Assembly: GCA_029975555.1 (NCBI GenBank) | Contig: JARKOY010000024.1 | Coordinates: forward strand, 1 to 64,000 | Length of the DNA stretch: 64,000 bases | Origin: Spirochaetia bacterium | GTDB lineage: Bacteria > Spirochaetota > Spirochaetia > Treponematales > Rectinemataceae | Direction of reading: 5' to 3' | In this document: positions 1-64,000 of the stretch, in pieces | Numbering within the stretch: position 1 is the first letter of the stretch | How the letters are laid out: every line of letters begins with the position of its first letter | The notes under the pieces: model-generated | Databases searched by the model: none | Told to the model about the DNA's origin: nothing | Seen by the model: the letters and a program-made list of their open reading frames with translations, nothing else | Program-made: the position numbers and the translations under genes

Positions 1-120
1 GATCTGGACAGCTGGCTTCACGAGTACAATTATGAGCGGCCGCATCTGGGGTACAGAAACCAGGGACGGCGGCCCTGGGAGACTATTGAACTGTTTCTCA
101 AGGGAACCCTAAAATTGTAG
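1..120 (+). mobile_element. IS transposase (DDE integrase type), C-terminal end only
   Basis: An open frame runs from the first base to a TAG at 118-120 and encodes 39 residues. The segments HEYNYERPH and GYRNQGRRPWETI match the conserved end of DDE integrase-type transposases of the IS481/IS3 kind. The gene is cut by the window edge, so I cannot tell whether the full element is intact to the left. I saw no clear terminal inverted repeat in the 160 bp that follow, so the right end of the element is not defined. Confidence 0.7.
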
Positions 121-218
121 AAAGAGAAGGTTAGGAATACAGATGAGAGGCTCCCGATGCGCACCTTATGCCGGTACCTTCGGCCTCTGCCCTACGGTCT
201 TTCGACCACAGAAACCGC

Positions 219-248
219 TTGACAAGAAACTACAGCGCGTCATATAAT
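219..248 (+). promoter_or_regulatory. Consensus promoter of the tetR mini-operon
   Basis: A perfect -35 TTGACA (219-224) and a perfect -10 TATAAT (243-248) are separated by 18 bp. Transcription should start near 255, about 26 nt before the tetR ATG. The last base of the -10 box is the first base of a palindromic operator, so the promoter is built to be repressed. Confidence 0.85.
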
Positions 249-276
249 GACTATATAGTCAGTGACCTAGAAGTCA
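248..276. promoter_or_regulatory. Tandem TGAC-N6-GTCA operators upstream of tetR
   Basis: TGACTATATAGTCA at 248-261 is a perfect 14-bp palindrome covering the end of the -10 box and the predicted start point. A second copy of the same half-sites, TGACCTAGAAGTCA, lies at 263-276, just before the ATG at 281. The centres are 15 bp apart. By position these are the likely autoregulatory sites of the TetR protein encoded immediately downstream (inference). Confidence 0.7.
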
Positions 277-280
277 TCAT

Positions 281-883
281 ATGAGAAAAACTGTCCGTGA
301 ACTCCAAAAGGAGCAGACAAAAGAGCTCCTTCTACAAACCGCATATGAGGTGTTCTCGAAAAAAGGCATCATGAACACCCGGGTGTCGGACATCGCTCAG
401 GCCGCCGGAGTCTCGCACGGAACGATCTTTGTCCACTTCAGCTCACTGGAAGCGATGATCGAGGAAGTCGTCGCCCTTTACGGGCAAAAAATCGCCATGC
501 GCACCCATGCCCTTGCGCAGTCCAGCGGATCTCTGTCGGACCTGCTGCGCGCGCACCTCTGCGGGATCATGGAGTTCGAGCCGTTTTATACGCATCTGGT
601 CATTGAAAACAGGTTGTTGCCGCCCGGTGCGAGAGACAGCTGGATATCGATCCAATCCGCCGTTTCATTTCATTTCAGCCTTGTCTATGAGAGAGAATTC
701 GGACACAACGACAGACCAGGCATCCCCCTGCATATGCTGTTCAACATGTGGATGGGGCTGGTGCACTATTATCTCCAAAACGGAGATCTGTTTGCGCCGG
801 AAGGGAATGTCATCGGCCGTTATCAGGATATTCTTATTGACAGCTATCTGAAACTGTTAAAAGGAGGAATGACTGAAAAATGA
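281..883 (+). CDS. TetR/AcrR-family transcriptional regulator
   Basis: This 200-residue protein has the usual TetR length. Residues 12-60 form the DNA-binding domain, with the helix-turn-helix at about 35-54 (TRVSDIAQAAGVSHGTIFVHF). The rest is a poorly conserved ligand-binding and dimerisation domain. The gene starts right behind a consensus promoter and two palindromic operators, so it probably represses its own operon. It overlaps the next gene by 4 bp (ATGA), which couples their translation. There is no strong Shine-Dalgarno before the ATG. The ligand is unknown. The downstream genes (ArsR-like protein, a broken carboxymuconolactone decarboxylase gene, a zinc-ribbon protein) suggest a small-molecule or oxidative stress response, but this is inference. 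Confidence 0.88.
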   Translation: MRKTVRELQKEQTKELLLQTAYEVFSKKGIMNTRVSDIAQAAGVSHGTIFVHFSSLEAMIEEVVALYGQKIAMRTHALAQSSGSLSDLLRAHLCGIMEFEPFYTHLVIENRLLPPGARDSWISIQSAVSFHFSLVYEREFGHNDRPGIPLHMLFNMWMGLVHYYLQNGDLFAPEGNVIGRYQDILIDSYLKLLKGGMTEK

Positions 884-1077
884 GCGACAGAAAGCCACTG
901 AAGGCGAAATGCTGTTACGGCCATCTGGGCGGGACGCTAGGCGACAGGCTGTTCGAACGTATGCTGGAAATGAACTGGCTTGAAAGGGAAGAGGGGAAAG
1001 CCACCGTGTATGTGCTGACAGAAACCGGAGAAGCGGCGCTTAAGCAACTGGGAGTCGATATCTATGAAAGAAGGTGA
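880..1077 (+). CDS. Small winged-helix protein resembling the ArsR C-terminal region
   Basis: The gene encodes 65 residues and overlaps tetR by 4 bp. The sequence CCYGHLGGTLGDRLFERML, followed by a Trp-Leu and a beta-hairpin ending in LTETGEAALKQLGVDI, resembles the region after the helix-turn-helix in ArsR-family regulators (typically CYDHLAGxLG...TPAGxxxLxxLGI). It lacks an N-terminal DNA-reading helix, so it is either a naturally short relative or a truncated regulator. The strong ribosome-binding sequence for the next reading frame overlaps its stop codon. I would not assign a DNA-binding function without structural support. Confidence 0.6.
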   Translation: MSDRKPLKAKCCYGHLGGTLGDRLFERMLEMNWLEREEGKATVYVLTETGEAALKQLGVDIYERR

Positions 1078-1082
1078 TCAGA

Positions 1083-1226
1083 ATGCAAAATCCATTTTAT
1101 GTTATGCAAACGGAAACGCCCCGGATCGAGGAGGCCTTTAACGGCCTGATCGAGGCGATTTCATCGAGTGGAAGTCTTGATGGATGCAAAGACCAGACAG
1201 TCGATTTACGGAGGAATCGTAAATGA
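1083..1226 (+). pseudogene. Carboxymuconolactone decarboxylase family gene, frameshifted and truncated
   Basis: An ATG at 1083 follows a strong ribosome-binding sequence (AAGGTGAT) and opens a 47-codon frame beginning MQNPFYVMQTETPRIEEAF, then NGLIEAI. This is the typical start of carboxymuconolactone decarboxylase family proteins. After residues SSGSLDG the frame becomes nonsense. Removing one copy of the tandem tetranucleotide GATG at 1179-1186 restores the family continuation LDAKTRQSIYGGI. The frameshift is therefore a 4-bp tandem duplication. The remaining two thirds of the gene, including the catalytic Cys region, is missing because the zinc-ribbon gene starts at 1223. What is left is a relic that may still couple translation to the next gene. 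Confidence 0.65.
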
Positions 1227-1492
1227 AAACCTGTATTGCCTGTGGAATGCCCATGACCAAGCCCGCCGATTATCCGCTGGGCGATGAAAGCAAAGATTAC
1301 TGCATCTACTGCGCAAGGCCTGATGGCTCCATGCAGTCCTATCCTGAAAAGCTGGAAGGGACCACCGATTTTCTCATAAGGACACAGGGGTTGGACAGAC
1401 AAGCCGCCCATGCAGCCGCCATCCGTACCCTGGCAAAGCTACCCGCGTGGCAGAAAATACAAAAAGGTAGCGATACCAAATCGAGCGACTGA
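1223..1492 (+). CDS. Zinc-ribbon domain protein
   Basis: This 89-residue protein starts with CIACGMPM (CxxC) and continues to DYCIYCARPDGSMQSY (second CxxC), a treble-clef or zinc-ribbon fold known as a putative zinc ribbon domain in many anaerobes. The rest is a helical tail with RTQGLD and PAW motifs typical of this family. A ribosome-binding sequence GGAGGA lies 7 nt before the ATG, inside the relic of the upstream gene. The gene ends the tetR-led operon. Homologues are often small proteins or tails of effector-binding regulators, and no biochemical function is established. Confidence 0.75.
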   Translation: MKTCIACGMPMTKPADYPLGDESKDYCIYCARPDGSMQSYPEKLEGTTDFLIRTQGLDRQAAHAAAIRTLAKLPAWQKIQKGSDTKSSD

Positions 1493-1494
1493 AT

Positions 1495-1527
1495 AAAAAA
1501 GGCAGGCAGCCAAATCCGCCGCCTGCC
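1495..1527 (-). terminator. Intrinsic terminator for the 5'-nucleotidase gene (possibly bidirectional)
   Basis: GGCAGGC at 1501-1507 pairs with GCCTGCC at 1521-1527 around a 13-nt loop. Six A residues at 1495-1500 become a U tract on the minus strand, so it terminates the gene ending at 1583. On the plus strand the U tract is weak. Confidence 0.75.
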
Positions 1528-1582
1528 TCCTTCAACATGTCCTCTGTCCCTCTGTGCACTGCACGAGGGCTCTCCCGCCCGG

Positions 1583-3100
1583 CTACTTCGTAAACACCAT
1601 GTTCTCGTTCGTCACCGTGCCAAGGTGTTTGAGGTAGGACACAAACACTTCGGCATCCGTGGGGAAGTCGTTCTGATTCTTTCCGACCAGCATGGTGTAG
1701 CCGTCGCCGCCGTTGAATATGAAGTTGAGCGTCGCGATGGTGTATTCCTTCTCAGGATTCACCGGCACGCCGCCGATCATGATGTTCGACACGCGGTCGC
1801 CTGCAGGCTTCGAGGCATCGAGCGTATAGGTCAGGTTGGCAAAGTGCGGGAAGCGGCCGTCGGGCGCAGGCAGCTTGCCGACGCCGTTCTCGATGATAGC
1901 GTCGATCTCTTTGCCCAATACCTTTCCGGTCTGGATGTAGTTGCCGAAGGGCTCCACGGTGTAGACTTGTTTCATGGTGATGTCGCCGACGGGAATCGAG
2001 TCGCGGATGCCGCCGCCGTTCATCAGTGCGAAGTCGGCCCCCGTGGCGTAGAGCATGCCGTTCGCGATGAGCGTGCCGAGGTTGCTCTGCTGGGTGCGCA
2101 CGATTTCGCGCGTACCTTCGAGCTTGACGGCTGTCTTGCCGACAACCTGCGAGAGCACGGCATCCTGGGCCTTGACGAGGTCATTCATGATCGCCGCAAT
2201 GCGAGGATCCCCCTTCAGATCGGGAGAATTCTGAGGTGTAATGGTGCGGGCGGTCTTGGAAATGATCTTGCGGTCAGGACCCACCACGACGTCGATCACC
2301 CCGAGCCCCGATCCATAGGCGCCGGTGCTCGCGATGAGGGTGTCCGTCGTATTCTTTTTCATCACATCTTCGAGCGTGCTATGGCTGTGCCCATCGATGA
2401 TGACATCGATCTGCGGCACGAACTTCGCCAGCGTGATCGAGGTGGGATCGCTCGAATCGTCGATGCCGAGGTGCGAAAGGCACACGAGCACGTCGTACTT
2501 GCCAGCGAGCTCGGCGACGACGAGCTTCGCCTCGACGATCGGGTCGCCGAAGGTCACTCCTGTAAGCCCCTTCGGATCGGCCTTGTACGCGGTCTCGGGC
2601 GTCGCGAGCCCAAAGAAGGCGACGCGCACGCCGCCCATGGTGCGGATATCATACGATGGGAATACCCTCTGACCATCTTTGTACACGTTGGCCGCCAGAA
2701 TTTTGAAGTTCATCATCTTGGAAAGCTCGAGCAGCCGATCGAAGCCGTAGTTGTAGTCGTGGTTGCCGGTAGTCATGTAGGCAAACCCAAGCTCATTCAT
2801 GAGCTTGACTTCGGTCTCTCCCCTGTCGATGTTCACCACGGGCAGACCGTGGAGCGTATCGCCGACGTCGATGAGGAGCGTGTTCGGATTCTTCGCCTTG
2901 AGTTCCTGCACCGCCGTGTAGATCCGAGGATACCCGATGACGTCCTTGCTCTCTACGATTCGACCGTGCGTATCGTTCGTGTGCGCAAAGGTGAGCGTGA
3001 CGTTACCCGGCAGATTCCCCTGCGCAGAAAGCGTGCCGGTGAACGCCAAGGTGAAAATCGCCGCCACAAGGACGGCAAATTTCCCAAGTCTCTTTAACAT
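1583..3100 (-). CDS. Periplasmic 5'-nucleotidase / 2',3'-cyclic phosphodiesterase family
   Basis: The protein of about 505 residues has a signal peptide (MLKRLGKF, then a hydrophobic run ending near LSAQG). An N-terminal calcineurin-like metallophosphoesterase domain carries HTNDTHGR, DVGDTLHG, GNHDYNYG, LSHLG and DGHSHS. A C-terminal 5'-nucleotidase domain carries NGGGIRDS and FNGGDGY, which bind the nucleoside. The order and length match UshA/YfkN-type enzymes that dephosphorylate external nucleotides. I chose the ATG at 3100 because AAAGGAGG sits 6 nt upstream; a longer frame to 3118 would translate through that ribosome-binding site. Its nucleoside products could feed the purine transporter at 45630-50439 (inference). 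Confidence 0.93.
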   Translation of the reverse strand: MLKRLGKFAVLVAAIFTLAFTGTLSAQGNLPGNVTLTFAHTNDTHGRIVESKDVIGYPRIYTAVQELKAKNPNTLLIDVGDTLHGLPVVNIDRGETEVKLMNELGFAYMTTGNHDYNYGFDRLLELSKMMNFKILAANVYKDGQRVFPSYDIRTMGGVRVAFFGLATPETAYKADPKGLTGVTFGDPIVEAKLVVAELAGKYDVLVCLSHLGIDDSSDPTSITLAKFVPQIDVIIDGHSHSTLEDVMKKNTTDTLIASTGAYGSGLGVIDVVVGPDRKIISKTARTITPQNSPDLKGDPRIAAIMNDLVKAQDAVLSQVVGKTAVKLEGTREIVRTQQSNLGTLIANGMLYATGADFALMNGGGIRDSIPVGDITMKQVYTVEPFGNYIQTGKVLGKEIDAIIENGVGKLPAPDGRFPHFANLTYTLDASKPAGDRVSNIMIGGVPVNPEKEYTIATLNFIFNGGDGYTMLVGKNQNDFPTDAEVFVSYLKHLGTVTNENMVFTK

Positions 3101-3144
3101 CGCAAACCTCCTTTTCAAAATTGAGGATTTTTTGCAGCAAGAAC

Positions 3145-3173
3145 ATTATATCCTCCTCTGAAGCCGCACACAA
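3145..3173 (-). promoter_or_regulatory. Promoter of the 5'-nucleotidase gene
   Basis: On the minus strand TTGTGT (3173-3168) and a perfect TATAAT (3150-3145) are 17 bp apart. The transcript would start near 3138, leaving a leader of about 38 nt with a strong ribosome-binding site. Confidence 0.6.
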
Positions 3174-3285
3174 GCAAAAAGAGATCATTATTCGGTTCAA
3201 TCTCGATGAAGAGAGGTTTCTGTTCGAGCACAAGAGGCCCCCGCAGAGGACCAGAAGGCCTGCGCTTATCTGTGGAACAAAACCC

Positions 3286-3294
3286 TGGTATAGT
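3286..3294 (+). promoter_or_regulatory. Extended -10 promoter abutting the metallophosphoesterase start
   Basis: TGGTATAGT is an extended -10 element (TGn plus TATAGT at 3289-3294). The next ATG codons are at 3295 and 3301. A start point 6-7 nt after the -10 box would coincide with the ATG at 3301, giving a leaderless mRNA. No convincing -35 or Shine-Dalgarno is present. Confidence 0.5.
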
Positions 3295-4653
3295 ATGTCC
3301 ATGACGCAGCACAACCAGAAGACTTCAGGATGGCTCTCCAGGCGCACGACGCTGGTCTCGGCGCTCGGTGCGCTCGCGCTCTCCATCCTCGCAAATGGCT
3401 ACTTCTACAGCCTCGAAGGTGCGCGGGGGCTGTACGTGTGGCACCCCATCATCGCGCTGAAGATCGTGCTCTTCATGGGGCTAGTGCCGATTTCGATCGC
3501 AATCGTGGCGCTGCCGCTCGAAAAGCTCGCCCAAAAGCTGGCAATGCGTGTGGTGCGCTGGCTTTCCTTTGTGAGCTCGATCATTGTAAGCATAATCTCA
3601 ATTGCGCTTGTAGCCTTTCTCATCGTCGTTCCGAGAACAGGCTCGCTGGAACCGGCTCGACTCAAGCTCGTCGATCCTGCAAAGGGCATCCATGCGCTGG
3701 GTACACAGCCCGCCGAAGCGAGCTTCAGTGCGGGTACGACGAATAAAGGCGCCGCGCAACCCGGGATTACCTTGCCACAGTCACAATCCGCGGCCTTGCA
3801 GCCCGCCACTGACGCACAGGCGCGGTCTCCGCTCGATCAACCACTCTTGCGCCTTTCTTTTTCCTCCGATCCACACTGGGGAGCCGACACGTCGAATGCG
3901 ACCGCGCGGACGCAGATTTTGGAAGGAATTGCGGCGGGTAAGCCGGACGCCTTCTTTATGCTCGGCGATACGGTCGAGACGGGCAACAGCGCCACCCAGT
4001 GGAACCTTGCGCTCTCTGACCTCGAAGCCCTCATTCCGGCAGTTCCCCTGCGCCCGATGCTGGGCAACCACGATGCGCTCTTCGGCGGTCAGTACATCTA
4101 CAGAAAGGCCTTCTATCCCAAGGGCTTTTCGAGCGATTCCGGCTCGCCTTACTACTGGAGCATCGATGCGGGCTCCGCGACGATCGTGGCGGTGGACCTG
4201 CCCTGGGGTACCGAGATGTTCGGCGCGCGACAGCGGGCCTGGCTCGAAAAGACGCTCGCGGCCGCCGATCCCCGCAAGCCTCTCATCGTCATCTCGCACA
4301 GCTTCTTCTATGCCTCAGGCTACGACGACCCCACGTTCGACACCCCATGGTACGACCACTACCAGAACATCCCCGCCCTCGTGCCGCTCTTCGAGAAATA
4401 CGGGGTCGACCTCGTCATCTCCGGGCACAACCACTATCAGGAGCTGCTCGCGCACAATGGCGTGACCTACGCCATCATAGGCTCGATGGGAGGAATCCCT
4501 GACCCCGAGCCGAGCTACCGCTCGCCGTGGTCGAGGTGGATCAACGTCGGAGGCTATGGCTGGCTCGACGTCGAGGTGCTGCCAGGCCGCCTCGCGCTCA
4601 CGTTCAGGAGTGAGACTGGCGAGGCTCGACAGCGCGCGACGATCGAATATTAA
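3295..4653 (+). CDS. Membrane-anchored calcineurin-like metallophosphoesterase
   Basis: The N-terminal 110 residues hold about three membrane segments, with hydrophobic stretches at roughly residues 17-35, 45-65 and 85-110. A linker rich in Ala, Pro and Gln follows, then a phosphoesterase domain with FSSDPHWG, LGDTVETG, GNHDALFGG, ISHSFFYASG and SGHNHYQE, the full set of metal ligands. The catalytic domain therefore probably faces the periplasm. The open frame extends upstream to 3121, but the only plausible starts are ATG 3295 or 3301, placed by an extended -10 box. It is divergent from the 5'-nucleotidase gene. The substrate is unknown; nucleotides, sugar phosphates or lipid pyrophosphates are possible. 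Confidence 0.8.
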   Translation: MSMTQHNQKTSGWLSRRTTLVSALGALALSILANGYFYSLEGARGLYVWHPIIALKIVLFMGLVPISIAIVALPLEKLAQKLAMRVVRWLSFVSSIIVSIISIALVAFLIVVPRTGSLEPARLKLVDPAKGIHALGTQPAEASFSAGTTNKGAAQPGITLPQSQSAALQPATDAQARSPLDQPLLRLSFSSDPHWGADTSNATARTQILEGIAAGKPDAFFMLGDTVETGNSATQWNLALSDLEALIPAVPLRPMLGNHDALFGGQYIYRKAFYPKGFSSDSGSPYYWSIDAGSATIVAVDLPWGTEMFGARQRAWLEKTLAAADPRKPLIVISHSFFYASGYDDPTFDTPWYDHYQNIPALVPLFEKYGVDLVISGHNHYQELLAHNGVTYAIIGSMGGIPDPEPSYRSPWSRWINVGGYGWLDVEVLPGRLALTFRSETGEARQRATIEY

Positions 4654-4723
4654 GGAAAGAAAGCCAGGGTTCCAAGGGCGCAGGGGAGCGCTGCGCAGAG
4701 CCCCGACTTGGAAGATGGCCGAC

Positions 4724-5365
4724 TCAGAAGCCGAGCTCTTCCCCGACGATGATCACGGTAAAGTCGCTGAGCGAGGGTTTACGCTTGAGTATGTGATAGA
4801 TCCTGCAAATCCTCGTAGGAAGCGCGCAGTCGGCGCAATATCCTGCGGTCACGCAGGGGTTGGGCCTGGCAAGCCGTATGTTGTTGAGGGGAGCTGCATA
4901 GGCCTTCATGCGTTCGTAGGCTTCGTCGAGGTCGGTGACGACCTTGTTGATGCCCGCGACCACCACGTTCTTTTTGGGGCCGAAGGTAAGTGCCGCGACG
5001 CGGTTGCCGTTGCCGTCGACGTTGAAGAGGTACCCTTCCATCGTAATTGCGTTCGAGCTGGAAATAAAGACGTCGCAGGTGAGCTGGGCGCGCAAAATTT
5101 CCATTTTTTCTTCAGGGCTGAGGCCGGGCTTGTTGTGATCGAGGATGACCGCTCCTTTTGAGGCTGCCCGCTCTTGAATGTTCATGGACTTTACGGTGAC
5201 CGAGCCCCCGAAACCAACCCTGGCGCCTGGCTGCACGAACTCAAGCACCTTTTCGGCAGCAAGCGCGGCCGTCGGCACGTACAGTGCGTCGAAACCATTC
5301 TTCTTCAAGGCCGCGACGACCTTCTGGCCCCGCGCCTCATACAGCGTCGCGTGGAATTCGCTCAT
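4724..5365 (-). CDS. LUD-domain protein (lactate utilization family)
   Basis: This 213-residue protein belongs to the LUD (DUF162) family, with an early KVVAALKKNGFDALYV segment, the glycine-rich VGFGGSVTVKSM and a conserved SSSNAITMEGYLFNVDG region. A Cys cluster near the C terminus (PNPCVTAGYCADC ... RIC) is a feature of one LUD subgroup and may bind a metal. Stand-alone LUD proteins are common in anaerobes and lack the LldE/LldF partners, so lactate oxidation cannot be assumed. I chose the ATG at 5365 because AGGAGG lies 7 nt before it. It follows hcp on the same strand, 134 bp downstream, and has a plausible promoter of its own. Confidence 0.85.
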   Translation of the reverse strand: MSEFHATLYEARGQKVVAALKKNGFDALYVPTAALAAEKVLEFVQPGARVGFGGSVTVKSMNIQERAASKGAVILDHNKPGLSPEEKMEILRAQLTCDVFISSSNAITMEGYLFNVDGNGNRVAALTFGPKKNVVVAGINKVVTDLDEAYERMKAYAAPLNNIRLARPNPCVTAGYCADCALPTRICRIYHILKRKPSLSDFTVIIVGEELGF

Positions 5366-5411
5366 CGTTCCGCCTCCTGGGACAGCAGCTAAAGATTGCG
5401 TGGATGCTTGT

Positions 5412-5440
5412 ATTATGCACGCCAAATCGCGTCTGCGCAA
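5412..5440 (-). promoter_or_regulatory. Candidate promoter of the LUD gene
   Basis: On the minus strand TTGCGC (5440-5435) and CATAAT (5417-5412) are 17 bp apart. It lies in the 134-bp gap after hcp, so the LUD gene may be transcribed separately. Confidence 0.45.
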
Positions 5441-5499
5441 GTTCGCCGCGCCCCTCCATGACCCCTTCCTTGGCTGTCTCAGGAGGCACCTTCGGAGTC

Positions 5500-7155
5500 T
5501 CAGCGTGCCTCGACCATGGCCGCGACATCCTCGTCGGCGGATGCGATGCCCTTTATGCCGAAATGCTCGACGAGGAGCGAGGCCACGCGCGGCGACAAAA
5601 ACCCAGGAAGCGTCGGGCCGAGTCGGATGTTCTTGAAGCCGAGGTATAAAAGCGCCAACAGCACGAGCACCGCCTTCTGCTCATACCACGCGATGTCGAA
5701 GGAGATCGGCAGCTTGTTCACGTCGTCGAGCCCGAAAATCTCCTTGAGCTTGAGCGCCACGAGCGCGAGCGAATACGAATCGTTGCACTGTCCGGCGTCG
5801 AGGACGCGGGGGATGCCGCCGATATCACCGAGGTTGAGCTTGTTGTAGCGGTACTTCGCGCAGCCTGCGGTGAGAATGACCGTGTTCTTGGGAAGCTTCT
5901 GGGCGACATCCGTGTAGTACGAGCGCTTCGGCTGGCGTCCATCGCAGCCTGCCATGACGACAAAGCGCGTTATGGCACCGCTCTTGACGGCGTCGACCAC
6001 CCTGTCCGCAAGCGCAAAGACCTGATCGTGGGCGAAGCCTCCCACGATCTCGCCGTCTTCCAGCGCCTCGGGAGGCTGACAGGTCTTGGCCATTTCGATG
6101 ATGGCTGAGAAATCCTTCATCGTACCGGGCTGGCGGTCTGGGATGTGCGTGCAGCCATCGAAGCCCACGACGCCCGTCGTGAAGACCCGCTGCTTGTAGC
6201 TCTCCTTTGGCGGAACGAGGCAGTTGCTGGTGAAGAGGACAGGCCCGTGGAACTTCTCGATTTCGGTGTCCTGTTTCCACCAGGCGTTGCCGTAGTTGCC
6301 GTACAGGTTGTCGTACTTTTCGAAGAAGGGATAGTAGTGGGCGGGGAGCATTTCGCCGTGGGTGTAGACATCGATGCCCGTGCCCTTTGTCTGCTCGAGC
6401 AGGTCGTAAAGATCGCGCAGATCGTGGCCTGAAATGAGGATGCCGGGCCGGTCGCGGACACCTGTCCGCACCTTCGTGATGCGAGGACTGCCGTAGGTGC
6501 CGGCGTTGGCCTTGTCGAGCAGCGCCATTGCGTCGACCCCGAGCTTGCCGGTATCGAGAACGAGCTGCATCAGCGTGTCCTTGCCGATACCATCATCGGC
6601 AAGCTTCGCCAGCGCGCCGAACATGAATTCGAAGATAGGCCTCGAGGAAAGGCCGATCGCGTAGGCGTGTTCGACATAGGCCGCCATGCCCTTGAGGCCG
6701 TAGAGCACCAGGGCTTTGAGAGAGCGAATGTCCTCGTCGGCGATCTCCGTGAGCGCGCCTTTTCCGTCAAGGGCAGCCGCACGAATCGCGCCCGCGTCGG
6801 CGGCGCTCCAGGTTGCGGCGTCAGGCGGGGTGAAGCTGATCGCACCGCCTGCGGCGACATAGGCGAGCCGCAGCGCTTCGCGGCGCGCCAAGCCCTCGGC
6901 GATCCACCGCTCAAAGTCAGACGCCGAAAAATTCGCGTTGGTAATGGTCGCAAAGAGCATCTTCGTGACGAATATGGCGTCCTCCTCAGAATAGACGCCG
7001 AGGGGCAGCGCCTTGTCCGCCCAGAAGCCGATCCCCTTGCATACGTGGAGCAAAAGGTCCTGGAGATTGGCGGTTTCGGCGGGTTTACCGCATACGCCTC
7101 GTGCGAGATTGCATGCGGTATTCTTCATGGTCTCTTGGCACTGATTGCAGAACAT
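5500..7155 (-). CDS. hcp: Hydroxylamine reductase / hybrid-cluster protein
   Basis: The 551-residue protein starts [23 protein letters not shown], whose spaced Cys residues bind the proximal Fe-S cluster of Hcp. Later blocks [53 protein letters not shown] and [12 protein letters not shown] supply ligands of the hybrid Fe-S-O cluster. Length and motif order are those of class I/II Hcp. The enzyme reduces hydroxylamine or nitric oxide in anaerobes and is linked to protection from nitrosative stress. It starts 49 bp after an rrf2 gene on the same strand, so the two probably form one operon. A GGGAGGA ribosome-binding site precedes the ATG. Confidence 0.96.
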
Positions 7156-7204
7156 CGTAGTCCTCCCTCAGAGCGCGCGACAGCCATTGTCTGCCGTCGC
7201 CGTA

Positions 7205-7624
7205 TTAGAAACTCCGCGCAACGGCGGCTATCGTAGTCGCAGCGAGGACGCGGCGCAGGCGCACCTCAGTCTCTTCGCAGAACGTGCGCAGCGCACAGGT
7301 CTTCGTACGACAGACCGATCTTGCAAAGAGGCACTCCCGTATTGGGAGCTCCCCTTCTAACGCGGTGAGGACATCGAGACAGGAAATTGCTTCGGCGGAA
7401 CGCGCGAGGGCATAACCGCCTCCAAGTCCACAGCGCGGAACAAGCAATCCTTGCCCCGACAGCTTCTGCAGAATCTTGGCGAGATATGTCGGCGACACCC
7501 CGAGACGCTCCGCCGCCTGCCGGGCAGCGATGTTCCCGCCGTTCTTTTCGGCCAGCACGAGGGCATGAATGCCTGCGTTGACCGTATCCGAAATCGCGAT
7601 GGTTCTGTCCACGCCAGTCCTCAT
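7205..7624 (-). CDS. Rrf2-family regulator with an Fe-S-type Cys cluster
   Basis: This 139-residue Rrf2-family protein has a winged helix around LGVSPTYLAKILQKLSGQGLL, followed by the wing PRCGLGGGYALARS. A cluster CLFARSVCRTKTCALRTFC occupies the position where NsrR and IscR bind an Fe-S cluster. It sits directly ahead of hcp, which argues for an NO- or redox-sensing NsrR-like role (inference). The ATG at 7624 has no Shine-Dalgarno; a GTG at 7612 is an alternative. Its promoter is overlapped by a perfect inverted repeat, so it is likely autoregulated and controls hcp in the same transcript. Confidence 0.85.
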   Translation of the reverse strand: MRTGVDRTIAISDTVNAGIHALVLAEKNGGNIAARQAAERLGVSPTYLAKILQKLSGQGLLVPRCGLGGGYALARSAEAISCLDVLTALEGELPIRECLFARSVCRTKTCALRTFCEETEVRLRRVLAATTIAAVARSF

Positions 7625-7626
7625 AA

Positions 7627-7672
7627 ATAGGATATCAATGTCCTATTATACCACAATTCGAAATATAGGCAA
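7627..7672 (-). promoter_or_regulatory. rrf2-hcp promoter with overlapping inverted-repeat operator
   Basis: On the minus strand TTGCCT (7672-7667) and TATAAT (7650-7645) are separated by 16 bp, with a TGG extended -10 motif. Immediately downstream, ATAGGA-N8-TCCTAT (7646-7627) forms a perfect inverted repeat that overlaps the -10 box by two bases and ends two bases before the start codon. It is the natural candidate binding site for the encoded Rrf2 protein. Confidence 0.7.
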
Positions 7673-7681
7673 CTGGTGGTG

Positions 7682-7749
7682 AGTGCTCTCAACCTTGGGT
7701 AAAGAATTCAGCGACATAGGCAGGGCATGCGCCGTCGAAGCCGAGGTGC
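7682..7749. repeat. Direct repeat, copy 1 (3' side of pfk)
   Basis: The 27 bp at 7682-7708 (starting AGTGCTCTCAACC, ending AAAGAATT) are identical to 9176-9202. After a 12-bp unrelated spacer both copies have CAGGGCAT (7721-7728), and weaker similarity continues to about 7749. This copy lies between the end of pfk and the rrf2 promoter. Confidence 0.8.
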
Positions 7750-7777
7750 ACATCCAGGCGCCAGATCAAGGTCGACC

Positions 7778-9106
7778 TTACTTCGGATTCACCATCTGCA
7801 CGGGCTGCTGGGTCGCCTCGATCGCGTCGCGCCACAGGCTTCCTTCGGGGTTGACCTGTTTGCGCTTCGACGTGGCCGCCCGAATCGGAATGTGGACGAA
7901 CTCGTTGTTGACGAGCCCTATGAGCATTTTCGTCTTGCCCGCCATCGCGGCGTGCACCGCATTGTTGCCCAGGCGCTCACAGTACATCGAATCGATGGGT
8001 TCGGCGATGGCCGAACGGATCATGTAGCTCGGGTCGATGTATTTCAGGTTGATCTCTATGTGCTTTTCGCTAAAATATGCCTGAATCTGATCTTTGAGGT
8101 AGAGGCCGATATCGCCGAGCTTTCTGTTGCCCGATGCGTCGTAGGCGACTTCCTGATGAAAGAAATGCTGCCCTGCTCCCTCCGCGACGACAATGACCGC
8201 GTGCCCCCGCCGGGAAAGTCGCCGCTCGAGCATTGAAAGAAAGCCCTGAGGGCCCTCTAGATCGAAGGGAACTTCGGGGATCAGCACGAAATTGGCCTCG
8301 TGGACGGCGAGGACGGTCTGCACCGCGATAAAGCCTGAATCTCTGCCCATAAGCTTCACGAGTCCGATCCCGTTTATCTGCGAATGCGCCTCCATGTGCG
8401 CCGCCGCAACCGCTTCGGAAGCCTTCACCACTGCGGTGTCGAAGCCGAACGTCTTTTCGACGAACTCGATATCGTTGTCGACGGTCTTTGGGATGCCGAC
8501 CACAGCAATCTTGAGACCTCGGCGCTCGATCTCCTCGGCGATGGCGAGCGCTCCCTTCTGCGTACCGTCGCCTCCAATCGCAAACAGTATGTTGAGGTTG
8601 AGCTGTTCGATCGTATCCACTATCTCAGATGTCCTGTCGCCGCCTCCGCGCGAGGTGCCGAGCATGGTCCCGCCAATCTTGTGGATGTCGTCCACGACAT
8701 CCGGATCGAGCGGAACAACTTCAAGACCGTATTCCGGCAAAAAGCCCTTGTATCCATAGCGGATTCCAGAAATTCTGCGAACGCCGTAGAGATGCCACAG
8801 ACTCCGCACGATAGCCCGAATGACATCATTGAGCCCAGGGCATAGCCCGCCGCAGGTGACGACGCCCGCGTGGACGTGCGAGGGACTGAAATAAATCTTT
8901 TGGCGCGGACCTGCGACTTCGAGCAGCTGATCGCGGGAGAGCGGCGGCTGCCCATCAGCCCGCGATCCCAACACATGCTCGATATTGTAATAGATGTAGT
9001 GATCTTCTGGCACGAAAACCGGAATCCCAGACCCAGAATCTTCCGCAAGCTTCAAGGGAGAGTCGACTGCGCACTTCCCCAGCGTCTCAATAGTAAAATC
9101 AGGCAT
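7778..9106 (-). CDS. 6-phosphofructokinase, ATP-type motif (plant/trypanosome/spirochaete subfamily)
   Basis: The 442-residue protein phosphorylates fructose 6-phosphate in glycolysis. It has [23 protein letters not shown], the nucleotide-binding GGDGTQKGA, the catalytic PKTVDNDI and MGRDSGFIA. Gly rather than Asp in GGDGT is the residue that usually marks ATP use over pyrophosphate, while PKTVDND is shared with the pyrophosphate and plant groups. Plant and trypanosome ATP enzymes show the same combination. I chose the ATG at 9106 because GGGAGGAG lies just before it. A longer frame to 9265 only translates a DNA repeat. The gene is bracketed by two identical 27-bp repeats. Phosphoryl donor should be tested. 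Confidence 0.88.
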
Positions 9107-9175
9107 ATGCTCCTCCCGGCAGCCATAGAGTAGCAAGAAATAGAGCGTTCTGCACAGAGGAGGGCACGCGAAGTC

Positions 9176-9243
9176 AGTGCTCTCAACCTTGGGTAAAGAA
9201 TTACGTAAACGGGACAGGGCATACACTGCCAGCGCGCAAGGTG
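9176..9243. repeat. Direct repeat, copy 2 (5' side of pfk)
   Basis: 9176-9202 is identical over 27 bp to 7682-7708, in the same orientation and 1,494 bp away. The shared CAGGGCAT is at 9215-9222, with the same 12-bp spacing as in copy 1. This copy lies in the region upstream of pfk and before arfB. Confidence 0.8.
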
Positions 9244-9293
9244 TAGAAATTCCCCGCTTCACCACCGATGCCGCAATGCAATAAGTTACCTGT

Positions 9294-9713
9294 ATGGATA
9301 CTCAACTGCTGAGGTCATCGATCGCCGCCAACGCCACATTTGAATTTTCGAGGTCGAGCGGCCCTGGAGGGCAGAACGTCAACAAAGTCAACACGAAAGT
9401 CACTGCCCGCGTCAGCATCGCGGTGATTGCGGGCCTGCACCCTGCAGAACATGAACTCGTGCAGGCGCGACTTGCGAACAGGATCACCACCGAAGGAGAA
9501 CTCGTGGTCCAGGTTCAGGAAGAGCGGAGCCAGACCATAAACCGCGAAAAGGCGATTCAAAAGCTCGTCCTGCTCGTCGAACGCGCGGCCAGACGGACCC
9601 CGCCCCGCATTCCTACAAAGCCTACGGCGGCTTCGAAGCAGCGCACGCTGACTGCAAAACGCCTCCGTGGCGCAGTCAAGAAAAACCGGCAGACTCCGAC
9701 CGCCGAGGACTGA
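9294..9713 (+). CDS. arfB: Alternative ribosome-rescue factor ArfB (peptidyl-tRNA hydrolase, RF1 domain)
   Basis: The 139-residue protein contains the class I release-factor catalytic segment [16 protein letters not shown] with the GGQ motif (about residues 22-37), then a highly basic C-terminal tail (residues 100-139). This is the architecture of ArfB/YaeJ, which enters the empty mRNA channel with its tail and hydrolyses peptidyl-tRNA on stalled ribosomes. It lacks the codon-recognition domain of RF1/RF2. The start ATG has no visible Shine-Dalgarno. It is convergent with bcp, 5 bp away. Confidence 0.9.
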
Positions 9714-9718
9714 CGCGC

Positions 9719-10171
9719 TCAGAGCGATGCGAGAATCTCCTCCGCGTGGCCCGCAGGCGTCACCTTCGGAAACACCTTTCGTACAGTTCCCTCGCCATCG
9801 ATGATGAAGGTGCTCCGCACGATGCCGAGGAAGGTCCTGCCATAGAGTTTTTTTTCTCCCAGCGCGCCGTATGCCTCGATCGTCTTCTTTTCGGGATCTG
9901 ATAAAAGGATGAATGGTAAATTTTTCTTCTCCGCGAAAGATTTGTGCGATTTCTCCGAATCGGCGCTCACTCCCACGACCTCCACGCCCCGCTTTTTGAA
10001 TTCGTCATACCGATCGCGGAAGCTGCAGGCCTCGGTCGTGCAGCCGGGGGTATTGTCCTTAGGATAGAAGTACAGCACGAAGGTCCTGCCGCGAAAATCC
10101 GAAAGAGTCCAGAGCTTGCCGTTCGCATCCTTGAGCGCGAAGTCCGGCGCCCGTGCACCTTCTTGAATCAT
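9719..10171 (-). CDS. bcp: Thioredoxin-dependent peroxiredoxin, Bcp/PrxQ type
   Basis: This 150-residue peroxidase has the motif [19 protein letters not shown], with the peroxidatic Cys at about residue 45 and the resolving Cys five residues later, the pattern of atypical 2-Cys PrxQ/Bcp enzymes. [14 protein letters not shown] and a C-terminal [15 protein letters not shown] segment are typical. It would reduce hydroperoxides in the cytoplasm using thioredoxin. The start is supported by an AGGAGG ribosome-binding site. The intergenic region shared with aspS is AT-rich and probably holds divergent promoters. Confidence 0.95.
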
Positions 10172-10278
10172 GGGTGGTCCTCCTCTACGATCTATTGTAT
10201 ATTTAATATATTACTATAATGATATAATAAAAAGCCATGCCGGCGCACAATCGTTCCGGCCCCCTCCCGCCCACGTCC

Positions 10279-10307
10279 TTGCCGATTTTCCTATCTGTCT
10301 ATAAAAT
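10279..10307 (+). promoter_or_regulatory. aspS promoter
   Basis: TTGCCG (10279-10284) and TAAAAT (10302-10307) are 17 bp apart. Only 9 nt separate the -10 box from the aspS ATG at 10317. The predicted start point near 10314 leaves almost no leader, and no Shine-Dalgarno is visible. Confidence 0.6.
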
Positions 10308-10316
10308 AGGTCTATT

Positions 10317-12092
<1,776 letters not shown>

Positions 12093-12098
12093 GGGGCC

Positions 12099-12122
12099 GC
12101 CGAGTCGACAGCACGACTCGGC
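12099..12122 (+). terminator. Strong hairpin after aspS
   Basis: GCCGAGTCG (12099-12107) pairs perfectly with CGACTCGGC (12114-12122) around a 6-nt loop, 7 nt after the aspS stop. No U tract follows, so it may protect the 3' end or need a factor rather than act as an intrinsic terminator. Confidence 0.5.
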
Positions 12123-12284
12123 CTTCGACGTGACGCCAAAATTCTGTGGGAAGAGGCGAAGGCCTGCGCTCGATTTTTGTCTCTCCCGATATCCCGTGGA
12201 TGAGTTTGCGCTCTGCCTTTTTCTCACTGGAATCGTAGCAAGCATTCTCTCCACCTCAGGTCGCGCAGGGCGCGGCCTTTTCCT

Positions 12285-12345
12285 ATATATTGTATAAATA
12301 ATATTATATAAATAATAATATAAATATAAAAATAGAATTATATAT
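12285..12345 (+). other. AT-only tract upstream of the cytochrome promoter
   Basis: About 60 bp composed almost entirely of A and T precede the -35 box at 12345, in a genome region that is otherwise GC-rich. Such tracts act as UP elements or bent DNA. The stretch 12123-12284 before it shows no gene or clear signal. Confidence 0.5.
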
Positions 12346-12372
12346 TGCAGTATTTCTGATTTCTGCTATAAT
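12345..12372 (+). promoter_or_regulatory. Promoter of the cytochrome c operon
   Basis: TTGCAG (12345-12350) and TATAAT (12367-12372) are 16 bp apart, with a TGC extended -10 motif. GGGAGG lies 5 nt before the ATG at 12411. Confidence 0.75.
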
Positions 12373-12410
12373 ACTAATGTTAGCATGAAGATGGATGCTG
12401 GGAGGAAACC

Positions 12411-13223
12411 ATGTCGGAAGTTAAGAAAATGCTTGAAAAAGACGTTTCTCGTCGAAGTTTTTTAAAGGCCACAGGCATTGGGCTCGGGGTGGCGACGAGC
12501 GCGCTTCTCTTCGGAACAGGCGTTGCGGGTGCGCAGACGCAAGGGGGCGTCGTCACGGAATCTCCTCTGCCCTACGCCGAACTCGATCCTGAAGAGGCCA
12601 GGCTCCGCGCACACGCGGCGTACTTCAGGGCAGGATGCTCATACGCCGTCTTCTATGCCCTGCTCTCGATGCTGCGCGACAAGGTAGGCGGCCCCTACAA
12701 CCAGATACCCCTCAGGATGCTCGGATACGGCCGCGGCGGCGCCGCGAGCTGGGGTACGCTGTGTGGGACGCTGAACGGCGCCGGCGCTGCGATCAACCTC
12801 GTCGCGTCCGACGCGGACACGAACAAGCTCCTCGGCGAGCTCATCGGCTGGTACACCATCACCCCCTTCCCCACAAAGGAGTCCGACGATGTGGCGGCCG
12901 CCAAGGGCTACAAGTACGACGCCAAAGAGTATATGACTGCAGCACTGCCTACGAGCGTGTCCAATTCGCCGCTCTGCCACGCCTCGGTCGCCAGTTGGAT
13001 CAAACTCTCCGGATTCCCTGAAGCATCGAACGAGCGTAAGGAGCGCTGCGCCCGCCTCTGCGGCGATGTTGCGGCGAAGACCGTGCTCATGCTCAACGCG
13101 TGGAAGGCGGGCACCTTCGCCGCTACCTTCAAGGTCAGCGACGAAACCGCAGGCTGCCTCTCCTGCCACAGCGATGCCCAGGTAGGCAAGATGGCCTGCA
13201 CCTCCTGCCACGAGCCCCATTGA
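12411..13223 (+). CDS. Tat-exported split-Soret-type cytochrome c
   Basis: The 270-residue precursor begins with a twin-arginine signal (SRRSFLKATG at about residues 14-23, hydrophobic core, GAQTQ cleavage region). The mature part has GCSYAVFYALL, the C-GCAxxG-C-C-type redox protein signature, SPLCHASVASW, and two C-terminal haem c motifs CLSCH and CTSCH. This layout matches split-Soret cytochrome c, first described in Desulfovibrio, where two dihaem subunits place their haems in contact. Tat export suggests folding or cofactor loading before transport, which is unusual for a c-type cytochrome. The following resB and resC genes would attach the haems outside the membrane. The electron partner is unknown. 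Confidence 0.85.
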   Translation: MSEVKKMLEKDVSRRSFLKATGIGLGVATSALLFGTGVAGAQTQGGVVTESPLPYAELDPEEARLRAHAAYFRAGCSYAVFYALLSMLRDKVGGPYNQIPLRMLGYGRGGAASWGTLCGTLNGAGAAINLVASDADTNKLLGELIGWYTITPFPTKESDDVAAAKGYKYDAKEYMTAALPTSVSNSPLCHASVASWIKLSGFPEASNERKERCARLCGDVAAKTVLMLNAWKAGTFAATFKVSDETAGCLSCHSDAQVGKMACTSCHEPH

Positions 13224-13250
13224 TCGGGCGCCAGTCTCAAAATTCAAACG

Positions 13251-13276
13251 ATGAGCGGGGCAGCCACCCCGCTCAT
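13251..13276 (+). terminator. Hairpin between the cytochrome gene and resB
   Basis: ATGAGCGGGG (13251-13260) pairs perfectly with CCCCGCTCAT (13267-13276) around a 6-nt loop, followed by TGTGT. It may partially terminate, so that the cytochrome is made in excess over its maturation factors. Confidence 0.55.
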
Positions 13277-13319
13277 TGTGTATGGTAGAATGTACGACTT
13301 TGGATTCGGATAAAAGGCC

Positions 13320-14384
13320 ATGAAATCTTCTTTCGACAAGATCTACGACGCGCTGCGCTCGGTAAAACTTGCGGTCGTACTCCTCGTGCTGCTCGCGCTC
13401 TTTGCGATCGCGGGCGGCATCGTTCCGCAAGGAAAACCGGCCGATTTCTACCTGAGCCGCTTTCCTGGCCCGAAATCGGTCATCATTCTGAGGTTCGGCA
13501 TCGATCATGTGTTTTCGAGCATCCCATTCCTCCTCCTCTCTTCGGCCTTCGTACTCAACCTGACCATCTGCACGTTCCACAGACTCACCGGCGAGTTTTC
13601 CAAGCCGCGCGGCAAGAGGCGGCACGGCCCCGACATCCTCCACCTCGGCCTCATCGTCCTCATGTTCGGCGCTGTGCTCACGGCGCGCACGCGCACCGGA
13701 ACCACCATCAATCTGCGTAAAGGAGAATCTGCGGACCTCCCCGACGGCGCAAAGATCGTGCTCGTAGACACAACGTACGAACAATACCCCGACGGAAGGC
13801 CGAAATCTTGGGAATCCACCGTGGAAATCTACGGTGGCCCTTCGCAGGCTTCATCCGCGGCGGCCGAGGCGCAACACGCCGTCCGTCAGTTCCGCATCAG
13901 GGTGAATGCGCCGCTGCGGCGTAAGGGGTACTCGATCTATCAGCAGAACTGGCACACCGAAAAAGAGGTCGTACTCAAAGACCCGATGGGGATGAGTCTC
14001 TCTCTGGACCAGGGTGCGCGCGCCGACACGAAGGACGGCTTTGTCCTGTTTATGGCGCTCGCCCCCTCGGAAGCCAGCACAGGAGAAGCTGGTAGTCCGA
14101 CGACTGCTGTCGGCACCGCAGATTTGGCCGTTACAGCTGCGCCCGAGGAAGCCGCCACCCGCGCCGTCTTCCTCCTCGAACAAAACGGCATGCGCACCGT
14201 CGTCAAGGCCGCTCCCGGCGAAAAAATCGGCGCGTTTACCTTTTCAGGGTACCTCGATCAGTCGATCTCAGGCCTCGCCATTGTCACCGACAGAGGCTAT
14301 CCCTTCGTCGCGGCCGGTTTTATTCTCGTCATTCTCGGCGTCTTCATTACCTATATTCGAAAACTGAAAGGAATGCTCGCATGA
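13320..14384 (+). CDS. resB: Cytochrome c biogenesis protein ResB
   Basis: The 354-residue membrane protein has the ResB pattern: two N-terminal membrane helices (LAVVLLVLLALFAIAGGIV and the segment after HVFSSIPF), a third near ILHLGLIVLMFGAVL, a long periplasmic domain with NAPLRRKGYSIYQQNW, and a last helix at residues 325-345 (YPFVAAGFILVILGVFITYI). ResB works with ResC/CcsA in system II haem attachment to apocytochromes. The gene overlaps resC by 4 bp and follows a cytochrome c gene, its obvious substrate. I rely on topology and context as much as on motifs. Confidence 0.85.
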   Translation: MKSSFDKIYDALRSVKLAVVLLVLLALFAIAGGIVPQGKPADFYLSRFPGPKSVIILRFGIDHVFSSIPFLLLSSAFVLNLTICTFHRLTGEFSKPRGKRRHGPDILHLGLIVLMFGAVLTARTRTGTTINLRKGESADLPDGAKIVLVDTTYEQYPDGRPKSWESTVEIYGGPSQASSAAAEAQHAVRQFRIRVNAPLRRKGYSIYQQNWHTEKEVVLKDPMGMSLSLDQGARADTKDGFVLFMALAPSEASTGEAGSPTTAVGTADLAVTAAPEEAATRAVFLLEQNGMRTVVKAAPGEKIGAFTFSGYLDQSISGLAIVTDRGYPFVAAGFILVILGVFITYIRKLKGMLA

Positions 14385-15166
14385 TCGCGACCGTTGCGTT
14401 CGGACTTTTCATTTTGAGCCTCATCATTCAGATCATCTATCTCTTTAAAAAGGCGGGCGGACAGGATGGCATCTCGCACTGGCTTTCGCTCGCCGCGGGG
14501 ATCCTTCTCCTGGTCGAAATCGTGCGGCGCAGCATCGCGATCCGCTTTGTCGCGCTCACCGGGATGTTTGAGTCGCTCATCTTCCTGGCCTGTGCCCTGG
14601 CGTTCCTCATCTTCGCGCTCCGGCACTTCAAATCGACAAAGGGAAACAGAGTCATACCGTTCGGGGCGACGATCATCGCGCTCACATTCCTCGCACTGGC
14701 GAGCTCGCCGCTCGCCCCCGCCGACGTAAAACCGCCCGTGCCCGCGCTCCAGTCGGGCTGGCTCGTGCTGCACGTATCATTCACCTTCATAGGGGAAGTA
14801 TTCTTCGCCGTGGGGTTTGTGAGCGCGATTCTGCAGCTCGCCACGAAAAGCGAGGAGAAACGCCAGAACTACGACCGCGCGACCTACACGAGCATTGCGG
14901 TAGGCTACCCGATCTTCACCGCAGGGGCCCTCGTCTTCGGCGCCATCTGGGCAGAGAAGGCCTGGGGCGTGTGGTGGAGCTGGGACCCGAAAGAAACCTG
15001 GGCGCTCATCACATGGCTGACCTACACTGCATACCTACACTTCAGGCTCGTGCGGAAGAGCACGAGCAGGCTAGTGCCGGCCCTCGTCATCGTCGGGTTC
15101 GCGATCGCGATGTTTACGTTCCTCGGAGTGAATTTTCTGCTCAAGGGGCTCCACAGTTACGCGTGA
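14381..15166 (+). CDS. resC: Cytochrome c biogenesis protein ResC/CcsA (haem handling)
   Basis: This 261-residue protein has eight or so membrane helices and the tryptophan-rich WGVWWSWDPKETWALITWL signature of the CcsA/CcmC/CcmF family, which binds haem on the outer face of the membrane. His residues flanking that motif (LHVSFTFIG and FLLKGLHSY) are at the positions of known haem ligands. It completes a system II maturation pair with ResB and would export and attach haem to the split-Soret cytochrome encoded upstream. No CcdA or thioredoxin gene is adjacent. Confidence 0.92.
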   Translation: MIATVAFGLFILSLIIQIIYLFKKAGGQDGISHWLSLAAGILLLVEIVRRSIAIRFVALTGMFESLIFLACALAFLIFALRHFKSTKGNRVIPFGATIIALTFLALASSPLAPADVKPPVPALQSGWLVLHVSFTFIGEVFFAVGFVSAILQLATKSEEKRQNYDRATYTSIAVGYPIFTAGALVFGAIWAEKAWGVWWSWDPKETWALITWLTYTAYLHFRLVRKSTSRLVPALVIVGFAIAMFTFLGVNFLLKGLHSYA

Positions 15167-15218
15167 ACGCCGCAGGTGCGGCGACAGCCGCTGTCCTACC
15201 GCGTTGTGCGTTGGTGGC

Positions 15219-16283
15219 TCAGTTGGACTCTTCGGCGATGATGGTCCAATGTCCGTCCGAATACTTGAGCCTCGCCGCGTCCATGTCGAGGACCCGGCCG
15301 TCCTCTCCCGAGATCCGTATCTTGTTCGAGAGCACATTGACTTCGATCACCTTAAAAAGGGTGCCGTCGTAGGAAAAGCGCGTGCCCTCGTTCGGGAGCT
15401 CCCTGCGCGCGTCGCGGTAGAACTGATGCTCATAGCTCAGACAGCAGAGAAGCCTGCCGCATGGTCCCGAAATCTTGAGCGAATTGAGCGAGAGGTTCTG
15501 ATCCTTCGCCATCTTGATCGAAACGGGGTTGAGTTTGTCCGAGAGCCCGTGGCAGCAGAGAATGCGGCCGCAGACGCCGCAGCCTCCCGTGACGCGCGCC
15601 TCATCGCGCACGCCGATCTGCCGCAGCTCGATGCGCGCATGGAAGATACCCACCAGGTCCTTGACCAAGTCCCTGAAGTCGACGCGGCTCTCGGCGGTGA
15701 AGAAAAAGAGAATCTTGCTGTCCTCGAGCAGGCAGTGTGCCGAGACGAGCCTCATGGGCAGCTTGTGCGCCTCGATCCGCTCGCGGCACTTGACGAAGGC
15801 CTCTTGTTCGCGTTCTAGGTTGTCGAGATAACGGCGGTAATCGTCGATCGTGGCAGGCCGCTCGATGAGCACGAGCTCGTCTGCGTTCACCACCGAGAGA
15901 TCATGGACCACACCGAGCACCTCCACGAGGTCTCGACCGTATTTCGTAGGCGCGATGACCAGGGAGAGGCTGGGAATGGTGGGACCCTCGGCAGAGGCAC
16001 ATCCGTCGGCCATGGCGACCGTCTGTTTCGCAGGACACGAACAGGCGTGGCCTTCGAAGTCACTCAGCCTCATAAAATGCACATTTTCCCCAGACGGAAC
16101 ATAATACGCGTGGAAGGTCTCGCTCGAGTGCAGTGTTTTGAGTCGATAAATGGGCTGAGGTAGCTCTTCGGCGTGGCTCCCTTGCGGTTTTTCCGCCTGC
16201 GGAACCTCCATCTCCTCTTCTTCATCGTGGAGGATATCGAGCATGTCCTCCGGCAGCGCTTGATCGGTATATTTATCAGACAT
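15219..16283 (-). CDS. PSP1-domain protein (YaaT/RicT-like)
   Basis: The 354-residue protein has an acidic N terminus (residues 1-40), a middle PSP1 domain and the hallmark Cys clusters VTGGCGVCGRILCCHG and SGPCGRLLCCLSYE. In Bacillus RicT (YaaT) the equivalent Cys residues bind Fe-S clusters in the RicAFT complex that acts with RNase Y in RNA processing. A second Cys group, CSCPAKQTVAMADGC, lies near residue 82. It ends an operon after a bactofilin gene, 9 bp away. A GGAG ribosome-binding site supports the start. A role in RNA processing is inference from the family. Confidence 0.85.
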   Translation of the reverse strand: MSDKYTDQALPEDMLDILHDEEEEMEVPQAEKPQGSHAEELPQPIYRLKTLHSSETFHAYYVPSGENVHFMRLSDFEGHACSCPAKQTVAMADGCASAEGPTIPSLSLVIAPTKYGRDLVEVLGVVHDLSVVNADELVLIERPATIDDYRRYLDNLEREQEAFVKCRERIEAHKLPMRLVSAHCLLEDSKILFFFTAESRVDFRDLVKDLVGIFHARIELRQIGVRDEARVTGGCGVCGRILCCHGLSDKLNPVSIKMAKDQNLSLNSLKISGPCGRLLCCLSYEHQFYRDARRELPNEGTRFSYDGTLFKVIEVNVLSNKIRISGEDGRVLDMDAARLKYSDGHWTIIAEESN

Positions 16284-16292
16284 CGTATGCTC

Positions 16293-16637
16293 CTACACTC
16301 TTGCGACTTGGCTGGTGCGCGAGAACCGCCCCTTCACGGAGGCACCGGATTCGACCACAAGAGAGTCTCCCGTGCAGTCAGCCTGAACTCGCGCGGTCCT
16401 TGCATAACGCACTTCGTGTCGGACAGCCGCGGTGCCGCAAAAAAGACCTGCGACCATAAGGTTCTGCGCACGAATGTTGGCGTGCACGACCGCATCTTTT
16501 GAGATTATCACAGAAGCGCCGCTTGTTATATCACCCGAGAAATTCCCATCGATGCGCACCATCCCTGGAGCGTCGATCTTCCCCTCCGCCACGACGCCCT
16601 GTCCTATCACACAGTCGGCAAAGGCTCTCTTACTCAT
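16293..16637 (-). CDS. Bactofilin (polymer-forming cytoskeletal protein)
   Basis: This 114-residue protein is built from short beta repeats with hydrophobic residues at every fifth or sixth position (GKIDAPGMVRIDGNFSGDI, then VIISKDAVVHANIRAQNL and so on), the right-handed beta-helix of bactofilins. These proteins polymerise into membrane-associated filaments and guide cell-wall enzymes. The gene overlaps the upstream M23 peptidase gene by 8 bp, the same pairing known from other curved or helical bacteria where bactofilin and M23 endopeptidase set cell shape. Confidence 0.92.
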   Translation of the reverse strand: MSKRAFADCVIGQGVVAEGKIDAPGMVRIDGNFSGDITSGASVIISKDAVVHANIRAQNLMVAGLFCGTAAVRHEVRYARTARVQADCTGDSLVVESGASVKGRFSRTSQVARV

Positions 16638-17673
16638 GGTATTCCTTATGAATGCTCAAAAATCGCAGCGGGTCGATGAGGCTCGTGCCCAGATACACCT
16701 CGTAGTGAAGGTGAGGGCCCGTCGTCTGGCCGGTGTTCCCAAGATACCCGATGACATCGCCCTGCGACACACGTTGACCTTTCTTCACCGCGAAACTGCG
16801 CAGGTGCCCGTAGCGAGTAGTAAAACCGTGGCTGTGCTGGATCGTAATGGAGTTTCCGAGGCTGGCATCGTAGTGGATATCGATCACTTTGCCGTCGGCG
16901 GTGGCCAAAATTGGGTCTCCTACGCGGTTTGTCGAAATATCGATGCCGGTGTGCAGATACCACTGACCCTTCGCAAAAGGATTTTCGTTCTGGCCGAAGT
17001 ACATCGTGATGTGGCCGAGGTTTCCTTTTACGGGCCAGATGTTCGGCACCTCGGTCATGATATCTTTCTGGCCTGCAAGCACATTTACGATATCGTCGAG
17101 CGCAGGCAGGCTCTTGTCGAGGGCTTCGGCAATGCCATTCAGCCTCAGCACATCCCTGCTCACAGGGTCATCCGAAGGTTGGCCGGAGATGAGGTCCGTC
17201 AGTCCCGCCGCCTTGAGAATATCGCCTGTGTTCTGCTGGAGATCCGGCTTACCCTTGCTCCGCGCGAGGTTCACGACCTTGTCGAGCTTTTCCTGAAATT
17301 TGGCCGTCTCGGACAACAGGTTCTCCGTGGATTCGCGCATCTGATCGATGTTCTGCCTGGCCTTGGTCAGCTGCACATTGAGGGCGGCCGCTTTCAGTGC
17401 GGTGGCGCTGTACGCCGAGACGGAAAATGCGGCAAAACTCACCAAAAAAATCAGAACGACGCCCATTGCAATGAGAGAAAAGCGACTGATTTCAAACTTC
17501 CGTGCGGGCTTTTCGCTCTGGGGAATCCAGGCAAGCACAAAACGCGTCCTTCCCCAGGCAGAAAACCGCCGGACCGCCACGCGCGCCAGGTCGGCCCCGC
17601 TCGCGAGCCCCTGCACCAAGCGTTCATACCAGCGCTTCTCTGTTTCTTTGAACCTGCGTAAGCCTTCCGGCAC
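16630..17673 (-). CDS. Membrane-anchored M23 metallopeptidase (LytM domain)
   Basis: The 347-residue protein has a basic cytoplasmic segment of about 60 residues, one membrane helix (FSLIAMGVVLIFLVSFAAF), a periplasmic coiled coil (residues 90-140) and a C-terminal peptidase domain with HTGIDI, RYGHL and TGPHLHYEV, which supply the zinc ligands. It would cut peptidoglycan cross-links. It starts with GTG at 17673, preceded by GGAGA. Its overlap with the bactofilin gene implies a joint role in cell shape, perhaps the spirochaete helix, though this is inference. Confidence 0.92.
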   Translation of the reverse strand: MPEGLRRFKETEKRWYERLVQGLASGADLARVAVRRFSAWGRTRFVLAWIPQSEKPARKFEISRFSLIAMGVVLIFLVSFAAFSVSAYSATALKAAALNVQLTKARQNIDQMRESTENLLSETAKFQEKLDKVVNLARSKGKPDLQQNTGDILKAAGLTDLISGQPSDDPVSRDVLRLNGIAEALDKSLPALDDIVNVLAGQKDIMTEVPNIWPVKGNLGHITMYFGQNENPFAKGQWYLHTGIDISTNRVGDPILATADGKVIDIHYDASLGNSITIQHSHGFTTRYGHLRSFAVKKGQRVSQGDVIGYLGNTGQTTGPHLHYEVYLGTSLIDPLRFLSIHKEYHE

Positions 17674-17814
17674 TGTCTTCTCTCCCCAACGATGTGCGCC
17701 CGATCTATTGCAGACCTGGCCAATAACTGTAGCACTCCATGCCGCAAACTGTCAAACCGACGGAGGCGCCCTGGGCTTAGTGAGCCGCGAACGCCGCTTC
17801 CTTTTTACCGTACA

Positions 17815-17843
17815 TTCACTTTCGGACTGAATTTCGCTATATT
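17815..17843 (+). promoter_or_regulatory. Candidate htpG promoter
   Basis: TTCACT (17815-17820) and TATATT (17838-17843) are 17 bp apart. A small hairpin (AACCG/CGGTT) follows in the leader. No CIRCE element is seen, so HrcA control is not indicated. Confidence 0.45.
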
Positions 17844-17906
17844 TAAAAAACGAATAACCGGACAGTCGGTTTCTCCTTCAACATCAGCTTTTCAGGAGTA
17901 GTGTAC

Positions 17907-19802
17907 ATGCCCAACTACAGCTTTAAAACAGAAGTGAACCAGCTCCTCGAGCTCATCACGCATTCGCTCTACTCGCACAAGGAGGTGTTTCTGCGGGAGC
18001 TCGTCTCCAACGCCTCCGACGCGATCGACAAGCTCAAGTACCTCACCGTTTCGGACGACGCCTTCAAGACCCTCAGCTTCGAACCCCGCATCGACGTGAC
18101 GATCGACAGGGATGCCAAAACCCTCACCGTGTCCGACAACGGCATAGGAATGGACGAAAAGGAGCTTGCCGACAACCTCGGCACGATCGCGCGCTCAGGG
18201 ACGCGGGCCTTCCTCGAGCGCCTCGGCGAGAACGAACGCAAGGCGTCGAACCTCATCGGCCAATTCGGCGTCGGATTCTACTCCGCGTTCATGGTCGCGG
18301 ACCAGATCGAGGTCGTCAGCCTCAAGGCCGGCACGGACAAGGCCTTTGTCTGGAAAAGCGACGGCAAGTCGGGCTTCGACATCGAGCCCGCCACGCGCGC
18401 AGGCTTCGGCACCGACGTCATCCTCCACATGAACGATGAAGGCTCAGAATACCTCTCGCGCTGGAGCATCGAGGAGCTCCTCAAGCGCTACTCGAACCAC
18501 ATCGCCTGGCCCATCCACCTCATCTCCAAGGAGAAGACCTACGCAAAAGATCCTGCCAAGGCAGAAACCAAGACCGTGGACGAGCAGGTCAACAGCGCAA
18601 GCGCCCTCTGGCGCAGGCCCAAGTCCGAGCTTACCGACAAGGACTACATCGATTTCTACAAGTCCTTGACCGGCGATGAAAAAGATCCCCTCCTATGGAT
18701 CCACACAAAAGCCGAAGGGACCATCGAGTACACCTCGCTCCTCTACATTCCGTCACATCAACCCTCCGACCTTTACATTCCGACGCGCGAGCAGGGCATC
18801 AAGCTCTACGTGAAGCGCGTGTTCATCACCGACAAGGAGCTGCAGATTCTGCCGCCCTACTTCCGCTTCGTGCGGGGCGTCATCGATTCGGACGATCTGC
18901 CCCTCAACGTGAGCCGCGAGATGCTCCAGCACAACCGCGTGATGACGACCATTCAGCAGGCCACGCTCAAAAAACTCTTTTCTGAACTCGAACAGCTCGC
19001 CGCGACAAATCCAGAAAAATTCAAGACCTTCATCTCGCTCTTCAACGTCCAGATCAAGGAGGGCATCCTCTCCGACTGGGCCAGCCGCGAGTCGCTCTTA
19101 AAGCTCGTGCGCTTCAAGAGCACGATGGTCGAGGAGTGGACGAGCCTTGCGGACTACAAGGCGCGCGCGGGCGAAGGCCGCAAGACGATCTATTACCTCA
19201 CCGGCGAGAACGAGGCAAGGCTGCGCGCATCCCCGCTCCTCGAGGCGTTTAAGGAGAAGGGCATCGAGGTGCTCCTCGGCACCGACGAGATCGACGAGCT
19301 CGCATTCAGCGGCATCGGCGAGTTCGAGGGCATGCAGTTCAAGAACATTCAACAGGTCGACGCCGAGGAAGAGCTCGGCATATCCTCGGCCGAGCACCGC
19401 GAGCGAGGCGAAAAGGCCGTCAAAATCTTAAAGAGCCTGCTCGGCGAGCGCGTCAAAGACGTGCGACTGTCGAGGCGGCTCGGCAAGAGCCCGTCCTGCG
19501 TCGTCGTTGACAAGGACGAGCCCACGCCCGCATACAGGCGGCTCATGGAGAAGCTCACGAACGAGCCTGCCCCCGAAGTCAAGCCGATCCTCGAAATCAA
19601 CGCCGGACACGCCCTCGTGGAACGGCTCGTGGCGCTCGACACGCGCAAGGAACTGAGCGGCGGCGACCTCGCGGTGGTCCAGGAGCTCGAGGACCTGGCC
19701 TATGTGCTCTTCTACGAGGCTATCTTGGCCGAAGGCGAGCACTTTGAAGTCCCGCACGACTTCACCGAGCGGCTCAACAGGCTCCTCGCAAAGGCGCGCT
19801 AA
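17907..19802 (+). CDS. htpG: Chaperone HtpG (Hsp90 family)
   Basis: The 631-residue protein has all Hsp90 blocks: YSFKTEVNQLLELI, the ATP-binding EVFLRELVSNASDAIDKL, DNGIGMDEKEL and GQFGVGFYSAFMV, then the middle domain with RVFITDKE and DLPLNVSREMLQ. The length is normal for bacterial HtpG without the charged linker of eukaryotic Hsp90. I chose the ATG at 17907, 8 nt after AGGAG; an upstream GTG at 17901 is only 2 nt from that site. It acts as an ATP-dependent chaperone in the cytoplasm. Confidence 0.97.
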   Translation: MPNYSFKTEVNQLLELITHSLYSHKEVFLRELVSNASDAIDKLKYLTVSDDAFKTLSFEPRIDVTIDRDAKTLTVSDNGIGMDEKELADNLGTIARSGTRAFLERLGENERKASNLIGQFGVGFYSAFMVADQIEVVSLKAGTDKAFVWKSDGKSGFDIEPATRAGFGTDVILHMNDEGSEYLSRWSIEELLKRYSNHIAWPIHLISKEKTYAKDPAKAETKTVDEQVNSASALWRRPKSELTDKDYIDFYKSLTGDEKDPLLWIHTKAEGTIEYTSLLYIPSHQPSDLYIPTREQGIKLYVKRVFITDKELQILPPYFRFVRGVIDSDDLPLNVSREMLQHNRVMTTIQQATLKKLFSELEQLAATNPEKFKTFISLFNVQIKEGILSDWASRESLLKLVRFKSTMVEEWTSLADYKARAGEGRKTIYYLTGENEARLRASPLLEAFKEKGIEVLLGTDEIDELAFSGIGEFEGMQFKNIQQVDAEEELGISSAEHRERGEKAVKILKSLLGERVKDVRLSRRLGKSPSCVVVDKDEPTPAYRRLMEKLTNEPAPEVKPILEINAGHALVERLVALDTRKELSGGDLAVVQELEDLAYVLFYEAILAEGEHFEVPHDFTERLNRLLAKAR

Positions 19803-19838
19803 GCATCGAATTGTCGCTGAGGCAGAGGCGTCACCTCA

Positions 19839-19886
19839 TGACACTTGTCACTATACTTGTCGTTTTGTCTACTTTTTATGTAATAT
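19839..19886 (+). promoter_or_regulatory. vapB promoter region with palindromic operator
   Basis: TGACACTTGTCA (19839-19850) is a TGACA-N2-TGTCA palindrome, and ACTTGTC is repeated at 19855-19861. TTGTCG (19857-19862) and TAATAT (19881-19886) are 18 bp apart. Antitoxins of this kind usually repress their own promoter by binding such palindromes. Confidence 0.5.
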
Positions 19887-19903
19887 AGTACAAGGAGGTG
19901 GCC

Positions 19904-20134
19904 ATGCCTCAGATTTCGTTGTACATCGACGAAAAATCTCTGAAAAAAATTGAGAGTACAGCAGAGAAGCAGCACATGTCCACTTCGAAATGGGTTGCAC
20001 ACATAATCCGATCACACATTGAGCCGATCTATCCACCGCACTTTGAAGACCTCTTCGGTTCTATTCAGGACCACACTCTTGCCTTGCCGCAAGCTATACC
20101 CTTTGCCGCAGATGCCACAAGAGAAAAGATATAA
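19904..20134 (+). CDS. VapB-like antitoxin (ribbon-helix-helix)
   Basis: This 76-residue protein has a ribbon-helix-helix N terminus: a beta strand (PQISLYIDEKSLKKI) followed by a helix with HMSTSKWVAHIIRSH. The C-terminal part (residues 42-76) is the toxin-binding tail expected of an antitoxin. AAGGAGG lies 5 nt before the ATG at 19904. The stop codon overlaps the start of the vapC remnant (TAATG), the classic coupled antitoxin-toxin arrangement. Since the toxin is destroyed, the antitoxin may now be neutral, or act against related toxins elsewhere in the genome. Confidence 0.75.
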   Translation: MPQISLYIDEKSLKKIESTAEKQHMSTSKWVAHIIRSHIEPIYPPHFEDLFGSIQDHTLALPQAIPFAADATREKI

Positions 20135-20232
20135 TGTATTTTCTCGATACGAACACCTGTATCTATTTCCTTGAAGCGAAATTTCGACGCATTTCTGGCA
20201 TGAAGATCGAAAACTGGATAGAAAAGGAATAG
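20134..20232 (+). pseudogene. VapC toxin (PIN domain) with large in-frame internal deletion
   Basis: The 32-codon frame begins MYFLDTNTCIYFLEAKF, the unmistakable N terminus of VapC with the first catalytic Asp. It ends RRISGMKIENWIEKE, which resembles the VapC C terminus (commonly FxRIxGLxLENW). About 100 residues between them, including the other acidic PIN residues, are missing, yet the reading frame is kept. Full-length VapC has around 130 residues. The product cannot form an active nuclease. The TAG at 20230-20232 is 5 nt before the rlmE start. Confidence 0.7.
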
Positions 20233-20237
20233 GGAGC

Positions 20238-20867
20238 ATGCCCGGCTACGAGCGACCTGACTACTGGACCCTCCGCGCCAAAAAAGAAGGCTACCCCGCC
20301 CGATCGGTCTATAAACTCGAAGAGATCGTGCGGAAGTTTGGCCTCTTGAAGGGGCTGGGCGGAGGGCGGGGCGTTCCTGATCGCGGGCCAGCCATCCTCG
20401 ATGTGGGCGCCGCCCCCGGCTCCTGGAGCCTCTGGCTCCTGCGGCAGATGAAAGGGGCCGGCCGCCTCCTCGCGGTCGACATCCAGGACCTCGGCATCGC
20501 GCCAGACGACGCCAATTTTTCTTTTGTGAAGGGCAGCATTCTCGATGAAGAGGTGCGCGCCTCCTTGCGTGCGGCAGGCCCCTACGACCTCGTGGTATCC
20601 GACGCGGCGCCGGCAACGAGCGGCAACCGCATCGTGGACCAGTCGCGCTCCGAAGAGCTCGTGGAAGCGGTGATGGGGCTCGCGCTCGAGGTGCTGGCGC
20701 CCGGTGGCGCCCTCGTCGTGAAAATCTTTCAGGGCGGCGAGGAGAAGCGCCTCCTCTCCGAGCTGCGCGCACACTTCGCGCAGGCGCGCGCCTTCAAGCC
20801 CGAGGCCTGCCGCTCAGAATCGTTCGAAACCTACCTCGTGGCGACGGGGTTTGTCCCTATCCGGTAA
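20238..20867 (+). CDS. rlmE: 23S rRNA 2'-O-ribose methyltransferase, RlmE/FtsJ family
   Basis: The 209-residue protein has the FtsJ/RlmE layout: RSVYKLEEI with the first Lys of the catalytic K-D-K-E set, the SAM-binding LDVGAAPGSWS, VVSDAAPATSG with the catalytic Asp, VVKIFQGGEE with the second Lys, and CRSESFETYLVA with the Glu. RlmE methylates U2552 of 23S rRNA late in large-subunit assembly. The length is normal. It follows the vapBC remnant closely, so it may be co-transcribed with it. Confidence 0.92.
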   Translation: MPGYERPDYWTLRAKKEGYPARSVYKLEEIVRKFGLLKGLGGGRGVPDRGPAILDVGAAPGSWSLWLLRQMKGAGRLLAVDIQDLGIAPDDANFSFVKGSILDEEVRASLRAAGPYDLVVSDAAPATSGNRIVDQSRSEELVEAVMGLALEVLAPGGALVVKIFQGGEEKRLLSELRAHFAQARAFKPEACRSESFETYLVATGFVPIR

Positions 20868-20939
20868 TCCTGTCGGCGATTTCGACGAGCCTATCCAAAA
20901 CCCGCGTAACGCCTCATCTTATAATCTAAGCGAAAAGGA

Positions 20940-21332
20940 GTGGATGGCCCATTGATTCTTAACCAGAATGTCGATAAAATGTCGACATTCTGGTTAAATT
21001 TTAGGACAGCAAGAAATTGGGCTCAGCGAGTAAAAGGTCGAGATTGGTACGATCTTGTATTTTTCGTCCGCAGAGACATACCTGTTCATCTCGACTATCT
21101 ATCCTCGAAGCTCAGGGCGAATCACAAAAAATCCTTGAAATTTGGCTATAATCCTGCCGTCAACCTCACGCCTCAGGAGGCGTTGAGACTCCTCGAACGG
21201 AGAATATCCGAGCTCGATGTCGAGTCGGCAAAAGACGAAGTCTACCCTTTCGTGCGAGATAAAGATCAACTCTCCCTCTGGTCTCGAGAGTTCTTCATGG
21301 AAATCGCGCACCGCGTCCGTTTTGTGGAATGA
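20940..21332 (+). pseudogene. AbiEii-type nucleotidyltransferase toxin, C-terminal remnant
   Basis: From about residue 22 the frame reads RTARNWAQRVKGRDWYDLVFFVRRDIPVHL and ends with a DKDQLSLWSREFF segment. This matches the C-terminal third of AbiEii/AbiGii toxins (typically RxKGRDWYDFVWYVxRxIPL). The nucleotidyltransferase core with its GSxxxxD motif, normally upstream, is absent. The first 20 codons consist of a perfect inverted repeat that has replaced the missing part. There is no AbiEi antitoxin gene. The only in-frame starts are a GTG at 20940 inside a purine-rich tract and an ATG at 20979 inside the hairpin, so it is probably not functional. Confidence 0.65.
20959..20997. repeat. Perfect 16-bp inverted repeat
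   Basis: TTAACCAGAATGTCGA (20959-20974) is followed by a 7-nt loop and its exact complement TCGACATTCTGGTTAA (20982-20997). It lies at the truncated end of the abiEii remnant, which suggests a scar of rearrangement or the end of a small mobile repeat. As RNA it would be a very stable hairpin. Confidence 0.85.
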
Positions 21333-21373
21333 TGAAGCCCTCGATTGATCCGCTTCCCACCTGCAAGCCCGCC

Positions 21374-21865
21374 TCAGTTTTCCACCGCCGGCTCCGTCGC
21401 GGCATTCAGTGCAAGGGCCCGCATGCGCTCCACAAGCGCCGCATGTGCGGGCATGGTCTTTAAAAAGGCCACGAAGCTCTCGTCCGAGGCGAGCTGGGCA
21501 ATCTCAGCCAAAATCTGCAGGTGCCTCGTCTCGTCCGCGGCGAGCACGAGAAAGATCGTGTGAACCGGCTGACCGTCGGGCGCCTTCCAATCAACAGGCT
21601 CAAAGAGATAGGCTACCACGACGACATCGTGCTGCAAGCTCTGGCTGCCGAATTGCCGCACGTGGGGAATGGCAATGCCGTTGCCAATCGCGGTGCTCAT
21701 CACCTCTTCGCGGTCGAGGAGGGCATTCAGCAGGGCCTGCCTGTCGAGCTCCATAGGCAGGGGCAGAACGCGCACGAGCGTGGCGAGCGCCTTCGGCATA
21801 TCGACAGGGTCGACGAGGTAGAAGGGGGTCTGTTCCGCAACAAGCTCAGTCAGCAGCATCTGCAT
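21374..21865 (-). CDS. ptsN: PTS EIIA domain protein, nitrogen/fructose type
   Basis: The 163-residue protein has the EIIA fold of the fructose/nitrogen class, with the phosphorylated His in GIAIPHVR (about residue 67) and the typical LDREEVMSTAIGNGIAIPH approach. Stand-alone EIIA-Ntr proteins act in regulatory phosphotransfer, affecting potassium, nitrogen or carbon control, rather than in sugar transport. No EIIB/EIIC genes are nearby, which supports a regulatory role. It begins 8 bp after a lipoprotein gene and probably forms an operon with it. The start may be 21865 or the next Met at 21859. Confidence 0.85.
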   Translation of the reverse strand: MQMLLTELVAEQTPFYLVDPVDMPKALATLVRVLPLPMELDRQALLNALLDREEVMSTAIGNGIAIPHVRQFGSQSLQHDVVVVAYLFEPVDWKAPDGQPVHTIFLVLAADETRHLQILAEIAQLASDESFVAFLKTMPAHAALVERMRALALNAATEPAVEN

Positions 21866-21873
21866 GGCATGTG

Positions 21874-22458
21874 TTATTCAACAGTGTCCGAAAACAGGAA
21901 GGATTCGCCATTCTCGAGCACGACCATCACTTCGTACGAAATGGGCCTTTTGATCGGACGCTTACCGACGAACACCAAATAATACGTGGCCTGACCAGGC
22001 TTCTGGGTAAATTCAAAATCGGGAATCACTGTGTCTTCGATGATTCTCTTCCGCCTTTCATGCTGTGCAGGATTTGGACCCCCTTGGTTCGATACGACGT
22101 CCCAGAAATGAATAAAGTCTTCCTGGTTGTAGGGAACGGGGGTACTCGCCTCCGGAGGTGCCTTGGCGCTCGCCTCAATCCTGATCTTAGTTTTCTGCTC
22201 AAGATTCAACGATATTTTGACAATATAAAATTCGTAGAGTTTGCCGATAAACACGATGTTTGGCTCTTTGAAGGGATTTTCGGCAAATGTCGCACCGTAC
22301 TTTGAGAGATCCGATTCCTGGGCGTGTGACATCGAGACGACCGGCATATTCGCATCGTATGGCCGGCTCGTCGCACAAGAGCCCAGAAACAGGACAAGCA
22401 AAATTCCGCCCAACCCGCACAGAACTGCACGCTTCATCGTTTCTCTGGCAAAATTCAT
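21874..22458 (-). CDS. Predicted lipoprotein of unknown function
   Basis: I do not recognise this 194-residue protein. Its N terminus is MNFARETMKRAV followed by a hydrophobic run and the lipobox LGSC (Cys at about residue 28), so the mature protein should be lipid-anchored. The mature part is a mixed alpha/beta sequence with no Cys and with several beta strands near the end (ATYYLVFVGKRPIKRPISYEVMVVLE, read in two blocks). I chose the ATG at 22458 because GAGGA lies 5 nt before it; an ATG at 22437 is the alternative. It leads the ptsN operon. Confidence 0.7.
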   Translation of the reverse strand: MNFARETMKRAVLCGLGGILLVLFLGSCATSRPYDANMPVVSMSHAQESDLSKYGATFAENPFKEPNIVFIGKLYEFYIVKISLNLEQKTKIRIEASAKAPPEASTPVPYNQEDFIHFWDVVSNQGGPNPAQHERRKRIIEDTVIPDFEFTQKPGQATYYLVFVGKRPIKRPISYEVMVVLENGESFLFSDTVE

Positions 22459-22602
22459 AAGATTCCTCAACAGATCCAAACTATATGCTGTCATTCTATA
22501 GCCATGAGAATATGCTGTCTACGGCGCGCTCGATGTATGCTTCAACATCACCACAAGGTCACCACCAAAAGAAGAGAGCCTTGGATGCGCCGCCAGTTCT
22601 AT

Positions 22603-22634
22603 AAAAAAGGGCTATCCAATTTCTTGGACAGCCC
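22603..22634 (-). terminator. Intrinsic terminator of the outer-membrane barrel gene
   Basis: On the minus strand GGGCTGTCCA and TGGATAGCCC form a 10-bp stem with one mismatch and a 6-nt loop, followed by UUUUUU. It lies 33 bp after the stop codon. Confidence 0.85.
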
Positions 22635-22666
22635 TGCCTTTTGATTATGAATCCGAGCGATTCTGA

Positions 22667-23566
22667 TTAGAACCACACCTCGAAATCGAAGGGGATGGAG
22701 AAGGTCTTGGAAGCAGCGTCATACTGTGCGCCGAGAACAATGTCGCCCTGGGCAAAGTTGATAACACCGTACGCCTTGGCATTAAGACCCTTATTGTTGT
22801 ACCATGCATCGCCATTGTCATACGATACTTTTACGCCAGCAGAATATTTGTCAGTTAATGCATACTGGGCTTTCACCTTGGCGCCAAAAGCAAAGGGAGT
22901 TGCAAGAACAACATCTGCATCGAGGCCGAGATCAAGCTTGTCAACGAGAGCGGAGGAACCAGCGGTCGCATAGATGTAGTTCTTCGTGGTGGTGTTGCGG
23001 AAGCCGAGACGGGCAGTCACACCCTTTACCGCGAGCACATCGGCACCGGCCCAGAATTCCTTGGCGGTCCCGAGATAGCCAGCGACGAGCTTCGCTACAC
23101 CCTTGGCGGTATAGGAGAGGCCGATATTGGTGTTGTCGATCTTATCCAATGTAGAAAACACCGCAAGCCCAAAGCCCTGGTAGGAAACCTGGCCCATGAG
23201 ACCATTCTGTACGTTCGCCATGCGGGTGGAGAAGCCGTTTCCGTCGACATAGGAAGTGAGGCGGGCACCACCGGTCTCGCGGAGTCTACCGGCGAGCACT
23301 TTCAGCTCGGGGAAAACCTGATAGGACACGGAATAGTTCCTGACCTGTTTGAAGATGTCTTCTGCTCCAACAATAGTCGCCGAGAATCCAACACCGCCGG
23401 ACGAATAGTTGTAATAGGTTTCACTGTAGAGTGAAGGGCCTGCCCCATCCATAAAGTCGCCACTAGCATCCAGGTAGGCGCCAAAGGTTGCAACAGCTTT
23501 CTGATCGTCAGCAAACACCGCGCCGACCATCGCAATTGCGAGAAGCAAAACGATTAGCTTCTTCAT
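22667..23566 (-). CDS. Outer-membrane beta-barrel protein (porin-like)
   Basis: The 299-residue precursor has a clear signal peptide (MKKLIVLLLAIAMVGAVFA, cleavage before DDQ). The mature part alternates polar and hydrophobic residues in many beta strands, is rich in Gly, Tyr and Ala, contains no Cys and ends in VWF. A terminal Phe is the C-terminal signal recognised by the BAM machinery. Similar small barrels are abundant in spirochaete outer membranes. The specific solute, if any, cannot be read. Strong promoter, ribosome-binding site (AAGGAGG) and terminator signals suggest high expression. Codon use is rich in Ala-GCA/GCG and less GC-biased than the neighbours, as expected for a highly expressed surface gene. 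Confidence 0.85.
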   Translation of the reverse strand: MKKLIVLLLAIAMVGAVFADDQKAVATFGAYLDASGDFMDGAGPSLYSETYYNYSSGGVGFSATIVGAEDIFKQVRNYSVSYQVFPELKVLAGRLRETGGARLTSYVDGNGFSTRMANVQNGLMGQVSYQGFGLAVFSTLDKIDNTNIGLSYTAKGVAKLVAGYLGTAKEFWAGADVLAVKGVTARLGFRNTTTKNYIYATAGSSALVDKLDLGLDADVVLATPFAFGAKVKAQYALTDKYSAGVKVSYDNGDAWYNNKGLNAKAYGVINFAQGDIVLGAQYDAASKTFSIPFDFEVWF

Positions 23567-23639
23567 GTCTTATCCTCCTTGAAAAGTAGATCGGGGCCTT
23601 GCCAACGGCTCGGTTCTCCCCTCTCTAAGTTCGTTCAGA

Positions 23640-23669
23640 AGTATATATCGGCACTTTTTGTACTGTCAA
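23640..23669 (-). promoter_or_regulatory. Proximal promoter of the outer-membrane barrel gene
   Basis: On the minus strand TTGACA (23669-23664) and TATACT (23645-23640) are 18 bp apart, giving a leader of about 65 nt. Confidence 0.75.
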
Positions 23670-23711
23670 GCACATTCGATTCAAGTTTTTTCATAAAAAA
23701 TTCAGATTGTT

Positions 23712-23771
23712 TTATGTCGCGTGCGCCCGAAACAGTCGTATCACCTCCCTTGTTGATGTTCCATTATACCA
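23712..23771 (-). promoter_or_regulatory. Distal promoter and strong Shine-Dalgarno with a 10-codon frame
   Basis: On the minus strand TGGTATAAT (23771-23763) is an extended -10 element. About 15 nt later GGGAGGTGAT is nearly a perfect anti-16S match, yet no normal gene starts there. The only frame is GTG at 23744, encoding MIRLFRAHAT and a stop at 23712. The transcript would run on into the barrel gene. This could be a small regulatory ORF or the trace of a lost gene. Confidence 0.4.
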
Positions 23772-23823
23772 CAAACATATTATCGGCACCACAGAAAAAC
23801 ACCTAAAGTACCAAATGAGTCCA

Positions 23824-25161
23824 TTATGGAATACGCGCGATGATGTCCCGGAGCCAGGGTTTTTTCTCGAGGTCCCGCTGCAGGCCCTCGGCCCGCGCCT
23901 TGTTCGAATAGTCGCGGTTTTCGAAGAAATAGTGATAATTCGTGTGCACGTCGTAGGTTCCATTGATGAGGGCCACGGTATCCTCTGTCATGACGAGCTC
24001 TTCGTCGGTCGGAATGACGAAGACCTTGACTTTGGAACCTGGGCCCGTGATGTCGAGTTCGGCGTTGCGGCACTTGGCGAGCGCGTTCTTCTTCTCGTCG
24101 ACGACGATGCCGAGCTCTTCGAGCCCCTCGGTCGCGATCTTGCGGATTGCTGGTCCCATCTCCCCGACACCCGCCGTAAAGACGAGGGCATCGACGTGGC
24201 CGAGGGCCGCATAGTAGGCGCCGATGTATTTCTTTATGCGGTAGCCTTCGACTTGCTGTGTGAGGAGCGCGATGGGGTCTCCTTTCTCGGCGGCGCTCTC
24301 GACGTCGCGGCGGTCTGCCCACTTGGAGGTCAGGCCGAGGACGCCCGATTCCTTGTTGAGCTTCTTTTCGATCTCAGCTGCCGTCATGCCGGTCTTGCGC
24401 ATGACGTGGAAGATGATGCCAGGATCTATGTCGCCGCTTCGGGTGCCCATGACGAGGCCCTCGAGGGGGGTCAGCCCCATGGAGGTGTCGAAGGAACAGC
24501 CGTTCTTGACCGCGTTGATGGAGGATCCGTTGCCGATGTGGGCGATGATGAGGTTCGTCTCGAAGGGGTCCTTGCCAAGCAGGACGGATGCACGCTTCGC
24601 GTTGTACAGAAAGCTCGTCCCGTGGAAGCCGTAGCGGCGGACCATGTACTTCTCGTACCACTCGCGGGGAAGGGCGTACATGTAGCTCGAGGCGGGCATG
24701 GTCTGGTGCCAGGCGGTGTCCATGATCGCGCAGTGCGGGACATTGGGCAGGATAGTGGTGGCCGCCTCGACGCCCATGAGGTTGGCAGGATTGTGCAGCG
24801 GCGCGAGGTCGTTGAGCGACCTGAAGGTCTCGAGGAACTCCGCAGTGATAATGCAGGATTTTGCAAACTTCGAGCCGCCGTGGACCATGCGGTGGCCGAC
24901 GGCCTTGATCATCGACAGGTCGGAGATGACGCCGACTTCGGGATCGACGAGCGTCTTAAGGATGAGCTCGATGGCGACCACGTGGTTGGGGCACTCGTGC
25001 TCGACTTCGTAGTCAGGGCGGCCGCGCACCTTGTGGGTGATGAATGAGCCGCCGATCGTGACGCGCTCGACGATGCCGTTTGCGAGCACATCCTTTTTAT
25101 CCCAGTCGTACACCTGGTACTTCACGGAGGATGAGCCGCAATTGAGGGTTAAAATGACCAT
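23824..25161 (-). CDS. ackA: Acetate kinase
   Basis: The 445-residue protein has the ASKHA signatures [12 protein letters not shown] at the start, [41 protein letters not shown] and [10 protein letters not shown]. It converts acetyl phosphate and ADP to acetate and ATP, the main energy-yielding step of fermenting spirochaetes. It is longer than the usual 400 residues because of a C-terminal extension of about 40 residues ([20 protein letters not shown] onward). No pta gene is adjacent. Confidence 0.97.
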
Positions 25162-25255
25162 TTCAAAACTCCTGGCGAGAGAATAGTTTCGGTCATTGTA
25201 GCACCGAAAAGAGGGGTGTGCAAGAAAATCGGATAAAATCGGAACGAATCCGAAG

Positions 25256-27271
25256 CTACATCATCTGCACGGGATCGACGTCGATTTCGAGATAGACCGA
25301 GGAGGCCGGGTCGACGCTGTGCCTGAACACTTCGACAAAGCGCTGCAGACAAGAAAAGCGGCGGGCGCGGAATATGAGCTGATAGCGGTGATTGTCCGCG
25401 ACGACGGCGAGGGGGCACTCGGAGGGGCCGAGCACGTCGACCTCCGCAAACGTGGGTTCCTTGGCGATGTGGCGGGCAGTGGCCGCGCACAGAAAGGCCT
25501 GTTCTCGAGCATGCTGAGGAGAGCGAGAGCGGAACACCACGCGGCAGAGGCGCGCCGCAGGTGGAAATTCGAGCTGTCGACGAGCTTCGAGCTCGCGCTC
25601 GAGGAAGCCTGAGACATCGCCTGCCGCCGCGAGGCGGATGACGGGGCTCTCGGGCTTGCGGGTCTGCACAAAGACGAGCCCATCGGGGCGGTGGCGCCCT
25701 GCCCGCCCCGCCACCTGGACGATCAATGAAAAAACTCGCTCCGCGGCGCGGAAGTCGGGCATCGACAGGCCCTGGTCCGCCAAGAGAATGCCGACCACGC
25801 GCACGCCGGGGAAGTTGAGCCCCTTCGCGACCATCTGCGTGCCGAGGAGGAGGTCGATCTCGCCATCCCTGAAGGCGCGGAGGGTGGCCTCGAGGGCGCC
25901 CTTGGCGCTCGCCGTGTCGGTGTCGAGGCGGGCGTGGCGCATGCCGGGAAAATGCTCTTTCAGTTCTTCCTCGATGCGTTCGGTGCCGTAACTTGCCCAG
26001 ACGAGGTCGAGGGAGCCGCAGTCGGGACAGGCCTGTGGCTTGGGTTCGCTGTAGCCGCAGTAGTGGCAGAGGAGGCGGCCGCTCGCCTTGTGGTAGGTGA
26101 GGGGCACCGAACAGTGCCTGCAGAGAACTTCAGCCCCGCAGGTCTGGCATATGAGCGTGCGCGCAAAGCCGCGGCGGTTCAAAAAGAGGATGGACTGGCG
26201 GCCCGCGCGCTTGGCGTCGCGGAGAGCCTGCGCGAGTTCCTCTGAGATGAGTCCATGGCGGCCGCGCACGTCGATGATGTGAATTTCCGGGAATGAGCCG
26301 CCCGCGGGGCGATCGCTGAGGCTGAAGCGCCGCATGCGTCCTTCCGCGCAGGCCTGCCAGGCCTCCGGGGAGGGGGTGGCGCTTCCCATGACGAGGCGCG
26401 CGTCGGCGAGGCGGGCGCGGTGCATGGCGACCTGCCGGGCGTGGTAGCGGGGGGTGGTGCCGCTCTTGTAGCCTGCGTCGTGCTCTTCGTCGATGATGAT
26501 GAGGCCGAGGTCGGCGATGGGGGCGAAGACGGCGCTGCGCGCGCCGACGACGATGCGCGCCTCGCGCCTCGCGATGCGACGCCACTCGGCGAGTTTGTGT
26601 GAGGGCGTGAGGCGCGAATGGATGATGGCACAGCGGGCGCCGAACCGGGCGCGCACGTCCTGTTCGACCTGGCGCGTGAGGGCTATTTCTGGTACGAGAT
26701 ACAACACGCCGCGGCCCTGGGCGAGTGTGGCTTCGGCGAGCTGGAGGAAGACTTCGGTTTTGCCGGTGCCTGTCGGACCGTAGAGATAGAACATCCCTTG
26801 GGGGTCGGCGAGAATGCCCTCGAGGGCAGCTCTTTGACCGGAGGTGAGGACGAGCGGGGTGCGGCTGAGCTCCACTTCGTCGAACTCATCGGGGACTTCC
26901 TGGCGCTCGCGGCGGGCCGAGGGCAGCATGGCGGCAAGCGCTTCGCCGAGTGAGCAGTGGTACATCGAGGCGAGCCACTTGCCGAGCGCGAGCATTTCCT
27001 GGTCGAAGAGGGGTTCGGTGTCGACGACCCGCAGGATGTCCCGGATCTTGTCCGGTTCGAGGCGCGCGAGGTCTTGGGGGAGGGGCTTCTGCGGCTGATG
27101 TTCGGAAGGCGCTTCGACGACCTCGACGATGTATCCGGTGGCCTTGAGCCTCTTTCTGAGCGGAGCTTCCACGCGCATGCCTATTTCGATGTGTGCCGAG
27201 CCAGGATTCCGGTACCAAAAGGTCTCTTCGAGAGGAATCGGATAGGCCACGCGCACGAAGGATGCAGGCAT
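25256..27271 (-). CDS. priA: Primosomal replication restart helicase PriA
   Basis: The 671-residue protein has an N-terminal 3'-DNA-binding domain, the helicase core with Walker [13 protein letters not shown], the DEEHD motif and [11 protein letters not shown], and the PriA zinc-binding insert with paired Cys motifs ([13 protein letters not shown] and [17 protein letters not shown]). [12 protein letters not shown] and QVAGRAGR are late helicase motifs. It restarts stalled replication forks. It is the last gene of the dense def-fmt operon and starts 5 bp after udg. In many bacteria priA, def and fmt are neighbours, so this order is a rearranged version of a conserved cluster. Confidence 0.97.
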
Positions 27272-27276
27272 TTTCG

Positions 27277-28101
27277 CTATTCCTCGGCCGCCGAGGGTCG
27301 AGCTTGGCCGCCTGCCATACTACCGTCCATGAGGGCGCGGAACTGTTTCAGGTCTTCCCACGCGGGACGCTTGAGGCTCTCGTCGCGCAGGAGCGCCGAA
27401 GGATGAAAGGTGACTCTGACCGGAATGCCTTGAAACGTGAACGTGCGGCCGCGCAGCCGCGAAATCGGCTCGTTCAGGTCGAGGAGGCTGTGGGCGGCGG
27501 TGCGCCCGACGCAGAGGATGAAGTTCGGCCGGAGAATCTCAATCTGAGCGCGGAGGTAGCCGATGCAGGCGTCGCGCTCGGTCTGGGTCGGCTCGCGGTT
27601 GTTGGGGGGACGGCACTTGACGATGTTTCCTATATAGCAGTTGGTCTTGCGCGAAAGTCCGATTGCGGCGAGCATCTTGTCGAGGAGATTGCCGGAAGCT
27701 CCCACGAAGGGCAGCCCCTGGCGGTCTTCTTCCGCGCCGGGGCCTTCTCCGACCACGAGCACCTTGGGATCTGTGACACCCTCTCCGAAGACCGTCCTCG
27801 AGCGGGATTGGGCGAGAACGCAGGCGCTGCACTGGCGCACCTGCGCTTCGAGGGCATCGAGGCGCGCCCGACGATCTTCGGTCTGAAGGTCTTCGCCAGA
27901 TAGAACGGCTCCCCTACTCGCATCGTCGGGGCCCCACGCGCTGTCGCCGACCTCCAGTCGCCGGCCACTCCGAAAGCCGTAGCGGAAAAAATCTTCAATT
28001 AAGAGAAGATTGTCCAGAAGTTGCTGGGCATGGCCTGCGGCATCCGGCGCACGTTTCTCTGTAGCGGCATGCTCCATGCTGGTCTTGATTTCGTGGCTCA
28101 T
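27277..28101 (-). CDS. Uracil-DNA glycosylase, Fe-S family 4 type
   Basis: The 274-residue protein has an N-terminal extension of about 85 residues and then a family 4 UDG domain: CSACVLAQSRSRTVFGEG with two Fe-S ligands, GEGPGAEEDRQGLPFVG with the catalytic Glu, YIGNIVKCRPPNNR with a further Cys, and the C-terminal HPSALLR loop. It removes uracil from DNA during base excision repair. The N-terminal extension is poorly conserved and found in several relatives. It starts 6 bp after the GH2 gene. Confidence 0.9.
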   Translation of the reverse strand: MSHEIKTSMEHAATEKRAPDAAGHAQQLLDNLLLIEDFFRYGFRSGRRLEVGDSAWGPDDASRGAVLSGEDLQTEDRRARLDALEAQVRQCSACVLAQSRSRTVFGEGVTDPKVLVVGEGPGAEEDRQGLPFVGASGNLLDKMLAAIGLSRKTNCYIGNIVKCRPPNNREPTQTERDACIGYLRAQIEILRPNFILCVGRTAAHSLLDLNEPISRLRGRTFTFQGIPVRVTFHPSALLRDESLKRPAWEDLKQFRALMDGSMAGGQARPSAAEE

Positions 28102-28107
28102 ATCCCG

Positions 28108-30762
28108 TCACCCGACTTCGAGTTCGACGACGGATGGGGCTTCGAAGCGCGGGGAGGAGACTACGATGCGGACCTTCCCCTTGTCTGTCCCGCCCGCAAC
28201 CCAGAATGCGCCGGCACCGCCGACAAGCGCCCTCTGCGACGGGCCGATCAACCGTGCCGGCCCCTCAATCTCGACTGTATACGGCTCGAAGACGAACGGC
28301 ATGGTGTTGTCGTACTGGTCGAGCGCCCTGACGACGACGCGCGTGCTGGCCCACTCTGCACCCTCGACTGCGGCGGCGAGGCGAGAGGCATCGGCCTCGG
28401 CCACGAGCTTTTTCGCCGCAGCATCGGCGCCGAAACTGCGCTCCGCGACTTCCTTGCCGTCGAGGATGCCCACGAGGCGGATCGTCTCCTCCGACGAGCC
28501 CCACCCCATGCCGTAGCGCATCACGAGGGCCTCGAGATCCTGCTTCGCGAGTCTGTGTTTCAGCATAAAAAGCCCCATGCGGAGCTTCTCCACTGCGGTG
28601 AGCCTGGAGGCACCCACAGCCATCGACTTGCCGGCAAGCCTGCGGAACAAGGTCGCATCTTTTTGGGACCACCCTTCGCCCGCGATCCGCTCGCCGATGA
28701 GATCGTCGATGACGACCGGCGGATGCGGCAGGTTCGCGAAATGCGTTCTGTCGGGGAAGAATCGGGCGACGAAGTCCCCGCCGCGGTACAGGTCGACGGC
28801 ATCGCAGTTGGTGAACACGTACACGGGGAGCACGCGGGCGGCATCGCGTTCACCTTTGGCGAAGTGGGATGCCGGCTCGAGCACGATGCGCTCGGAAGGC
28901 GGCACTTGGCTTGCATAGACGAAGGCCGCATATTTCGGGATGCGGAACGTATCCGCCACGCCGTGGTAGCAGATGCGGTCGCCGGAGCCGAAATCCTTGT
29001 GCGTGTGGTAATCGAATGCGCACCAGCCGATACACCCTGCAATGCGCGCTTCCGCCATTGCAGCCTCGAGGATTCTTGCGTGACGGAGGGCGTGGGCGAC
29101 AAGGCGCTCTTCTTGGTCGAAGCGCTTGGTGGGGAACATGTGGCCGGTGTGCTCGGTGATGAGGTAGGGGGCGTCCTTGTGCTGTTTTGGAAGCACTTGT
29201 GCGGGTGGCGTGATGCACAGCGTACCTTCGCCGTCGTAGGTGAAATCGTTGAAGGTATAGACATCCTCGAGGAGCTCGCTGTGGGGGATATACCGCACAC
29301 CCGCCGTCTGGCGGGAAGGATCGAGCGCGCGCGACAGTTCGTTCGTACGGGTGTAGAATTCGTGATCGTCCCCAGATTCGTTGATGCGCACTCCCCAGAG
29401 GACAATGCTGGGGTGGTTGCGGTCCCTGCGGATCATGTCGCAAAGATCGGCCATCGCCTGGGCCTGCCACGAATCGTCGCCGATGTGCTGCCACCCCGGG
29501 AGCTCTTCGAAGACGAGGAGCCCCAGCTCGTCGCACGCATCGAGGAAATGGGGCGATTGGGGATAGTGGCTCGTGCGGACAATGATGCACCCGAGCTCGC
29601 GCTTGAGTATCTCGGCGTCGCGCCGCTGTGCGTCGGGGCCCATGGCATACCCGGCGTAAGGGTACTCCTGGTGACGATTTAAGCCCCGCAGGAACACGCG
29701 CCGGTGGTTGAGGTAGAACCCTGAGGGCCCAAACTCGGCGGTACGGAACCCGATGCGGACCTGCTTTGCGTCGAGCTCTCGGCCGCCATAGTCACACAGC
29801 GTCATCGTTAGGTCGTACAAAAACGGACTTTCGATGTCCCAGAGCCGAGGCTTCTCGATGTCCAGCGAAAGGCGTACGGGGATCGGCATGGCCTCATGTG
29901 TGGATTCCGGGGGCTGTTGTTCGAGCGCCGCCTGGTGCGGCAAGAGTGTCTCTGTCTCTGTTACGAGCGCTCCGCCGCGAAACAGCGACGCACGGAGCAC
30001 GCAGCCTTCGGTCATCCCCTTCGTAAGGCTCTTGACTTCGGCGCCACAGTCCACACGCCACGCTCCTTCGAGCGAATCTCCTACGGGCCGCGGAGAACCC
30101 CACACGGCATCGAGCCACGCGCCCGCCCTTGCACAGAGCGTCACTCCCCGATAGATGCCTCCGTAGGCCAAGTAATCCACGACCCCGCCGAAGGGCGGAA
30201 CTTTCGCATCCTCGGCGCTGTCGACTTCCACGAGGACCCACGCCGCAGGGACCACACCTGGAAAAACTTGGACGCCGGCAGCATCCGCCGCGCCTCCCGT
30301 GTCGGCGTTCACCTGCTGCCGCAGACAGGGATCGATGCGCACGTCAAAGGGGGTGTAGGGCCCCTGGTGGCCACCTGCATAGGCGCCGTTCACCCACACC
30401 CGGCATGAAACGCTCACCCCATCGAAGTGGAGAAAGAGGACCGGGTTCGAGAGCACCTCAGCAGTGCTCCTGGATAGCTCGGCCGCAGGCTGATCCTGAG
30501 GTGACGCGCTCCGCGCAGCAGCGCCGAAAAGCTTCTCTATATCTTCTCTTTTGATGGCCTTTGCATAGCAGCCTTTGCGCGCAAAGGTCCTCTCGTCAAA
30601 CGCATTGAGCGGCGCACCGATCATGTCGTGCGGCAGATGCACCGGCACCCACGCAGGAGAGGCATCGGTTTCGGCCCCGGGGCCGGGCCACGATCGACTC
30701 AAAAATGCATCTTCCATGGGGCCTGGTCTGTACCACCACCCCGAATTCCACGGCCGATCCAT
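28108..30762 (-). CDS. Glycoside hydrolase family 2 protein (beta-galactosidase/glucuronidase type)
   Basis: The 884-residue protein has an N-terminal jelly-roll sugar-binding domain (WNSGWWYRPGPMEDAF onward, with LHFDGVSVSCRVWVNGAYAGGHQGPYTPF in two blocks), immunoglobulin-like domain, and a TIM barrel starting at FLRGLNRHQEYP. WGVRINESGDD carries the acid/base Glu and LITEHTGHMFP the nucleophile Glu. A C-terminal beta-sandwich extension follows. There is no signal peptide, so it acts in the cytoplasm on imported oligosaccharides. I chose the ATG at 30762, 2 bp after the preceding gene; the frame continues upstream only as antisense-like sequence. A sugar hydrolase inside a translation and replication operon is unexpected. 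Confidence 0.88.
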   Translation of the reverse strand: MDRPWNSGWWYRPGPMEDAFLSRSWPGPGAETDASPAWVPVHLPHDMIGAPLNAFDERTFARKGCYAKAIKREDIEKLFGAAARSASPQDQPAAELSRSTAEVLSNPVLFLHFDGVSVSCRVWVNGAYAGGHQGPYTPFDVRIDPCLRQQVNADTGGAADAAGVQVFPGVVPAAWVLVEVDSAEDAKVPPFGGVVDYLAYGGIYRGVTLCARAGAWLDAVWGSPRPVGDSLEGAWRVDCGAEVKSLTKGMTEGCVLRASLFRGGALVTETETLLPHQAALEQQPPESTHEAMPIPVRLSLDIEKPRLWDIESPFLYDLTMTLCDYGGRELDAKQVRIGFRTAEFGPSGFYLNHRRVFLRGLNRHQEYPYAGYAMGPDAQRRDAEILKRELGCIIVRTSHYPQSPHFLDACDELGLLVFEELPGWQHIGDDSWQAQAMADLCDMIRRDRNHPSIVLWGVRINESGDDHEFYTRTNELSRALDPSRQTAGVRYIPHSELLEDVYTFNDFTYDGEGTLCITPPAQVLPKQHKDAPYLITEHTGHMFPTKRFDQEERLVAHALRHARILEAAMAEARIAGCIGWCAFDYHTHKDFGSGDRICYHGVADTFRIPKYAAFVYASQVPPSERIVLEPASHFAKGERDAARVLPVYVFTNCDAVDLYRGGDFVARFFPDRTHFANLPHPPVVIDDLIGERIAGEGWSQKDATLFRRLAGKSMAVGASRLTAVEKLRMGLFMLKHRLAKQDLEALVMRYGMGWGSSEETIRLVGILDGKEVAERSFGADAAAKKLVAEADASRLAAAVEGAEWASTRVVVRALDQYDNTMPFVFEPYTVEIEGPARLIGPSQRALVGGAGAFWVAGGTDKGKVRIVVSSPRFEAPSVVELEVG

Positions 30763-30764
30763 CG

Positions 30765-31901
30765 TCACTTTCCCAGCATGACCTGCAGAATCTGCAGAAT
30801 CGGGAAGATGATGCACACCGCAATGAACACCATCTCCAGGGTCATCATGCGCTGCTCGGTGGTGTCGGTCTTCAGAAGCTCGTAGATGTTCTGCAGCGCA
30901 TCGAGGCGCCGTTCGATCGAAAATTTCCACTCGTCGGTGTTGAAGATTTCGCAGAGCCTGTGGTAGATCGAGCCGAGAAAATAATCGCCGATGATCTTGG
31001 AAGAGTTGTCGAGGTTTTCGAGAGTGAAGAGGGCATCGAAGCGCAGGCTCTGTATCTGCGCGAGCTTGAGCCTGAGCACGCGGTCGCCGGATCGCCTGCG
31101 CGTGCCGGAGAGGTAGAGGCGTCGGATGTCCGATTCGGCTTCGCTCAGCCACTTGTCGAGCAAGAAGTCTAGCTCCCGCAGCTCGATAAGCCGATAGTTC
31201 GCGTGCTCCGCCATCATGATGACGTCGTCGTAATCCGCCGAGGGGTCGATGATGAGGCAGCGCTCAAGGTCGAATATCGCGATGTCGTCCTTGCGGTAGC
31301 TGAATGGTTTGTTGAGGATCTGTTCGATCTGGCTCATGTGGAGTGTTCCGACGGGCTCGCCGGAAAGAAGGCTCGCCGCGATGTCTTTGTGGGCCTCGAT
31401 AAAGGCCTGTGGATCGCCGCCCGGACATTCGAGCAGGCAGAAGGCCGTGTAGGCCTCCCGATCGTTTTCAGTGAGCTCCTTGTAGCCCGATACGGCGCTG
31501 CGCAGGGCTTCGTGGACCATCTTGAACGAAGACTCGGCAAACTGCTCGATGGACTCGGCGCTGCTTATGTCCCGGATGAGGAGGTCGGTCTTGTTAGGGA
31601 GGTCCTCAAAGCGAGACATCGTGCGGTAGCGCACGATGATCGTGACGGCGCCGTCCTCATAAATCTTTGCCTGTGCAGAAATTTTATCGAAGCACTTCGA
31701 ATCGCACTCGTCGGTGTTGATGGACAGCACCATGGGCCTGGGCAGCGTGAGCGAGACGGGGGTGTCGCGACGCTTTGCAAACCCGATGTCGTGGTGCGCA
31801 GGCACGAGCGACGCCACTTTCTTCAGGTCTATGGCCCGTCCGATATCGTAGGTATAGAGGTGAACGATCTCAACAGGAATTTCACCCAACTCGTTCATCA
31901 C
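30765..31901 (-). CDS. RMD1/YagE family (DUF155) membrane protein
   Basis: The 378-residue protein matches the RMD1 family: an N-terminal domain with VEIVHLYTYDIGRAIDL, a middle YRKDDIAIFDLERCLIID block, the helical SQIEQIL/ELDFLLDKWL region, and a C-terminal coiled coil ending in a membrane helix (TLEMVFIAVCIIFPILQILQVML). In fungi RMD1 relatives affect meiosis and mitochondrial translation. The bacterial function is unknown. The gene overlaps the PASTA gene by 4 bp and the GH2 gene follows 2 bp later. Confidence 0.8.
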   Translation of the reverse strand: MMNELGEIPVEIVHLYTYDIGRAIDLKKVASLVPAHHDIGFAKRRDTPVSLTLPRPMVLSINTDECDSKCFDKISAQAKIYEDGAVTIIVRYRTMSRFEDLPNKTDLLIRDISSAESIEQFAESSFKMVHEALRSAVSGYKELTENDREAYTAFCLLECPGGDPQAFIEAHKDIAASLLSGEPVGTLHMSQIEQILNKPFSYRKDDIAIFDLERCLIIDPSADYDDVIMMAEHANYRLIELRELDFLLDKWLSEAESDIRRLYLSGTRRRSGDRVLRLKLAQIQSLRFDALFTLENLDNSSKIIGDYFLGSIYHRLCEIFNTDEWKFSIERRLDALQNIYELLKTDTTEQRMMTLEMVFIAVCIIFPILQILQVMLGK

Positions 31902-32995
31902 TTCACCTCCTTGCGAGTCACCTCCGCACCACTGACCATGAGCACCAGCACCGATCCGTCCTGGACAGAGAAGGGGGCACTGAATGTCCCTCCCGGGTGC
32001 TTGACCGAATAGATCGAGTTCCGCGTACCGTTTGGGGCGATGACATCGAGCTCGACCGGGACGACATAGGGGTATTCGGGCAGTGTATATTCAAATATGC
32101 CTGCAGTGTAGCCCTTGCGCGCTGCAGGGGAAGCGATGGTGACCTGCACAGTCTCCATCTGTTTGAGCGTCGAGTCTGCCTCCACGGACTGCTCCACCAC
32201 AGTCCCCGGGTTTTCCTTGTCGTGGACCGCACGCATCTTATATTTGAAGACAAGGGGGGTCGTGGCGGCTTTCGACGCCATTTCGCGCAGCGACAGTCCA
32301 ATGAGAGAAGGCATGCTTATCTCTTTGGCCTCGGGGCCCTTGCTGACGACGAGGTCAAGCACGGTAGGGCCCGAGATTTCGGTTCCTGCCTTCGGGTTCT
32401 GTTCGAGTATCGTGCCGGGGGCCGAGTTGTCAAAGATATAGAGGGGCGGTTCGCGGATGCTGACAAGAGCTTTGGTCGTCGTGGAGAGCCCCTGAAGATA
32501 GAGCCTCAGGTCGTCGATGTTGCGGCCCGTATAATCCTCGATTCTGTCGAGCACCGCGCCGCGGCTTACGACGAGATTGATGCGTCTGCCTGCCTTGACG
32601 ATGCTCCCCGGCGGCGGCGACTGGTCGAGCACGAGGTTGCGGTCGAGTGGATTGTCGGTGAATCGCAGGGTGAGTCGCGGGTAGAGCTCTCGCTGCTGCA
32701 TTTTCACGAGGGCATCCGCCAGGTCCATGCGGCGCACGTCGGGGACCATGGTGCGCTCTTCTCCTCTAAGCGTGAAAAAAAACACTGCCACCGCGACGAG
32801 CACCATCACCAAAAACATGAGGAGCGCAAACAGCACGAAGGCGCGTTTCTGCGGTTTGGTCCACTCCGAAATGCGCTTCTGCTCTTGGCTTGCGGTTTCG
32901 ACCACAGTCTTGACCGCCGCCGATATTTTTTCGGGAGCTTTTGCGGCGCCTTCTTTGATCGTCGTGGTAAAATCCTTGATACCTTTCTTAGCCAT
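31898..32995 (-). CDS. Membrane-anchored PASTA-domain protein without kinase domain
   Basis: The 365-residue protein has a basic cytoplasmic N terminus of about 55 residues, one membrane helix (FVLFALLMFLVMVLVAVAVFF) and three PASTA repeats: MVPDVRRMDLADALVKMQQ, then DLRLYLQGLSTTTKALVS with NPKAGTEI, then MPSLIGLSLREMASKAA. PASTA repeats bind peptidoglycan fragments or beta-lactams, usually on PrkC-type kinases or penicillin-binding proteins. Neither a kinase nor a transpeptidase domain is present. In Firmicutes the prkC kinase sits a few genes after def and fmt, so this protein is in the equivalent place. It may sense or tether to the wall. Confidence 0.88.
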   Translation of the reverse strand: MAKKGIKDFTTTIKEGAAKAPEKISAAVKTVVETASQEQKRISEWTKPQKRAFVLFALLMFLVMVLVAVAVFFFTLRGEERTMVPDVRRMDLADALVKMQQRELYPRLTLRFTDNPLDRNLVLDQSPPPGSIVKAGRRINLVVSRGAVLDRIEDYTGRNIDDLRLYLQGLSTTTKALVSIREPPLYIFDNSAPGTILEQNPKAGTEISGPTVLDLVVSKGPEAKEISMPSLIGLSLREMASKAATTPLVFKYKMRAVHDKENPGTVVEQSVEADSTLKQMETVQVTIASPAARKGYTAGIFEYTLPEYPYVVPVELDVIAPNGTRNSIYSVKHPGGTFSAPFSVQDGSVLVLMVSGAEVTRKEVK

Positions 32996-33008
32996 GCTAT
33001 TCCTTTGT

Positions 33009-33980
33009 TCAAGACAACACCGTACCCACTAGCCCGCGCACACCGTTCACGAACTCGCGGAACCCCACGGCCTTCCGTGTGGCGAGCTGCAGACGCCTGA
33101 CCGCAAGGTAGCCACAGCCTGTGGCTACGACGATACCTTTGGAGGCAGATACTGCGATTATAGTCCCGGGAGGAGAATTTGTCACATGCTCACCCGTTTC
33201 CGTGGACACAAATTCGTCCAGAGGCTCCGCCTCGAGGATCGAGAGGCGCACGCCGCGCAGGGTAGTATACGAGCCCGGCCAGGGATCGAAGGCGCGTATC
33301 TTGGCATCCAGCTCACGCGAGGGCCTGGCCCAATCGATCCGGCCGTCTTCCTTCGATATCTTGCCGCAATAGCTCGGCTCCCCGCGCTGCGGTTGAAAAC
33401 GCGCGCGGCCCTCCTCGATGCGGTCCAGCGCCTCGACCACCATGGGTGCAGCCGCGCGCGCGCAGTATTCAGACAGTGCGCCGGCCGTCTCTTTCCCGGT
33501 CAGGGGAATGCGCTGCACGAGCAGGAGCTCTCCCGTATCCATCTCCGGGGCGATTGTCTGAATCGAAATGCCGGTCTCAGTGTCCATCGCGAGGATGGCA
33601 TGCTGAATGGGCGAGCTGCCACGCCAGCGCGGCAGAAGGCTCGGATGGACATTGATGCCCCCCTTCGGGAAAAGCGCCATAAATTTGGGCCCGAAGATGT
33701 GCCCATAGGCGAAGGAAACCAGAATCTCGGCATCGCAGGAGGCGAGCGCGGCCCTGGCCTCCGCCTTCAATGTCTCAAACCTGAAGATCGGAACGGCGTC
33801 ACCCCAGAGGCGCACCGCAGTCTGGGCGACCGGCGTGTCGCTCACCTTCATGCCGCGCCCCACCTTCGACGGAGGATTTGTCAGCACAGCGACCACGACG
33901 TGCGACGAGACGGCAAGCGCTTCCAGCGTCGGCACGGCGATATCCGGACTTCCGGCAAAGAGCACGCGCACCGCAGCCAC
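33009..33980 (-). CDS. fmt: Methionyl-tRNA formyltransferase
   Basis: The 323-residue protein has VRVLFAGSPDIAVPTLEAL at the start, the formyl-tetrahydrofolate site with INVHPSLLPRWRGSSPIQ (His and Ser-Leu-Leu-Pro signature), and DTGISIQTIAPEMDTGELL, followed by the C-terminal OB-like domain. It formylates initiator Met-tRNA. It starts with GTG at 33980, 3 bp after def, with a GGGG stretch as ribosome-binding site. def and fmt form the usual formylation-deformylation pair. Confidence 0.96.
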   Translation of the reverse strand: MAAVRVLFAGSPDIAVPTLEALAVSSHVVVAVLTNPPSKVGRGMKVSDTPVAQTAVRLWGDAVPIFRFETLKAEARAALASCDAEILVSFAYGHIFGPKFMALFPKGGINVHPSLLPRWRGSSPIQHAILAMDTETGISIQTIAPEMDTGELLLVQRIPLTGKETAGALSEYCARAAAPMVVEALDRIEEGRARFQPQRGEPSYCGKISKEDGRIDWARPSRELDAKIRAFDPWPGSYTTLRGVRLSILEAEPLDEFVSTETGEHVTNSPPGTIIAVSASKGIVVATGCGYLAVRRLQLATRKAVGFREFVNGVRGLVGTVLS

Positions 33981-33983
33981 CCC

Positions 33984-34472
33984 CTACATGTTCAGCATGC
34001 GACTGTAGTGGGCAAGCGCGCGCCTGCGCTTTGCCGGCGAAATGCGGTCGATGAAGAGGATACCATCGAGATGGTCATATTCGTGCTGAATGACGCGGGC
34101 TAACAGCCCGTCTGCGCTGAGTCTGAAAGGTTTTCCGTACATGTCGAGGGCTTCGATATCCACGGCGGAAGGGCGCACCACACCGAAATACAGCCCTGGA
34201 AAGGAGAGGCAGCCCTCCTCGTATTCGCAGGTCTCTTCGCTCGATGCGATGATGCGTGGATTGATGAATACCCGCAGAGGTTCATCGTCGAGGCCCACGA
34301 TGAAGAGCCGCTTCGACACGCCGACCTGCGGAGCCGCCAGGCCGATGCCGCGGTCGCGCTTCAACGCATCATGCATATCGGCGATCAACGTTTCGAGTTT
34401 CCGGCCGAATTCCTTGACGTCCTGAGCTTTTTGAACGAGGACGGGTTCTCCATATTTTACGATCTCGAGCAT
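33984..34472 (-). CDS. def: Peptide deformylase
   Basis: This 162-residue enzyme has the three peptide deformylase motifs GIGLAAPQVG, EEGCLSFPG and QHEYDHLDG, whose Cys and two His bind the catalytic metal. It removes the formyl group from nascent proteins. AAAGGA lies 6 nt before the ATG. It is the first gene of the def-fmt-PASTA-RMD1-GH2-udg-priA run, in which no gap exceeds 13 bp. Confidence 0.97.
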   Translation of the reverse strand: MLEIVKYGEPVLVQKAQDVKEFGRKLETLIADMHDALKRDRGIGLAAPQVGVSKRLFIVGLDDEPLRVFINPRIIASSEETCEYEEGCLSFPGLYFGVVRPSAVDIEALDMYGKPFRLSADGLLARVIQHEYDHLDGILFIDRISPAKRRRALAHYSRMLNM

Positions 34473-34529
34473 ACAGAATCCTTTGGGTATAAGGTACCGT
34501 TTGAAGGACGCTTTGGCAATTGTTGCCCG

Positions 34530-35018
34530 CTACTTCAGCGACGGAATCCGCACTTTGTCGCCGACCTGTATGCCGACCCGCGTAAACCAGCCCTGGGGCA
34601 CTTCGAGCGCGTAGCGAATGCTGCGGTCTGAGGGGCGCGGTTCTTCGGAAAGAGGAACAAGATCGAGTATCTGTACGATGGTGCCGTCAGAAAGAATATA
34701 CGCAAGCGACAGCGGCAGCCTCGTATTCTTCATCCAGAACGAGACCTGCTGGTCCCGATCGAACACAAAGAGCATTCCTTCGCCGTCGCGAAGACTGGTC
34801 CGGTACATGAGCCCTCGGCTCCGTTCTGGTTCGGTGAGGGCGACCTCGGCGTGGACGACAGCAGTGCCGATTGTGAGGTCCACAGTCTTCAGCTTCGGGT
34901 TGGGTTTATCGATATCCTGGTCTTGTCCAAGGTCCTTCTGTCCACAGGCTGCGAATAAAACGAAAAATATCAAGCCTATTATTGTTGACCGCAAGAGTAG
35001 CACACACCGTTTGCGCAT
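34530..35018 (-). CDS. DUF192 lipoprotein
   Basis: The 162-residue precursor has a signal peptide with lipobox FAACG (Cys near residue 25). The mature part matches DUF192: VDLTIGTAVVHAEVALTEPERSRGLMYR, then LRDGEGMLFVFDRDQQVSFWMKNTRLPL and a final EVPQGWFTRVGIQVGD. This is a small beta-barrel family of unknown function, exported and anchored here. I chose the ATG at 35018 because it gives a complete signal peptide. It lies 57 bp upstream of def on the same strand. Confidence 0.87.
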   Translation of the reverse strand: MRKRCVLLLRSTIIGLIFFVLFAACGQKDLGQDQDIDKPNPKLKTVDLTIGTAVVHAEVALTEPERSRGLMYRTSLRDGEGMLFVFDRDQQVSFWMKNTRLPLSLAYILSDGTIVQILDLVPLSEEPRPSDRSIRYALEVPQGWFTRVGIQVGDKVRIPSLK

Positions 35019-35028
35019 AGGTTTCTCG

Positions 35029-35065
35029 CAAAAAGAAGGAGCCGTCCCAATCCTCGGACAGCCCC
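35029..35065 (-). terminator. Intrinsic terminator of rpsU
   Basis: On the minus strand GGGGCUGUCC and GGACGGCUCC form a 10-bp stem (two G-U pairs), with an 8-nt loop, followed by UUCUUUUUG. It begins 7 bp after the rpsU stop. Confidence 0.85.
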
Positions 35066-35072
35066 TCATTGC

Positions 35073-35282
35073 TCAGTACTTACCTTCCTGCGTCTTGCGG
35101 CTTTTTTTCATGAGCTTCCGTTCGAGCGCTTTCTTCTCTCTGTTGCGAATAGCTGACGGCTTCTCATAATATTCGCGGCTTTTCCATTCGCGGATGATGC
35201 CTTCTTTTTCAACCATTCTTTTAAAGCGTTTCAGTGCCTTCTCGAGGGGCTCATTGTCCTCGACTGTGATCTGATGAATAAT
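35073..35282 (-). CDS. rpsU: Ribosomal protein bS21, probable AUU initiation
   Basis: The frame encodes [20 protein letters not shown] followed by a basic tail, clearly bS21 of the small subunit. The nearest ATG (35312) lies inside the -10 box of the gene's own promoter, upstream of the transcript. GGAGGTGA, an 8-nt match to the 16S tail, lies at 35290-35283, and the next codons are ATT (35282) and ATT (35279). Aligned with E. coli bS21 (MPVIKVRENEP), the initiator Met falls exactly on the second ATT. A GTG at 35288 overlaps the Shine-Dalgarno and is less plausible. I therefore propose AUU initiation, as known for infC. Its product has 68-69 residues. Confidence 0.85.
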
Positions 35283-35310
35283 CCTCACCTCCCTTTGATT
35301 CGCGGAGTGC

Positions 35311-35338
35311 ATTGTAAATGAAGGAAATATTTTGTCAA
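35311..35338 (-). promoter_or_regulatory. rpsU promoter
   Basis: On the minus strand a perfect TTGACA (35338-35333) and TACAAT (35316-35311) are 16 bp apart. The start point should be near 35304, giving a leader of about 22 nt that contains the long Shine-Dalgarno. Confidence 0.75.
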
Positions 35339-35426
35339 GTACTCTGGTTTCACAAAGGCCGCGTCCGCTGCGGCGGCACTTTTGTAAATCGACGTTGAGC
35401 GCTATACTTTCAAAAAGGAGCACCGC

Positions 35427-36827
35427 ATGCTGTTTTCGGTCGGAAATCTGGTAACGCTTGCCATCGTGGTCGCAATGTTCGTCGCCTATCATCTATTGAC
35501 GGCAGACAATCGTTCTCTGGAGAAACTGAAGCGTCTGGGCGACAAGCTGAAGGATGAGCTTGGGGCCTATGTCGAATCAAAAGGTGAAGAAATAAAGCAT
35601 TACGGCATCGATCTGGATGTCCAGCAGAAGGCGGCGAAGGTCGTGCTCGAAAAAATACAGGAGGCCCAGGCGACTATCGACGAAAAGTCAGATTCGATCA
35701 CTGAGATTGCCGATCGCTTCAAGGAATATGACGACATTCTTGCGCGTCTGATGGATATGACCAAGCGCGTCGACCAGAATATTGCGCATCTGGCCGAAAA
35801 AAACGATTTTATCGAGGAATTGACCCGCCGCGTCGAAGGCGCCGACAAAAAAATGGCCGTCATCGAGGCGGACCTTCCTAAGCTCAAAGAGCAGTTCGCG
35901 CACGACGCCAAGCAGATTCTCGACGATTTCCGCGACGATATCCTCGATCAGCTCCATGGACGCCTCGCCGAGCTCGTGACCATGTTCGAAAACTCCAAAA
36001 CCGACGCTCACGCAGCCATCGAGCGTGCATCATCCCTCAAGGAACAGATCGACCGGGTGACCGAAACCGCACTCAAGGTCGCCGCGGACCGCGCCCACGA
36101 CATCGAAGATTCCGCCTACAGCACCCTCCGCACCCACATCGCCGCCACCTTCGACGAGCTTTCACGGCAGACCGAAGAGCGCATCGCCGCGCTCTCACAC
36201 AACATCAGTGCGTTCACCCAAAGCGTCGATGCCAGGCTCAAAGCCCTCGCTGCGGCCACCGAGGCCCACGTGTCGGACACCGAGCACAAGCTGTCAGAGG
36301 CCAAGGCCGCGCTCAACGCAATGACCGCCGACATGGCGCACATCCAGAAAGAAGCCGCCGCAAGCGCCGCCGCCCTCTCCGAAAAATTTAAAGCGGAACG
36401 CGAATCGCTCGAAGAACAGTTCGCCCAGTTCGGCCAAGCCTTCGAGACGCACCGCGCCTCGTTTGAAAAAGAGTTCATGGATGAGATATCGGCGCTGCGG
36501 GCGACGCTCGACGAGGCGAAGGGCCGCACCGACGAGCTCAAAACCATCGCGGAGGGCAGTATCGCCGAGGCGCTAAAGGCCTTTGAACAGGATGTCGCGC
36601 ACCAGCTCGAATCCCGCAAGGCTGCGGTCGACGAACAGCTGGACGCATGGCTTTCCTCCATGGATGCGAAGATACGGAAGGTCTCTCAGGATGCGCTCGA
36701 GCAGCGCAAGGCCGAAGAGGCGCGCCTCATGCAGGAAGTCAATGCGGAACTCAAGCGGATAAAAGACAGCCTCTATACCCAGGTCCAAAAGATCGAACGC
36801 GATATAGAGGCCTTCAAGAACGTATAA
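35427..36827 (+). CDS. SpiroCoCo-type coiled-coil protein
   Basis: The 466-residue protein has a short N-terminal membrane helix ([21 protein letters not shown]), the conserved block [18 protein letters not shown], and [18 protein letters not shown], after which nearly the whole chain (residues 90-466) is heptad-repeat coiled coil, rich in Ala, Glu, Lys and Asp, with no Cys or Trp until one Trp near residue 411. This is the layout of the SpiroCoCo family restricted to spirochaetes, whose members are proposed to form cytoskeletal filaments linked to helical shape or motility. It is the strongest taxonomic marker in the window. GGAG precedes the ATG. Confidence 0.8.
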
Positions 36828-36830
36828 ACG

Positions 36831-37535
36831 CTAGGAGAATATGGCGTCGAGCGCGACTTCCATCATCGCCCGAAAAGAAGTCTGGCGTTCTTCCTGGCTC
36901 GTGACCTCGCCGGTGATAAGATGATCCGAGACAGTGAGCACCGAGAGTGCCTCGCAGCCGTATTTTGCCGCTAGGGTATAGAGCTCGGCGGTCTCCATCT
37001 CCACCGCCAGCACCCCGAACTTTGCCCAAAGCTTCCATTGGTTCGGATCTTCGGTGTAGAACATGTCAGAGCTCAGCACCGGCCCGGCGAACACCCGCAG
37101 CGTACGCGCCGCCGCGGCGTCCCATGCGGCCTTGAGCAAGCCGAATGAAGCGGTGGGCGCGTAATCCATTCCGCCGAAGCGCTGCCGGTTCACCGCAGAA
37201 TCGGTGCATGCGCTCATCGCGAGCACGATGTCGCGAAGCCCCACGTAGTCCTGCATGCCCCCGCAGGTGCCGATGCGGATGAGGCGCTTCACGCCGTAGT
37301 CGCGGATCAGCTCGTTGACATAGATGGAGAGGCTCGGCATGCCCATGCCTGTGCCCATCACCGATACGGGCTTGCCCTTGTAGCTACCCGTATATCCGAA
37401 CATGTTGCGGACCTCGTTGAAACATACAGGATGTTCGAGGTAGTGCTCGGCGACGAATTTTGCGCGGAGAGGATCCCCAGGAAGGAGGATCTTGTCGGCA
37501 ATCTGACCTTTCTGCGCTGCAATATGAATGCTCAT
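36831..37535 (-). CDS. deoD: Purine-nucleoside phosphorylase, DeoD type
   Basis: The 234-residue protein has the hexameric PNP signatures [41 protein letters not shown], and [16 protein letters not shown], ending with the catalytic Asp in [10 protein letters not shown]. It splits purine nucleosides with phosphate. It complements the BMP-type nucleoside importer and the second phosphorylase at 58028. It is convergent with the SpiroCoCo gene (3 bp apart). GGAAAGG lies upstream of the ATG. Confidence 0.95.
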
Positions 37536-37656
37536 CGATTCTGTCCTTTCCTTGTCAGAAAGATACGATCATTCAATCACAAAAAGCCTTCACACCACAA
37601 TCCCCGATTTGGAAGCACCGCCTTTGGAAACGCCAGCCCCGCCCCGGAAGGCGACC

Positions 37657-38583
37657 TCATTTTCCAGCCCCCCGCCGAGAGATTCCGAAGGCATACATCG
37701 GTCGCAGATATGTCGACTCTCCGAGCATCAGGTCCAAGAGCACCGCATTGACAAAGGCGTGGTCGCCAGCCAGCACGGCCGACAGCCCTGCAGCATACAC
37801 TTCGTTGACGGGCGCAGGCCCTTCGGTCGCCCATCGATAGTCACCCTTGTCCTGAAACCACAAAGAAATTTGAAAACCCTCGGTATTCTGTGCATCGTTT
37901 GGCTTTGCCTGCACGTAGACGGCCTTTCCGCCTTCCGGATACGACCATGCGCCCTTCTCCAGCATCGACGCGCCTTTCCTGATCTCTGCAGGCAAATCTT
38001 TCTCCGCGGGGTCTACCGAATAGCGCTCACGGTAACTTCCGTCAGCAGAGGAAAAAGTAAGGTCTTTATCCAAGGTGGCGACGAAGGTGTGCGTGCCCGA
38101 GACATCGATCCGATTTTTTTTGAGCTTCAGCGTGTCGGTCCACGACTTCTGCCCCGGACCAGAGACGGCGAGCGACACTGTATCGCCTGCGATGCTCGTA
38201 TTGTAGTAGGCGGCTTCGATCTCGCCCCCAATCGTGCGCTGATACGCGGTGCCTCCAGTGATGTGCCCCGAGCCGTCCGTGAGGAGGCGAAAAATATACG
38301 TGTCGAACCCATACGCCTGTGCATACCCGGGCGCAGCATGGCGGTACACGAGAAGAACATGCTCATTCTGCCTCGACACTTGCGGCACGGTGACCGCAGC
38401 TTCGGGGTGGGGCCCTGGGGCAAAAGGTGTCAGCCCCTCCGCAGGTGTCTGCCCCGTCTGCGCCTGTGGGGATGCAAGGGGTTTCTCGACCACCTTCGCC
38501 TGCTTGCAGGACGCGGGCACGAAGACCATCAGGATACCAAGCAGCAGTACGACGAAACCTGGGCCAAAGGAATACTTTCTCAT
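37657..38583 (-). CDS. Predicted lipoprotein of unknown function
   Basis: I do not recognise this 308-residue protein. It starts MRKYSFGPGF, with a hydrophobic core and lipobox VPASC (Cys at about residue 26), then a Pro/Gln-rich linker (residues 30-65). The mature part is beta-rich, with repeated blocks such as GHITGGTAYQRTIGGEIEAAYYN and GTHTFVATLDKDLTF that suggest a beta-sandwich or barrel. It ends near YAFGISRRGAGK. AGGAGG lies 6 nt before the ATG at 38583, which decides the start. It has its own promoter and no operon partners. Confidence 0.72.
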   Translation of the reverse strand: MRKYSFGPGFVVLLLGILMVFVPASCKQAKVVEKPLASPQAQTGQTPAEGLTPFAPGPHPEAAVTVPQVSRQNEHVLLVYRHAAPGYAQAYGFDTYIFRLLTDGSGHITGGTAYQRTIGGEIEAAYYNTSIAGDTVSLAVSGPGQKSWTDTLKLKKNRIDVSGTHTFVATLDKDLTFSSADGSYRERYSVDPAEKDLPAEIRKGASMLEKGAWSYPEGGKAVYVQAKPNDAQNTEGFQISLWFQDKGDYRWATEGPAPVNEVYAAGLSAVLAGDHAFVNAVLLDLMLGESTYLRPMYAFGISRRGAGK

Positions 38584-38614
38584 ACAGCGCCTCCTCAGTG
38601 TTCCCCCTCTTTTC

Positions 38615-38643
38615 ACTATACGTGATTTTCTGGGGTATTGAAA
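38615..38643 (-). promoter_or_regulatory. Promoter of the lipoprotein gene
   Basis: On the minus strand TTTCAA (38643-38638) and TATAGT (38620-38615) are 17 bp apart, about 25 nt of leader before the ATG at 38583. Confidence 0.6.
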
Positions 38644-38706
38644 GGAACCGAAGGCGCTTTTTTATGGTTGGGATCGCCTTGGCTGGTCAAAATCGCCTTG
38701 GTGCGT

Positions 38707-39450
38707 TCATCCGGTCTTTTCGGGCGCATGGGGCGGATGAACATCGATCTTTGTCCACTGTGCGAAGGCAGGGCTGCCACGTTGTACCATCTCGATTTCA
38801 TACTGCGAGATGCCGCAGTTCGCCATAGGCAGAAGCGGAAGCCACCGATGTACGCCCAGCGTGGATTTCATGAGCCACTGCAGAAGGCCGCCGTGCGTCA
38901 TGCAGACGACACACGAAGCTCCCCGCTCCCCAAGCTCGCGGATGCGCTTCCACACAAGAATCGCCCTTCCGTACAGCGAGGTCGACGGCTCTGCACCGGG
39001 AATAGCGTCCCAGCTGTTGGTGTAGAATTCTTTCCACAGGCTTGGGTACACATGGGCGGCGGTATCCGCGTCGATCCCGGAAAAAATGCCCGTATCCAGC
39101 TCTATGAGCAGATCGCTGAATTCGATGTGGTCGAGGCCCACGAGTTCGGCCACGATCTCCGCCGAGCGCCGCGCCCGCTGCATGGGGCTTGCAACAATGT
39201 AATCCGGATTGAATTGGCGGAGCCATTCGCCGGCCGCCCTCGCCTGTTTCTCTCCGTGTGCAGAAAGGGGAAAGTCGAGTCTGCCCTGGTAGGTGTTGCG
39301 CGCGTTGCCCTCGCTCTGCCCGTGGCGAAGGAGAAACACGCTCATGTCGTGGTCCAGAGAAGAAAAGAACGCACCGTCGGCCTGCTCGCGCTGGAGCGCG
39401 TCGATCAGGCTCGGATCGGGAATGCTCTTCGGCTCGAATCGGACATCCAT
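38707..39450 (-). CDS. Histidine phosphatase (phosphoglycerate mutase-like)
   Basis: The 247-residue protein carries the phosphohistidine motif VFLLRHGQSEGN (His at about residue 42), QGRLDFPLSAHGEKQA, SPMQRARRSAEIV, and the second catalytic His in MTHGGLLQWL. These define the histidine phosphatase superfamily, branch 1. Candidates include cofactor-dependent phosphoglycerate mutase-like phosphatases, alpha-ribazole phosphatase or broad-specificity PhoE types; the sequence does not decide. An N-terminal extension of 35 residues precedes the domain. The -10 box lies only 9 nt before the ATG at 39450, in support of that start and of a nearly leaderless mRNA. Confidence 0.85.
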   Translation of the reverse strand: MDVRFEPKSIPDPSLIDALQREQADGAFFSSLDHDMSVFLLRHGQSEGNARNTYQGRLDFPLSAHGEKQARAAGEWLRQFNPDYIVASPMQRARRSAEIVAELVGLDHIEFSDLLIELDTGIFSGIDADTAAHVYPSLWKEFYTNSWDAIPGAEPSTSLYGRAILVWKRIRELGERGASCVVCMTHGGLLQWLMKSTLGVHRWLPLLPMANCGISQYEIEMVQRGSPAFAQWTKIDVHPPHAPEKTG

Positions 39451-39459
39451 GATGCCAGC

Positions 39460-39488
39460 ACTATAGAAAATTTCCTAAAAAGGGACAA
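39460..39488 (-). promoter_or_regulatory. Promoter of the histidine phosphatase gene
   Basis: On the minus strand TTGTCC (39488-39483) and TATAGT (39465-39460) are 17 bp apart. The start codon follows the -10 box by 9 nt, with no Shine-Dalgarno. Confidence 0.6.
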
Positions 39489-39495
39489 TGGGCGT

Positions 39496-41178
39496 TCATG
39501 CCGAGATGAATGTCTCGCTGCCGCGATTGAAATATTTGGTGACGATGAACATGGAGACACCGGTGACCACGAGCAGGATCGTGGACATTGCGCTCGCGGT
39601 GCCGAAATAGCCGTCGGCCACCGAGAGGTATATCTTGATGGGCATCGTCATCGTCTTTCCGACGTAGAGGAGGATGGATGCGGACAACTCGTTCATCGAT
39701 GTCACCCAGCTCATGATCGCGCCTGAAATGATGCCCCCCTGCATGAGCGGCAGGGTGACGGTCCTGAAGGTGCGCCCCGGAGGAGAGCCCAGATTGATGC
39801 CCGCCTCCTCGAGAGCCGGGTCGATCTGTTTGAGAATCGAAGCGGCCGAGCGCACCGAATACGGCAGGCGCCTGATAAAATACGTCAAAATGATGATCGT
39901 CGCCGTCCCCGAAAGCATGATGGGCGGCCTGTTGAAGGCCACGATGAATCCGATGCCGAGCACCGTGCCGGGCACCATGTACGGAATCATGAGCAGCGGA
40001 TCGAGCACGCTGACGGCGGCATTGCGCTTTCTGGCGATGACGAAGCCCAGCAGCGTCCCCACGGACGCGATGAGGAGGACCGCGACGAGCGAATACAGGA
40101 AGCTGTTCGTCACGGTCTTGGGCACGTCGAAGAAAATCTGCCGGTAGCTGTCGAGGCTGAATCCTGGCTGGAACACGGGGCCAGAGGTTTTTCGGAAGCT
40201 GTAGTAGACGATCACCGCAAGCGGCAGGGTCGAACAGAATACGATACCATAGCACAAAAGGTGCGCCAAAAACGACTTTACGCCCTTAAGCCGTTTGACG
40301 ATCGGCCTGTTCACCAACATGCTGGCGTATTTGCGCCGCGAAGAGACCCACTGCTGCAACACGATGACCACCGAGGCGCAGAGCATGAGGATGATCGACA
40401 CGGTGGACGCCATGCCGGGCGTCTGACTGATCTCGCTCGTGTAGAGATTGTAGGCGAGCGTGGGGAGCACGAGGTAATTGCCGCCGATGATCATCGGCGT
40501 GCCGAAATTCGAGAGGGACATCATGAAAACGATGAGGGCGCCCCCCGTCACCGAGGGCATGACCATCGGCAGCGTCACGCTGAAGAATGTCTTCACCGAG
40601 CGCGCGCCGAGATTCTCGGATGCCTCTTCGAGCGAGCGGTCGATGGTCATGAGCGCGCCCGCCGTCATGAGCGATATAAAAGGATAATATTGGAGCGAGT
40701 CTGCGAGCACGATGCCGAAGGCCCCGTAGATCGGCGGCAGGTTGATGCCGACCGACTGGAACAGGAGGCGCAAGAAACCGTTGCGCCCAAGCATGGTGAT
40801 CCACGAATAGGCGCCTATGAAGGTAGGCGACAGCAGGGCCAGCACCGAGAGTGTGTTGAGCAGATTCGTGCCCCGAATGCGGTAGCGCGTGGTGAAAAAG
40901 GCCAAAGGAATGCCGAGCACCATGGAAAAGAATGTAGTCAGGATCGCGATGAGGATCGAGTGCCAGAATGCGCGCAGATAATAGGCCTTCGAGAAAAAGG
41001 CCTTCCAGTTCGACATCGAGAAGGTAGCCGTCACTTTATCGAGAAAACTGTAGCGAAAAATGTCGAACAGAGGATAGATCAAAAACACCACGACGATCGC
41101 AAAGCCCGCCAAAATGACGAGCGACCACATGTCGGGCCGGCGGCCGCGGGACCGCGGGGCGTGCTCGGCGGCGCTCAT
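39496..41178 (-). CDS. ABC importer permease, fused two-domain type (Fe3+/FbpB-like)
   Basis: The 560-residue protein has about twelve membrane helices in two similar halves. Each half carries the EAA loop that contacts the ATPase (SLEEASENLGARSVKTFFSV and ALEEAGINLGSPPGRTFRTV). Such fused permeases are typical of FbpB/AfuB ferric iron and related importers. The gene overlaps the ATPase gene by 4 bp. Together with the binding protein upstream it forms a complete importer. Iron(III) is the most likely substrate from family resemblance, but related systems carry putrescine, 2-aminoethylphosphonate or sugar phosphates. Confidence 0.9.
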   Translation of the reverse strand: MSAAEHAPRSRGRRPDMWSLVILAGFAIVVVFLIYPLFDIFRYSFLDKVTATFSMSNWKAFFSKAYYLRAFWHSILIAILTTFFSMVLGIPLAFFTTRYRIRGTNLLNTLSVLALLSPTFIGAYSWITMLGRNGFLRLLFQSVGINLPPIYGAFGIVLADSLQYYPFISLMTAGALMTIDRSLEEASENLGARSVKTFFSVTLPMVMPSVTGGALIVFMMSLSNFGTPMIIGGNYLVLPTLAYNLYTSEISQTPGMASTVSIILMLCASVVIVLQQWVSSRRKYASMLVNRPIVKRLKGVKSFLAHLLCYGIVFCSTLPLAVIVYYSFRKTSGPVFQPGFSLDSYRQIFFDVPKTVTNSFLYSLVAVLLIASVGTLLGFVIARKRNAAVSVLDPLLMIPYMVPGTVLGIGFIVAFNRPPIMLSGTATIIILTYFIRRLPYSVRSAASILKQIDPALEEAGINLGSPPGRTFRTVTLPLMQGGIISGAIMSWVTSMNELSASILLYVGKTMTMPIKIYLSVADGYFGTASAMSTILLVVTGVSMFIVTKYFNRGSETFISA

Positions 41179-42284
41179 CGCTGGGCTCCTTTGCCGACCC
41201 TTCGCCCCGTGTTCGGATCGAAGAGCAGCATGGAAGACGCAGGCACCTCAAACGACATCGAACCCCCCTTTTGAGGCATATCGGCCTCCCGCGGCCTATG
41301 TCGGTCGATGGTGATTGCCTGGCCCTCCACATCGAGTTCGAAGCGGGCGACAGAGCCCATAAAGCTCACGCTCTTAAGGGTGCCCGAGAGGGTGTTCAGA
41401 CTGTCTTGCCTGTCTTGCCGCACCGATTCGGCGACATCTTCGGGGCGGAAGGCCACGATCGCCTCATGGAGCGCTTCGGTGCCTTCGGCGGGGACGAGGA
41501 GGGACAGACCCCCGAGCGTGGCGCGGCGCAGCCCCTGCCCTGCGCCCTCGCCGAGCCGCATCGTGAGCATGTTGATTTTACCCACGAAATAGGCGACGAA
41601 GGTGTTCTGCGGATCGGCGTAGATCTCCCACGGCTTTCCGATCTGCTGGATGACGCCCTGGTTCATGACGGCGATGCGGTCGGAGATGACGAGGGCCTCC
41701 TCCTGGTCGTGGGTGACGTAGATCGACGTGATGCCGAGGGATTTCTGCACGGCCCTTATTTCTTCGCGCATCTCGATGCGCAGCTTGGCGTCGAGGTTCG
41801 AGAGGGGTTCATCGAAGAGTAAGACGCGAGGCTGGATGGCCATCGCGCGGGCGAGACCGACGCGCTGCTGTTGGCCGCCCGAAAGCTTGTCGGGGGTTCG
41901 CTGCTCGTAGCCCTCGAGGTGGACGGTCCTCAGCGCGGCCGAAACCTTCCGTAAAATTTCTTCTTTCGGAAGTTTTCGCACGCGGAGCCCGTACGCCACG
42001 TTGTCGAAGACGGTCATGTGCGGAAACACGGCGTAATTCTGGAACACCATGCCGGTGTTGCGCTGATAGGCCGGTACGTTGTTGATGAGTTCGCCGTCGA
42101 TGTACACATCGCCCTTATCCTGACGATAGAAGCCGGCGATGGTCCTCAAGAGCGTGGTCTTGCCGCAGCCGGAAGGCCCGAGCAGGGTGAAAAACTCGCC
42201 CTTCTCAATCTCAAGATTGATGCCCGAGAGCGCCCGGACCTCCCCGAACGACTTTTCCAGATCGACTATCCGTATCGAAGTCAT
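41175..42284 (-). CDS. ABC importer ATPase (FbpC/PotA type)
   Basis: The 369-residue protein has Walker A LLGPSGCGKTTLLR, Q-loop FQNYAVFPHMTV, the signature LSGGQQQRVGLARAM, Walker B VLLFDEPLSNLD and switch His in YVTHDQEE. A C-terminal TOBE domain (residues 240-360, AFRPEDV) is typical of FbpC, PotA and MalK types and may bind regulatory ligands. It energises import by the fused permease encoded next, with which it overlaps by 4 bp. Confidence 0.95.
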   Translation of the reverse strand: MTSIRIVDLEKSFGEVRALSGINLEIEKGEFFTLLGPSGCGKTTLLRTIAGFYRQDKGDVYIDGELINNVPAYQRNTGMVFQNYAVFPHMTVFDNVAYGLRVRKLPKEEILRKVSAALRTVHLEGYEQRTPDKLSGGQQQRVGLARAMAIQPRVLLFDEPLSNLDAKLRIEMREEIRAVQKSLGITSIYVTHDQEEALVISDRIAVMNQGVIQQIGKPWEIYADPQNTFVAYFVGKINMLTMRLGEGAGQGLRRATLGGLSLLVPAEGTEALHEAIVAFRPEDVAESVRQDRQDSLNTLSGTLKSVSFMGSVARFELDVEGQAITIDRHRPREADMPQKGGSMSFEVPASSMLLFDPNTGRRVGKGAQR

Positions 42285-42372
42285 GCTTTCCCCTCAGCAT
42301 TATGGATAAAAAATTCTATTCAACTCTACACGCATTATCAATGGCAATCTCGCGCACCGAGGGCTGAGAAAC

Positions 42373-42407
42373 GAAAAAGGCCGCCAGCAAAGCGCGCCGA
42401 CGGCCTT
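42373..42407 (-). terminator. Terminator between binding protein and ATPase genes
   Basis: On the minus strand AAGGCCGTC and GGCGGCCTT form a 9-bp stem with one G-U pair, followed by UUUUCG. It probably reduces read-through so the binding protein is made in excess over the membrane components. Confidence 0.8.
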
Positions 42408-42425
42408 CTCGTTCACATCGAAAGA

Positions 42426-43400
42426 CTACAGCCCGAGGTCCATCGCAATGTCGGTGAACTTGGCGATGAATGCGGTCTTGTTCTTCGCCGCCCAACCGAA
42501 ATCGTAAGGGATCGTCTTGATCGTCGAGAGCGGGGCGAGGCCCTTCGGGTCCTTGCAGTCGATCCTCACAGGGCGCCTTGCCATGGCATCGACGAGATAC
42601 TCCTGCACCGGTTTGGAGAGGCACCAGTCGATGAAGACCTTCGCGTTCTCGAGGTTGGGCGCACCCTTGAGGAGGGCTATACCGTCCGGAGCCGCCACCG
42701 TGCCGTCCGTCGGATACACGATCGCCACAGGGCCGCCGCCGGAGACATACCTGAAGGCGTTGTCTTCGAGCGTGATGCCCACCGCCTGCTCACCGTCGTT
42801 GACGAACTTGGGCACCGCTCCGGAAGAGGCGGAGACGACCATGTTCTTCATGATTCCCTTGTAGATGTCCCAGCCCTTGTCGCCGTAGATCGAAATGACG
42901 TTGCACAGCTGCATGTAGGACGAGCCTGATTTGTCGGCGCGGGCAGAGGAGATGAGCTTTTTGAAGCGCGCATCGGTGAGGTCTGTCCAGGTCTTAGGAT
43001 ATTTATCCGGCGTCAGCATCTTGGTGTTGACGATGAACACGTTCATGATGCCGGTATAGGGAAGCCAGTTCGTGCCCACCTTGTAGACGGGGTTGATCTT
43101 GTTCCATTCCTTTGGGGTATAGGGGGCGAGGATGGCGTTCTCCGCCTCAAGCTGCTCGCCGCCGATGCTCCATATGACGTCTGCCTGCGGCCTTGCGGCC
43201 TCGGCCTTAGCCCTGTTGATGACATCGCCCGAGGCCATCTTGACGTACTCGACCTTGATGCCGGTCTCTTTTTCGAACATGGGGACGAGGGCGTTGATGA
43301 TGGTTTCCTCGTGCGCCGTATAGACCACCACTTTGCCGCCTGCCGCCCACACAGATGCGGCAATGAGCAGCCATGCAATTACGACCACGACTCGTTTCAT
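42426..43400 (-). CDS. Periplasmic binding protein of the Fe3+-type ABC importer
   Basis: The 324-residue precursor has a signal peptide (MKRVVVVIAWLLIAASVWAA, cleavage before GGK). The mature part starts VVVYTAHEETIINALVPMFE, the standard opening of class 1 iron/polyamine-type binding proteins, and includes ADVIWSIGGEQLEAE and NAKVFIDWCLSKPVQEYL. The pair of adjacent Tyr residues that bind iron in FbpA is not obvious in the C-terminal half, so iron specificity is uncertain. AGGAGG lies 4 nt before the ATG at 43400. A CCGGCGG/CCGCCGG inverted repeat (43414-43446) sits in the leader. Confidence 0.88.
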   Translation of the reverse strand: MKRVVVVIAWLLIAASVWAAGGKVVVYTAHEETIINALVPMFEKETGIKVEYVKMASGDVINRAKAEAARPQADVIWSIGGEQLEAENAILAPYTPKEWNKINPVYKVGTNWLPYTGIMNVFIVNTKMLTPDKYPKTWTDLTDARFKKLISSARADKSGSSYMQLCNVISIYGDKGWDIYKGIMKNMVVSASSGAVPKFVNDGEQAVGITLEDNAFRYVSGGGPVAIVYPTDGTVAAPDGIALLKGAPNLENAKVFIDWCLSKPVQEYLVDAMARRPVRIDCKDPKGLAPLSTIKTIPYDFGWAAKNKTAFIAKFTDIAMDLGL

Positions 43401-43469
43401 AGAACCTCCTGTTCCGGCGGAATTTCCGTACATCGCCGTCCGCCGGCCTGTTCGTTACGTATACAGTGG

Positions 43470-44081
43470 TTATTGTAGCATATTTTTCAATTCTTTGGAG
43501 AGGTTGTGCGCGCGAAAATCGTAACGGAAAGCGCCCATGCCAAGGCTGCGCGCAGCGTCGCAGTACTGCCCGATGTCGTCGACATAGAGACAGTCTTCCG
43601 GCGCAAGCCCCGTATATTCGAGGAGCTTTCTCCAGATGCGCGGGTCGGGCTTCATCACTCCGAGCTTATAGGACAGGATGTAGAGCTCCGGATATGTGCC
43701 CAGGACCTCATTGTCGAAGATCACAGAGGCATGCAGGAACGAGGTGTTCGAGAGCACGAAGGTGCGCGCACCCAAGTCCACCGCGGTCTTAAGCCCCTCC
43801 TCGCCGTCTGGGTTCGGCACGATGATGCGCCTGTAATCCTCGACGAACTGCTCGTAGGAATAACCTGGATCAAAATCCGCGAGCGCCTGCACGCGCCTGA
43901 AATATTCGTGCGAGTCGAATTTCCCGGTCTCGAATTCGTACTCCAGCTCCGTTCCCCAGAGCGCGCTCAGAAGCGCCTCGGCGTCCATGGCCCTCGCGTG
44001 GCGGGCAGCCCTGCGCACAAAATTCTCTCTTTCGACGAGACACAGCACGTTGCCAAAGTCGAAAATCACTGCTTTGTACAT
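43470..44081 (-). CDS. HAD-superfamily phosphatase
   Basis: The 203-residue protein has the HAD motifs AVIFDFGNVL (nucleophile Asp), FVLSNTS (motif II), KPDPRIW (Lys of motif III) and YVDDIGQYCDAA (motif IV), with a four-helix cap between the first two (subclass I). Relatives dephosphorylate small metabolites, including sugar phosphates and flavin or nucleotide phosphates. The gene overlaps the upstream M20 hydrolase gene by 16 bp. I chose the ATG at 44081, 6 nt after AAGGA; an ATG two codons earlier overlaps that site. Confidence 0.87.
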   Translation of the reverse strand: MYKAVIFDFGNVLCLVERENFVRRAARHARAMDAEALLSALWGTELEYEFETGKFDSHEYFRRVQALADFDPGYSYEQFVEDYRRIIVPNPDGEEGLKTAVDLGARTFVLSNTSFLHASVIFDNEVLGTYPELYILSYKLGVMKPDPRIWRKLLEYTGLAPEDCLYVDDIGQYCDAARSLGMGAFRYDFRAHNLSKELKNMLQ

Positions 44082-45397
44082 GGCCATTCCTTAAAATCGA
44101 AGGTTTTTTCGGTGAAGCACTCGTCAAGATACGCGAGGTAGGCGGATTTTTGAAGGGCCGGCACAAAGGCCCTGCGAATCTCGCCGGCCCTCTCGCCGCG
44201 ATTCTCTCCGAGCTCGAGCGCGAGGTCGGCGATGATGCGCGCGGGCATGATGTAGGCGCGTTCCGGATCGCAGGCCTTGAAGTCCGCGCCGTGGATCGTT
44301 CCCGAAAAGCCCGAAAAACCAAGCTGGCAGCAAGGCACGAGCGTCGCGACGTCCCCGACGTCGTCGGAAGCGTACGACCTGTCGTGAAGATCGATGCTCG
44401 CCATAGGAATAAACCTAGACGCAGACTGAGCGAGAAGCTCGCCGAGTTCGGGCGAGGGACGGAAAGGCTGGTATCCGGGCGTAGTGCTGAGTTCAAGCGC
44501 CGCCCCCACGGCCAAGGCGCCTGCGGCGAGGGCCCGATCCACCTTGACTGCGGCGTTCCGGATCGCCTCGATGGTCGCGCCGCGGACATAGGTTTCGATG
44601 ACGGCGCGGTCCGGCACGGTGTTGACCGTCATGCCGCTCTCTTCCAGAACCGGGTGGACGCGGATGTGGTCATCGTCCCGGAAGGTCTCGCGCTGCGCAT
44701 GGATCGCCATGAGCGCGATCGAGGCCGCATTGAGCGCGTTGACGCCTCGGTCGGGCGCTGCCCCGGAATGCGCCGCCTTGCCGACAAAGCGCGCCTGTTT
44801 CGCCAAAAATCCGTTCAGCGTGCCGTTGACCGTCGCGGCGCGCTCCGGGCTGTCGGCCATCGAGTGGTATTTGAGCACACAGGCCGCATCGTCGAAGACT
44901 CCCAGACGGATCAGTTCCTGCTTGCCGCTCAAATACTTGATTTCGCCCTTGGCGCGCAGTTCCTTGCGGAAATCGAGCTGCGTGTACTCCTCCGCCGGCG
45001 CGCCTACGAAGCTCACGCGGAACCCCCACGCTTCCGGCGCCCCGCACGCGCACAGCGCCTCAAAGGCCGCCATCATCACCGTCATCTGCGCATGGTGCCC
45101 GCACGAGTGCATGATGCCCCCCGGCGCCCCGCGCGTGGGCAGCGCGTCCATGTCCGCCAGCAGCACGATCTCCGGCGCGCCGCCAGGCCCGACCGTCGCC
45201 TTCAGCCCAGTGCGCGCAAGGCCGAACTCGGCCTCGACGCCGAGGGCATCGAGGTGGCGCTTCAGCGCTTCCATCGTTCGGAATTCCTGAAACCCGCACT
45301 CGGGACTCTTTTCAAGCTCTTCGGCGAGCGCCAGGAAAGCATCGCGCGAGGCGCTGATGGCGCGGTCCACCGCCTTTTTCATTGCTTCTTTATTCAT
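44066..45397 (-). CDS. M20-family amidohydrolase (AbgB/aminoacylase-like)
   Basis: The 443-residue protein has the M20 metal-binding pattern: LLADMDALPT, MHSCGHHAQMT and APAEEYTQLDF (two Glu), then GKAAHSGAAPDRGVNALNA from the dimerisation domain and a late IHGADF region. Such enzymes hydrolyse amide bonds of acylated amino acids or p-aminobenzoyl-glutamate. Two M20 proteins occur in the window; this one is not adjacent to the other and they differ in length and motifs. It overlaps the HAD gene downstream. The substrate is unknown. Confidence 0.88.
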   Translation of the reverse strand: MNKEAMKKAVDRAISASRDAFLALAEELEKSPECGFQEFRTMEALKRHLDALGVEAEFGLARTGLKATVGPGGAPEIVLLADMDALPTRGAPGGIMHSCGHHAQMTVMMAAFEALCACGAPEAWGFRVSFVGAPAEEYTQLDFRKELRAKGEIKYLSGKQELIRLGVFDDAACVLKYHSMADSPERAATVNGTLNGFLAKQARFVGKAAHSGAAPDRGVNALNAASIALMAIHAQRETFRDDDHIRVHPVLEESGMTVNTVPDRAVIETYVRGATIEAIRNAAVKVDRALAAGALAVGAALELSTTPGYQPFRPSPELGELLAQSASRFIPMASIDLHDRSYASDDVGDVATLVPCCQLGFSGFSGTIHGADFKACDPERAYIMPARIIADLALELGENRGERAGEIRRAFVPALQKSAYLAYLDECFTEKTFDFKEWPCTKQ

Positions 45398-45538
45398 GAT
45401 GATTGCTCCTATCCCTCATCAGTACGCTCAAGGCTCACCTTAGCGTCCATATTCTGAAGATGCAAGCGCACCTGCCGCATCGGCCTCTCCGCCCAGGAGG
45501 GGCCTCCCTCTTGACCGCTCCTCCATTTAGTGATTTTC

Positions 45539-45566
45539 CTTACATGCAACGCAGCGACAATATACT
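45539..45566 (+). promoter_or_regulatory. Candidate promoter of the purine transport operon
   Basis: CTTACA (45539-45544) and TATACT (45561-45566) are 16 bp apart, about 60 nt before the ATG. I saw no purine riboswitch core in the leader. Confidence 0.4.
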
Positions 45567-45629
45567 CTACATTGCTGCACTATTCGACACCGTGCCCCAA
45601 AACGGCGCGATATTCTAAAGGAGCGCACT

Positions 45630-46709
45630 ATGAAAACACTCAAAGTCGTGGGACTTATTGTGCTGGCAGCGATGATGCTGTTTCCCGCCACCGCGCAAAC
45701 CCCTAAAAAGGCCAACGTTTTCCTCCTCATCTCAGGTTCTCTCGGCGACAAGGGCTTCAACGATTCGGCTCGCGCCGCACTGGACCTCATCAAGCAGAAA
45801 TACGGCGCCAACGTCACCGTAAAGTACACCGAGCTCGGCACCGATGTCGCAAAGTTCGCCCCCTCCCTCGAGGATGCAGGGGCAGAAGGCTACGACGTCG
45901 TATTCTGCTCGAACAACTTCAACTCGGCGGTCCAGGAGGTGGCGCCGCGCTATCCGAAGACCCTGTACGTCATGTACGACGGCTGGATCAACGGCGACAT
46001 CGGCAATGTGTATTCGGTGCAGTACAAGAATTCCGAGGCAGGGTACCTGGCGGGCGCCCTGGCTGGCCTCATGACGAAATACACAACGGATCCGAAGATC
46101 AATGCAAATAACGTCATCGGGTTCGTGGGGGGCCGCGACATTACCGGCATCAACGACTTCTTCGTCGGCTACATCGCCGGAGCTCAGAAACTGAACCCTG
46201 CAATCAAGATAATCTACAACTACGTCAACTCCTTCACCGACACGGCCAAGGCCAAGGATCAGGCCCTGGTTCAGTATAAGTCGTACAACGCCGACATCGT
46301 CTACCATGCGGCCGGCCGCGCAGGCCTGGGCGTCTTCGACGCAGCGGTCGAAACCGGCAAGTACGCCATCGGTGTCGATACCGACCAGGCGAGCCTCTTC
46401 GGCAATGAGCCCAAAAAAGCCGATCTCATTCTGACCTCTACCATGAAGCGCGTCGACCTCACGCTCTACCAGGCCTTCGAAAAATTCATGAACGGCGAAA
46501 AGCTGGGCGGCAAGAAGGTCTACGTCGGCGCCGCAGAAGGCGTCATCGCCTACGCGCCCTTCAACAAGGCAGTGCCTGCCTCCATCAAGGCGGAGCTCGA
46601 GAAACTCCAGGCCGACATCAGGGCGGGCAAGGTGACCATCCCCTCCGCGTTCTCGATGACTGCGGAAGAAATCAACAAGATGAGGGACTCGGTCAACGCG
46701 GCGAAATGA
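45630..46709 (+). CDS. BMP-family (PnrA/TmpC-like) nucleoside-binding protein
   Basis: The 359-residue precursor has a signal peptide (MKTLKVVGLIVLAAMMLF, ending near ATAQ). It lacks a lipobox Cys, so unlike many relatives it may be a soluble periplasmic protein. LLISGSLGDKGFNDSA and the following AALDLIKQKYG are the BMP signature; the Phe-Asn-Asp there contacts the ligand in PnrA. VGGRDITGINDFFVGYIAGA and GVFDAAVETGKYAIGVDTDQA are further family blocks. Treponema PnrA binds purine nucleosides. The operon continues with an ATPase, two permeases and a deaminase, which supports nucleoside import. AAAGGAG precedes the ATG. Confidence 0.93.
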   Translation: MKTLKVVGLIVLAAMMLFPATAQTPKKANVFLLISGSLGDKGFNDSARAALDLIKQKYGANVTVKYTELGTDVAKFAPSLEDAGAEGYDVVFCSNNFNSAVQEVAPRYPKTLYVMYDGWINGDIGNVYSVQYKNSEAGYLAGALAGLMTKYTTDPKINANNVIGFVGGRDITGINDFFVGYIAGAQKLNPAIKIIYNYVNSFTDTAKAKDQALVQYKSYNADIVYHAAGRAGLGVFDAAVETGKYAIGVDTDQASLFGNEPKKADLILTSTMKRVDLTLYQAFEKFMNGEKLGGKKVYVGAAEGVIAYAPFNKAVPASIKAELEKLQADIRAGKVTIPSAFSMTAEEINKMRDSVNAAK

Positions 46710-46783
46710 TGTGCTGGCAGGCATCGCCGCGGGGGACAGCGCTCCGCGGGAGCACGATCACATGATGCCTTGAATATCAATGG

Positions 46784-46810
46784 AGAGGCTGTCCGAGACG
46801 GACAGCCTCT
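46784..46810 (+). terminator. Hairpin between binding protein and ATPase genes
   Basis: AGAGGCTGTCC (46784-46794) pairs perfectly with GGACAGCCTCT (46800-46810) around a 5-nt loop, followed by TCTTCC. A partial terminator here would favour the binding protein. It also shows that the ATG at 46780 is not the ATPase start. Confidence 0.75.
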
Positions 46811-46830
46811 TCTTCCATCGGAGTGACGCT

Positions 46831-48390
46831 TTGCAAACGCTCATTCGTACCGAAAAACTCTCGAAAATCTATCCAAACGGGACCTTTGCCAACAAATCAG
46901 TCGATTTCTCGGTGCTGGAAGGAGAAATCCACGGGCTCGTGGGAGAAAACGGTGCGGGCAAGACCACGCTCATGAAGATGCTCTACGGGGAGGAGCAGCC
47001 ATCGGCGGGCCGAATTCTGATCGACGAAAAGCCTGTCTCGCTCGCGTCCGAATTTGCGGCGATAAAGGCCGGCATCGGCATGGTACACCAGCACTTCATG
47101 CTCGTGCCGTCGCTCACGGCGGCGGAGAACCTCGTGCTCGGCAAAGAGCCGAAGCGCGCCCGGACGCGCACCTTCGACGTCGAGGCTGCGGCGCGCATCA
47201 CCGAGGAGCTGTCGGCGCGCTACAATCTGCCGGTCATCGCGAGGGCGCGCGTCGCAGACCTCTCCGTGTCGATGCGTCAGAAGCTCGAAATCCTGAAGGC
47301 GCTCTACCGCGGCGCCCGCATTCTCATCCTCGACGAACCGACGGCGGTGCTCACGCCCCAAGAAACCGAAGAGCTCTTCGTAGAGCTGAAAGCCCTAAAG
47401 CAGCAGGGCAAGACCATCATCTTCATCAGCCACAAGCTCAAGGAAATATTTCAGCTCTGCGACCGTGTTACAGTGATGCGCGACGGACGGCTCATCGCCT
47501 CCCACCGGGTGGCCGACGTCGATATCCACCAGATATCGAACGAGATGGTCGGCCGCGAGGTCCGCTTCGAGATAACGCGGCCCTCCATGGCCCCCGGCGA
47601 GAGAGTGCTTGATGTGCGCGGCCTCGCCTTTGTCGACGACTTCGCCATACCCAAGCTGAAAAACGTCTCTTTTTCATTGCGCAAAAATGAAATACTCGGC
47701 GTCGTGGGCGTCGACGGCAATGGCCAGAGCGAGCTCGTCGAGATCATCACCGGCACGCAGAAGGCCCTCGCGGGCACGGTTCGAGTGCACGGGGTGGACA
47801 TCACGAACCGTCCCCCTTCGGTCATCCGGCGCAGCGGCATCGCGCACATCGCGGAAGACCGCATGACTGTGGGAACCGCCCTCCCCGCGTCGATCGAGCA
47901 AAACCTGCTCGCCGACCGCTACTGGAGCAGGCAGTTCTCCACAAAAGGAGGCTTCTTGAAGCGCCGGGAGATGTCGGCCTACTCCGGCACCCTCGTCCGC
48001 GAATACGACATCCGCTGCAATTCGGCCCACCAGCCTGTGGCGAGCCTTTCGGGCGGGAACATGCAGAAAGTGGTCATAGCCCGAGAATTTACGGCGAATG
48101 CCTCGATTCTGATCATTGCGCAGCCCACGCGTGGCGTCGATATAGGCGCCATAGAGTACATTCACTCGAAGATCATGGAGATGCGCAGCGCCGGCAAGGC
48201 TATTCTGCTCGTCTCTTCCGATCTCCAGGAGGTCATGGGCCTGTCGGACTCCTTGGTCGTCATGCACCAGGGCGAGATCGTCGCCTATTTCCCCGACGCC
48301 TCACGGGTGACCGACAAGGAACTCGGCCTCTACATGCTCGGCCTCAAGCGCCAAAGCGAAGACGAAATCAGGAAGGTGCTTCATGAATAG
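46831..48390 (+). CDS. Nucleoside ABC importer ATPase, two nucleotide-binding domains
   Basis: The 519-residue protein has two ABC domains. The first has Walker A VGENGAGKTTLMK, the deviating signature LSVSMRQKLEILKAL and Walker B ILILDEPTAVL. The second has VDGNGQSELVEII, the canonical LSGGNMQKVVIARE, and ILIIAQPTRGVD, where Ala-Gln replaces the usual Asp-Glu. This asymmetry is typical of BMP-linked nucleoside ATPases. I chose the TTG at 46831, 7 nt after GGAG, because the only upstream ATG (46780) lies in a terminator hairpin. It overlaps the first permease gene by 8 bp. Confidence 0.93.
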   Translation: MQTLIRTEKLSKIYPNGTFANKSVDFSVLEGEIHGLVGENGAGKTTLMKMLYGEEQPSAGRILIDEKPVSLASEFAAIKAGIGMVHQHFMLVPSLTAAENLVLGKEPKRARTRTFDVEAAARITEELSARYNLPVIARARVADLSVSMRQKLEILKALYRGARILILDEPTAVLTPQETEELFVELKALKQQGKTIIFISHKLKEIFQLCDRVTVMRDGRLIASHRVADVDIHQISNEMVGREVRFEITRPSMAPGERVLDVRGLAFVDDFAIPKLKNVSFSLRKNEILGVVGVDGNGQSELVEIITGTQKALAGTVRVHGVDITNRPPSVIRRSGIAHIAEDRMTVGTALPASIEQNLLADRYWSRQFSTKGGFLKRREMSAYSGTLVREYDIRCNSAHQPVASLSGGNMQKVVIAREFTANASILIIAQPTRGVDIGAIEYIHSKIMEMRSAGKAILLVSSDLQEVMGLSDSLVVMHQGEIVAYFPDASRVTDKELGLYMLGLKRQSEDEIRKVLHE

Positions 48391-49468
48391 CATACGACGC
48401 TTTTTTGTCGATCGGGAGTCGCTCGCGCCGGCGCTCGTCACCCTGTTCGCGGCGGTCTTCTCGCTGCTCGCGGGCATCGTCCTCATCTTCATCGTCAGCA
48501 AGCAGCCCTTGCAGTCGGTCCAGAACTTCCTGCTCGCGCCGTTCTTGCGCTCCTACAACTTCTACTACCTCCTCATCGTGATGGTTCCCATCACCTTCAC
48601 TGGGCTTGCGCTCTGCGTGGTGTATCAGCTCCGCTACATGAGTCTGATCGTCGACGCGAGCCTCTACGTCGGGGCGGTCGTCGCGACGGCGATAGGGACC
48701 CAGATTTCGCTGCCCGCCGGCATTCACCCCGCGGTCGCGATGCTCGCGGCTGGCCTCGTCGGGGGGCTCATCGGACTTCTGCCTGCGATTCTCAAGATCC
48801 GTTGGCGCGCGAACGAGCTCGTGTCATCGCTCATGCTCAACTACGTGTTCTATTTTCTGGGGAGCTTCATCATCCTCTATTATCTGCGGGATAGAAGCCA
48901 GACAATCCTCTCCTCGCTCCCGTTCAAGAGGACATTCCTCCTGCCGAGGCTCGTGCCGAACACGCAGCTCCACGTAGGTTTTCTGATTGCGGCGGCCTTT
49001 GTGGCGCTGGTGACGATATTTTTGTACCGGACGCGCTGGGGGTACGAGATCAGAATCACGGGTGCGAATCCGCGCTTCGCCATGTATGCAGGCATTCCGG
49101 TGACGACTGTCGTGCTCTACGCGCACTTCATCTCGGGATTCCTCGGCGGCGTCGGTGGCGCAGTGGAGATGTCGGGCCTCTACCGCGCCTTCATCTGGCA
49201 GATGGACCCCTCCTACGCATGGGACGGGGTAATCGTGGCCATGCTGGCGCGTCGCAACCCGAAATTCGTGCCGGTTTCGGCCTTGTTCCTCGCCTACCTG
49301 CGGGTCGGCGCAGATTTCATGTCGCGGCGCGGTGACGTCGCGTTCGAGTTCATCACCCTGCTTCAGGGGCTCATCATCCTCATTCTGGCCTCGGACCGCA
49401 TCGTGAACTATTTTAAAGAACGACGGCTGCGGAAGCAGGTACTCAAGAGCCAAGGAGAGAGCCGATGA
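48383..49468 (+). CDS. Nucleoside ABC importer permease 1
   Basis: This 361-residue membrane protein belongs to the branched-chain/ribose/BMP permease family (BPD_transp_2), with about ten helices and the cytoplasmic TRWGYEIRITGANPRFAMYAGI coupling loop. It contains GLLPAILKIRWRANELVSSLMLNY, typical of the larger of two BMP-operon permeases (YufP-like). It overlaps both neighbours, indicating tight coupling of ATPase, permease 1 and permease 2 synthesis. Confidence 0.92.
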   Translation: MNSIRRFFVDRESLAPALVTLFAAVFSLLAGIVLIFIVSKQPLQSVQNFLLAPFLRSYNFYYLLIVMVPITFTGLALCVVYQLRYMSLIVDASLYVGAVVATAIGTQISLPAGIHPAVAMLAAGLVGGLIGLLPAILKIRWRANELVSSLMLNYVFYFLGSFIILYYLRDRSQTILSSLPFKRTFLLPRLVPNTQLHVGFLIAAAFVALVTIFLYRTRWGYEIRITGANPRFAMYAGIPVTTVVLYAHFISGFLGGVGGAVEMSGLYRAFIWQMDPSYAWDGVIVAMLARRNPKFVPVSALFLAYLRVGADFMSRRGDVAFEFITLLQGLIILILASDRIVNYFKERRLRKQVLKSQGESR

Positions 49469-50439
49469 TCAACTTCATTCTCGGAGTCGTCACTTCCGCG
49501 AACTACTGGTTTATCGTGCTCCGCTCGACCGCGCCCATTCTGCTGGTCACCCTGGGTGCCGTGATCACAGCCCAGGCGGGCATCATGAACATGGCCCTCG
49601 AAGGATCGATGCTGTGGGCTGCGCTCGTAGGGGTCATTGCGAGCTCGGCCACCGGAAACGCATGGATCGGGCTTTTGGCGGGGGTCGGTGTTTCGGTGCT
49701 GGTGGCGCTCGTGCTCGGCTTTTTCGCGCTCAAGCTCGACGCGAATGCGGTCCTGTCCGGCGTGGCACTCAACCTGGTCGCCACGGGCGGCACGGTGTTC
49801 GTGCTGTTCTCGCTGACCGGCGACAAGGGTATCTCATCGTCCTTGCCGAGCAAGGTGCTGCCTGCACTCACCATCCCCTTGGTCAAGGATATCCCGTGGA
49901 TCGGCAAGGTGATCTCCGGCCAGAACATCATCGTGTACATCGCCGCACTCTCGGTAGTCTTCGTCGACTTCATCCTGAGGCGCTTCACCATAGGTCGCAG
50001 AATCCGCGCCACCGGCGAAAACATCGAGGCAGCGAAGGCAGCCGGCATCGATCCTGTGCGCATCAAGTTCTTCGCGCTGATCGTGTCGGGCGTGCTCGCA
50101 GGCCTCGCCGGCTGTTTTCTCTCGATGGGCTACACGTCGAATTTTACCTCGGGCATCGCTGCGGGGCGCGGCTACGTGGCGAATGCGGCGCAGGTCGTCG
50201 CAGGGGGGACCGCGGTCGGCTCGATTTTCGCCGCCATGCTCTTTGGGCTGATGGACGCCATGGCCACGTACCTTCAGAACATAGGGCTCATGCCGGAACT
50301 CATTCAGGCGCTGCCGTACGCGGTGACGATCTTGGGCTTCGTGGTCGTGACCTTCGTGCGCGACAGGCGCGAGGCCGAGCGGAAGCGCAGGCTGTTTGCC
50401 TCGAGCACGATGAAGAAGGAAAATGTCGGTGGAATGTGA
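49465..50439 (+). CDS. Nucleoside ABC importer permease 2
   Basis: The 324-residue membrane protein (about nine helices) has the family motifs GAVITAQAGIMNMALEGSML near the start, RRIRATGENIEAAKAAGIDP as the coupling loop, and AGLAGCFLSMGYTSNFTSGI. It is the smaller permease partner (YufQ-like) of the BMP system. It overlaps the deaminase gene by 17 bp, so that enzyme belongs to the same operon. Confidence 0.92.
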   Translation: MINFILGVVTSANYWFIVLRSTAPILLVTLGAVITAQAGIMNMALEGSMLWAALVGVIASSATGNAWIGLLAGVGVSVLVALVLGFFALKLDANAVLSGVALNLVATGGTVFVLFSLTGDKGISSSLPSKVLPALTIPLVKDIPWIGKVISGQNIIVYIAALSVVFVDFILRRFTIGRRIRATGENIEAAKAAGIDPVRIKFFALIVSGVLAGLAGCFLSMGYTSNFTSGIAAGRGYVANAAQVVAGGTAVGSIFAAMLFGLMDAMATYLQNIGLMPELIQALPYAVTILGFVVVTFVRDRREAERKRRLFASSTMKKENVGGM

Positions 50440-51775
50440 TCTCTATATCCATGGCGGGGTTGTCCTGACGATGGACGGCCGGTGGCGGATTTTCGACCCT
50501 GGCTACATCGCGATACAGCACGGCCGAATCGCGGACGTCGGCCCTCTGGACGAAGCCGAGAGCTCCAAGGGATGGACCGCCAAGACCACGATCGACGCCC
50601 GCGGAACGCTCATCATGCCGGGATACGTCAACACGCACACGCACATTTCGATGAGTCCCTTCCGCGGGGCTATGGAAGACTCGAAGGATAGGCTGACGCG
50701 CTTCATCTTCCCACTCGAAAAAGCGATGGTGCGCCCGGAGCTTGTCTACGACGGGGCGCTCTTCACGATTGCGGAGATGGTCCGCTCGGGAACCACCTGT
50801 TTTGCCGACATGTACTACTTTGAAGAGGAGGTTGCGCGGGCGGCAGACCTCGCGGGCGTGCGCGCGCTCGTGGGCGAGACCGTCGTGGACTTCCCCTCCC
50901 CCGACGCCGATGCTCCCTACGGGGGAATCGAGCTCGCGAAAAGGCTTGTCCGCAACGTGAGGGGGCATCCGCGCATCACGCCGATGATCGCGCCCCACGC
51001 GCCCTACACGGTCGACGCAGAGCACCTGAAACGCATCGCGGCAGTGGCCGACGAGCTCGACACCCCCATCATGATGCACGTGGCTGAGATGGATTTCGAA
51101 CACGCACGCTTCTCCAAATCCCACGGCTCGGTGCTGAAATACCTCGATACGACGGGTGTCCTGTCCCCGAGGCTCATCGCAGTGCACATGCTCTACCTCG
51201 ATCAGGACGACATTGCGCTCGCCGCCGAAAGAAAGATCAGCGTGGCGCACTGCCCCGTCTCGAACGCAAAGTCCGGCAGGCCCATCTGCCCGGCATGGCA
51301 GCTTGGCCGAGCAGGTGTCGCGGTCGGGATAGGGACCGACGGCCCGTTATCGGGCAACACGATGGACATGCAGACAGTGACGTCGATCTATCCCAAAATG
51401 CAGAAGGTTCGTGAGGGACGGCGCGACATCGTTCCCGCCAGGGAGGCGCTCTATGCCGCCACCATGGGAGGCGCGGCGGCGCTCGGCCTTGCGGACCAGA
51501 TCGGCTCGATAGAGGCCGGCAAGTGGGCCGACATCCAGATCGTCGACATCGACGATTTCAATCTTCTGCCGGTGCACGACTGGTATGCGACGGCGGTGTA
51601 CGCCGCGCAGGCGCACAATGTCCGGGACACCGTGGTGGCCGGCTCCTTCGTCATGCGAGAGAGGAAGCTCTGCTTTGCAGATGAGAAGACGCTGAAAGAG
51701 AAGGTCCTGCGCCATGCGGAGGCGAGCGCCTCGACGGTGCGCGCGCTTTTGGACACAAACCCTGATGGAGGCTGA
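50423..51775 (+). CDS. Amidohydrolase, MTA/SAH/adenosine or guanine deaminase type
   Basis: The 450-residue protein has the metal-dependent amidohydrolase motifs PGYVNTHTHISMSPFRG (HxH), MIAPHAPYTVD, MMHVAEMD, VHMLYLD and GIGTDGPLSGN (final Asp), as in the MtaD/SsnA/TrzN group. These enzymes deaminate adenosine, S-adenosylhomocysteine, methylthioadenosine or guanine. Translation is coupled to the nucleoside permease by a 17-bp overlap, so the likely job is to deaminate the imported nucleoside. With DeoD and the phosphorylase at 58028 this would make a short purine salvage route. Exact substrate is not determined. Confidence 0.9.
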   Translation: MSVECDLYIHGGVVLTMDGRWRIFDPGYIAIQHGRIADVGPLDEAESSKGWTAKTTIDARGTLIMPGYVNTHTHISMSPFRGAMEDSKDRLTRFIFPLEKAMVRPELVYDGALFTIAEMVRSGTTCFADMYYFEEEVARAADLAGVRALVGETVVDFPSPDADAPYGGIELAKRLVRNVRGHPRITPMIAPHAPYTVDAEHLKRIAAVADELDTPIMMHVAEMDFEHARFSKSHGSVLKYLDTTGVLSPRLIAVHMLYLDQDDIALAAERKISVAHCPVSNAKSGRPICPAWQLGRAGVAVGIGTDGPLSGNTMDMQTVTSIYPKMQKVREGRRDIVPAREALYAATMGGAAALGLADQIGSIEAGKWADIQIVDIDDFNLLPVHDWYATAVYAAQAHNVRDTVVAGSFVMRERKLCFADEKTLKEKVLRHAEASASTVRALLDTNPDGG

Positions 51776-51817
51776 GGAGAGAGGCGCCGAAGGCGGCCGC
51801 ACCGCAGCAGGCACCCC

Positions 51818-53197
51818 TCACATGTCCATCGTGGAACGGTAGGGAGGTACCGCCTTGTGCTCGCGGGCGGCTCTGGCAAGCCTCTCTGGCTCCTTGAGCA
51901 GCAGAAAACCTGCGAGGGCGAGGCTCATCCCCGCATAGCGCGCCGCCTTCATCGCCCAAGTTCCGCCAGAGGCCGCGCAGGACTGCCACGTGTGCGCGCC
52001 CACGCCCAGAGGCCAGGTTGCTGCATTCATCTGTCCGGTCGGCACTACATAGGACACATCGCCTGTGTCGAGCGAACCTCCGATGCGCCGGCCCTCGCCG
52101 AAGTCTCCGATGTCGAGGTGAAGAGGCTTGCGCAGCAGCTCCACGGGGGCGCCGATGGGCAGAAGCGTCGCCTGTCTGTCCGAAGGCGCTATGGTCTTCT
52201 GCAGCGCTCGCGCAAACTCGATCTCCTTTTTCGTCGGCGTGGGCAGCGGCGTGGCCCGCATCGCCTCAAAAATCGCATCCTGAATCGCCCCGTTCGGAAC
52301 AAAATCGCATTTGCCGGCCTTGATGCTGACGGAGGCCTTCGTTTCGGTCATGAGCTCGGCGCCGCGGATCGATTTTCGCACGCGCAGCATGATCTGGCGC
52401 AGGTCCTGTGCAGTCGGAGCGCGCACGTAGAGGTGCAAGGCGGCGTGTTCGGGCACAATGTTGGCCTTCGCCCCGCCGTTGGTGATCACATAGTGGAAGA
52501 GCGTCCCTTGCGGCACATGCTCGCGCAGAAACTCTATCGAGAGGTTGAAGAGCTGCACCGCATCGAGAGCCGAGCGTCCGGCATGAGGCGCCATCCCTGC
52601 GTGACTCGCCCTGCCTTCGAACGATATGACGAGAGAAAGATTCGCGCTCGTGCGGTAGCGGTGGGGCGTGTTGACATCGGCCGGGTGCCAGGTCATCGCC
52701 GCGTCGACATCGCTGAAGCGGCCAGCTTTGACCAGCGGAATCCTGCCCAGGGATTCTTCCGCAGGGCAGCCGTAGAATCGGACACGCGCCTCAAGGCCTG
52801 CCAGACCGAGCACGTGCACAAGCGCCTCCGCAGCCACCAGCGACCCCACACCCAAAAGGTTGTGCCCGCAAGCGTGCCCTGGGGCGCCCTGCACCACAGG
52901 CTCGCGCCGCACGGCACAGGCCTGCGACATACCTGGCAAAGCGTCGTATTCTCCCATGTATGCGATGACCGGCCCGTGGCTGCCGGCCTCCGCGCAGAAC
53001 GAGTAGGGCATTTCGGGGAATTCCTGCACGCGGAAGCCTTGGCCTGCGAGCCTCTGGCGGTACAGGGCGGAAGACCTCTCTTCCTCGTGCGAGACCTCGG
53101 GGTGCTCCCATATGTCCCTCGCAAGGGCATCGTATTCGGCGGCTCGACTCTCCGCGAAATCCACAAGCTCCTTCACAAGCTTCGCCGCTTCTTCCAT
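51818..53197 (-). CDS. M20-family hydrolase resembling p-aminobenzoyl-glutamate hydrolase B
   Basis: The 459-residue protein has RDIWEHPEVSHEEERSS, YMGEYDALPGMSQ, GHACGHNLLG, GCPAEESLGRIPLV and FEGRASHAGMAPHAGRSAL, then late SLDTGDVSYVVPTGQ. The DTGDVS block and the length are typical of AbgB-like enzymes, which cleave p-aminobenzoyl-glutamate or related amides. It is convergent with the deaminase gene. I chose the ATG at 53197, with AAGGAAAGG upstream; the frame extends to 53488 only as antisense of the TPR gene region. No AbgA or AbgT partner is visible. Confidence 0.88.
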   Translation of the reverse strand: MEEAAKLVKELVDFAESRAAEYDALARDIWEHPEVSHEEERSSALYRQRLAGQGFRVQEFPEMPYSFCAEAGSHGPVIAYMGEYDALPGMSQACAVRREPVVQGAPGHACGHNLLGVGSLVAAEALVHVLGLAGLEARVRFYGCPAEESLGRIPLVKAGRFSDVDAAMTWHPADVNTPHRYRTSANLSLVISFEGRASHAGMAPHAGRSALDAVQLFNLSIEFLREHVPQGTLFHYVITNGGAKANIVPEHAALHLYVRAPTAQDLRQIMLRVRKSIRGAELMTETKASVSIKAGKCDFVPNGAIQDAIFEAMRATPLPTPTKKEIEFARALQKTIAPSDRQATLLPIGAPVELLRKPLHLDIGDFGEGRRIGGSLDTGDVSYVVPTGQMNAATWPLGVGAHTWQSCAASGGTWAMKAARYAGMSLALAGFLLLKEPERLARAAREHKAVPPYRSTMDM

Positions 53198-53288
53198 AGC
53201 GCATCCTTTCCTTGCAGCACGAAACGTAATGCGAAAAACAGGCGCCACGTCCATGTCCACAAGATCGGCTTCCTCGCCTCTTCGCTGC

Positions 53289-53996
53289 CTACAGCGAAGA
53301 TTTGGCCTTGACCCTCTCCTTTGCCTCGATCGCGGGCCGGAAGTTCGATTTGAGGGCCAGCGCGGCGTCGAACGCCTGATAGGCCCGTCGGTACTGACCC
53401 AATAATTCTTTGACGAGGCCGAGGCGGTACCACCAGTAGTACATGCCCTTTTCGAGCGCGACAGCCGTGGAAAACGCGATGTCCGCATGCTCGTATTTTT
53501 TTATTCTGTAATATACTTCTCCCACATAATAATATGCGCTCGAACGACGTTCGTCGCTGTCGGGCGAGAGGGTGAAATAACGGCTGAACGCGGCAAGAGC
53601 CTCTTCGTTTTTACCGAGAAAATAGAGGGCCTCGGCCATTGTCTCGATGATGCGGTAGTCCTGCCTCGTGTTGAGCACGGACTGGGCATACACGACGGTG
53701 TCCATGTAACGGTGGAGGCGGAAAAGATTCCAGGTCTTGAGCGTCTGGAGCTCGGGGTTGGCGGGTTCGGCAGCGAGAAGGCGCTCCGTCATGGCGAGGG
53801 AACGCTGGAAGGCGAGCTGGCTCTCCGTCTGGCGCGTCTCCGCGGTTTCGAGGCGGCGTCCATCCCAGAAGAGCGAGAGTGCAGTCCGGTAACTGTCTTC
53901 TGCCCACGCCGAAGAGAAGGTGCCCACAATCCACCTAAGCACCAAAAGGGCCACGACGACGCTCACCCAAATGGGGTCTTGTCTGCCCCTCGCCAC
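53289..53996 (-). CDS. Membrane-anchored tetratricopeptide-repeat protein
   Basis: The 235-residue protein has one N-terminal membrane helix (IWVSVVVALLVLRWIVGTF) and a chain of helix pairs. TPR-like units are visible around IIETMAEALYFLGKNEEALAAFSRYF, SSAYYYVGEVYYRIKKYEHADIAF and YWWYRLGLVKELLGQYRRAYQAFDAAL (each read in parts), with the typical G/Y/A/P spacing. It is probably anchored in the inner membrane with the repeats in the periplasm, acting as a protein-binding scaffold. It starts 19 bp after nfnB on the same strand. The partner is unknown. Confidence 0.8.
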   Translation of the reverse strand: MARGRQDPIWVSVVVALLVLRWIVGTFSSAWAEDSYRTALSLFWDGRRLETAETRQTESQLAFQRSLAMTERLLAAEPANPELQTLKTWNLFRLHRYMDTVVYAQSVLNTRQDYRIIETMAEALYFLGKNEEALAAFSRYFTLSPDSDERRSSAYYYVGEVYYRIKKYEHADIAFSTAVALEKGMYYWWYRLGLVKELLGQYRRAYQAFDAALALKSNFRPAIEAKERVKAKSSL

Positions 53997-54015
53997 TCTG
54001 TCCGCCTCCCTCCAG

Positions 54016-55494
54016 TTATTGTAACATTTCGTTGATCGCCTGCGCAGCCCGTCTACCCTCGCCCATCGCGAGGATCACCGTCGCCGAGCCTAAGACGATA
54101 TCGCCGCCTGCGTAGACACGGTCGATGCTCGTCTTCTGGCGCTCGTCGACGATGATGTGCCCGTGCCTGTCGATCTGCAACTGCGGCGTAGTCCTGGAAA
54201 TGAGGGGGTTCGATTCGTTGCCGATGGCCACAATCACGGTATCGAAGGGCACGACCTCTTCGCTGCCGCGGATGGGAACCGGCCGCCGGCGTCCCGACTC
54301 GTCCGGCTCCCCGAGCTCGTAGGACAGCACTTCGAGCGCCGCGACCCGTCCCTTATCGTCGCCGAGCACGCGCGTCGGGCTCTTGAGAAAATCGAACACG
54401 ATGCCCTCTTCGATGGCGTGTTCCACTTCCTCGGCGCGGGCAGGCATCTCCTCGCGGGTCCGGCGATAGAGGACCCTGACTTCCTCGGCGCCAAGTCTGA
54501 GCGCCATGCGCGCGGAGTCCATCGCCACGTTGCCGCCGCCCAGCACCGCCACGCGGCGGGACGGATAGATCGGCGTGCCGGCCCTTCCTCGCATATACGC
54601 TTTGAGCAGATTTGCCCTCGTCAGATACTCATTCGCGCTGAAAACCCCCACCAAGTTCTCGCCGGGGATGTTCATGAACTTAGGAAGGCCCGCCCCCGTG
54701 CCGATGAAGACGGCGTCGTAGCCGTCTTCGTGCAGAAGAGAGAGCAGCGGCCGCGTGCGGCCCACCAGAAAGTTGAGCTCGAAGTCGACGCCCATCGATT
54801 CGAGCACCTCGGCCTCGGCCTGCACGAGGATCTTAGGGAGTCTGAATTCGGGAATACCGTACACCATGACGCCGCCCGACTTGTGGAAGGCTTCGAAGAT
54901 GGTGACGTCGTGGCCTTCGCGGCGCACGTCGGCGGCGCAGGTGAGCCCCGCCGGCCCTGCGCCGACAATCGCCACTTTTTTGCCGGTGGAAGACGCGACA
55001 TTCGGCACTTCGACCGCAGCGTGGGTCCGCTCGTAGTCGGCGACAAAACGCTCCAACCTGCCTATCTGGACCGCCTTCTCCACGCCGTGGAGCGCCTTGC
55101 CCACGGTGCAGGTCGCCTGGCACTGTGTTTCCTGGGGGCAGACTCGGCCGCAAATCGAGGGCAGCAGGTTCGTCCGCTTTATAATCTTGACCGCACCCAG
55201 AAAATCGCCCTCTTGAATTTTGCCGATGAACCCGGGGATGTCGATGCGCACGGGACACCCCGTGACGCACGGCGCATTCTTGCACTGGAGGCAGCGCTGC
55301 GCCTCGAGCATCGCCTGGGCAGGGGAATAGCCCAGCGCGACTTCCTCCATGTTGTGGCGCCGCTCGAGCGGGTCCTGGGCAGGCATGGCTTGAGGAGGTA
55401 TCTGCATTCTCACTTTGGGGGTGATCGGTGCCGAATGAAGCCGGGCAAGTTCCATTTCCGCATTGTCCATGACGCATTCTTCCTTGTGGCTCAT
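54016..55494 (-). CDS. nfnB: NfnB / GltA-type NADPH oxidoreductase (large subunit of transhydrogenase)
   Basis: The 492-residue protein has an N-terminal Fe-S domain (EAQRCLQCKNAPCVTGCP and ICGRVCPQETQCQATC), then FAD site VAIVGAGPAGLTCAADV and NADP site VAVLGGGNVAMDSARMALRLG, ending with YAGGDIVLGSATVILAMGEGR. This is the GltA/small glutamate synthase fold. Because it overlaps nfnA by 4 bp, it is best read as NfnB of the bifurcating NADH-dependent ferredoxin:NADP oxidoreductase rather than as a glutamate synthase subunit; no glutamate synthase large subunit is nearby. I chose the ATG at 55494, 8 nt after AAGGAG. Related SudA-type sulfide dehydrogenase activity is an alternative. Confidence 0.9.
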   Translation of the reverse strand: MSHKEECVMDNAEMELARLHSAPITPKVRMQIPPQAMPAQDPLERRHNMEEVALGYSPAQAMLEAQRCLQCKNAPCVTGCPVRIDIPGFIGKIQEGDFLGAVKIIKRTNLLPSICGRVCPQETQCQATCTVGKALHGVEKAVQIGRLERFVADYERTHAAVEVPNVASSTGKKVAIVGAGPAGLTCAADVRREGHDVTIFEAFHKSGGVMVYGIPEFRLPKILVQAEAEVLESMGVDFELNFLVGRTRPLLSLLHEDGYDAVFIGTGAGLPKFMNIPGENLVGVFSANEYLTRANLLKAYMRGRAGTPIYPSRRVAVLGGGNVAMDSARMALRLGAEEVRVLYRRTREEMPARAEEVEHAIEEGIVFDFLKSPTRVLGDDKGRVAALEVLSYELGEPDESGRRRPVPIRGSEEVVPFDTVIVAIGNESNPLISRTTPQLQIDRHGHIIVDERQKTSIDRVYAGGDIVLGSATVILAMGEGRRAAQAINEMLQ

Positions 55495-56390
55495 TTTGCA
55501 GGCTCCTTTTCCGACGCGAGGGCGTCCTTCCCCTGGGCGCCGAGTTTTTCGAGCTGCATCTCCAGATGGCAGCGCTCGTGCGCCTCTTTTTCGACCTCTC
55601 TGTATGTGCCGAGGCGCATCATCATGCCGTCCCAGTCGACGAGGTGCGCGTCGAATTCCGGGCCGTCCACGCACACGAACTTCGTCTCGCCGCCGATCGA
55701 AACGCGGCAGCCGCCGCACATGCCCGTGCCGTCGATCATGATGGTGTTGAGGGATGCGAGCGTCTTGATCCTAAAGGGACGCGTGGTCTCCGCGCAGAAT
55801 TTCATCATGATGGGCGGGCCGATCGTCACCACAAGATCGGGAGGAGGAGTCCGCCTGCACAATTCCTTCAAGGGCTCGGTCACCAGCGCCTTTCTTCCGG
55901 AGGAGCCGTCATCCGTCACGACGATGTGCTCGTCGGCGATCGCCCCGAGCTCATCCTGCATGATGAGGAGGTCCTTCGTGCGTGCACCCGATATGACCGT
56001 CACGCTGTTTCCCGCTGCCTTGAGGGCCTTCGCGATGGGATACAGAGGCGCGAGCCCTATCCCACCGCCGACGCAGACAGCCCAACCGAAGCGCTCGATG
56101 TGGGTCGGATTCCCCAAGGGCCCGAGAAGGACGATGGACTGGCCGGGATTTTTGAGCGCAAGCCTGTGCGTACTCGCCCCAACAGTCTGAAAGATGAGCG
56201 TCACTGTCCCACGAACAGGGTCCGCGTCCGCGATGGTGAGCGGAATGCGCTCGGAAAACTCCTCATCGTACATCACGATGACAAACTGACCCGCCTTCCG
56301 TTCTCGGGCCACGAGGGGCGCCTCCACCTCTATGCGGAATACTTCTTCCGAAAGTTGGCGTTTAGAGACTATTCTATGTGTACCGTGCAT
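55491..56390 (-). CDS. nfnA: NfnA, FAD/NAD-binding and [2Fe-2S] subunit of the bifurcating transhydrogenase
   Basis: The 299-residue protein is of the PyrK/ferredoxin-NADP reductase type: FAD motif ERIPLTIADAD, NAD motif CVGGGIGLAPLYPIA, and the [2Fe-2S] cluster with MIDGTGMCGGCRVSIGGETK and FVCVDGPEFDAHLVDW. The last block is characteristic of NfnA and sulfide dehydrogenase beta subunits. With NfnB it would couple NADH, NADPH and ferredoxin, giving NADPH for biosynthesis. GGAG lies 7 nt before the ATG at 56390. Confidence 0.92.
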   Translation of the reverse strand: MHGTHRIVSKRQLSEEVFRIEVEAPLVARERKAGQFVIVMYDEEFSERIPLTIADADPVRGTVTLIFQTVGASTHRLALKNPGQSIVLLGPLGNPTHIERFGWAVCVGGGIGLAPLYPIAKALKAAGNSVTVISGARTKDLLIMQDELGAIADEHIVVTDDGSSGRKALVTEPLKELCRRTPPPDLVVTIGPPIMMKFCAETTRPFRIKTLASLNTIMIDGTGMCGGCRVSIGGETKFVCVDGPEFDAHLVDWDGMMMRLGTYREVEKEAHERCHLEMQLEKLGAQGKDALASEKEPAK

Positions 56391-56406
56391 GGTTGACTCC
56401 GGGCGT

Positions 56407-56436
56407 ATTGTACCGATTTTTCGAGCCCTTTGTCCA
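56407..56436 (-). promoter_or_regulatory. nfnAB promoter
   Basis: On the minus strand TGGACA (56436-56431) and TACAAT (56412-56407) are 18 bp apart, giving a short leader of about 17 nt that contains the ribosome-binding site. Confidence 0.6.
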
Positions 56437-56505
56437 CCAAAAGGAACGTTCCATGGCAAGGAAATTGCCACACAAGAAAATATGTACACATGTTTCGACG
56501 ATTAT

Positions 56506-56548
56506 TTGCAACCAAAATCAAATTACTATATACATAAGAGTATATAAT
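56506..56548 (+). promoter_or_regulatory. Promoter and inverted repeat before the polyferredoxin gene
   Basis: TTGCAA (56506-56511) and TATACA (56529-56534) are 17 bp apart; a perfect TATAAT lies at 56543-56548. TATATAC-N6-GTATATA (56527-56546) is a 7-bp inverted repeat spanning both -10 candidates and could be an operator. Confidence 0.5.
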
Positions 56549-56607
56549 GATATGCGTCTAAGTACGCGGCTCGTCAGTTTCGTGTGCACAGAACAGGAGG
56601 CAGCACC

Positions 56608-58017
56608 ATGGCAAGAAAAATGTCGAAAATTCAAGTTTTTAGAAGGATTCTTTTAGGATTCCTTCTTGGAGGCTTCACGCTGCTCGCGATTCTCCACCAG
56701 AAGCTTCAGGGGATCCCTTCCGTCGATGCGCTCGATCCGTTCGGTGGGCTGGAGACGCTCTTCAAATGGCTCGCACGCGGCGAGTTCATAAAAAAGATCA
56801 CCCCGGGCAACATCGTACTGCTCGGCGCCATCGTTGTCCTCGGCATCGTGCTGTCTCGATTCTTCTGCGGCTGGCTGTGCGCCTTCGGGGCACTTCAGGG
56901 GGTCTTCGGCTGGATTGGCAAAAAACTGTTCAAGAGGCGCTTCGAGGTTCCGAAGAAGTTGGATCGTGCGCTTCGCTGGACGAAATATCTGATTCTTGTG
57001 CTCATTCTTTACGGTACTTGGACAACCGGCGAGCTCCTCATCCAGCCCTACGATCCGCTCGCGGCCTACGCACATCTGCCCTCGGGGCTGGCGGCCGTGT
57101 GGTCCGAATTTGCCGTGGGCCTCATCCTCCTCGTCGCATTCATGGTCCTTTCGATGTTCTACGAGCGCGCGTTCTGCAAATACGCCTGCCCGCTGGGGGC
57201 CGTCAACGCGATCCTGAGCCGTGTCCCGCTGTTCCGCATCAAGAGGGACAAGCCCTCATGCATAGCCTGCGCGAGGTGCGACAAGGTCTGTCCCATGAAT
57301 ATCGACGTGTCGCACGCGGAGACGGTCAACTCGGCCGAATGCATCGACTGTCTCGAGTGCGTGACCGCCTGCCCCACGAAGAAAGACACGCTTGTCCCTA
57401 CCATCGGGGGAAAGAACATCAAAGGCTGGACCGTGGTGATTATAGGACTGGGTATCTATGTCGGCGCCGCGCTGATAGGGCAAGTTTCTGGGATGCTCAG
57501 ATTCACAGCGCCCACACTCAATGAACTGTCCTCGCGAGGGGCGCTCACCATCGCAGATATAAAAGGTTCCACCACCTACGACGAGCTTGCCTCAGCATTC
57601 GGCATAGACCTGGACCAGCTCTACAGGCGACTCGGCATCGACAAGGCAAAGGTACCCACTTCGTCCAAAATCAAGGATACAGGTAGCCTCGCTGGCATCG
57701 AGGGCTTCGAGACCGATGCGGTGCGGTTTGCCGTGGCGGACATGCTCGGCCTTCCCTACAGCGGAGAATCGACCCCAGCAACGCCAATAGAGCCGGTGCA
57801 ACCCGCTTCCGCACCGCGTCTGACAATACCCGAAGGCTTCAAACTCGAGGGCACCATGACCATTCAGGACGTGGCGAAGGCACTCAACGCGACGACGCAG
57901 CAGGTCATCGACAAGCTTGGGTTGCCGAACGACATCCCCCTCGACAGGCCGCTGCGCGAAATGGGCAGCCAGTACGGCTATACAATGCCGCAGCTTAAGG
58001 AGAAAATAGCGCAGTAG
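56608..58017 (+). CDS. NapH-like membrane polyferredoxin with duplicated C-terminal module
   Basis: The 469-residue protein has four or five membrane helices, the two CxxxCP-type membrane motifs FFCGWLCAFGALQG and AFCKYACPLGAVNA found in NapH, NosR and CcoG, and two [4Fe-4S] ferredoxin motifs (CIACARCDKVCP and CIDCLECVTACP). After a last helix near residue 285 there are two related segments of about 60 residues (LTIADIKGSTTYDELASAFG..LGI and MTIQDVAKALNATTQQVIDKLGL, each followed by an Ile/Leu-Pro and an acidic-Met/Thr-Gly-Ser). Such proteins pass electrons between quinones or flavins and periplasmic acceptors. AGGAGG precedes the ATG. It is divergent from nfnAB. Confidence 0.88.
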   Translation: MARKMSKIQVFRRILLGFLLGGFTLLAILHQKLQGIPSVDALDPFGGLETLFKWLARGEFIKKITPGNIVLLGAIVVLGIVLSRFFCGWLCAFGALQGVFGWIGKKLFKRRFEVPKKLDRALRWTKYLILVLILYGTWTTGELLIQPYDPLAAYAHLPSGLAAVWSEFAVGLILLVAFMVLSMFYERAFCKYACPLGAVNAILSRVPLFRIKRDKPSCIACARCDKVCPMNIDVSHAETVNSAECIDCLECVTACPTKKDTLVPTIGGKNIKGWTVVIIGLGIYVGAALIGQVSGMLRFTAPTLNELSSRGALTIADIKGSTTYDELASAFGIDLDQLYRRLGIDKAKVPTSSKIKDTGSLAGIEGFETDAVRFAVADMLGLPYSGESTPATPIEPVQPASAPRLTIPEGFKLEGTMTIQDVAKALNATTQQVIDKLGLPNDIPLDRPLREMGSQYGYTMPQLKEKIAQ

Positions 58018-58027
58018 GAGATTGATC

Positions 58028-58852
58028 ATGCCCATACCGCAGGTGCCGGCAAAAATTTACGCTGAGGCGCTGTTCAGACCTGGAGATTTTTTGGCCTACC
58101 TTGGCCGCATCGGCATCGCCGCGTCGCACAGGCCGGCGCCCGACGCCGTCATCCTGAGCTATCAGAAGAGTCTCTTCGAGCATGTGGTCCAAGAATACCC
58201 CTGCGAGCGCGCACAGGGCTACTTCGGCCGATTCGTCCACTATGTCGATCTGCCGGGCAGTGCACGGTCCATCGCAATCGCCGCAGATTTCGGCGTCGGT
58301 GCGCCGGCTGCGGCGGTGATGCTCGAAGAGCTCATCGCCTGGGGCGTAGGGGAGTTTATCTCAATGGGGCTGGCGGGCTCGCTGAAAGAAGACCTGCACC
58401 CTGGGTCGCTCGTGGTGTGCGACGGGGCTTTCCGCGACGAAGGCACCTCGCATCACTACCTCGAAGGAGATGCACCCGTCCGCCCTGATCCGGCGCTCAC
58501 AGGCCGGCTCGAAGCTGCGCTTAAGGCCGCGGGTTTGCCCTACGCCAAGGGGTCGACGTGGACCACCGATGCGATCTACCGCGAAACTCCTCTGGAGGTG
58601 GAGCACTTTCGAACGCGAGGAGCGCTCGTCGTGGAGATGGAGGCCGCGGCCCTGTTCGCGGTGGCACAGTATCGAGGAGCGCGGCTCGCTTCGTGTTTTT
58701 CGGTGTCGGATACGCTGGCGTATCTGGAGTGGCGGCCCGAATTCCACGCAGAGCCGACGATCGAGGGGCTTGAGACGCTGTTCTCGTGCGCGGTGCGCGC
58801 CCTCCAAGAGGGTCTCCAGGAAGGGCCGGACCAAGGCCTCTGCAAGCGGTGA
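58028..58852 (+). CDS. Nucleoside phosphorylase, uridine/purine (Udp) family
   Basis: The 274-residue protein has the phosphorylase fold with IAIAADFGVGAPAAAVMLEELIAWG, FISMGLAGSLKEDLHPG, WTTDAIYRET and the ligand-binding VVEMEAAALFAVAQYRGA followed by SVSDTL. The order matches uridine phosphorylase-like enzymes more than DeoD. It would release ribose 1-phosphate and a base. It starts 10 bp after the polyferredoxin gene. The TTG at 58022 is a possible start but the ATG at 58028, 7 nt after GGAG, is preferred. Substrate (uridine or purine) is open. Confidence 0.88.
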   Translation: MPIPQVPAKIYAEALFRPGDFLAYLGRIGIAASHRPAPDAVILSYQKSLFEHVVQEYPCERAQGYFGRFVHYVDLPGSARSIAIAADFGVGAPAAAVMLEELIAWGVGEFISMGLAGSLKEDLHPGSLVVCDGAFRDEGTSHHYLEGDAPVRPDPALTGRLEAALKAAGLPYAKGSTWTTDAIYRETPLEVEHFRTRGALVVEMEAAALFAVAQYRGARLASCFSVSDTLAYLEWRPEFHAEPTIEGLETLFSCAVRALQEGLQEGPDQGLCKR

Positions 58853-58895
58853 AGACCAGCACAAAGGACGCTACCCTTTCTTTTTCAGCGTTTTT

Positions 58896-59627
58896 TCAGC
58901 TCGGGCGCATCATAACCTGATTGTCGATACGACTCTCGGGGGGCCATGTCCCTGCGACCGAGGATAAGGGCATCACGACGCTTTTCTCTCCCAGAATCGT
59001 GCCAGGGTTGAGCACCGTATTGCAGCCCACCTCGCATCCGTCGCCGATCAGCGCCCCGAATTTTGACAGCCCCGAGTCGATGTTGTGCTTTGAGCCCAAG
59101 GCCCGCACGGGAACATTTTTCCCGTCGAGCCTGAAATTCGAAAGGATGACGCCTGCCCCGATGTGGGCGCGATGGCCCATGATCGAATCGCCCACGTAAT
59201 TGAAGTGAGGCGCCTGGGCGTGATCGAGCACTATGCAGTGCTTGAATTCGCTCGAGTGTCCGAGGACGGCTCCCTCTCCTACGAGCACTCCTCCGCGGAT
59301 GTAGCAGCCGCTCCGTATCTCGCAGCCTCTGCCGATCCACGCCGGACCGCGAACATAGGCGCCGTCTTCGACGGTGCACGCTTCATCGATGAATACATCC
59401 CCTTCGATGTGGACTCCTGCTGGAACAAAGGAACGGATTTTAGGCCCCGATACGGCCTCAAGCCTCGAGCTTAAATACATATCAAGCAATTTCAGGATAT
59501 CCCAAGGACGTTCGGCTTTCTCGAAGAGCCCTGAAAATTCGCTGCGGCCGAAATCCCACAGGGCAGGAAACCCCAAGGACAGCCACTTCGGAGCCCATGA
59601 GCAGTGACGGTTTTCTTCGGCGCTCAT
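58896..59627 (-). CDS. Left-handed beta-helix protein (GlmU C-terminal-like)
   Basis: The 243-residue protein has an N-terminal helical segment (about 60 residues) and a hexapeptide-repeat domain: VHIEGDVFIDEACTVEDGAYV, AWIGRGCEIRSGCYIRGGVLVGEG, then IMGHRAHIGAGVILSNFRLDG (in parts), and a final TILGEKSVVMPLSSV. HIGAGVILSN and the loop with DGK resemble the acetyltransferase domain of GlmU-like proteins. It overlaps the nucleotidyltransferase gene by 4 bp (ATGA); together they look like a split bifunctional sugar-nucleotide enzyme. Whether it acetylates anything is unknown. Confidence 0.83.
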   Translation of the reverse strand: MSAEENRHCSWAPKWLSLGFPALWDFGRSEFSGLFEKAERPWDILKLLDMYLSSRLEAVSGPKIRSFVPAGVHIEGDVFIDEACTVEDGAYVRGPAWIGRGCEIRSGCYIRGGVLVGEGAVLGHSSEFKHCIVLDHAQAPHFNYVGDSIMGHRAHIGAGVILSNFRLDGKNVPVRALGSKHNIDSGLSKFGALIGDGCEVGCNTVLNPGTILGEKSVVMPLSSVAGTWPPESRIDNQVMMRPS

Positions 59628-60535
59628 ACTCCCTCCCAGAGGGGCGATGGATACACACCCTGCAGCACGAGGTCTGAAATCCGACGCCTCGTCTCTTTAA
59701 GGTCGTCCGGGTTGGTGAGGCCAAAGCTTTGAACGCTCGCAGGGAGCATCTTCACCCGCACAATCTTCTGTCTGACCATGGATTCCACGACATCAGGAAG
59801 AAAGAATTCCTTGGACTCGAAGCCAGTCTGTTCCGAAAGAAAATCTTTCCACAGTCGATCTGCGTAGTCGAATATCGAGGCATCGAATCCCCAGAGGTTC
59901 ATCGAAACGATAGCCTCGGGCGACAACTCGACCACACCTTCCTCCTGCGAAGAAAGAATACGACCACCTTCACGCCACACTCTCTTGTGTTCCACAATTG
60001 TCTCGAGACACCCCTGCCCATCGATGCTGCACATCGCCCGCGACACCGAACCGCAGGCCGGCACCACATCGTCGAGCCGGTATCCTGGAAAACAGAACTC
60101 CCCGGGGTTTGAGGAGAGCCACGCGGCGACTTTCTTAAACCCCGCGGGACCATAGTAGTCATCCGCATTGATCACCGCAAAGGGGCCGCTCGACTCGAGT
60201 TGCTCCCTGGCGCAGAGGAGCGCGTGCCCTGTGCCCCAAGGTTTTGTGCGCCTGCTTTTTTCTAACCTGGCGCGCGAGGCTTCATCCAGCAGAGAGTACG
60301 GCGTCTGATAAGCGAACGAATACGGCACCGAGGCAGGGAGCCGCGCAAGGATGTTTGCCTTAACATCTTCCTCGATCTCCGGGCGGATCAGAAATACAAT
60401 GTGATCGAACCCCGAGCGGAGCGCATCGAAGAGCGAATACTCCAAGAGCGTTTCACCGTGCGGTCCTACGCCCACGACCTGTTTTACGCCGCCGAAGCGC
60501 GATCCGATGCCGGCGGCGAGCACAAGAAGTCTCAT
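59624..60535 (-). CDS. Sugar-phosphate nucleotidyltransferase-like protein
   Basis: The 303-residue protein starts LVLAAGIGSRFGGVKQV, the nucleotide-binding G-x-G-x-R motif of nucleotidyltransferases, followed by IVFLIRPEIEE and FAVINADDYYGPAGF, with the metal-binding Asp pair. LWGFDASIFDY is another family motif. It probably makes an NDP-sugar for the cell envelope. Together with the overlapping beta-helix gene it resembles a two-gene version of GlmU, although the sugar cannot be read. It has no visible Shine-Dalgarno and the region upstream (60536-60646) shows no other gene. Confidence 0.85.
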   Translation of the reverse strand: MRLLVLAAGIGSRFGGVKQVVGVGPHGETLLEYSLFDALRSGFDHIVFLIRPEIEEDVKANILARLPASVPYSFAYQTPYSLLDEASRARLEKSRRTKPWGTGHALLCAREQLESSGPFAVINADDYYGPAGFKKVAAWLSSNPGEFCFPGYRLDDVVPACGSVSRAMCSIDGQGCLETIVEHKRVWREGGRILSSQEEGVVELSPEAIVSMNLWGFDASIFDYADRLWKDFLSEQTGFESKEFFLPDVVESMVRQKIVRVKMLPASVQSFGLTNPDDLKETRRRISDLVLQGVYPSPLWEGV

Positions 60536-60646
60536 GTTTTCATGATGCCCGCCCGCTGCCGTTCGGTCAAGCCGCGGCGAGTGCTGTCAGCCTTTGCGCA
60601 AGGTTGAGAACACTAATTATTTTTCCATGATTCTACCGATAGCAGC

Positions 60647-60676
60647 TTGACATCCATACCCGACACGTGGTACATA
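60647..60676 (+). promoter_or_regulatory. Promoter of the leu operon
   Basis: A perfect TTGACA (60647-60652) and TACATA (60671-60676), the latter with a TGG extension, are 18 bp apart. The start point should lie near 60682. The 110 bp before it, after the nucleotidyltransferase start, hold no feature I can name. Confidence 0.6.
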
Positions 60677-60750
60677 CCCGCATGACGTTTGCCGCCGTTT
60701 TTGTCAAAAACTCAGACACATCCATCCGTGGCCCTGGCCGGACCTGCGCG

Positions 60751-60840
60751 ATGGCGCGGCGCACCGCTTCATCCATCATCATTATCATTATTTCCACCCT
60801 CCTGCTTAGCCTGAGCCTTCCTGGCTCTTCCGTTGTCTGA
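60751..60840 (+). CDS. Ile/Leu/Val-rich leader peptide of the leu operon
   Basis: A 29-codon frame reads MARRTASS, then six consecutive Ile codons, ST, three Leu codons, SLSLPGSS, then Val-Val and stop. That is 6 Ile, 5 Leu and 2 Val in 21 residues, the signature of branched-chain amino-acid attenuation peptides. It lies between the operon promoter and an intrinsic terminator just before leuA. An in-frame ATG at 60682 would add 23 residues and would be at the predicted transcription start. The ribosome-binding site is weak (CCGGA). Overlapping the end of the peptide, two alternative hairpins are possible. Confidence 0.8.
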   Translation: MARRTASSIIIIIISTLLLSLSLPGSSVV

Positions 60841-60877
60841 CGGCCGCGCGGACAGAGCCTACCCCCCTAGGCCGTCC
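60823..60877 (+). promoter_or_regulatory. Mutually exclusive hairpins in the leu leader
   Basis: GGCTCT (60823-60828) can pair with AGAGCC (60854-60859). Alternatively GGAC and GCCTA (60850-60861) pair with TAGGC and GTCC (60868-60877). Both use the segment 60850-60859, so only one can form. A ribosome stalled on the Ile/Leu codons or resting at the stop codon would favour different ones. Confidence 0.5.
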
Positions 60878-60928
60878 CCATGTCGCAGTGCATACCCCCT
60901 GCGCCGGATCAATCTCAATACGAAAAAA

Positions 60929-60979
60929 TTGGCGTTGCTGGCCGATTCATTTGAGCGTCAGCGCCAAGGTTGACTTTTT
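60929..60979 (+). terminator. Attenuator terminator before leuA
   Basis: TTGGCGTTGCTG (60929-60940) pairs with CGTCAGCGCCAA (60956-60967), an 11-of-12 stem with wobble pairs, followed by GGTTGAC and a TTTTT run (60975-60979). It ends 12 nt before the leuA ATG, so every transcript must pass it. Confidence 0.7.
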
Positions 60980-60991
60980 ATAGGAGGAAGA

Positions 60992-62644
60992 ATGAGCATT
61001 CTCCGTACCATCCGCATTTTCGACACGACGCTCCGCGATGGAGAACAGGCGCCGGGCTGTAGCATGAACCAGGGCGAAAAGCTCGAGGTCGCCAAAGCCC
61101 TCGCCGAGCTCGGTGTCGATGTCATCGAGGCCGGTTTCGCGATCGCCAGTCCCGGCGACTTCGCGTCTATTCAGGAGATCGCGCGCACCGTGCGCGGACC
61201 GGTCATCGCGAGCCTGTCGCGCGCGGCCGAAGCCGACATCGACGCTTCGTGGAATGCCCTGCGCGGCGCAGAGAGGCCCCGGATCCATGTCTTCATCGCG
61301 ACATCTCCCATCCACATGACATACAAACTGCGCATGAAGCCGGACGAGGTCATCGAAAAGGCCGTCACCATGGTCAAGTACGCGAAAAAATACTGCCCCG
61401 ACATCGAATTCTCGGCGGAAGACGCATCGCGCTCCGAGCCTGCATTTCTGTGCAAAATTCTCACCGCAGTCATTGAGGCGGGCGCATCGACGGTGAATAT
61501 ACCTGATACCGTGGGATATGCCATGCCCGGCGAATTCGGCGCGCTGATCAGGACCATTCGAGCAGGCACGCCCAATATCGAGAGAGCGGTGCTGTCGGTC
61601 CATTGCCACAACGACCTCGGCTTCGCCGTGGCCAACAGCCTGGCGGCCATCGAGGCCGGCGCCGATCAGGTGGAGTGTACGATAAACGGCATCGGCGAAC
61701 GCGCCGGCAACGCAGCGCTCGAAGAGATCGTGATGGCCATGCGCACGCGGGCAGACTACTTCCGCTCCAGCTGCGGCGCGGACCTGCACTGTAATGTCGA
61801 CACCACAAAGATCTATGCGGCTTCGCGCCTCGTCTCGACGGTCACCGGCTCCCGCGTTCAACCCAACAAGGCCATCGTCGGCGAGAACGCCTTCGCCCAC
61901 GAGTCAGGCATCCACCAGCACGGTGTGCTCACAAACCGCGAGACCTACGAGATCATGACGCCCGAGTCGATCGGCCTGCCGAGAAACAAGATCGTGCTCG
62001 GCAAACACTCGGGCCGACACGCCTTCGGCGAGCGACTGAAGGAGCTCGGCTTCCACTTGGACGCGGAGCGCGAAACGCGCCTTTTCGAGGCCTTCAAGGC
62101 CCTGGCCGACAAGAAGAAGGTGGTGACCGACCGCGACATCGAGGCGCTGGCGCGGGGTGCGCTCCCTGAACGGCCTGCCGCGTGGAGGCTGAAACGCTTC
62201 ATCATCAACTCGGGCAGCACGATCGCATCGACGAGCGCGGTGTGCCTCGTGTCCGCCGATGGACGCGAATGCGAGCAGGTGGCGATCGGCGATGGCCCTA
62301 TCGACGCGTCGTTCAACGCCATCGACAAGATCGTCACCATAAAGCCGGTCCTCGAGACCTTCTCGCTCGATTCCGTGACGGACGGCAAGGACGCCCAGGG
62401 CGAGGCCAGAGTCAGAATCCGACAGGGCGACCGCATGTACAACGGCCGCGGAGTCTCCACCGACATCGTCGAAGCGAGCATCCGTGCCTATCTCGACGCG
62501 ATCAATGCTGCGCTCGACGACACCGCAGTGGAAGACGGCATCAGCAGCGCGAACATCGAGGCAAAGCGGCCAGAAGACGCGGCGAGCCCGCGGAGCGCCG
62601 CCAATGTTCTTGCCGAAACAGAAAGGAGCCCCCAATGCCAATGA
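60992..62644 (+). CDS. leuA: 2-isopropylmalate synthase
   Basis: The 550-residue protein has [58 protein letters not shown] (metal-binding HxHxD-type site) and the long [17 protein letters not shown], typical of LeuA. The C-terminal regulatory LeuA dimer domain (residues 400-515) is present, so leucine feedback inhibition is expected. It condenses acetyl-CoA and 2-oxoisovalerate. A citramalate synthase role cannot be excluded from sequence alone, since these enzymes share the fold and LeuCD serves both. AGGAGG precedes the ATG. It overlaps leuC by 10 bp. Confidence 0.94.
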
Positions 62645-63933
62645 CGATGACACAGAAAATCCTCGCGGACCACGCGGGGCTCGCTTCCGTGGAAGCGGGC
62701 CAACTCATCGAGGCGAAGGTCGATCTCGTGCTGGGCAACGATGTCACGGCGCCCGTGGCGATCAAAGAATTCGAAAAGATCGGCGTCGCGGAGGTGTTCG
62801 ACCGACGGCGGATCGCCCTCGTGCCGGATCACTTCGCGCCGAACAAAGACATCAAGTCGGCCGAACAGTGCAAGATCATGCGCGAGTTCGCCAGGAAGCA
62901 GGGCATCGAGCACTACTTCGAGATCGGCCGCATGGGCATCGAGCACGCGCTCTTGCCTGAACAGGGCCTCGTGCTGCCCGGAGAGCTCGTCGTAGGGGCC
63001 GACTCGCACACCTGTACCTACGGCGCGGTCGGTGCTTTTTCCACCGGCGTCGGCTCCACCGATATGGCAGCAGCCATGGCGGCGGGAACCGCCTGGTTCA
63101 AGGTGCCACAGGCCATTCGTTTTGTCCTCCATGGGACGCTGGAAGGCTGGGCGACAGGCAAAGATCTGATTCTCTCCATCATCGGCGAGATTGGGGTCGA
63201 TGGAGCCTTGTACCGATCCATGGAGTTCGTCGGCCCCGGCCTCGCGGCGCTGTCGATGGAGGAGCGCTTTACGGTGGCCAACATGGCCATAGAGGCCGGC
63301 GCGAAGAACGGCATCTTTGCGGTCGACGAGAGGACGCGCGCGTGGGCCGCCTCGGTCTCGTCGCGGCACTACAGAGAGTACGCCGCCGATTCGGACGCTG
63401 AGTACGAGCGGACGATCGTCGTGGACCTGAACCGGATCAAACCCCAGATCGCCTTCCCCCACCTGCCGTCCAATGTACGGCCGGCCGCCGACGCGGAAAA
63501 AACGCCCATCGACCAGGTTGTCATCGGTTCCTGCACCAACGGCCGCATCGAAGACCTCCGCGCGGCGGCCTTTGTCCTGAAGGGCCGCTCGGTCGCGGAA
63601 GGCGTCCGATGCATCGTCATCCCCGCCACCCAGCAGGTCTACAGGCAGGCCCTCCGCGAAGGGCTCGTCGATACCTTCATCGAGGCGGGCGCCGCAGTCT
63701 CCACCCCGACATGCGGGCCCTGTTTGGGCGGCCACATGGGCATTCTCGCCGCAGGCGAGCGCGCGGTGGCCACGACCAACAGAAACTTCGTGGGGCGCAT
63801 GGGCCACCCCGGCTCCGAGGTGTACCTCGCCAGCCCCGCCACAGCCGCAGCCTGCGCCGTCGCAGGCTGCATCGTCGACCCCGGCGAAATCGTGGCCGCT
63901 CCTCCGCGCGGCTACTTCGAAACCCATCTATAA
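62635..63933 (+). CDS. leuC: 3-isopropylmalate dehydratase large subunit
   Basis: The 432-residue protein has [20 protein letters not shown] with the first Fe-S ligand Cys, [16 protein letters not shown] and [19 protein letters not shown] with the other two, the aconitase-type [4Fe-4S] cluster set. Length and motif spacing are those of the shorter, archaeal-type LeuC/HacA branch. It isomerises 2-isopropylmalate together with LeuD. AAAGGAG lies 7 nt before the ATG at 62635, inside the end of leuA. The frame upstream of 62635 is a shadow of leuA. Confidence 0.96.
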
Positions 63934-63948
63934 TTTAAGGAAAAAACC

Positions 63949-64000
63949 ATGAAACAAGGACGGAGAGCTTGGAAATACCCGGACAACGTGGATACGGACG
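63949..64000 (+). CDS. leuD: 3-isopropylmalate dehydratase small subunit, N-terminal start (cut by window edge)
   Basis: An ATG at 63949, 15 bp after leuC, opens MKQGRRAWKYPDNVDTD and runs off the window. GRAWKYPDNVDTD is the conserved start of archaeal-type LeuD (usually continuing with IIPARYL). It supplies the swivelling domain of the dehydratase. The sequence AAGGAAA precedes the start. Confidence 0.9.
   Translation, partial: MKQGRRAWKYPDNVDTD

Follow-up and report, generated by a model that had tools for sequence, protein, structure and literature searches.

Can one cytochrome, its export signal and its haem-attachment genes form a self-contained unit in a spirochaete? This question is raised by a locus in a 64,000-nucleotide stretch of DNA, here called the window, from a Spirochaetia bacterium. 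Three open reading frames occur on its + strand at the positions given by the initial annotation. The first, ssc (12411-13223), encodes a split-Soret cytochrome c of 270 amino acids with a twin-arginine signal, and inspection of the sequence reveals a ribosome-binding-like GGGAGG (12400-12405, +) ahead of its ATG at 12411. It is followed by resB (13320-14384), encoding a haem-ligation protein of 354 amino acids, and resC (14381-15166), encoding a cytochrome c assembly protein of 261 amino acids. The latter two overlap by four bases.

A split-Soret cytochrome encoded with ResBC

Several lines of evidence identify the ssc product. It matches the C_GCAxxG_C_C family (PF09719) over residues 76-224 with 40.4 bits, passing the gathering cut-off of 27, and this domain is encoded by positions 12636-13049 (+). 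The split-Soret equivalog model NF047622 returns 168.9 bits (E 1.5e-49), below its curated cut-off of 400. By these scores, the protein is homologous over the length of the model, lies outside the curated Desulfovibrio-type equivalog and belongs to a divergent subfamily. PDB entry 1h21 is matched by sequence (E 3.9e-35) and, in a Foldseek search, by structure (E 8.2e-14, TM 0.71/0.80, the higher value on the target), with 32% identity in the structural alignment; the next structural match has an E of 1.5. Confidence in the structure model is high at residues 51-240, except for two blocks near 80, and declines to 69-80 at the haem end.

Invariant residues in 53 aligned proteins further delimit the domain. 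These are C76 (12636), C118-G119 (12762), C189-H190 (12975) and C213 (13047). The four cysteines may be ligands of an iron-sulphur centre, and H190 is a possible distal ligand of haem. Motif reading and alignment locate two haem motifs, CLSCH at residues 249-253 (13155-13169, +) and CTSCH at residues 263-267 (13197-13211, +), both within the last 22 residues. The maturation proteins are equally recognizable. ResB scores 118.6 bits with PF05140 (cut-off 24.6), and ResC scores 143 bits with Cytochrom_C_asm (PF01578, cut-off 29.9) and 188.9 bits with the CcsB model TIGR03144 (cut-off 187.6).

The pairing of these genes is conserved. Among the best-scoring 80 of 201 relatives, ssc is followed by resB in all 13 spirochaete loci and by resC in 12; the contig of the remaining locus, L023, ends in resB. 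Flank sequences of the other 67 loci, none from spirochaetes, contain no resB detectable with a model that was built on spirochaete sequences and might overlook a divergent ResB. Nor is there an ssc gene within about 1.5 kb of resB in 19 non-spirochaete ResB loci, save for a 15-bit match to a nine-haem frame in L214. Genome-wide searches, which covered 50 of the 80 loci, found the cassette ResB to be the only ResB in 10 of 11 spirochaete genomes. Even the surroundings tend to be retained: aspS (10317-12092, +) adjoins the cassette in L012-L016, L018, L020 and L246, and htpG (17901-19802, +) belongs to the same block in L012, L014-L016, L018 and L246. Within a known protein family, ssc represents a variant specific to spirochaetes, and we found no published account of its cassette with ResBC in the open-licence literature. 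Reading frames, profile matches, fold and gene order all agree with the initial proposal of a split-Soret cytochrome that bears a twin-arginine signal and comes with a ResBC of its own, and the three genes look like one transcription unit.

Conserved elements outside the coding regions

A 42-base tract composed only of A and T (12293-12334) is located just upstream of the -35 position. As proposed earlier, it is present, and its core (40 alignment columns) shows about 94-95% pairwise identity among seven relatives, compared to 33-46% in the columns upstream of it; third codon positions of ssc reach 52%. The 771,738 bases of this genome that were scanned, which overlap in part, contain no other AT-only run of at least 35 bases, and no further copy with up to three mismatches occurs in the window. 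This conserved non-coding element is a candidate UP element or regulator site. A putative promoter follows (12345-12372, +), with TTGCAG and TATAAT separated by 16 bases. The TATAAT at 12367-12372 is perfect, and both it and TTGC are invariant in seven of seven aligned relatives. However, this promoter had been called strong, which is only partly borne out, because TTGCAG agrees with TTGACA in three of six places and a consensus scan does not list the ssc promoter on the + strand; its support is conservation.

A hairpin (13248-13279) with a stem of 11-13 base pairs begins 24 bases past the ssc stop codon. Its 13 contiguous pairs are equaled in none of 200 dinucleotide shuffles, and hairpins of 9-15 pairs follow ssc in 14 of 14 cassettes. 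By eye, a U-rich tail or U-ended stem accompanies the hairpin in 12 of 13 relatives, L019 being the exception. The suggestion that this element sets the ratio of the proteins thus gains from the conserved and mostly U-tailed stem, but the window's own tail (GTATGGTAGA) is poor in U. Without a U run, termination is unsure there and in L019. Overall, the pattern suggests that the hairpin is probably an attenuating terminator that limits expression of resBC.

Export, uniqueness and origin of the cytochrome

The twin-arginine motif, SRRSFLK at residues 13-19 (12447-12467, +), fits (S/T)RRxFLK near the N-terminus, and the protein narrowly misses the cut-offs of the Tat profiles TIGR01409 (16.0 versus 16.7) and PF10518 (14.7 versus 22.7). 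Such scores would suit a protein that, like most cytochromes c, is exported by Sec, with decorative arginines and a cysteine domain that is free of metal before export. System II attaches haem outside the membrane in any case. This explanation is nonetheless very improbable given how widely the signal is retained. RR.F[LI] is present in 13 of 14 cassette proteins and RK in the remaining one (L021), and RR or RK signals are found in most of 83 split-Soret family proteins. TatC is encoded in the window's genome (E 4.7e-42) and in all 13 cassette genomes of relatives, versus 125 of 392 in a sample of the phylum, and tatC adjoins the cassette in L019, L022 and L024. Furthermore, the title of PDB entry 1h21 refers to an iron centre. 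A Tat system dedicated to ssc was rejected, because the genome encodes at least one further protein of the Tat type, a ferredoxin next to an aldehyde oxidoreductase. Tat export of a cytochrome c had been regarded as a surprise, but signals of this kind on split-Soret cytochromes are already published, with predictions for archaeal members (PMC4429474) and for Shewanella SO0939 (Table 1 of PMC3623810).

Is ssc the only client of its ResBC? Searches of the 3.27 Mb genome yielded neither a second split-Soret protein nor a second ResB. DNA that could encode CXXCH occurs 166 times, versus 114 for a reversed control pattern. Of these places, 162 were listed and had their surroundings examined or lay in the window, and the smallest last contigs were added to the reading; at least two of the other four were seen in L179, so that up to two perhaps went unseen. 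Reading covered frames of 40 amino acids or more. An initial listing by codon score (over 0.10) comprised 30 of 121 frames, and all 126 CXXCH motifs in frames of at least 40 amino acids were then examined for double motifs or a leader. No further genuine c-type cytochrome was seen among them. A frame on contig C128 was dismissed as a shadow frame, and the remainder presumably represent IleRS, UvrA, DnaG, DnaJ, L31, AhpD, radical SAM and similar proteins. One other cytochrome, an octahaem frame on C67, a contig binned with this genome, was set aside on composition, as the tetranucleotide correlation of this contig to the window is 0.80, versus 0.94-0.96 for three other pieces. We take its neighbours to be Desulfovibrio-like. 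C67 is probably a contaminant; if it is not, the ssc cytochrome is not alone. The many other c-type cytochromes that would have spoken against the initial annotation were sought and not found, and ssc apparently encodes the single c-type cytochrome of this genome.

The two parts of the cassette have different relatives. In a tree that excludes frames shorter than 230 amino acids (L078, L081) and two distant multihaem matches, the spirochaete ssc proteins form one deep clade beside a mixed group from Desulfobacterota, archaea and Bacillota, and this clade is inside neither Desulfobacterota nor Clostridia. Recent transfer from either group, for which a phylogeny had been proposed as a check, is thus not supported. 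In the ResC tree, which excludes L014 (frame split in two), L023 (contig end), matches below 75 bits and duplicates of included loci, the cassette proteins are nested among other spirochaete ResC. Together these trees suggest a spirochaete lineage for ResBC and an outside source for the cytochrome.

In a rival view, ResBC is general-purpose machinery that has, or until recently had, other cytochromes as clients and merely neighbours an ordinary inherited split-Soret gene, so that the pair is nothing special. The cassette ResC nests in the spirochaete clade with 100/100 support. Similar places in other genomes harbour ResBC with another cytochrome or none: in L245 (genome G371) it adjoins aspS and a decahaem cytochrome, in L249 (G376) it adjoins htpG, and the ResC nearest to that of the cassette, L211 of G063, is beside tatC and arsenic-type genes with no adjoining cytochrome. 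We consider this view doubtful, although it deserves attention, since the genome offers no other genuine c-type cytochrome, ten of 11 cassette genomes have a single ResB, and gene order and hairpin are kept across cassettes. A different role, in which the electrons moved by the protein would serve the handling of metalloids or thiols instead of electron transfer in general, is suggested by neighbouring genes. At least one arsenic-type gene is present in 17 of the best 80 of 201 ssc loci (ArsP_1 permease in 12, an SBF transporter that we take to be of the ACR3 type in nine, a methyltransferase presumably like ArsM in six), and spirochaete locus L023 has permease, ArsR, SBF transporter, ArsR, ssc and resB in a row. 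None of these genes occurs in 677 kb of the genome's own background, except for one locus with ArsR matches; as this background represents a single organism, the enrichment can be taken only as a rough one. Because the window has no arsenic-type gene and 63 of the 80 loci also lack them, a role in detoxification seems unlikely.

Proposed mechanism and known systems

The reading we favour, with a probability of roughly 0.6, is that of a self-contained cytochrome unit. The domain with Cys76, Cys118, Cys189 and Cys213 would fold in the cytoplasm and acquire an iron-sulphur-type centre there, which would explain the twin-arginine signal. Tat would then export the folded domain while the last 22 residues, with both CXXCH motifs, are still unfolded. 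ResBC would carry haem across the membrane and attach it outside, and dimerization would complete both haem sites. The product would be a small periplasmic electron carrier, apparently the sole c-type cytochrome in a spirochaete that probably lives by fermentation. The AT tract may drive or control the ssc promoter, and most transcripts would end at the hairpin past ssc, giving plenty of cytochrome and little ResBC. Counted against this self-contained unit are the narrowly missed Tat cut-offs, the RK of L021, the hairpins without a U run in the window and L019, the octahaem cytochrome on C67, the second Tat-type protein and the phenotype-free ssc mutants of D. alaskensis. The study describing these mutants reports no phenotype under any of its conditions (PMC4215793).

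A more far-reaching interpretation, which we offer tentatively and would not expect to hold in full, is that this group of probably fermentative spirochaetes has reduced its whole c-type cytochrome machinery to one protein and a private haem lyase behind one promoter. A foreign, Tat-exported cytochrome with two cofactors would have taken over a resident ResBC where a relative keeps a decahaem cytochrome. Metal would be inserted before export and haems after it, and the conserved attenuator would fix the ratio of client to lyase. If true, this would be a natural minimal system for one protein that crosses two cofactor pathways on both sides of the membrane. With cytochrome c maturation that seems to serve a single known client, one gene cluster would suffice to test how the client is chosen, how dosage is set and in which order metal and haem are loaded. 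The locus also indicates that a periplasmic redox protein, its gene placed behind a distinctive conserved element, exists in some spirochaetes regarded as plain fermenters.

The cassette shares features with several known systems. The split-Soret cytochrome c of Desulfovibrio desulfuricans ATCC 27774 (1h21; NF047622) has the same fold and two C-terminal CXXCH motifs, and both proteins share the four cysteines of the domain and a Cys-His pair (189-190 here). In contrast, the spirochaete proteins are encoded with resB, as none of the 67 non-spirochaete relatives is in the flanks searched. Other putative redox-active proteins of family PF09719 have the same domain, to which ssc adds a di-haem tail; to our knowledge, most members are without haem motifs. 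ResBC resembles other ResBC/CcsBA (System II) proteins in its PF05140 and TIGR03144 members and its adjacent, overlapping genes, but here it forms one unit with a single cytochrome, its apparent sole client, behind a conserved hairpin. The expectation that most spirochaetes lack c-type cytochromes becomes less striking, since ResB is found in 53 of 392 genomes of the phylum, and other members of its family pair ResBC with a decahaem cytochrome. Several loci (L192, L194, L196, L204, L205/L245, L209) place a related ResBC beside a decahaem cytochrome, and L245 adjoins aspS as the ssc cassette does. Unlike this cassette, they encode no split-Soret protein; their multihaem cytochrome is unrelated, starts with a leader of the Sec type and has a TGA in frame.

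Gene order, distribution and regulatory elements

Three genes, ssc (12411-13223, +), resB (13320-14384, +) and resC (14381-15166, +), form a unit spanning 12411-15166 and reading in one direction, with a 4-base overlap between resB and resC. The ssc product (270 residues) carries a twin-arginine motif and, at the C-terminal end, two CXXCH motifs. The split-Soret cytochrome, the motif and the accompanying ResB and ResC are all present as the initial annotation described. The aspS gene lies upstream of the unit, and ricT, bactofilin, M23 peptidase and htpG genes lie downstream. Contig C113, whose first 64 kb make up the window, has 170,942 bases and belongs to a genome of 179 contigs that is 99% complete with 2.4% contamination. 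The unit is genuine and well conserved; it pairs a divergent split-Soret cytochrome with a ResBC of its own.

Relatives were collected by scanning one genome per species and keeping the best 80 of 201. Thirteen of these 80 (L012-L024) are from spirochaetes or from bins that group with them. All 13 carry ssc followed by resB, and 12 also carry resC; the L023 contig ends within resB. Among the 67 non-spirochaete loci of the best 80, resB is absent from the examined flank in every case, and a resC-like gene is near ssc in two archaeal loci. Within this set of loci, the arrangement is confined to spirochaetes. Of 392 genomes sampled from the phylum, 4 have ssc, 53 have ResB and 125 have TatC; the five sampled from the window's own family all have ResB, and two have ssc. 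ResB is found in 29 of 50 ssc-carrying genomes (each of the 11 from spirochaetes and 18 of the remaining 39), and the ResB of the cassette is the only one in 10 of the 11 spirochaete genomes.

The AT-only tract (12293-12334) and the hairpin (13248-13279), both remarked on in the initial annotation, are more strongly supported than the sequence of a single locus could reveal. Among seven relatives, the tract and the putative promoter behind it (hexamers within 12345-12372) are much better conserved than their surroundings, with a pairwise identity of 94-95% in the core versus 33-46% upstream; the third codon positions of ssc, used as a comparison for the core, are 52% identical. The tract has no further occurrence in 771,738 bases of the genome's own sequence. 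A hairpin with 9-15 contiguous pairs follows the ssc stop codon in all 14 cassettes (the window and its 13 relatives), and only 0 to 8 of 200 shuffles equal the real one in each. Among distant members (L020, L021, L023 and L024) the stems are entirely unlike in sequence. Retention of the hairpin through such complete divergence argues for selection on its structure. Visual inspection shows U-rich tails or U-ended stems in 12 of the 13 relatives, for L017 in a second hairpin; the hairpins of L019 and the window have neither. A terminator after ssc that is partly read through would yield more cytochrome than ResBC, in keeping with the effect on the protein ratio that the initial annotation suggested.

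Descent of ssc and resBC

Phylogenies point to different histories for the two parts of the cassette. In a tree of 81 ssc products, built by a quick method with SH-aLRT support only, the 14 cassette proteins form one clade (98) next to a mixed group from Desulfobacterota, archaea and deep Bacillota (88); the G216 protein is placed elsewhere. In a ResC tree of 43 rows with a small outgroup, 12 cassette ResC proteins form one clade (92/63; 99/98 with L211) within a 28-row spirochaete clade (100/100). Furthermore, resBC adjoins aspS, together with a decahaem cytochrome, in G371 of the same family, and htpG in G376 of the same class. These are the genes that flank the cassette's block in the window. 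From the trees and these neighbours we infer that ResBC has long been present in this part of the chromosome and that ssc was acquired from outside.

Rectinema subterraneum (L018) falls within the cassette clade of the ssc tree, between the window and L019. One study excluded its genome as contaminated (PMC12236494), but the common gene order speaks for a genuine cassette. Another locus, L242 (G063:C9), has resB, resC, a convergent tatC and arsenic-type genes, with no adjoining cytochrome, and is possibly a remnant or precursor of the cassette.

The genome yields one split-Soret gene, one ResB and one TatC. CXXCH-coding DNA maps to 166 places, and among the surroundings of the at least 162 that were read, the sole multihaem frame with a leader besides ssc encodes an octahaem protein on contig C67. 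The composition of C67 deviates (tetranucleotide correlation to the window 0.80, versus 0.94-0.96 for three other pieces of the genome), and it is probably contamination from a Desulfovibrio-like organism. On this contig, which differs from the remainder of the bin, the octahaem gene adjoins a transporter (L008, G000:C67:14000-31096).

Other spirochaete resBC loci lie beside different cytochromes. A ten- or eleven-haem protein with one in-frame stop lies beside resBC in L245 (3750-4958, -), L192, L196, L197, L204 and L209. The stop is at the same place throughout, L182, L183 and L194 share the break, and most read EGEG*AG. In the six loci where the codon was read it is TGA, and the roughly 30 bases after it hardly vary; the protein is a candidate selenocysteine-containing multihaem cytochrome. 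It distantly resembles ExtN/ExtO of selenite/tellurite operons. In L186 and L188, from two other spirochaetes of the order (G231 and G348), the protein encoded ahead of resBC carries two separate CXXCH motifs and looks like a di-haem peroxidase. L243 (G245:C65), from another genus of the family, combines resBC with eleven-CXXCH and three-CXXCH proteins and, farther along, a Tat-signal ferredoxin with an apparent NrfD-type membrane protein.

Export and haem attachment

Thirteen of the 14 cassette proteins carry RR, and L021 carries RK; the window's product scores slightly below Tat profile cut-offs. Among 83 family proteins of at least 230 residues, 48 match a strict RR pattern and 53 a loose one, and most of the remainder, from Bacteroidota and Ignavibacteria, carry RK. 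The initial annotation regarded Tat export of a cytochrome c as unusual, but this surprise does not hold, as Tat signals have already been predicted on split-Soret cytochromes of archaea (PMC4429474) and Shewanella (PMC3623810). TatC is found in all 13 spirochaete cassette genomes and in the window's genome, and tatC adjoins the cassette in L019, L022 and L024. TatC scores in the L012-L024 genomes are either 149-176 or 213-225 bits, and close relatives can differ in this; TatC may have been replaced while the need for it was kept.

Haem attachment requires an unfolded CXXCH, and Tat prefers folded protein. Since both haem motifs lie within the last 22 residues, in a less certain part of the predicted structure (model confidence 69-80), both demands would be satisfied if the domain were folded and the tail loose.

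Partners and likeness to known cytochromes

No gene in the 64 kb window names a partner for the cytochrome. Outside spirochaetes and in L023, arsenic-type genes (by Pfam names) are frequent neighbours of ssc, being present at 17 of the best 80 of 201 loci. The neighbours include an SBF/ACR3 transporter, ArsP_1 permease, ArsR, a methyltransferase, DsbD_TM and thioredoxin, and such loci span many phyla (L023, L036, L054, L066, L070, L076, L082, L091 and others). Elsewhere in the genome, L146 (5890-8810, G000:C112) encodes a Tat-type ferredoxin and, after it, an aldehyde ferredoxin oxidoreductase (1089.7 versus a curated cut-off of 868); the surroundings apparently include FdhD, molybdenum cofactor and ABC transporter genes. 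It is conceivable, nothing more, that this ferredoxin is a partner. A Pyrodictium relative is associated with a formate dehydrogenase cytochrome b and was present whether nitrate or ferrihydrite was supplied (PMC8105010), D. alaskensis ssc mutants are without phenotype in the conditions of that study (PMC4215793), NO lowers the D. desulfuricans gene (PMC5701242) and a description of R. cohabitans makes it an obligate fermenter (PMC6052044).

Among known structures, sequence search finds one clear relative, the D. desulfuricans split-Soret cytochrome c 1h21 (E 3.9e-35; next 0.11), whose PDB title mentions a novel iron centre. An AlphaFold model built from 53 proteins (mean pLDDT 84.9) likewise matches 1h21 alone (E 8.2e-14, TM 0.80 on the target; next match E 1.5). 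Cys76, Cys118-Gly119, Cys189-His190, Cys213 and the first CXXCH are unchanged across the 53 aligned proteins; the second CXXCH has an invariant Cys263, with Cys266 and His267 almost as constant. The iron centre of 1h21 is reportedly of an iron-sulphur type that is lost on aerobic purification. A curated Desulfovibrio-type model matches over its length at 168.9 bits, far below its cut-off of 400, which places the ssc product in a divergent subfamily.
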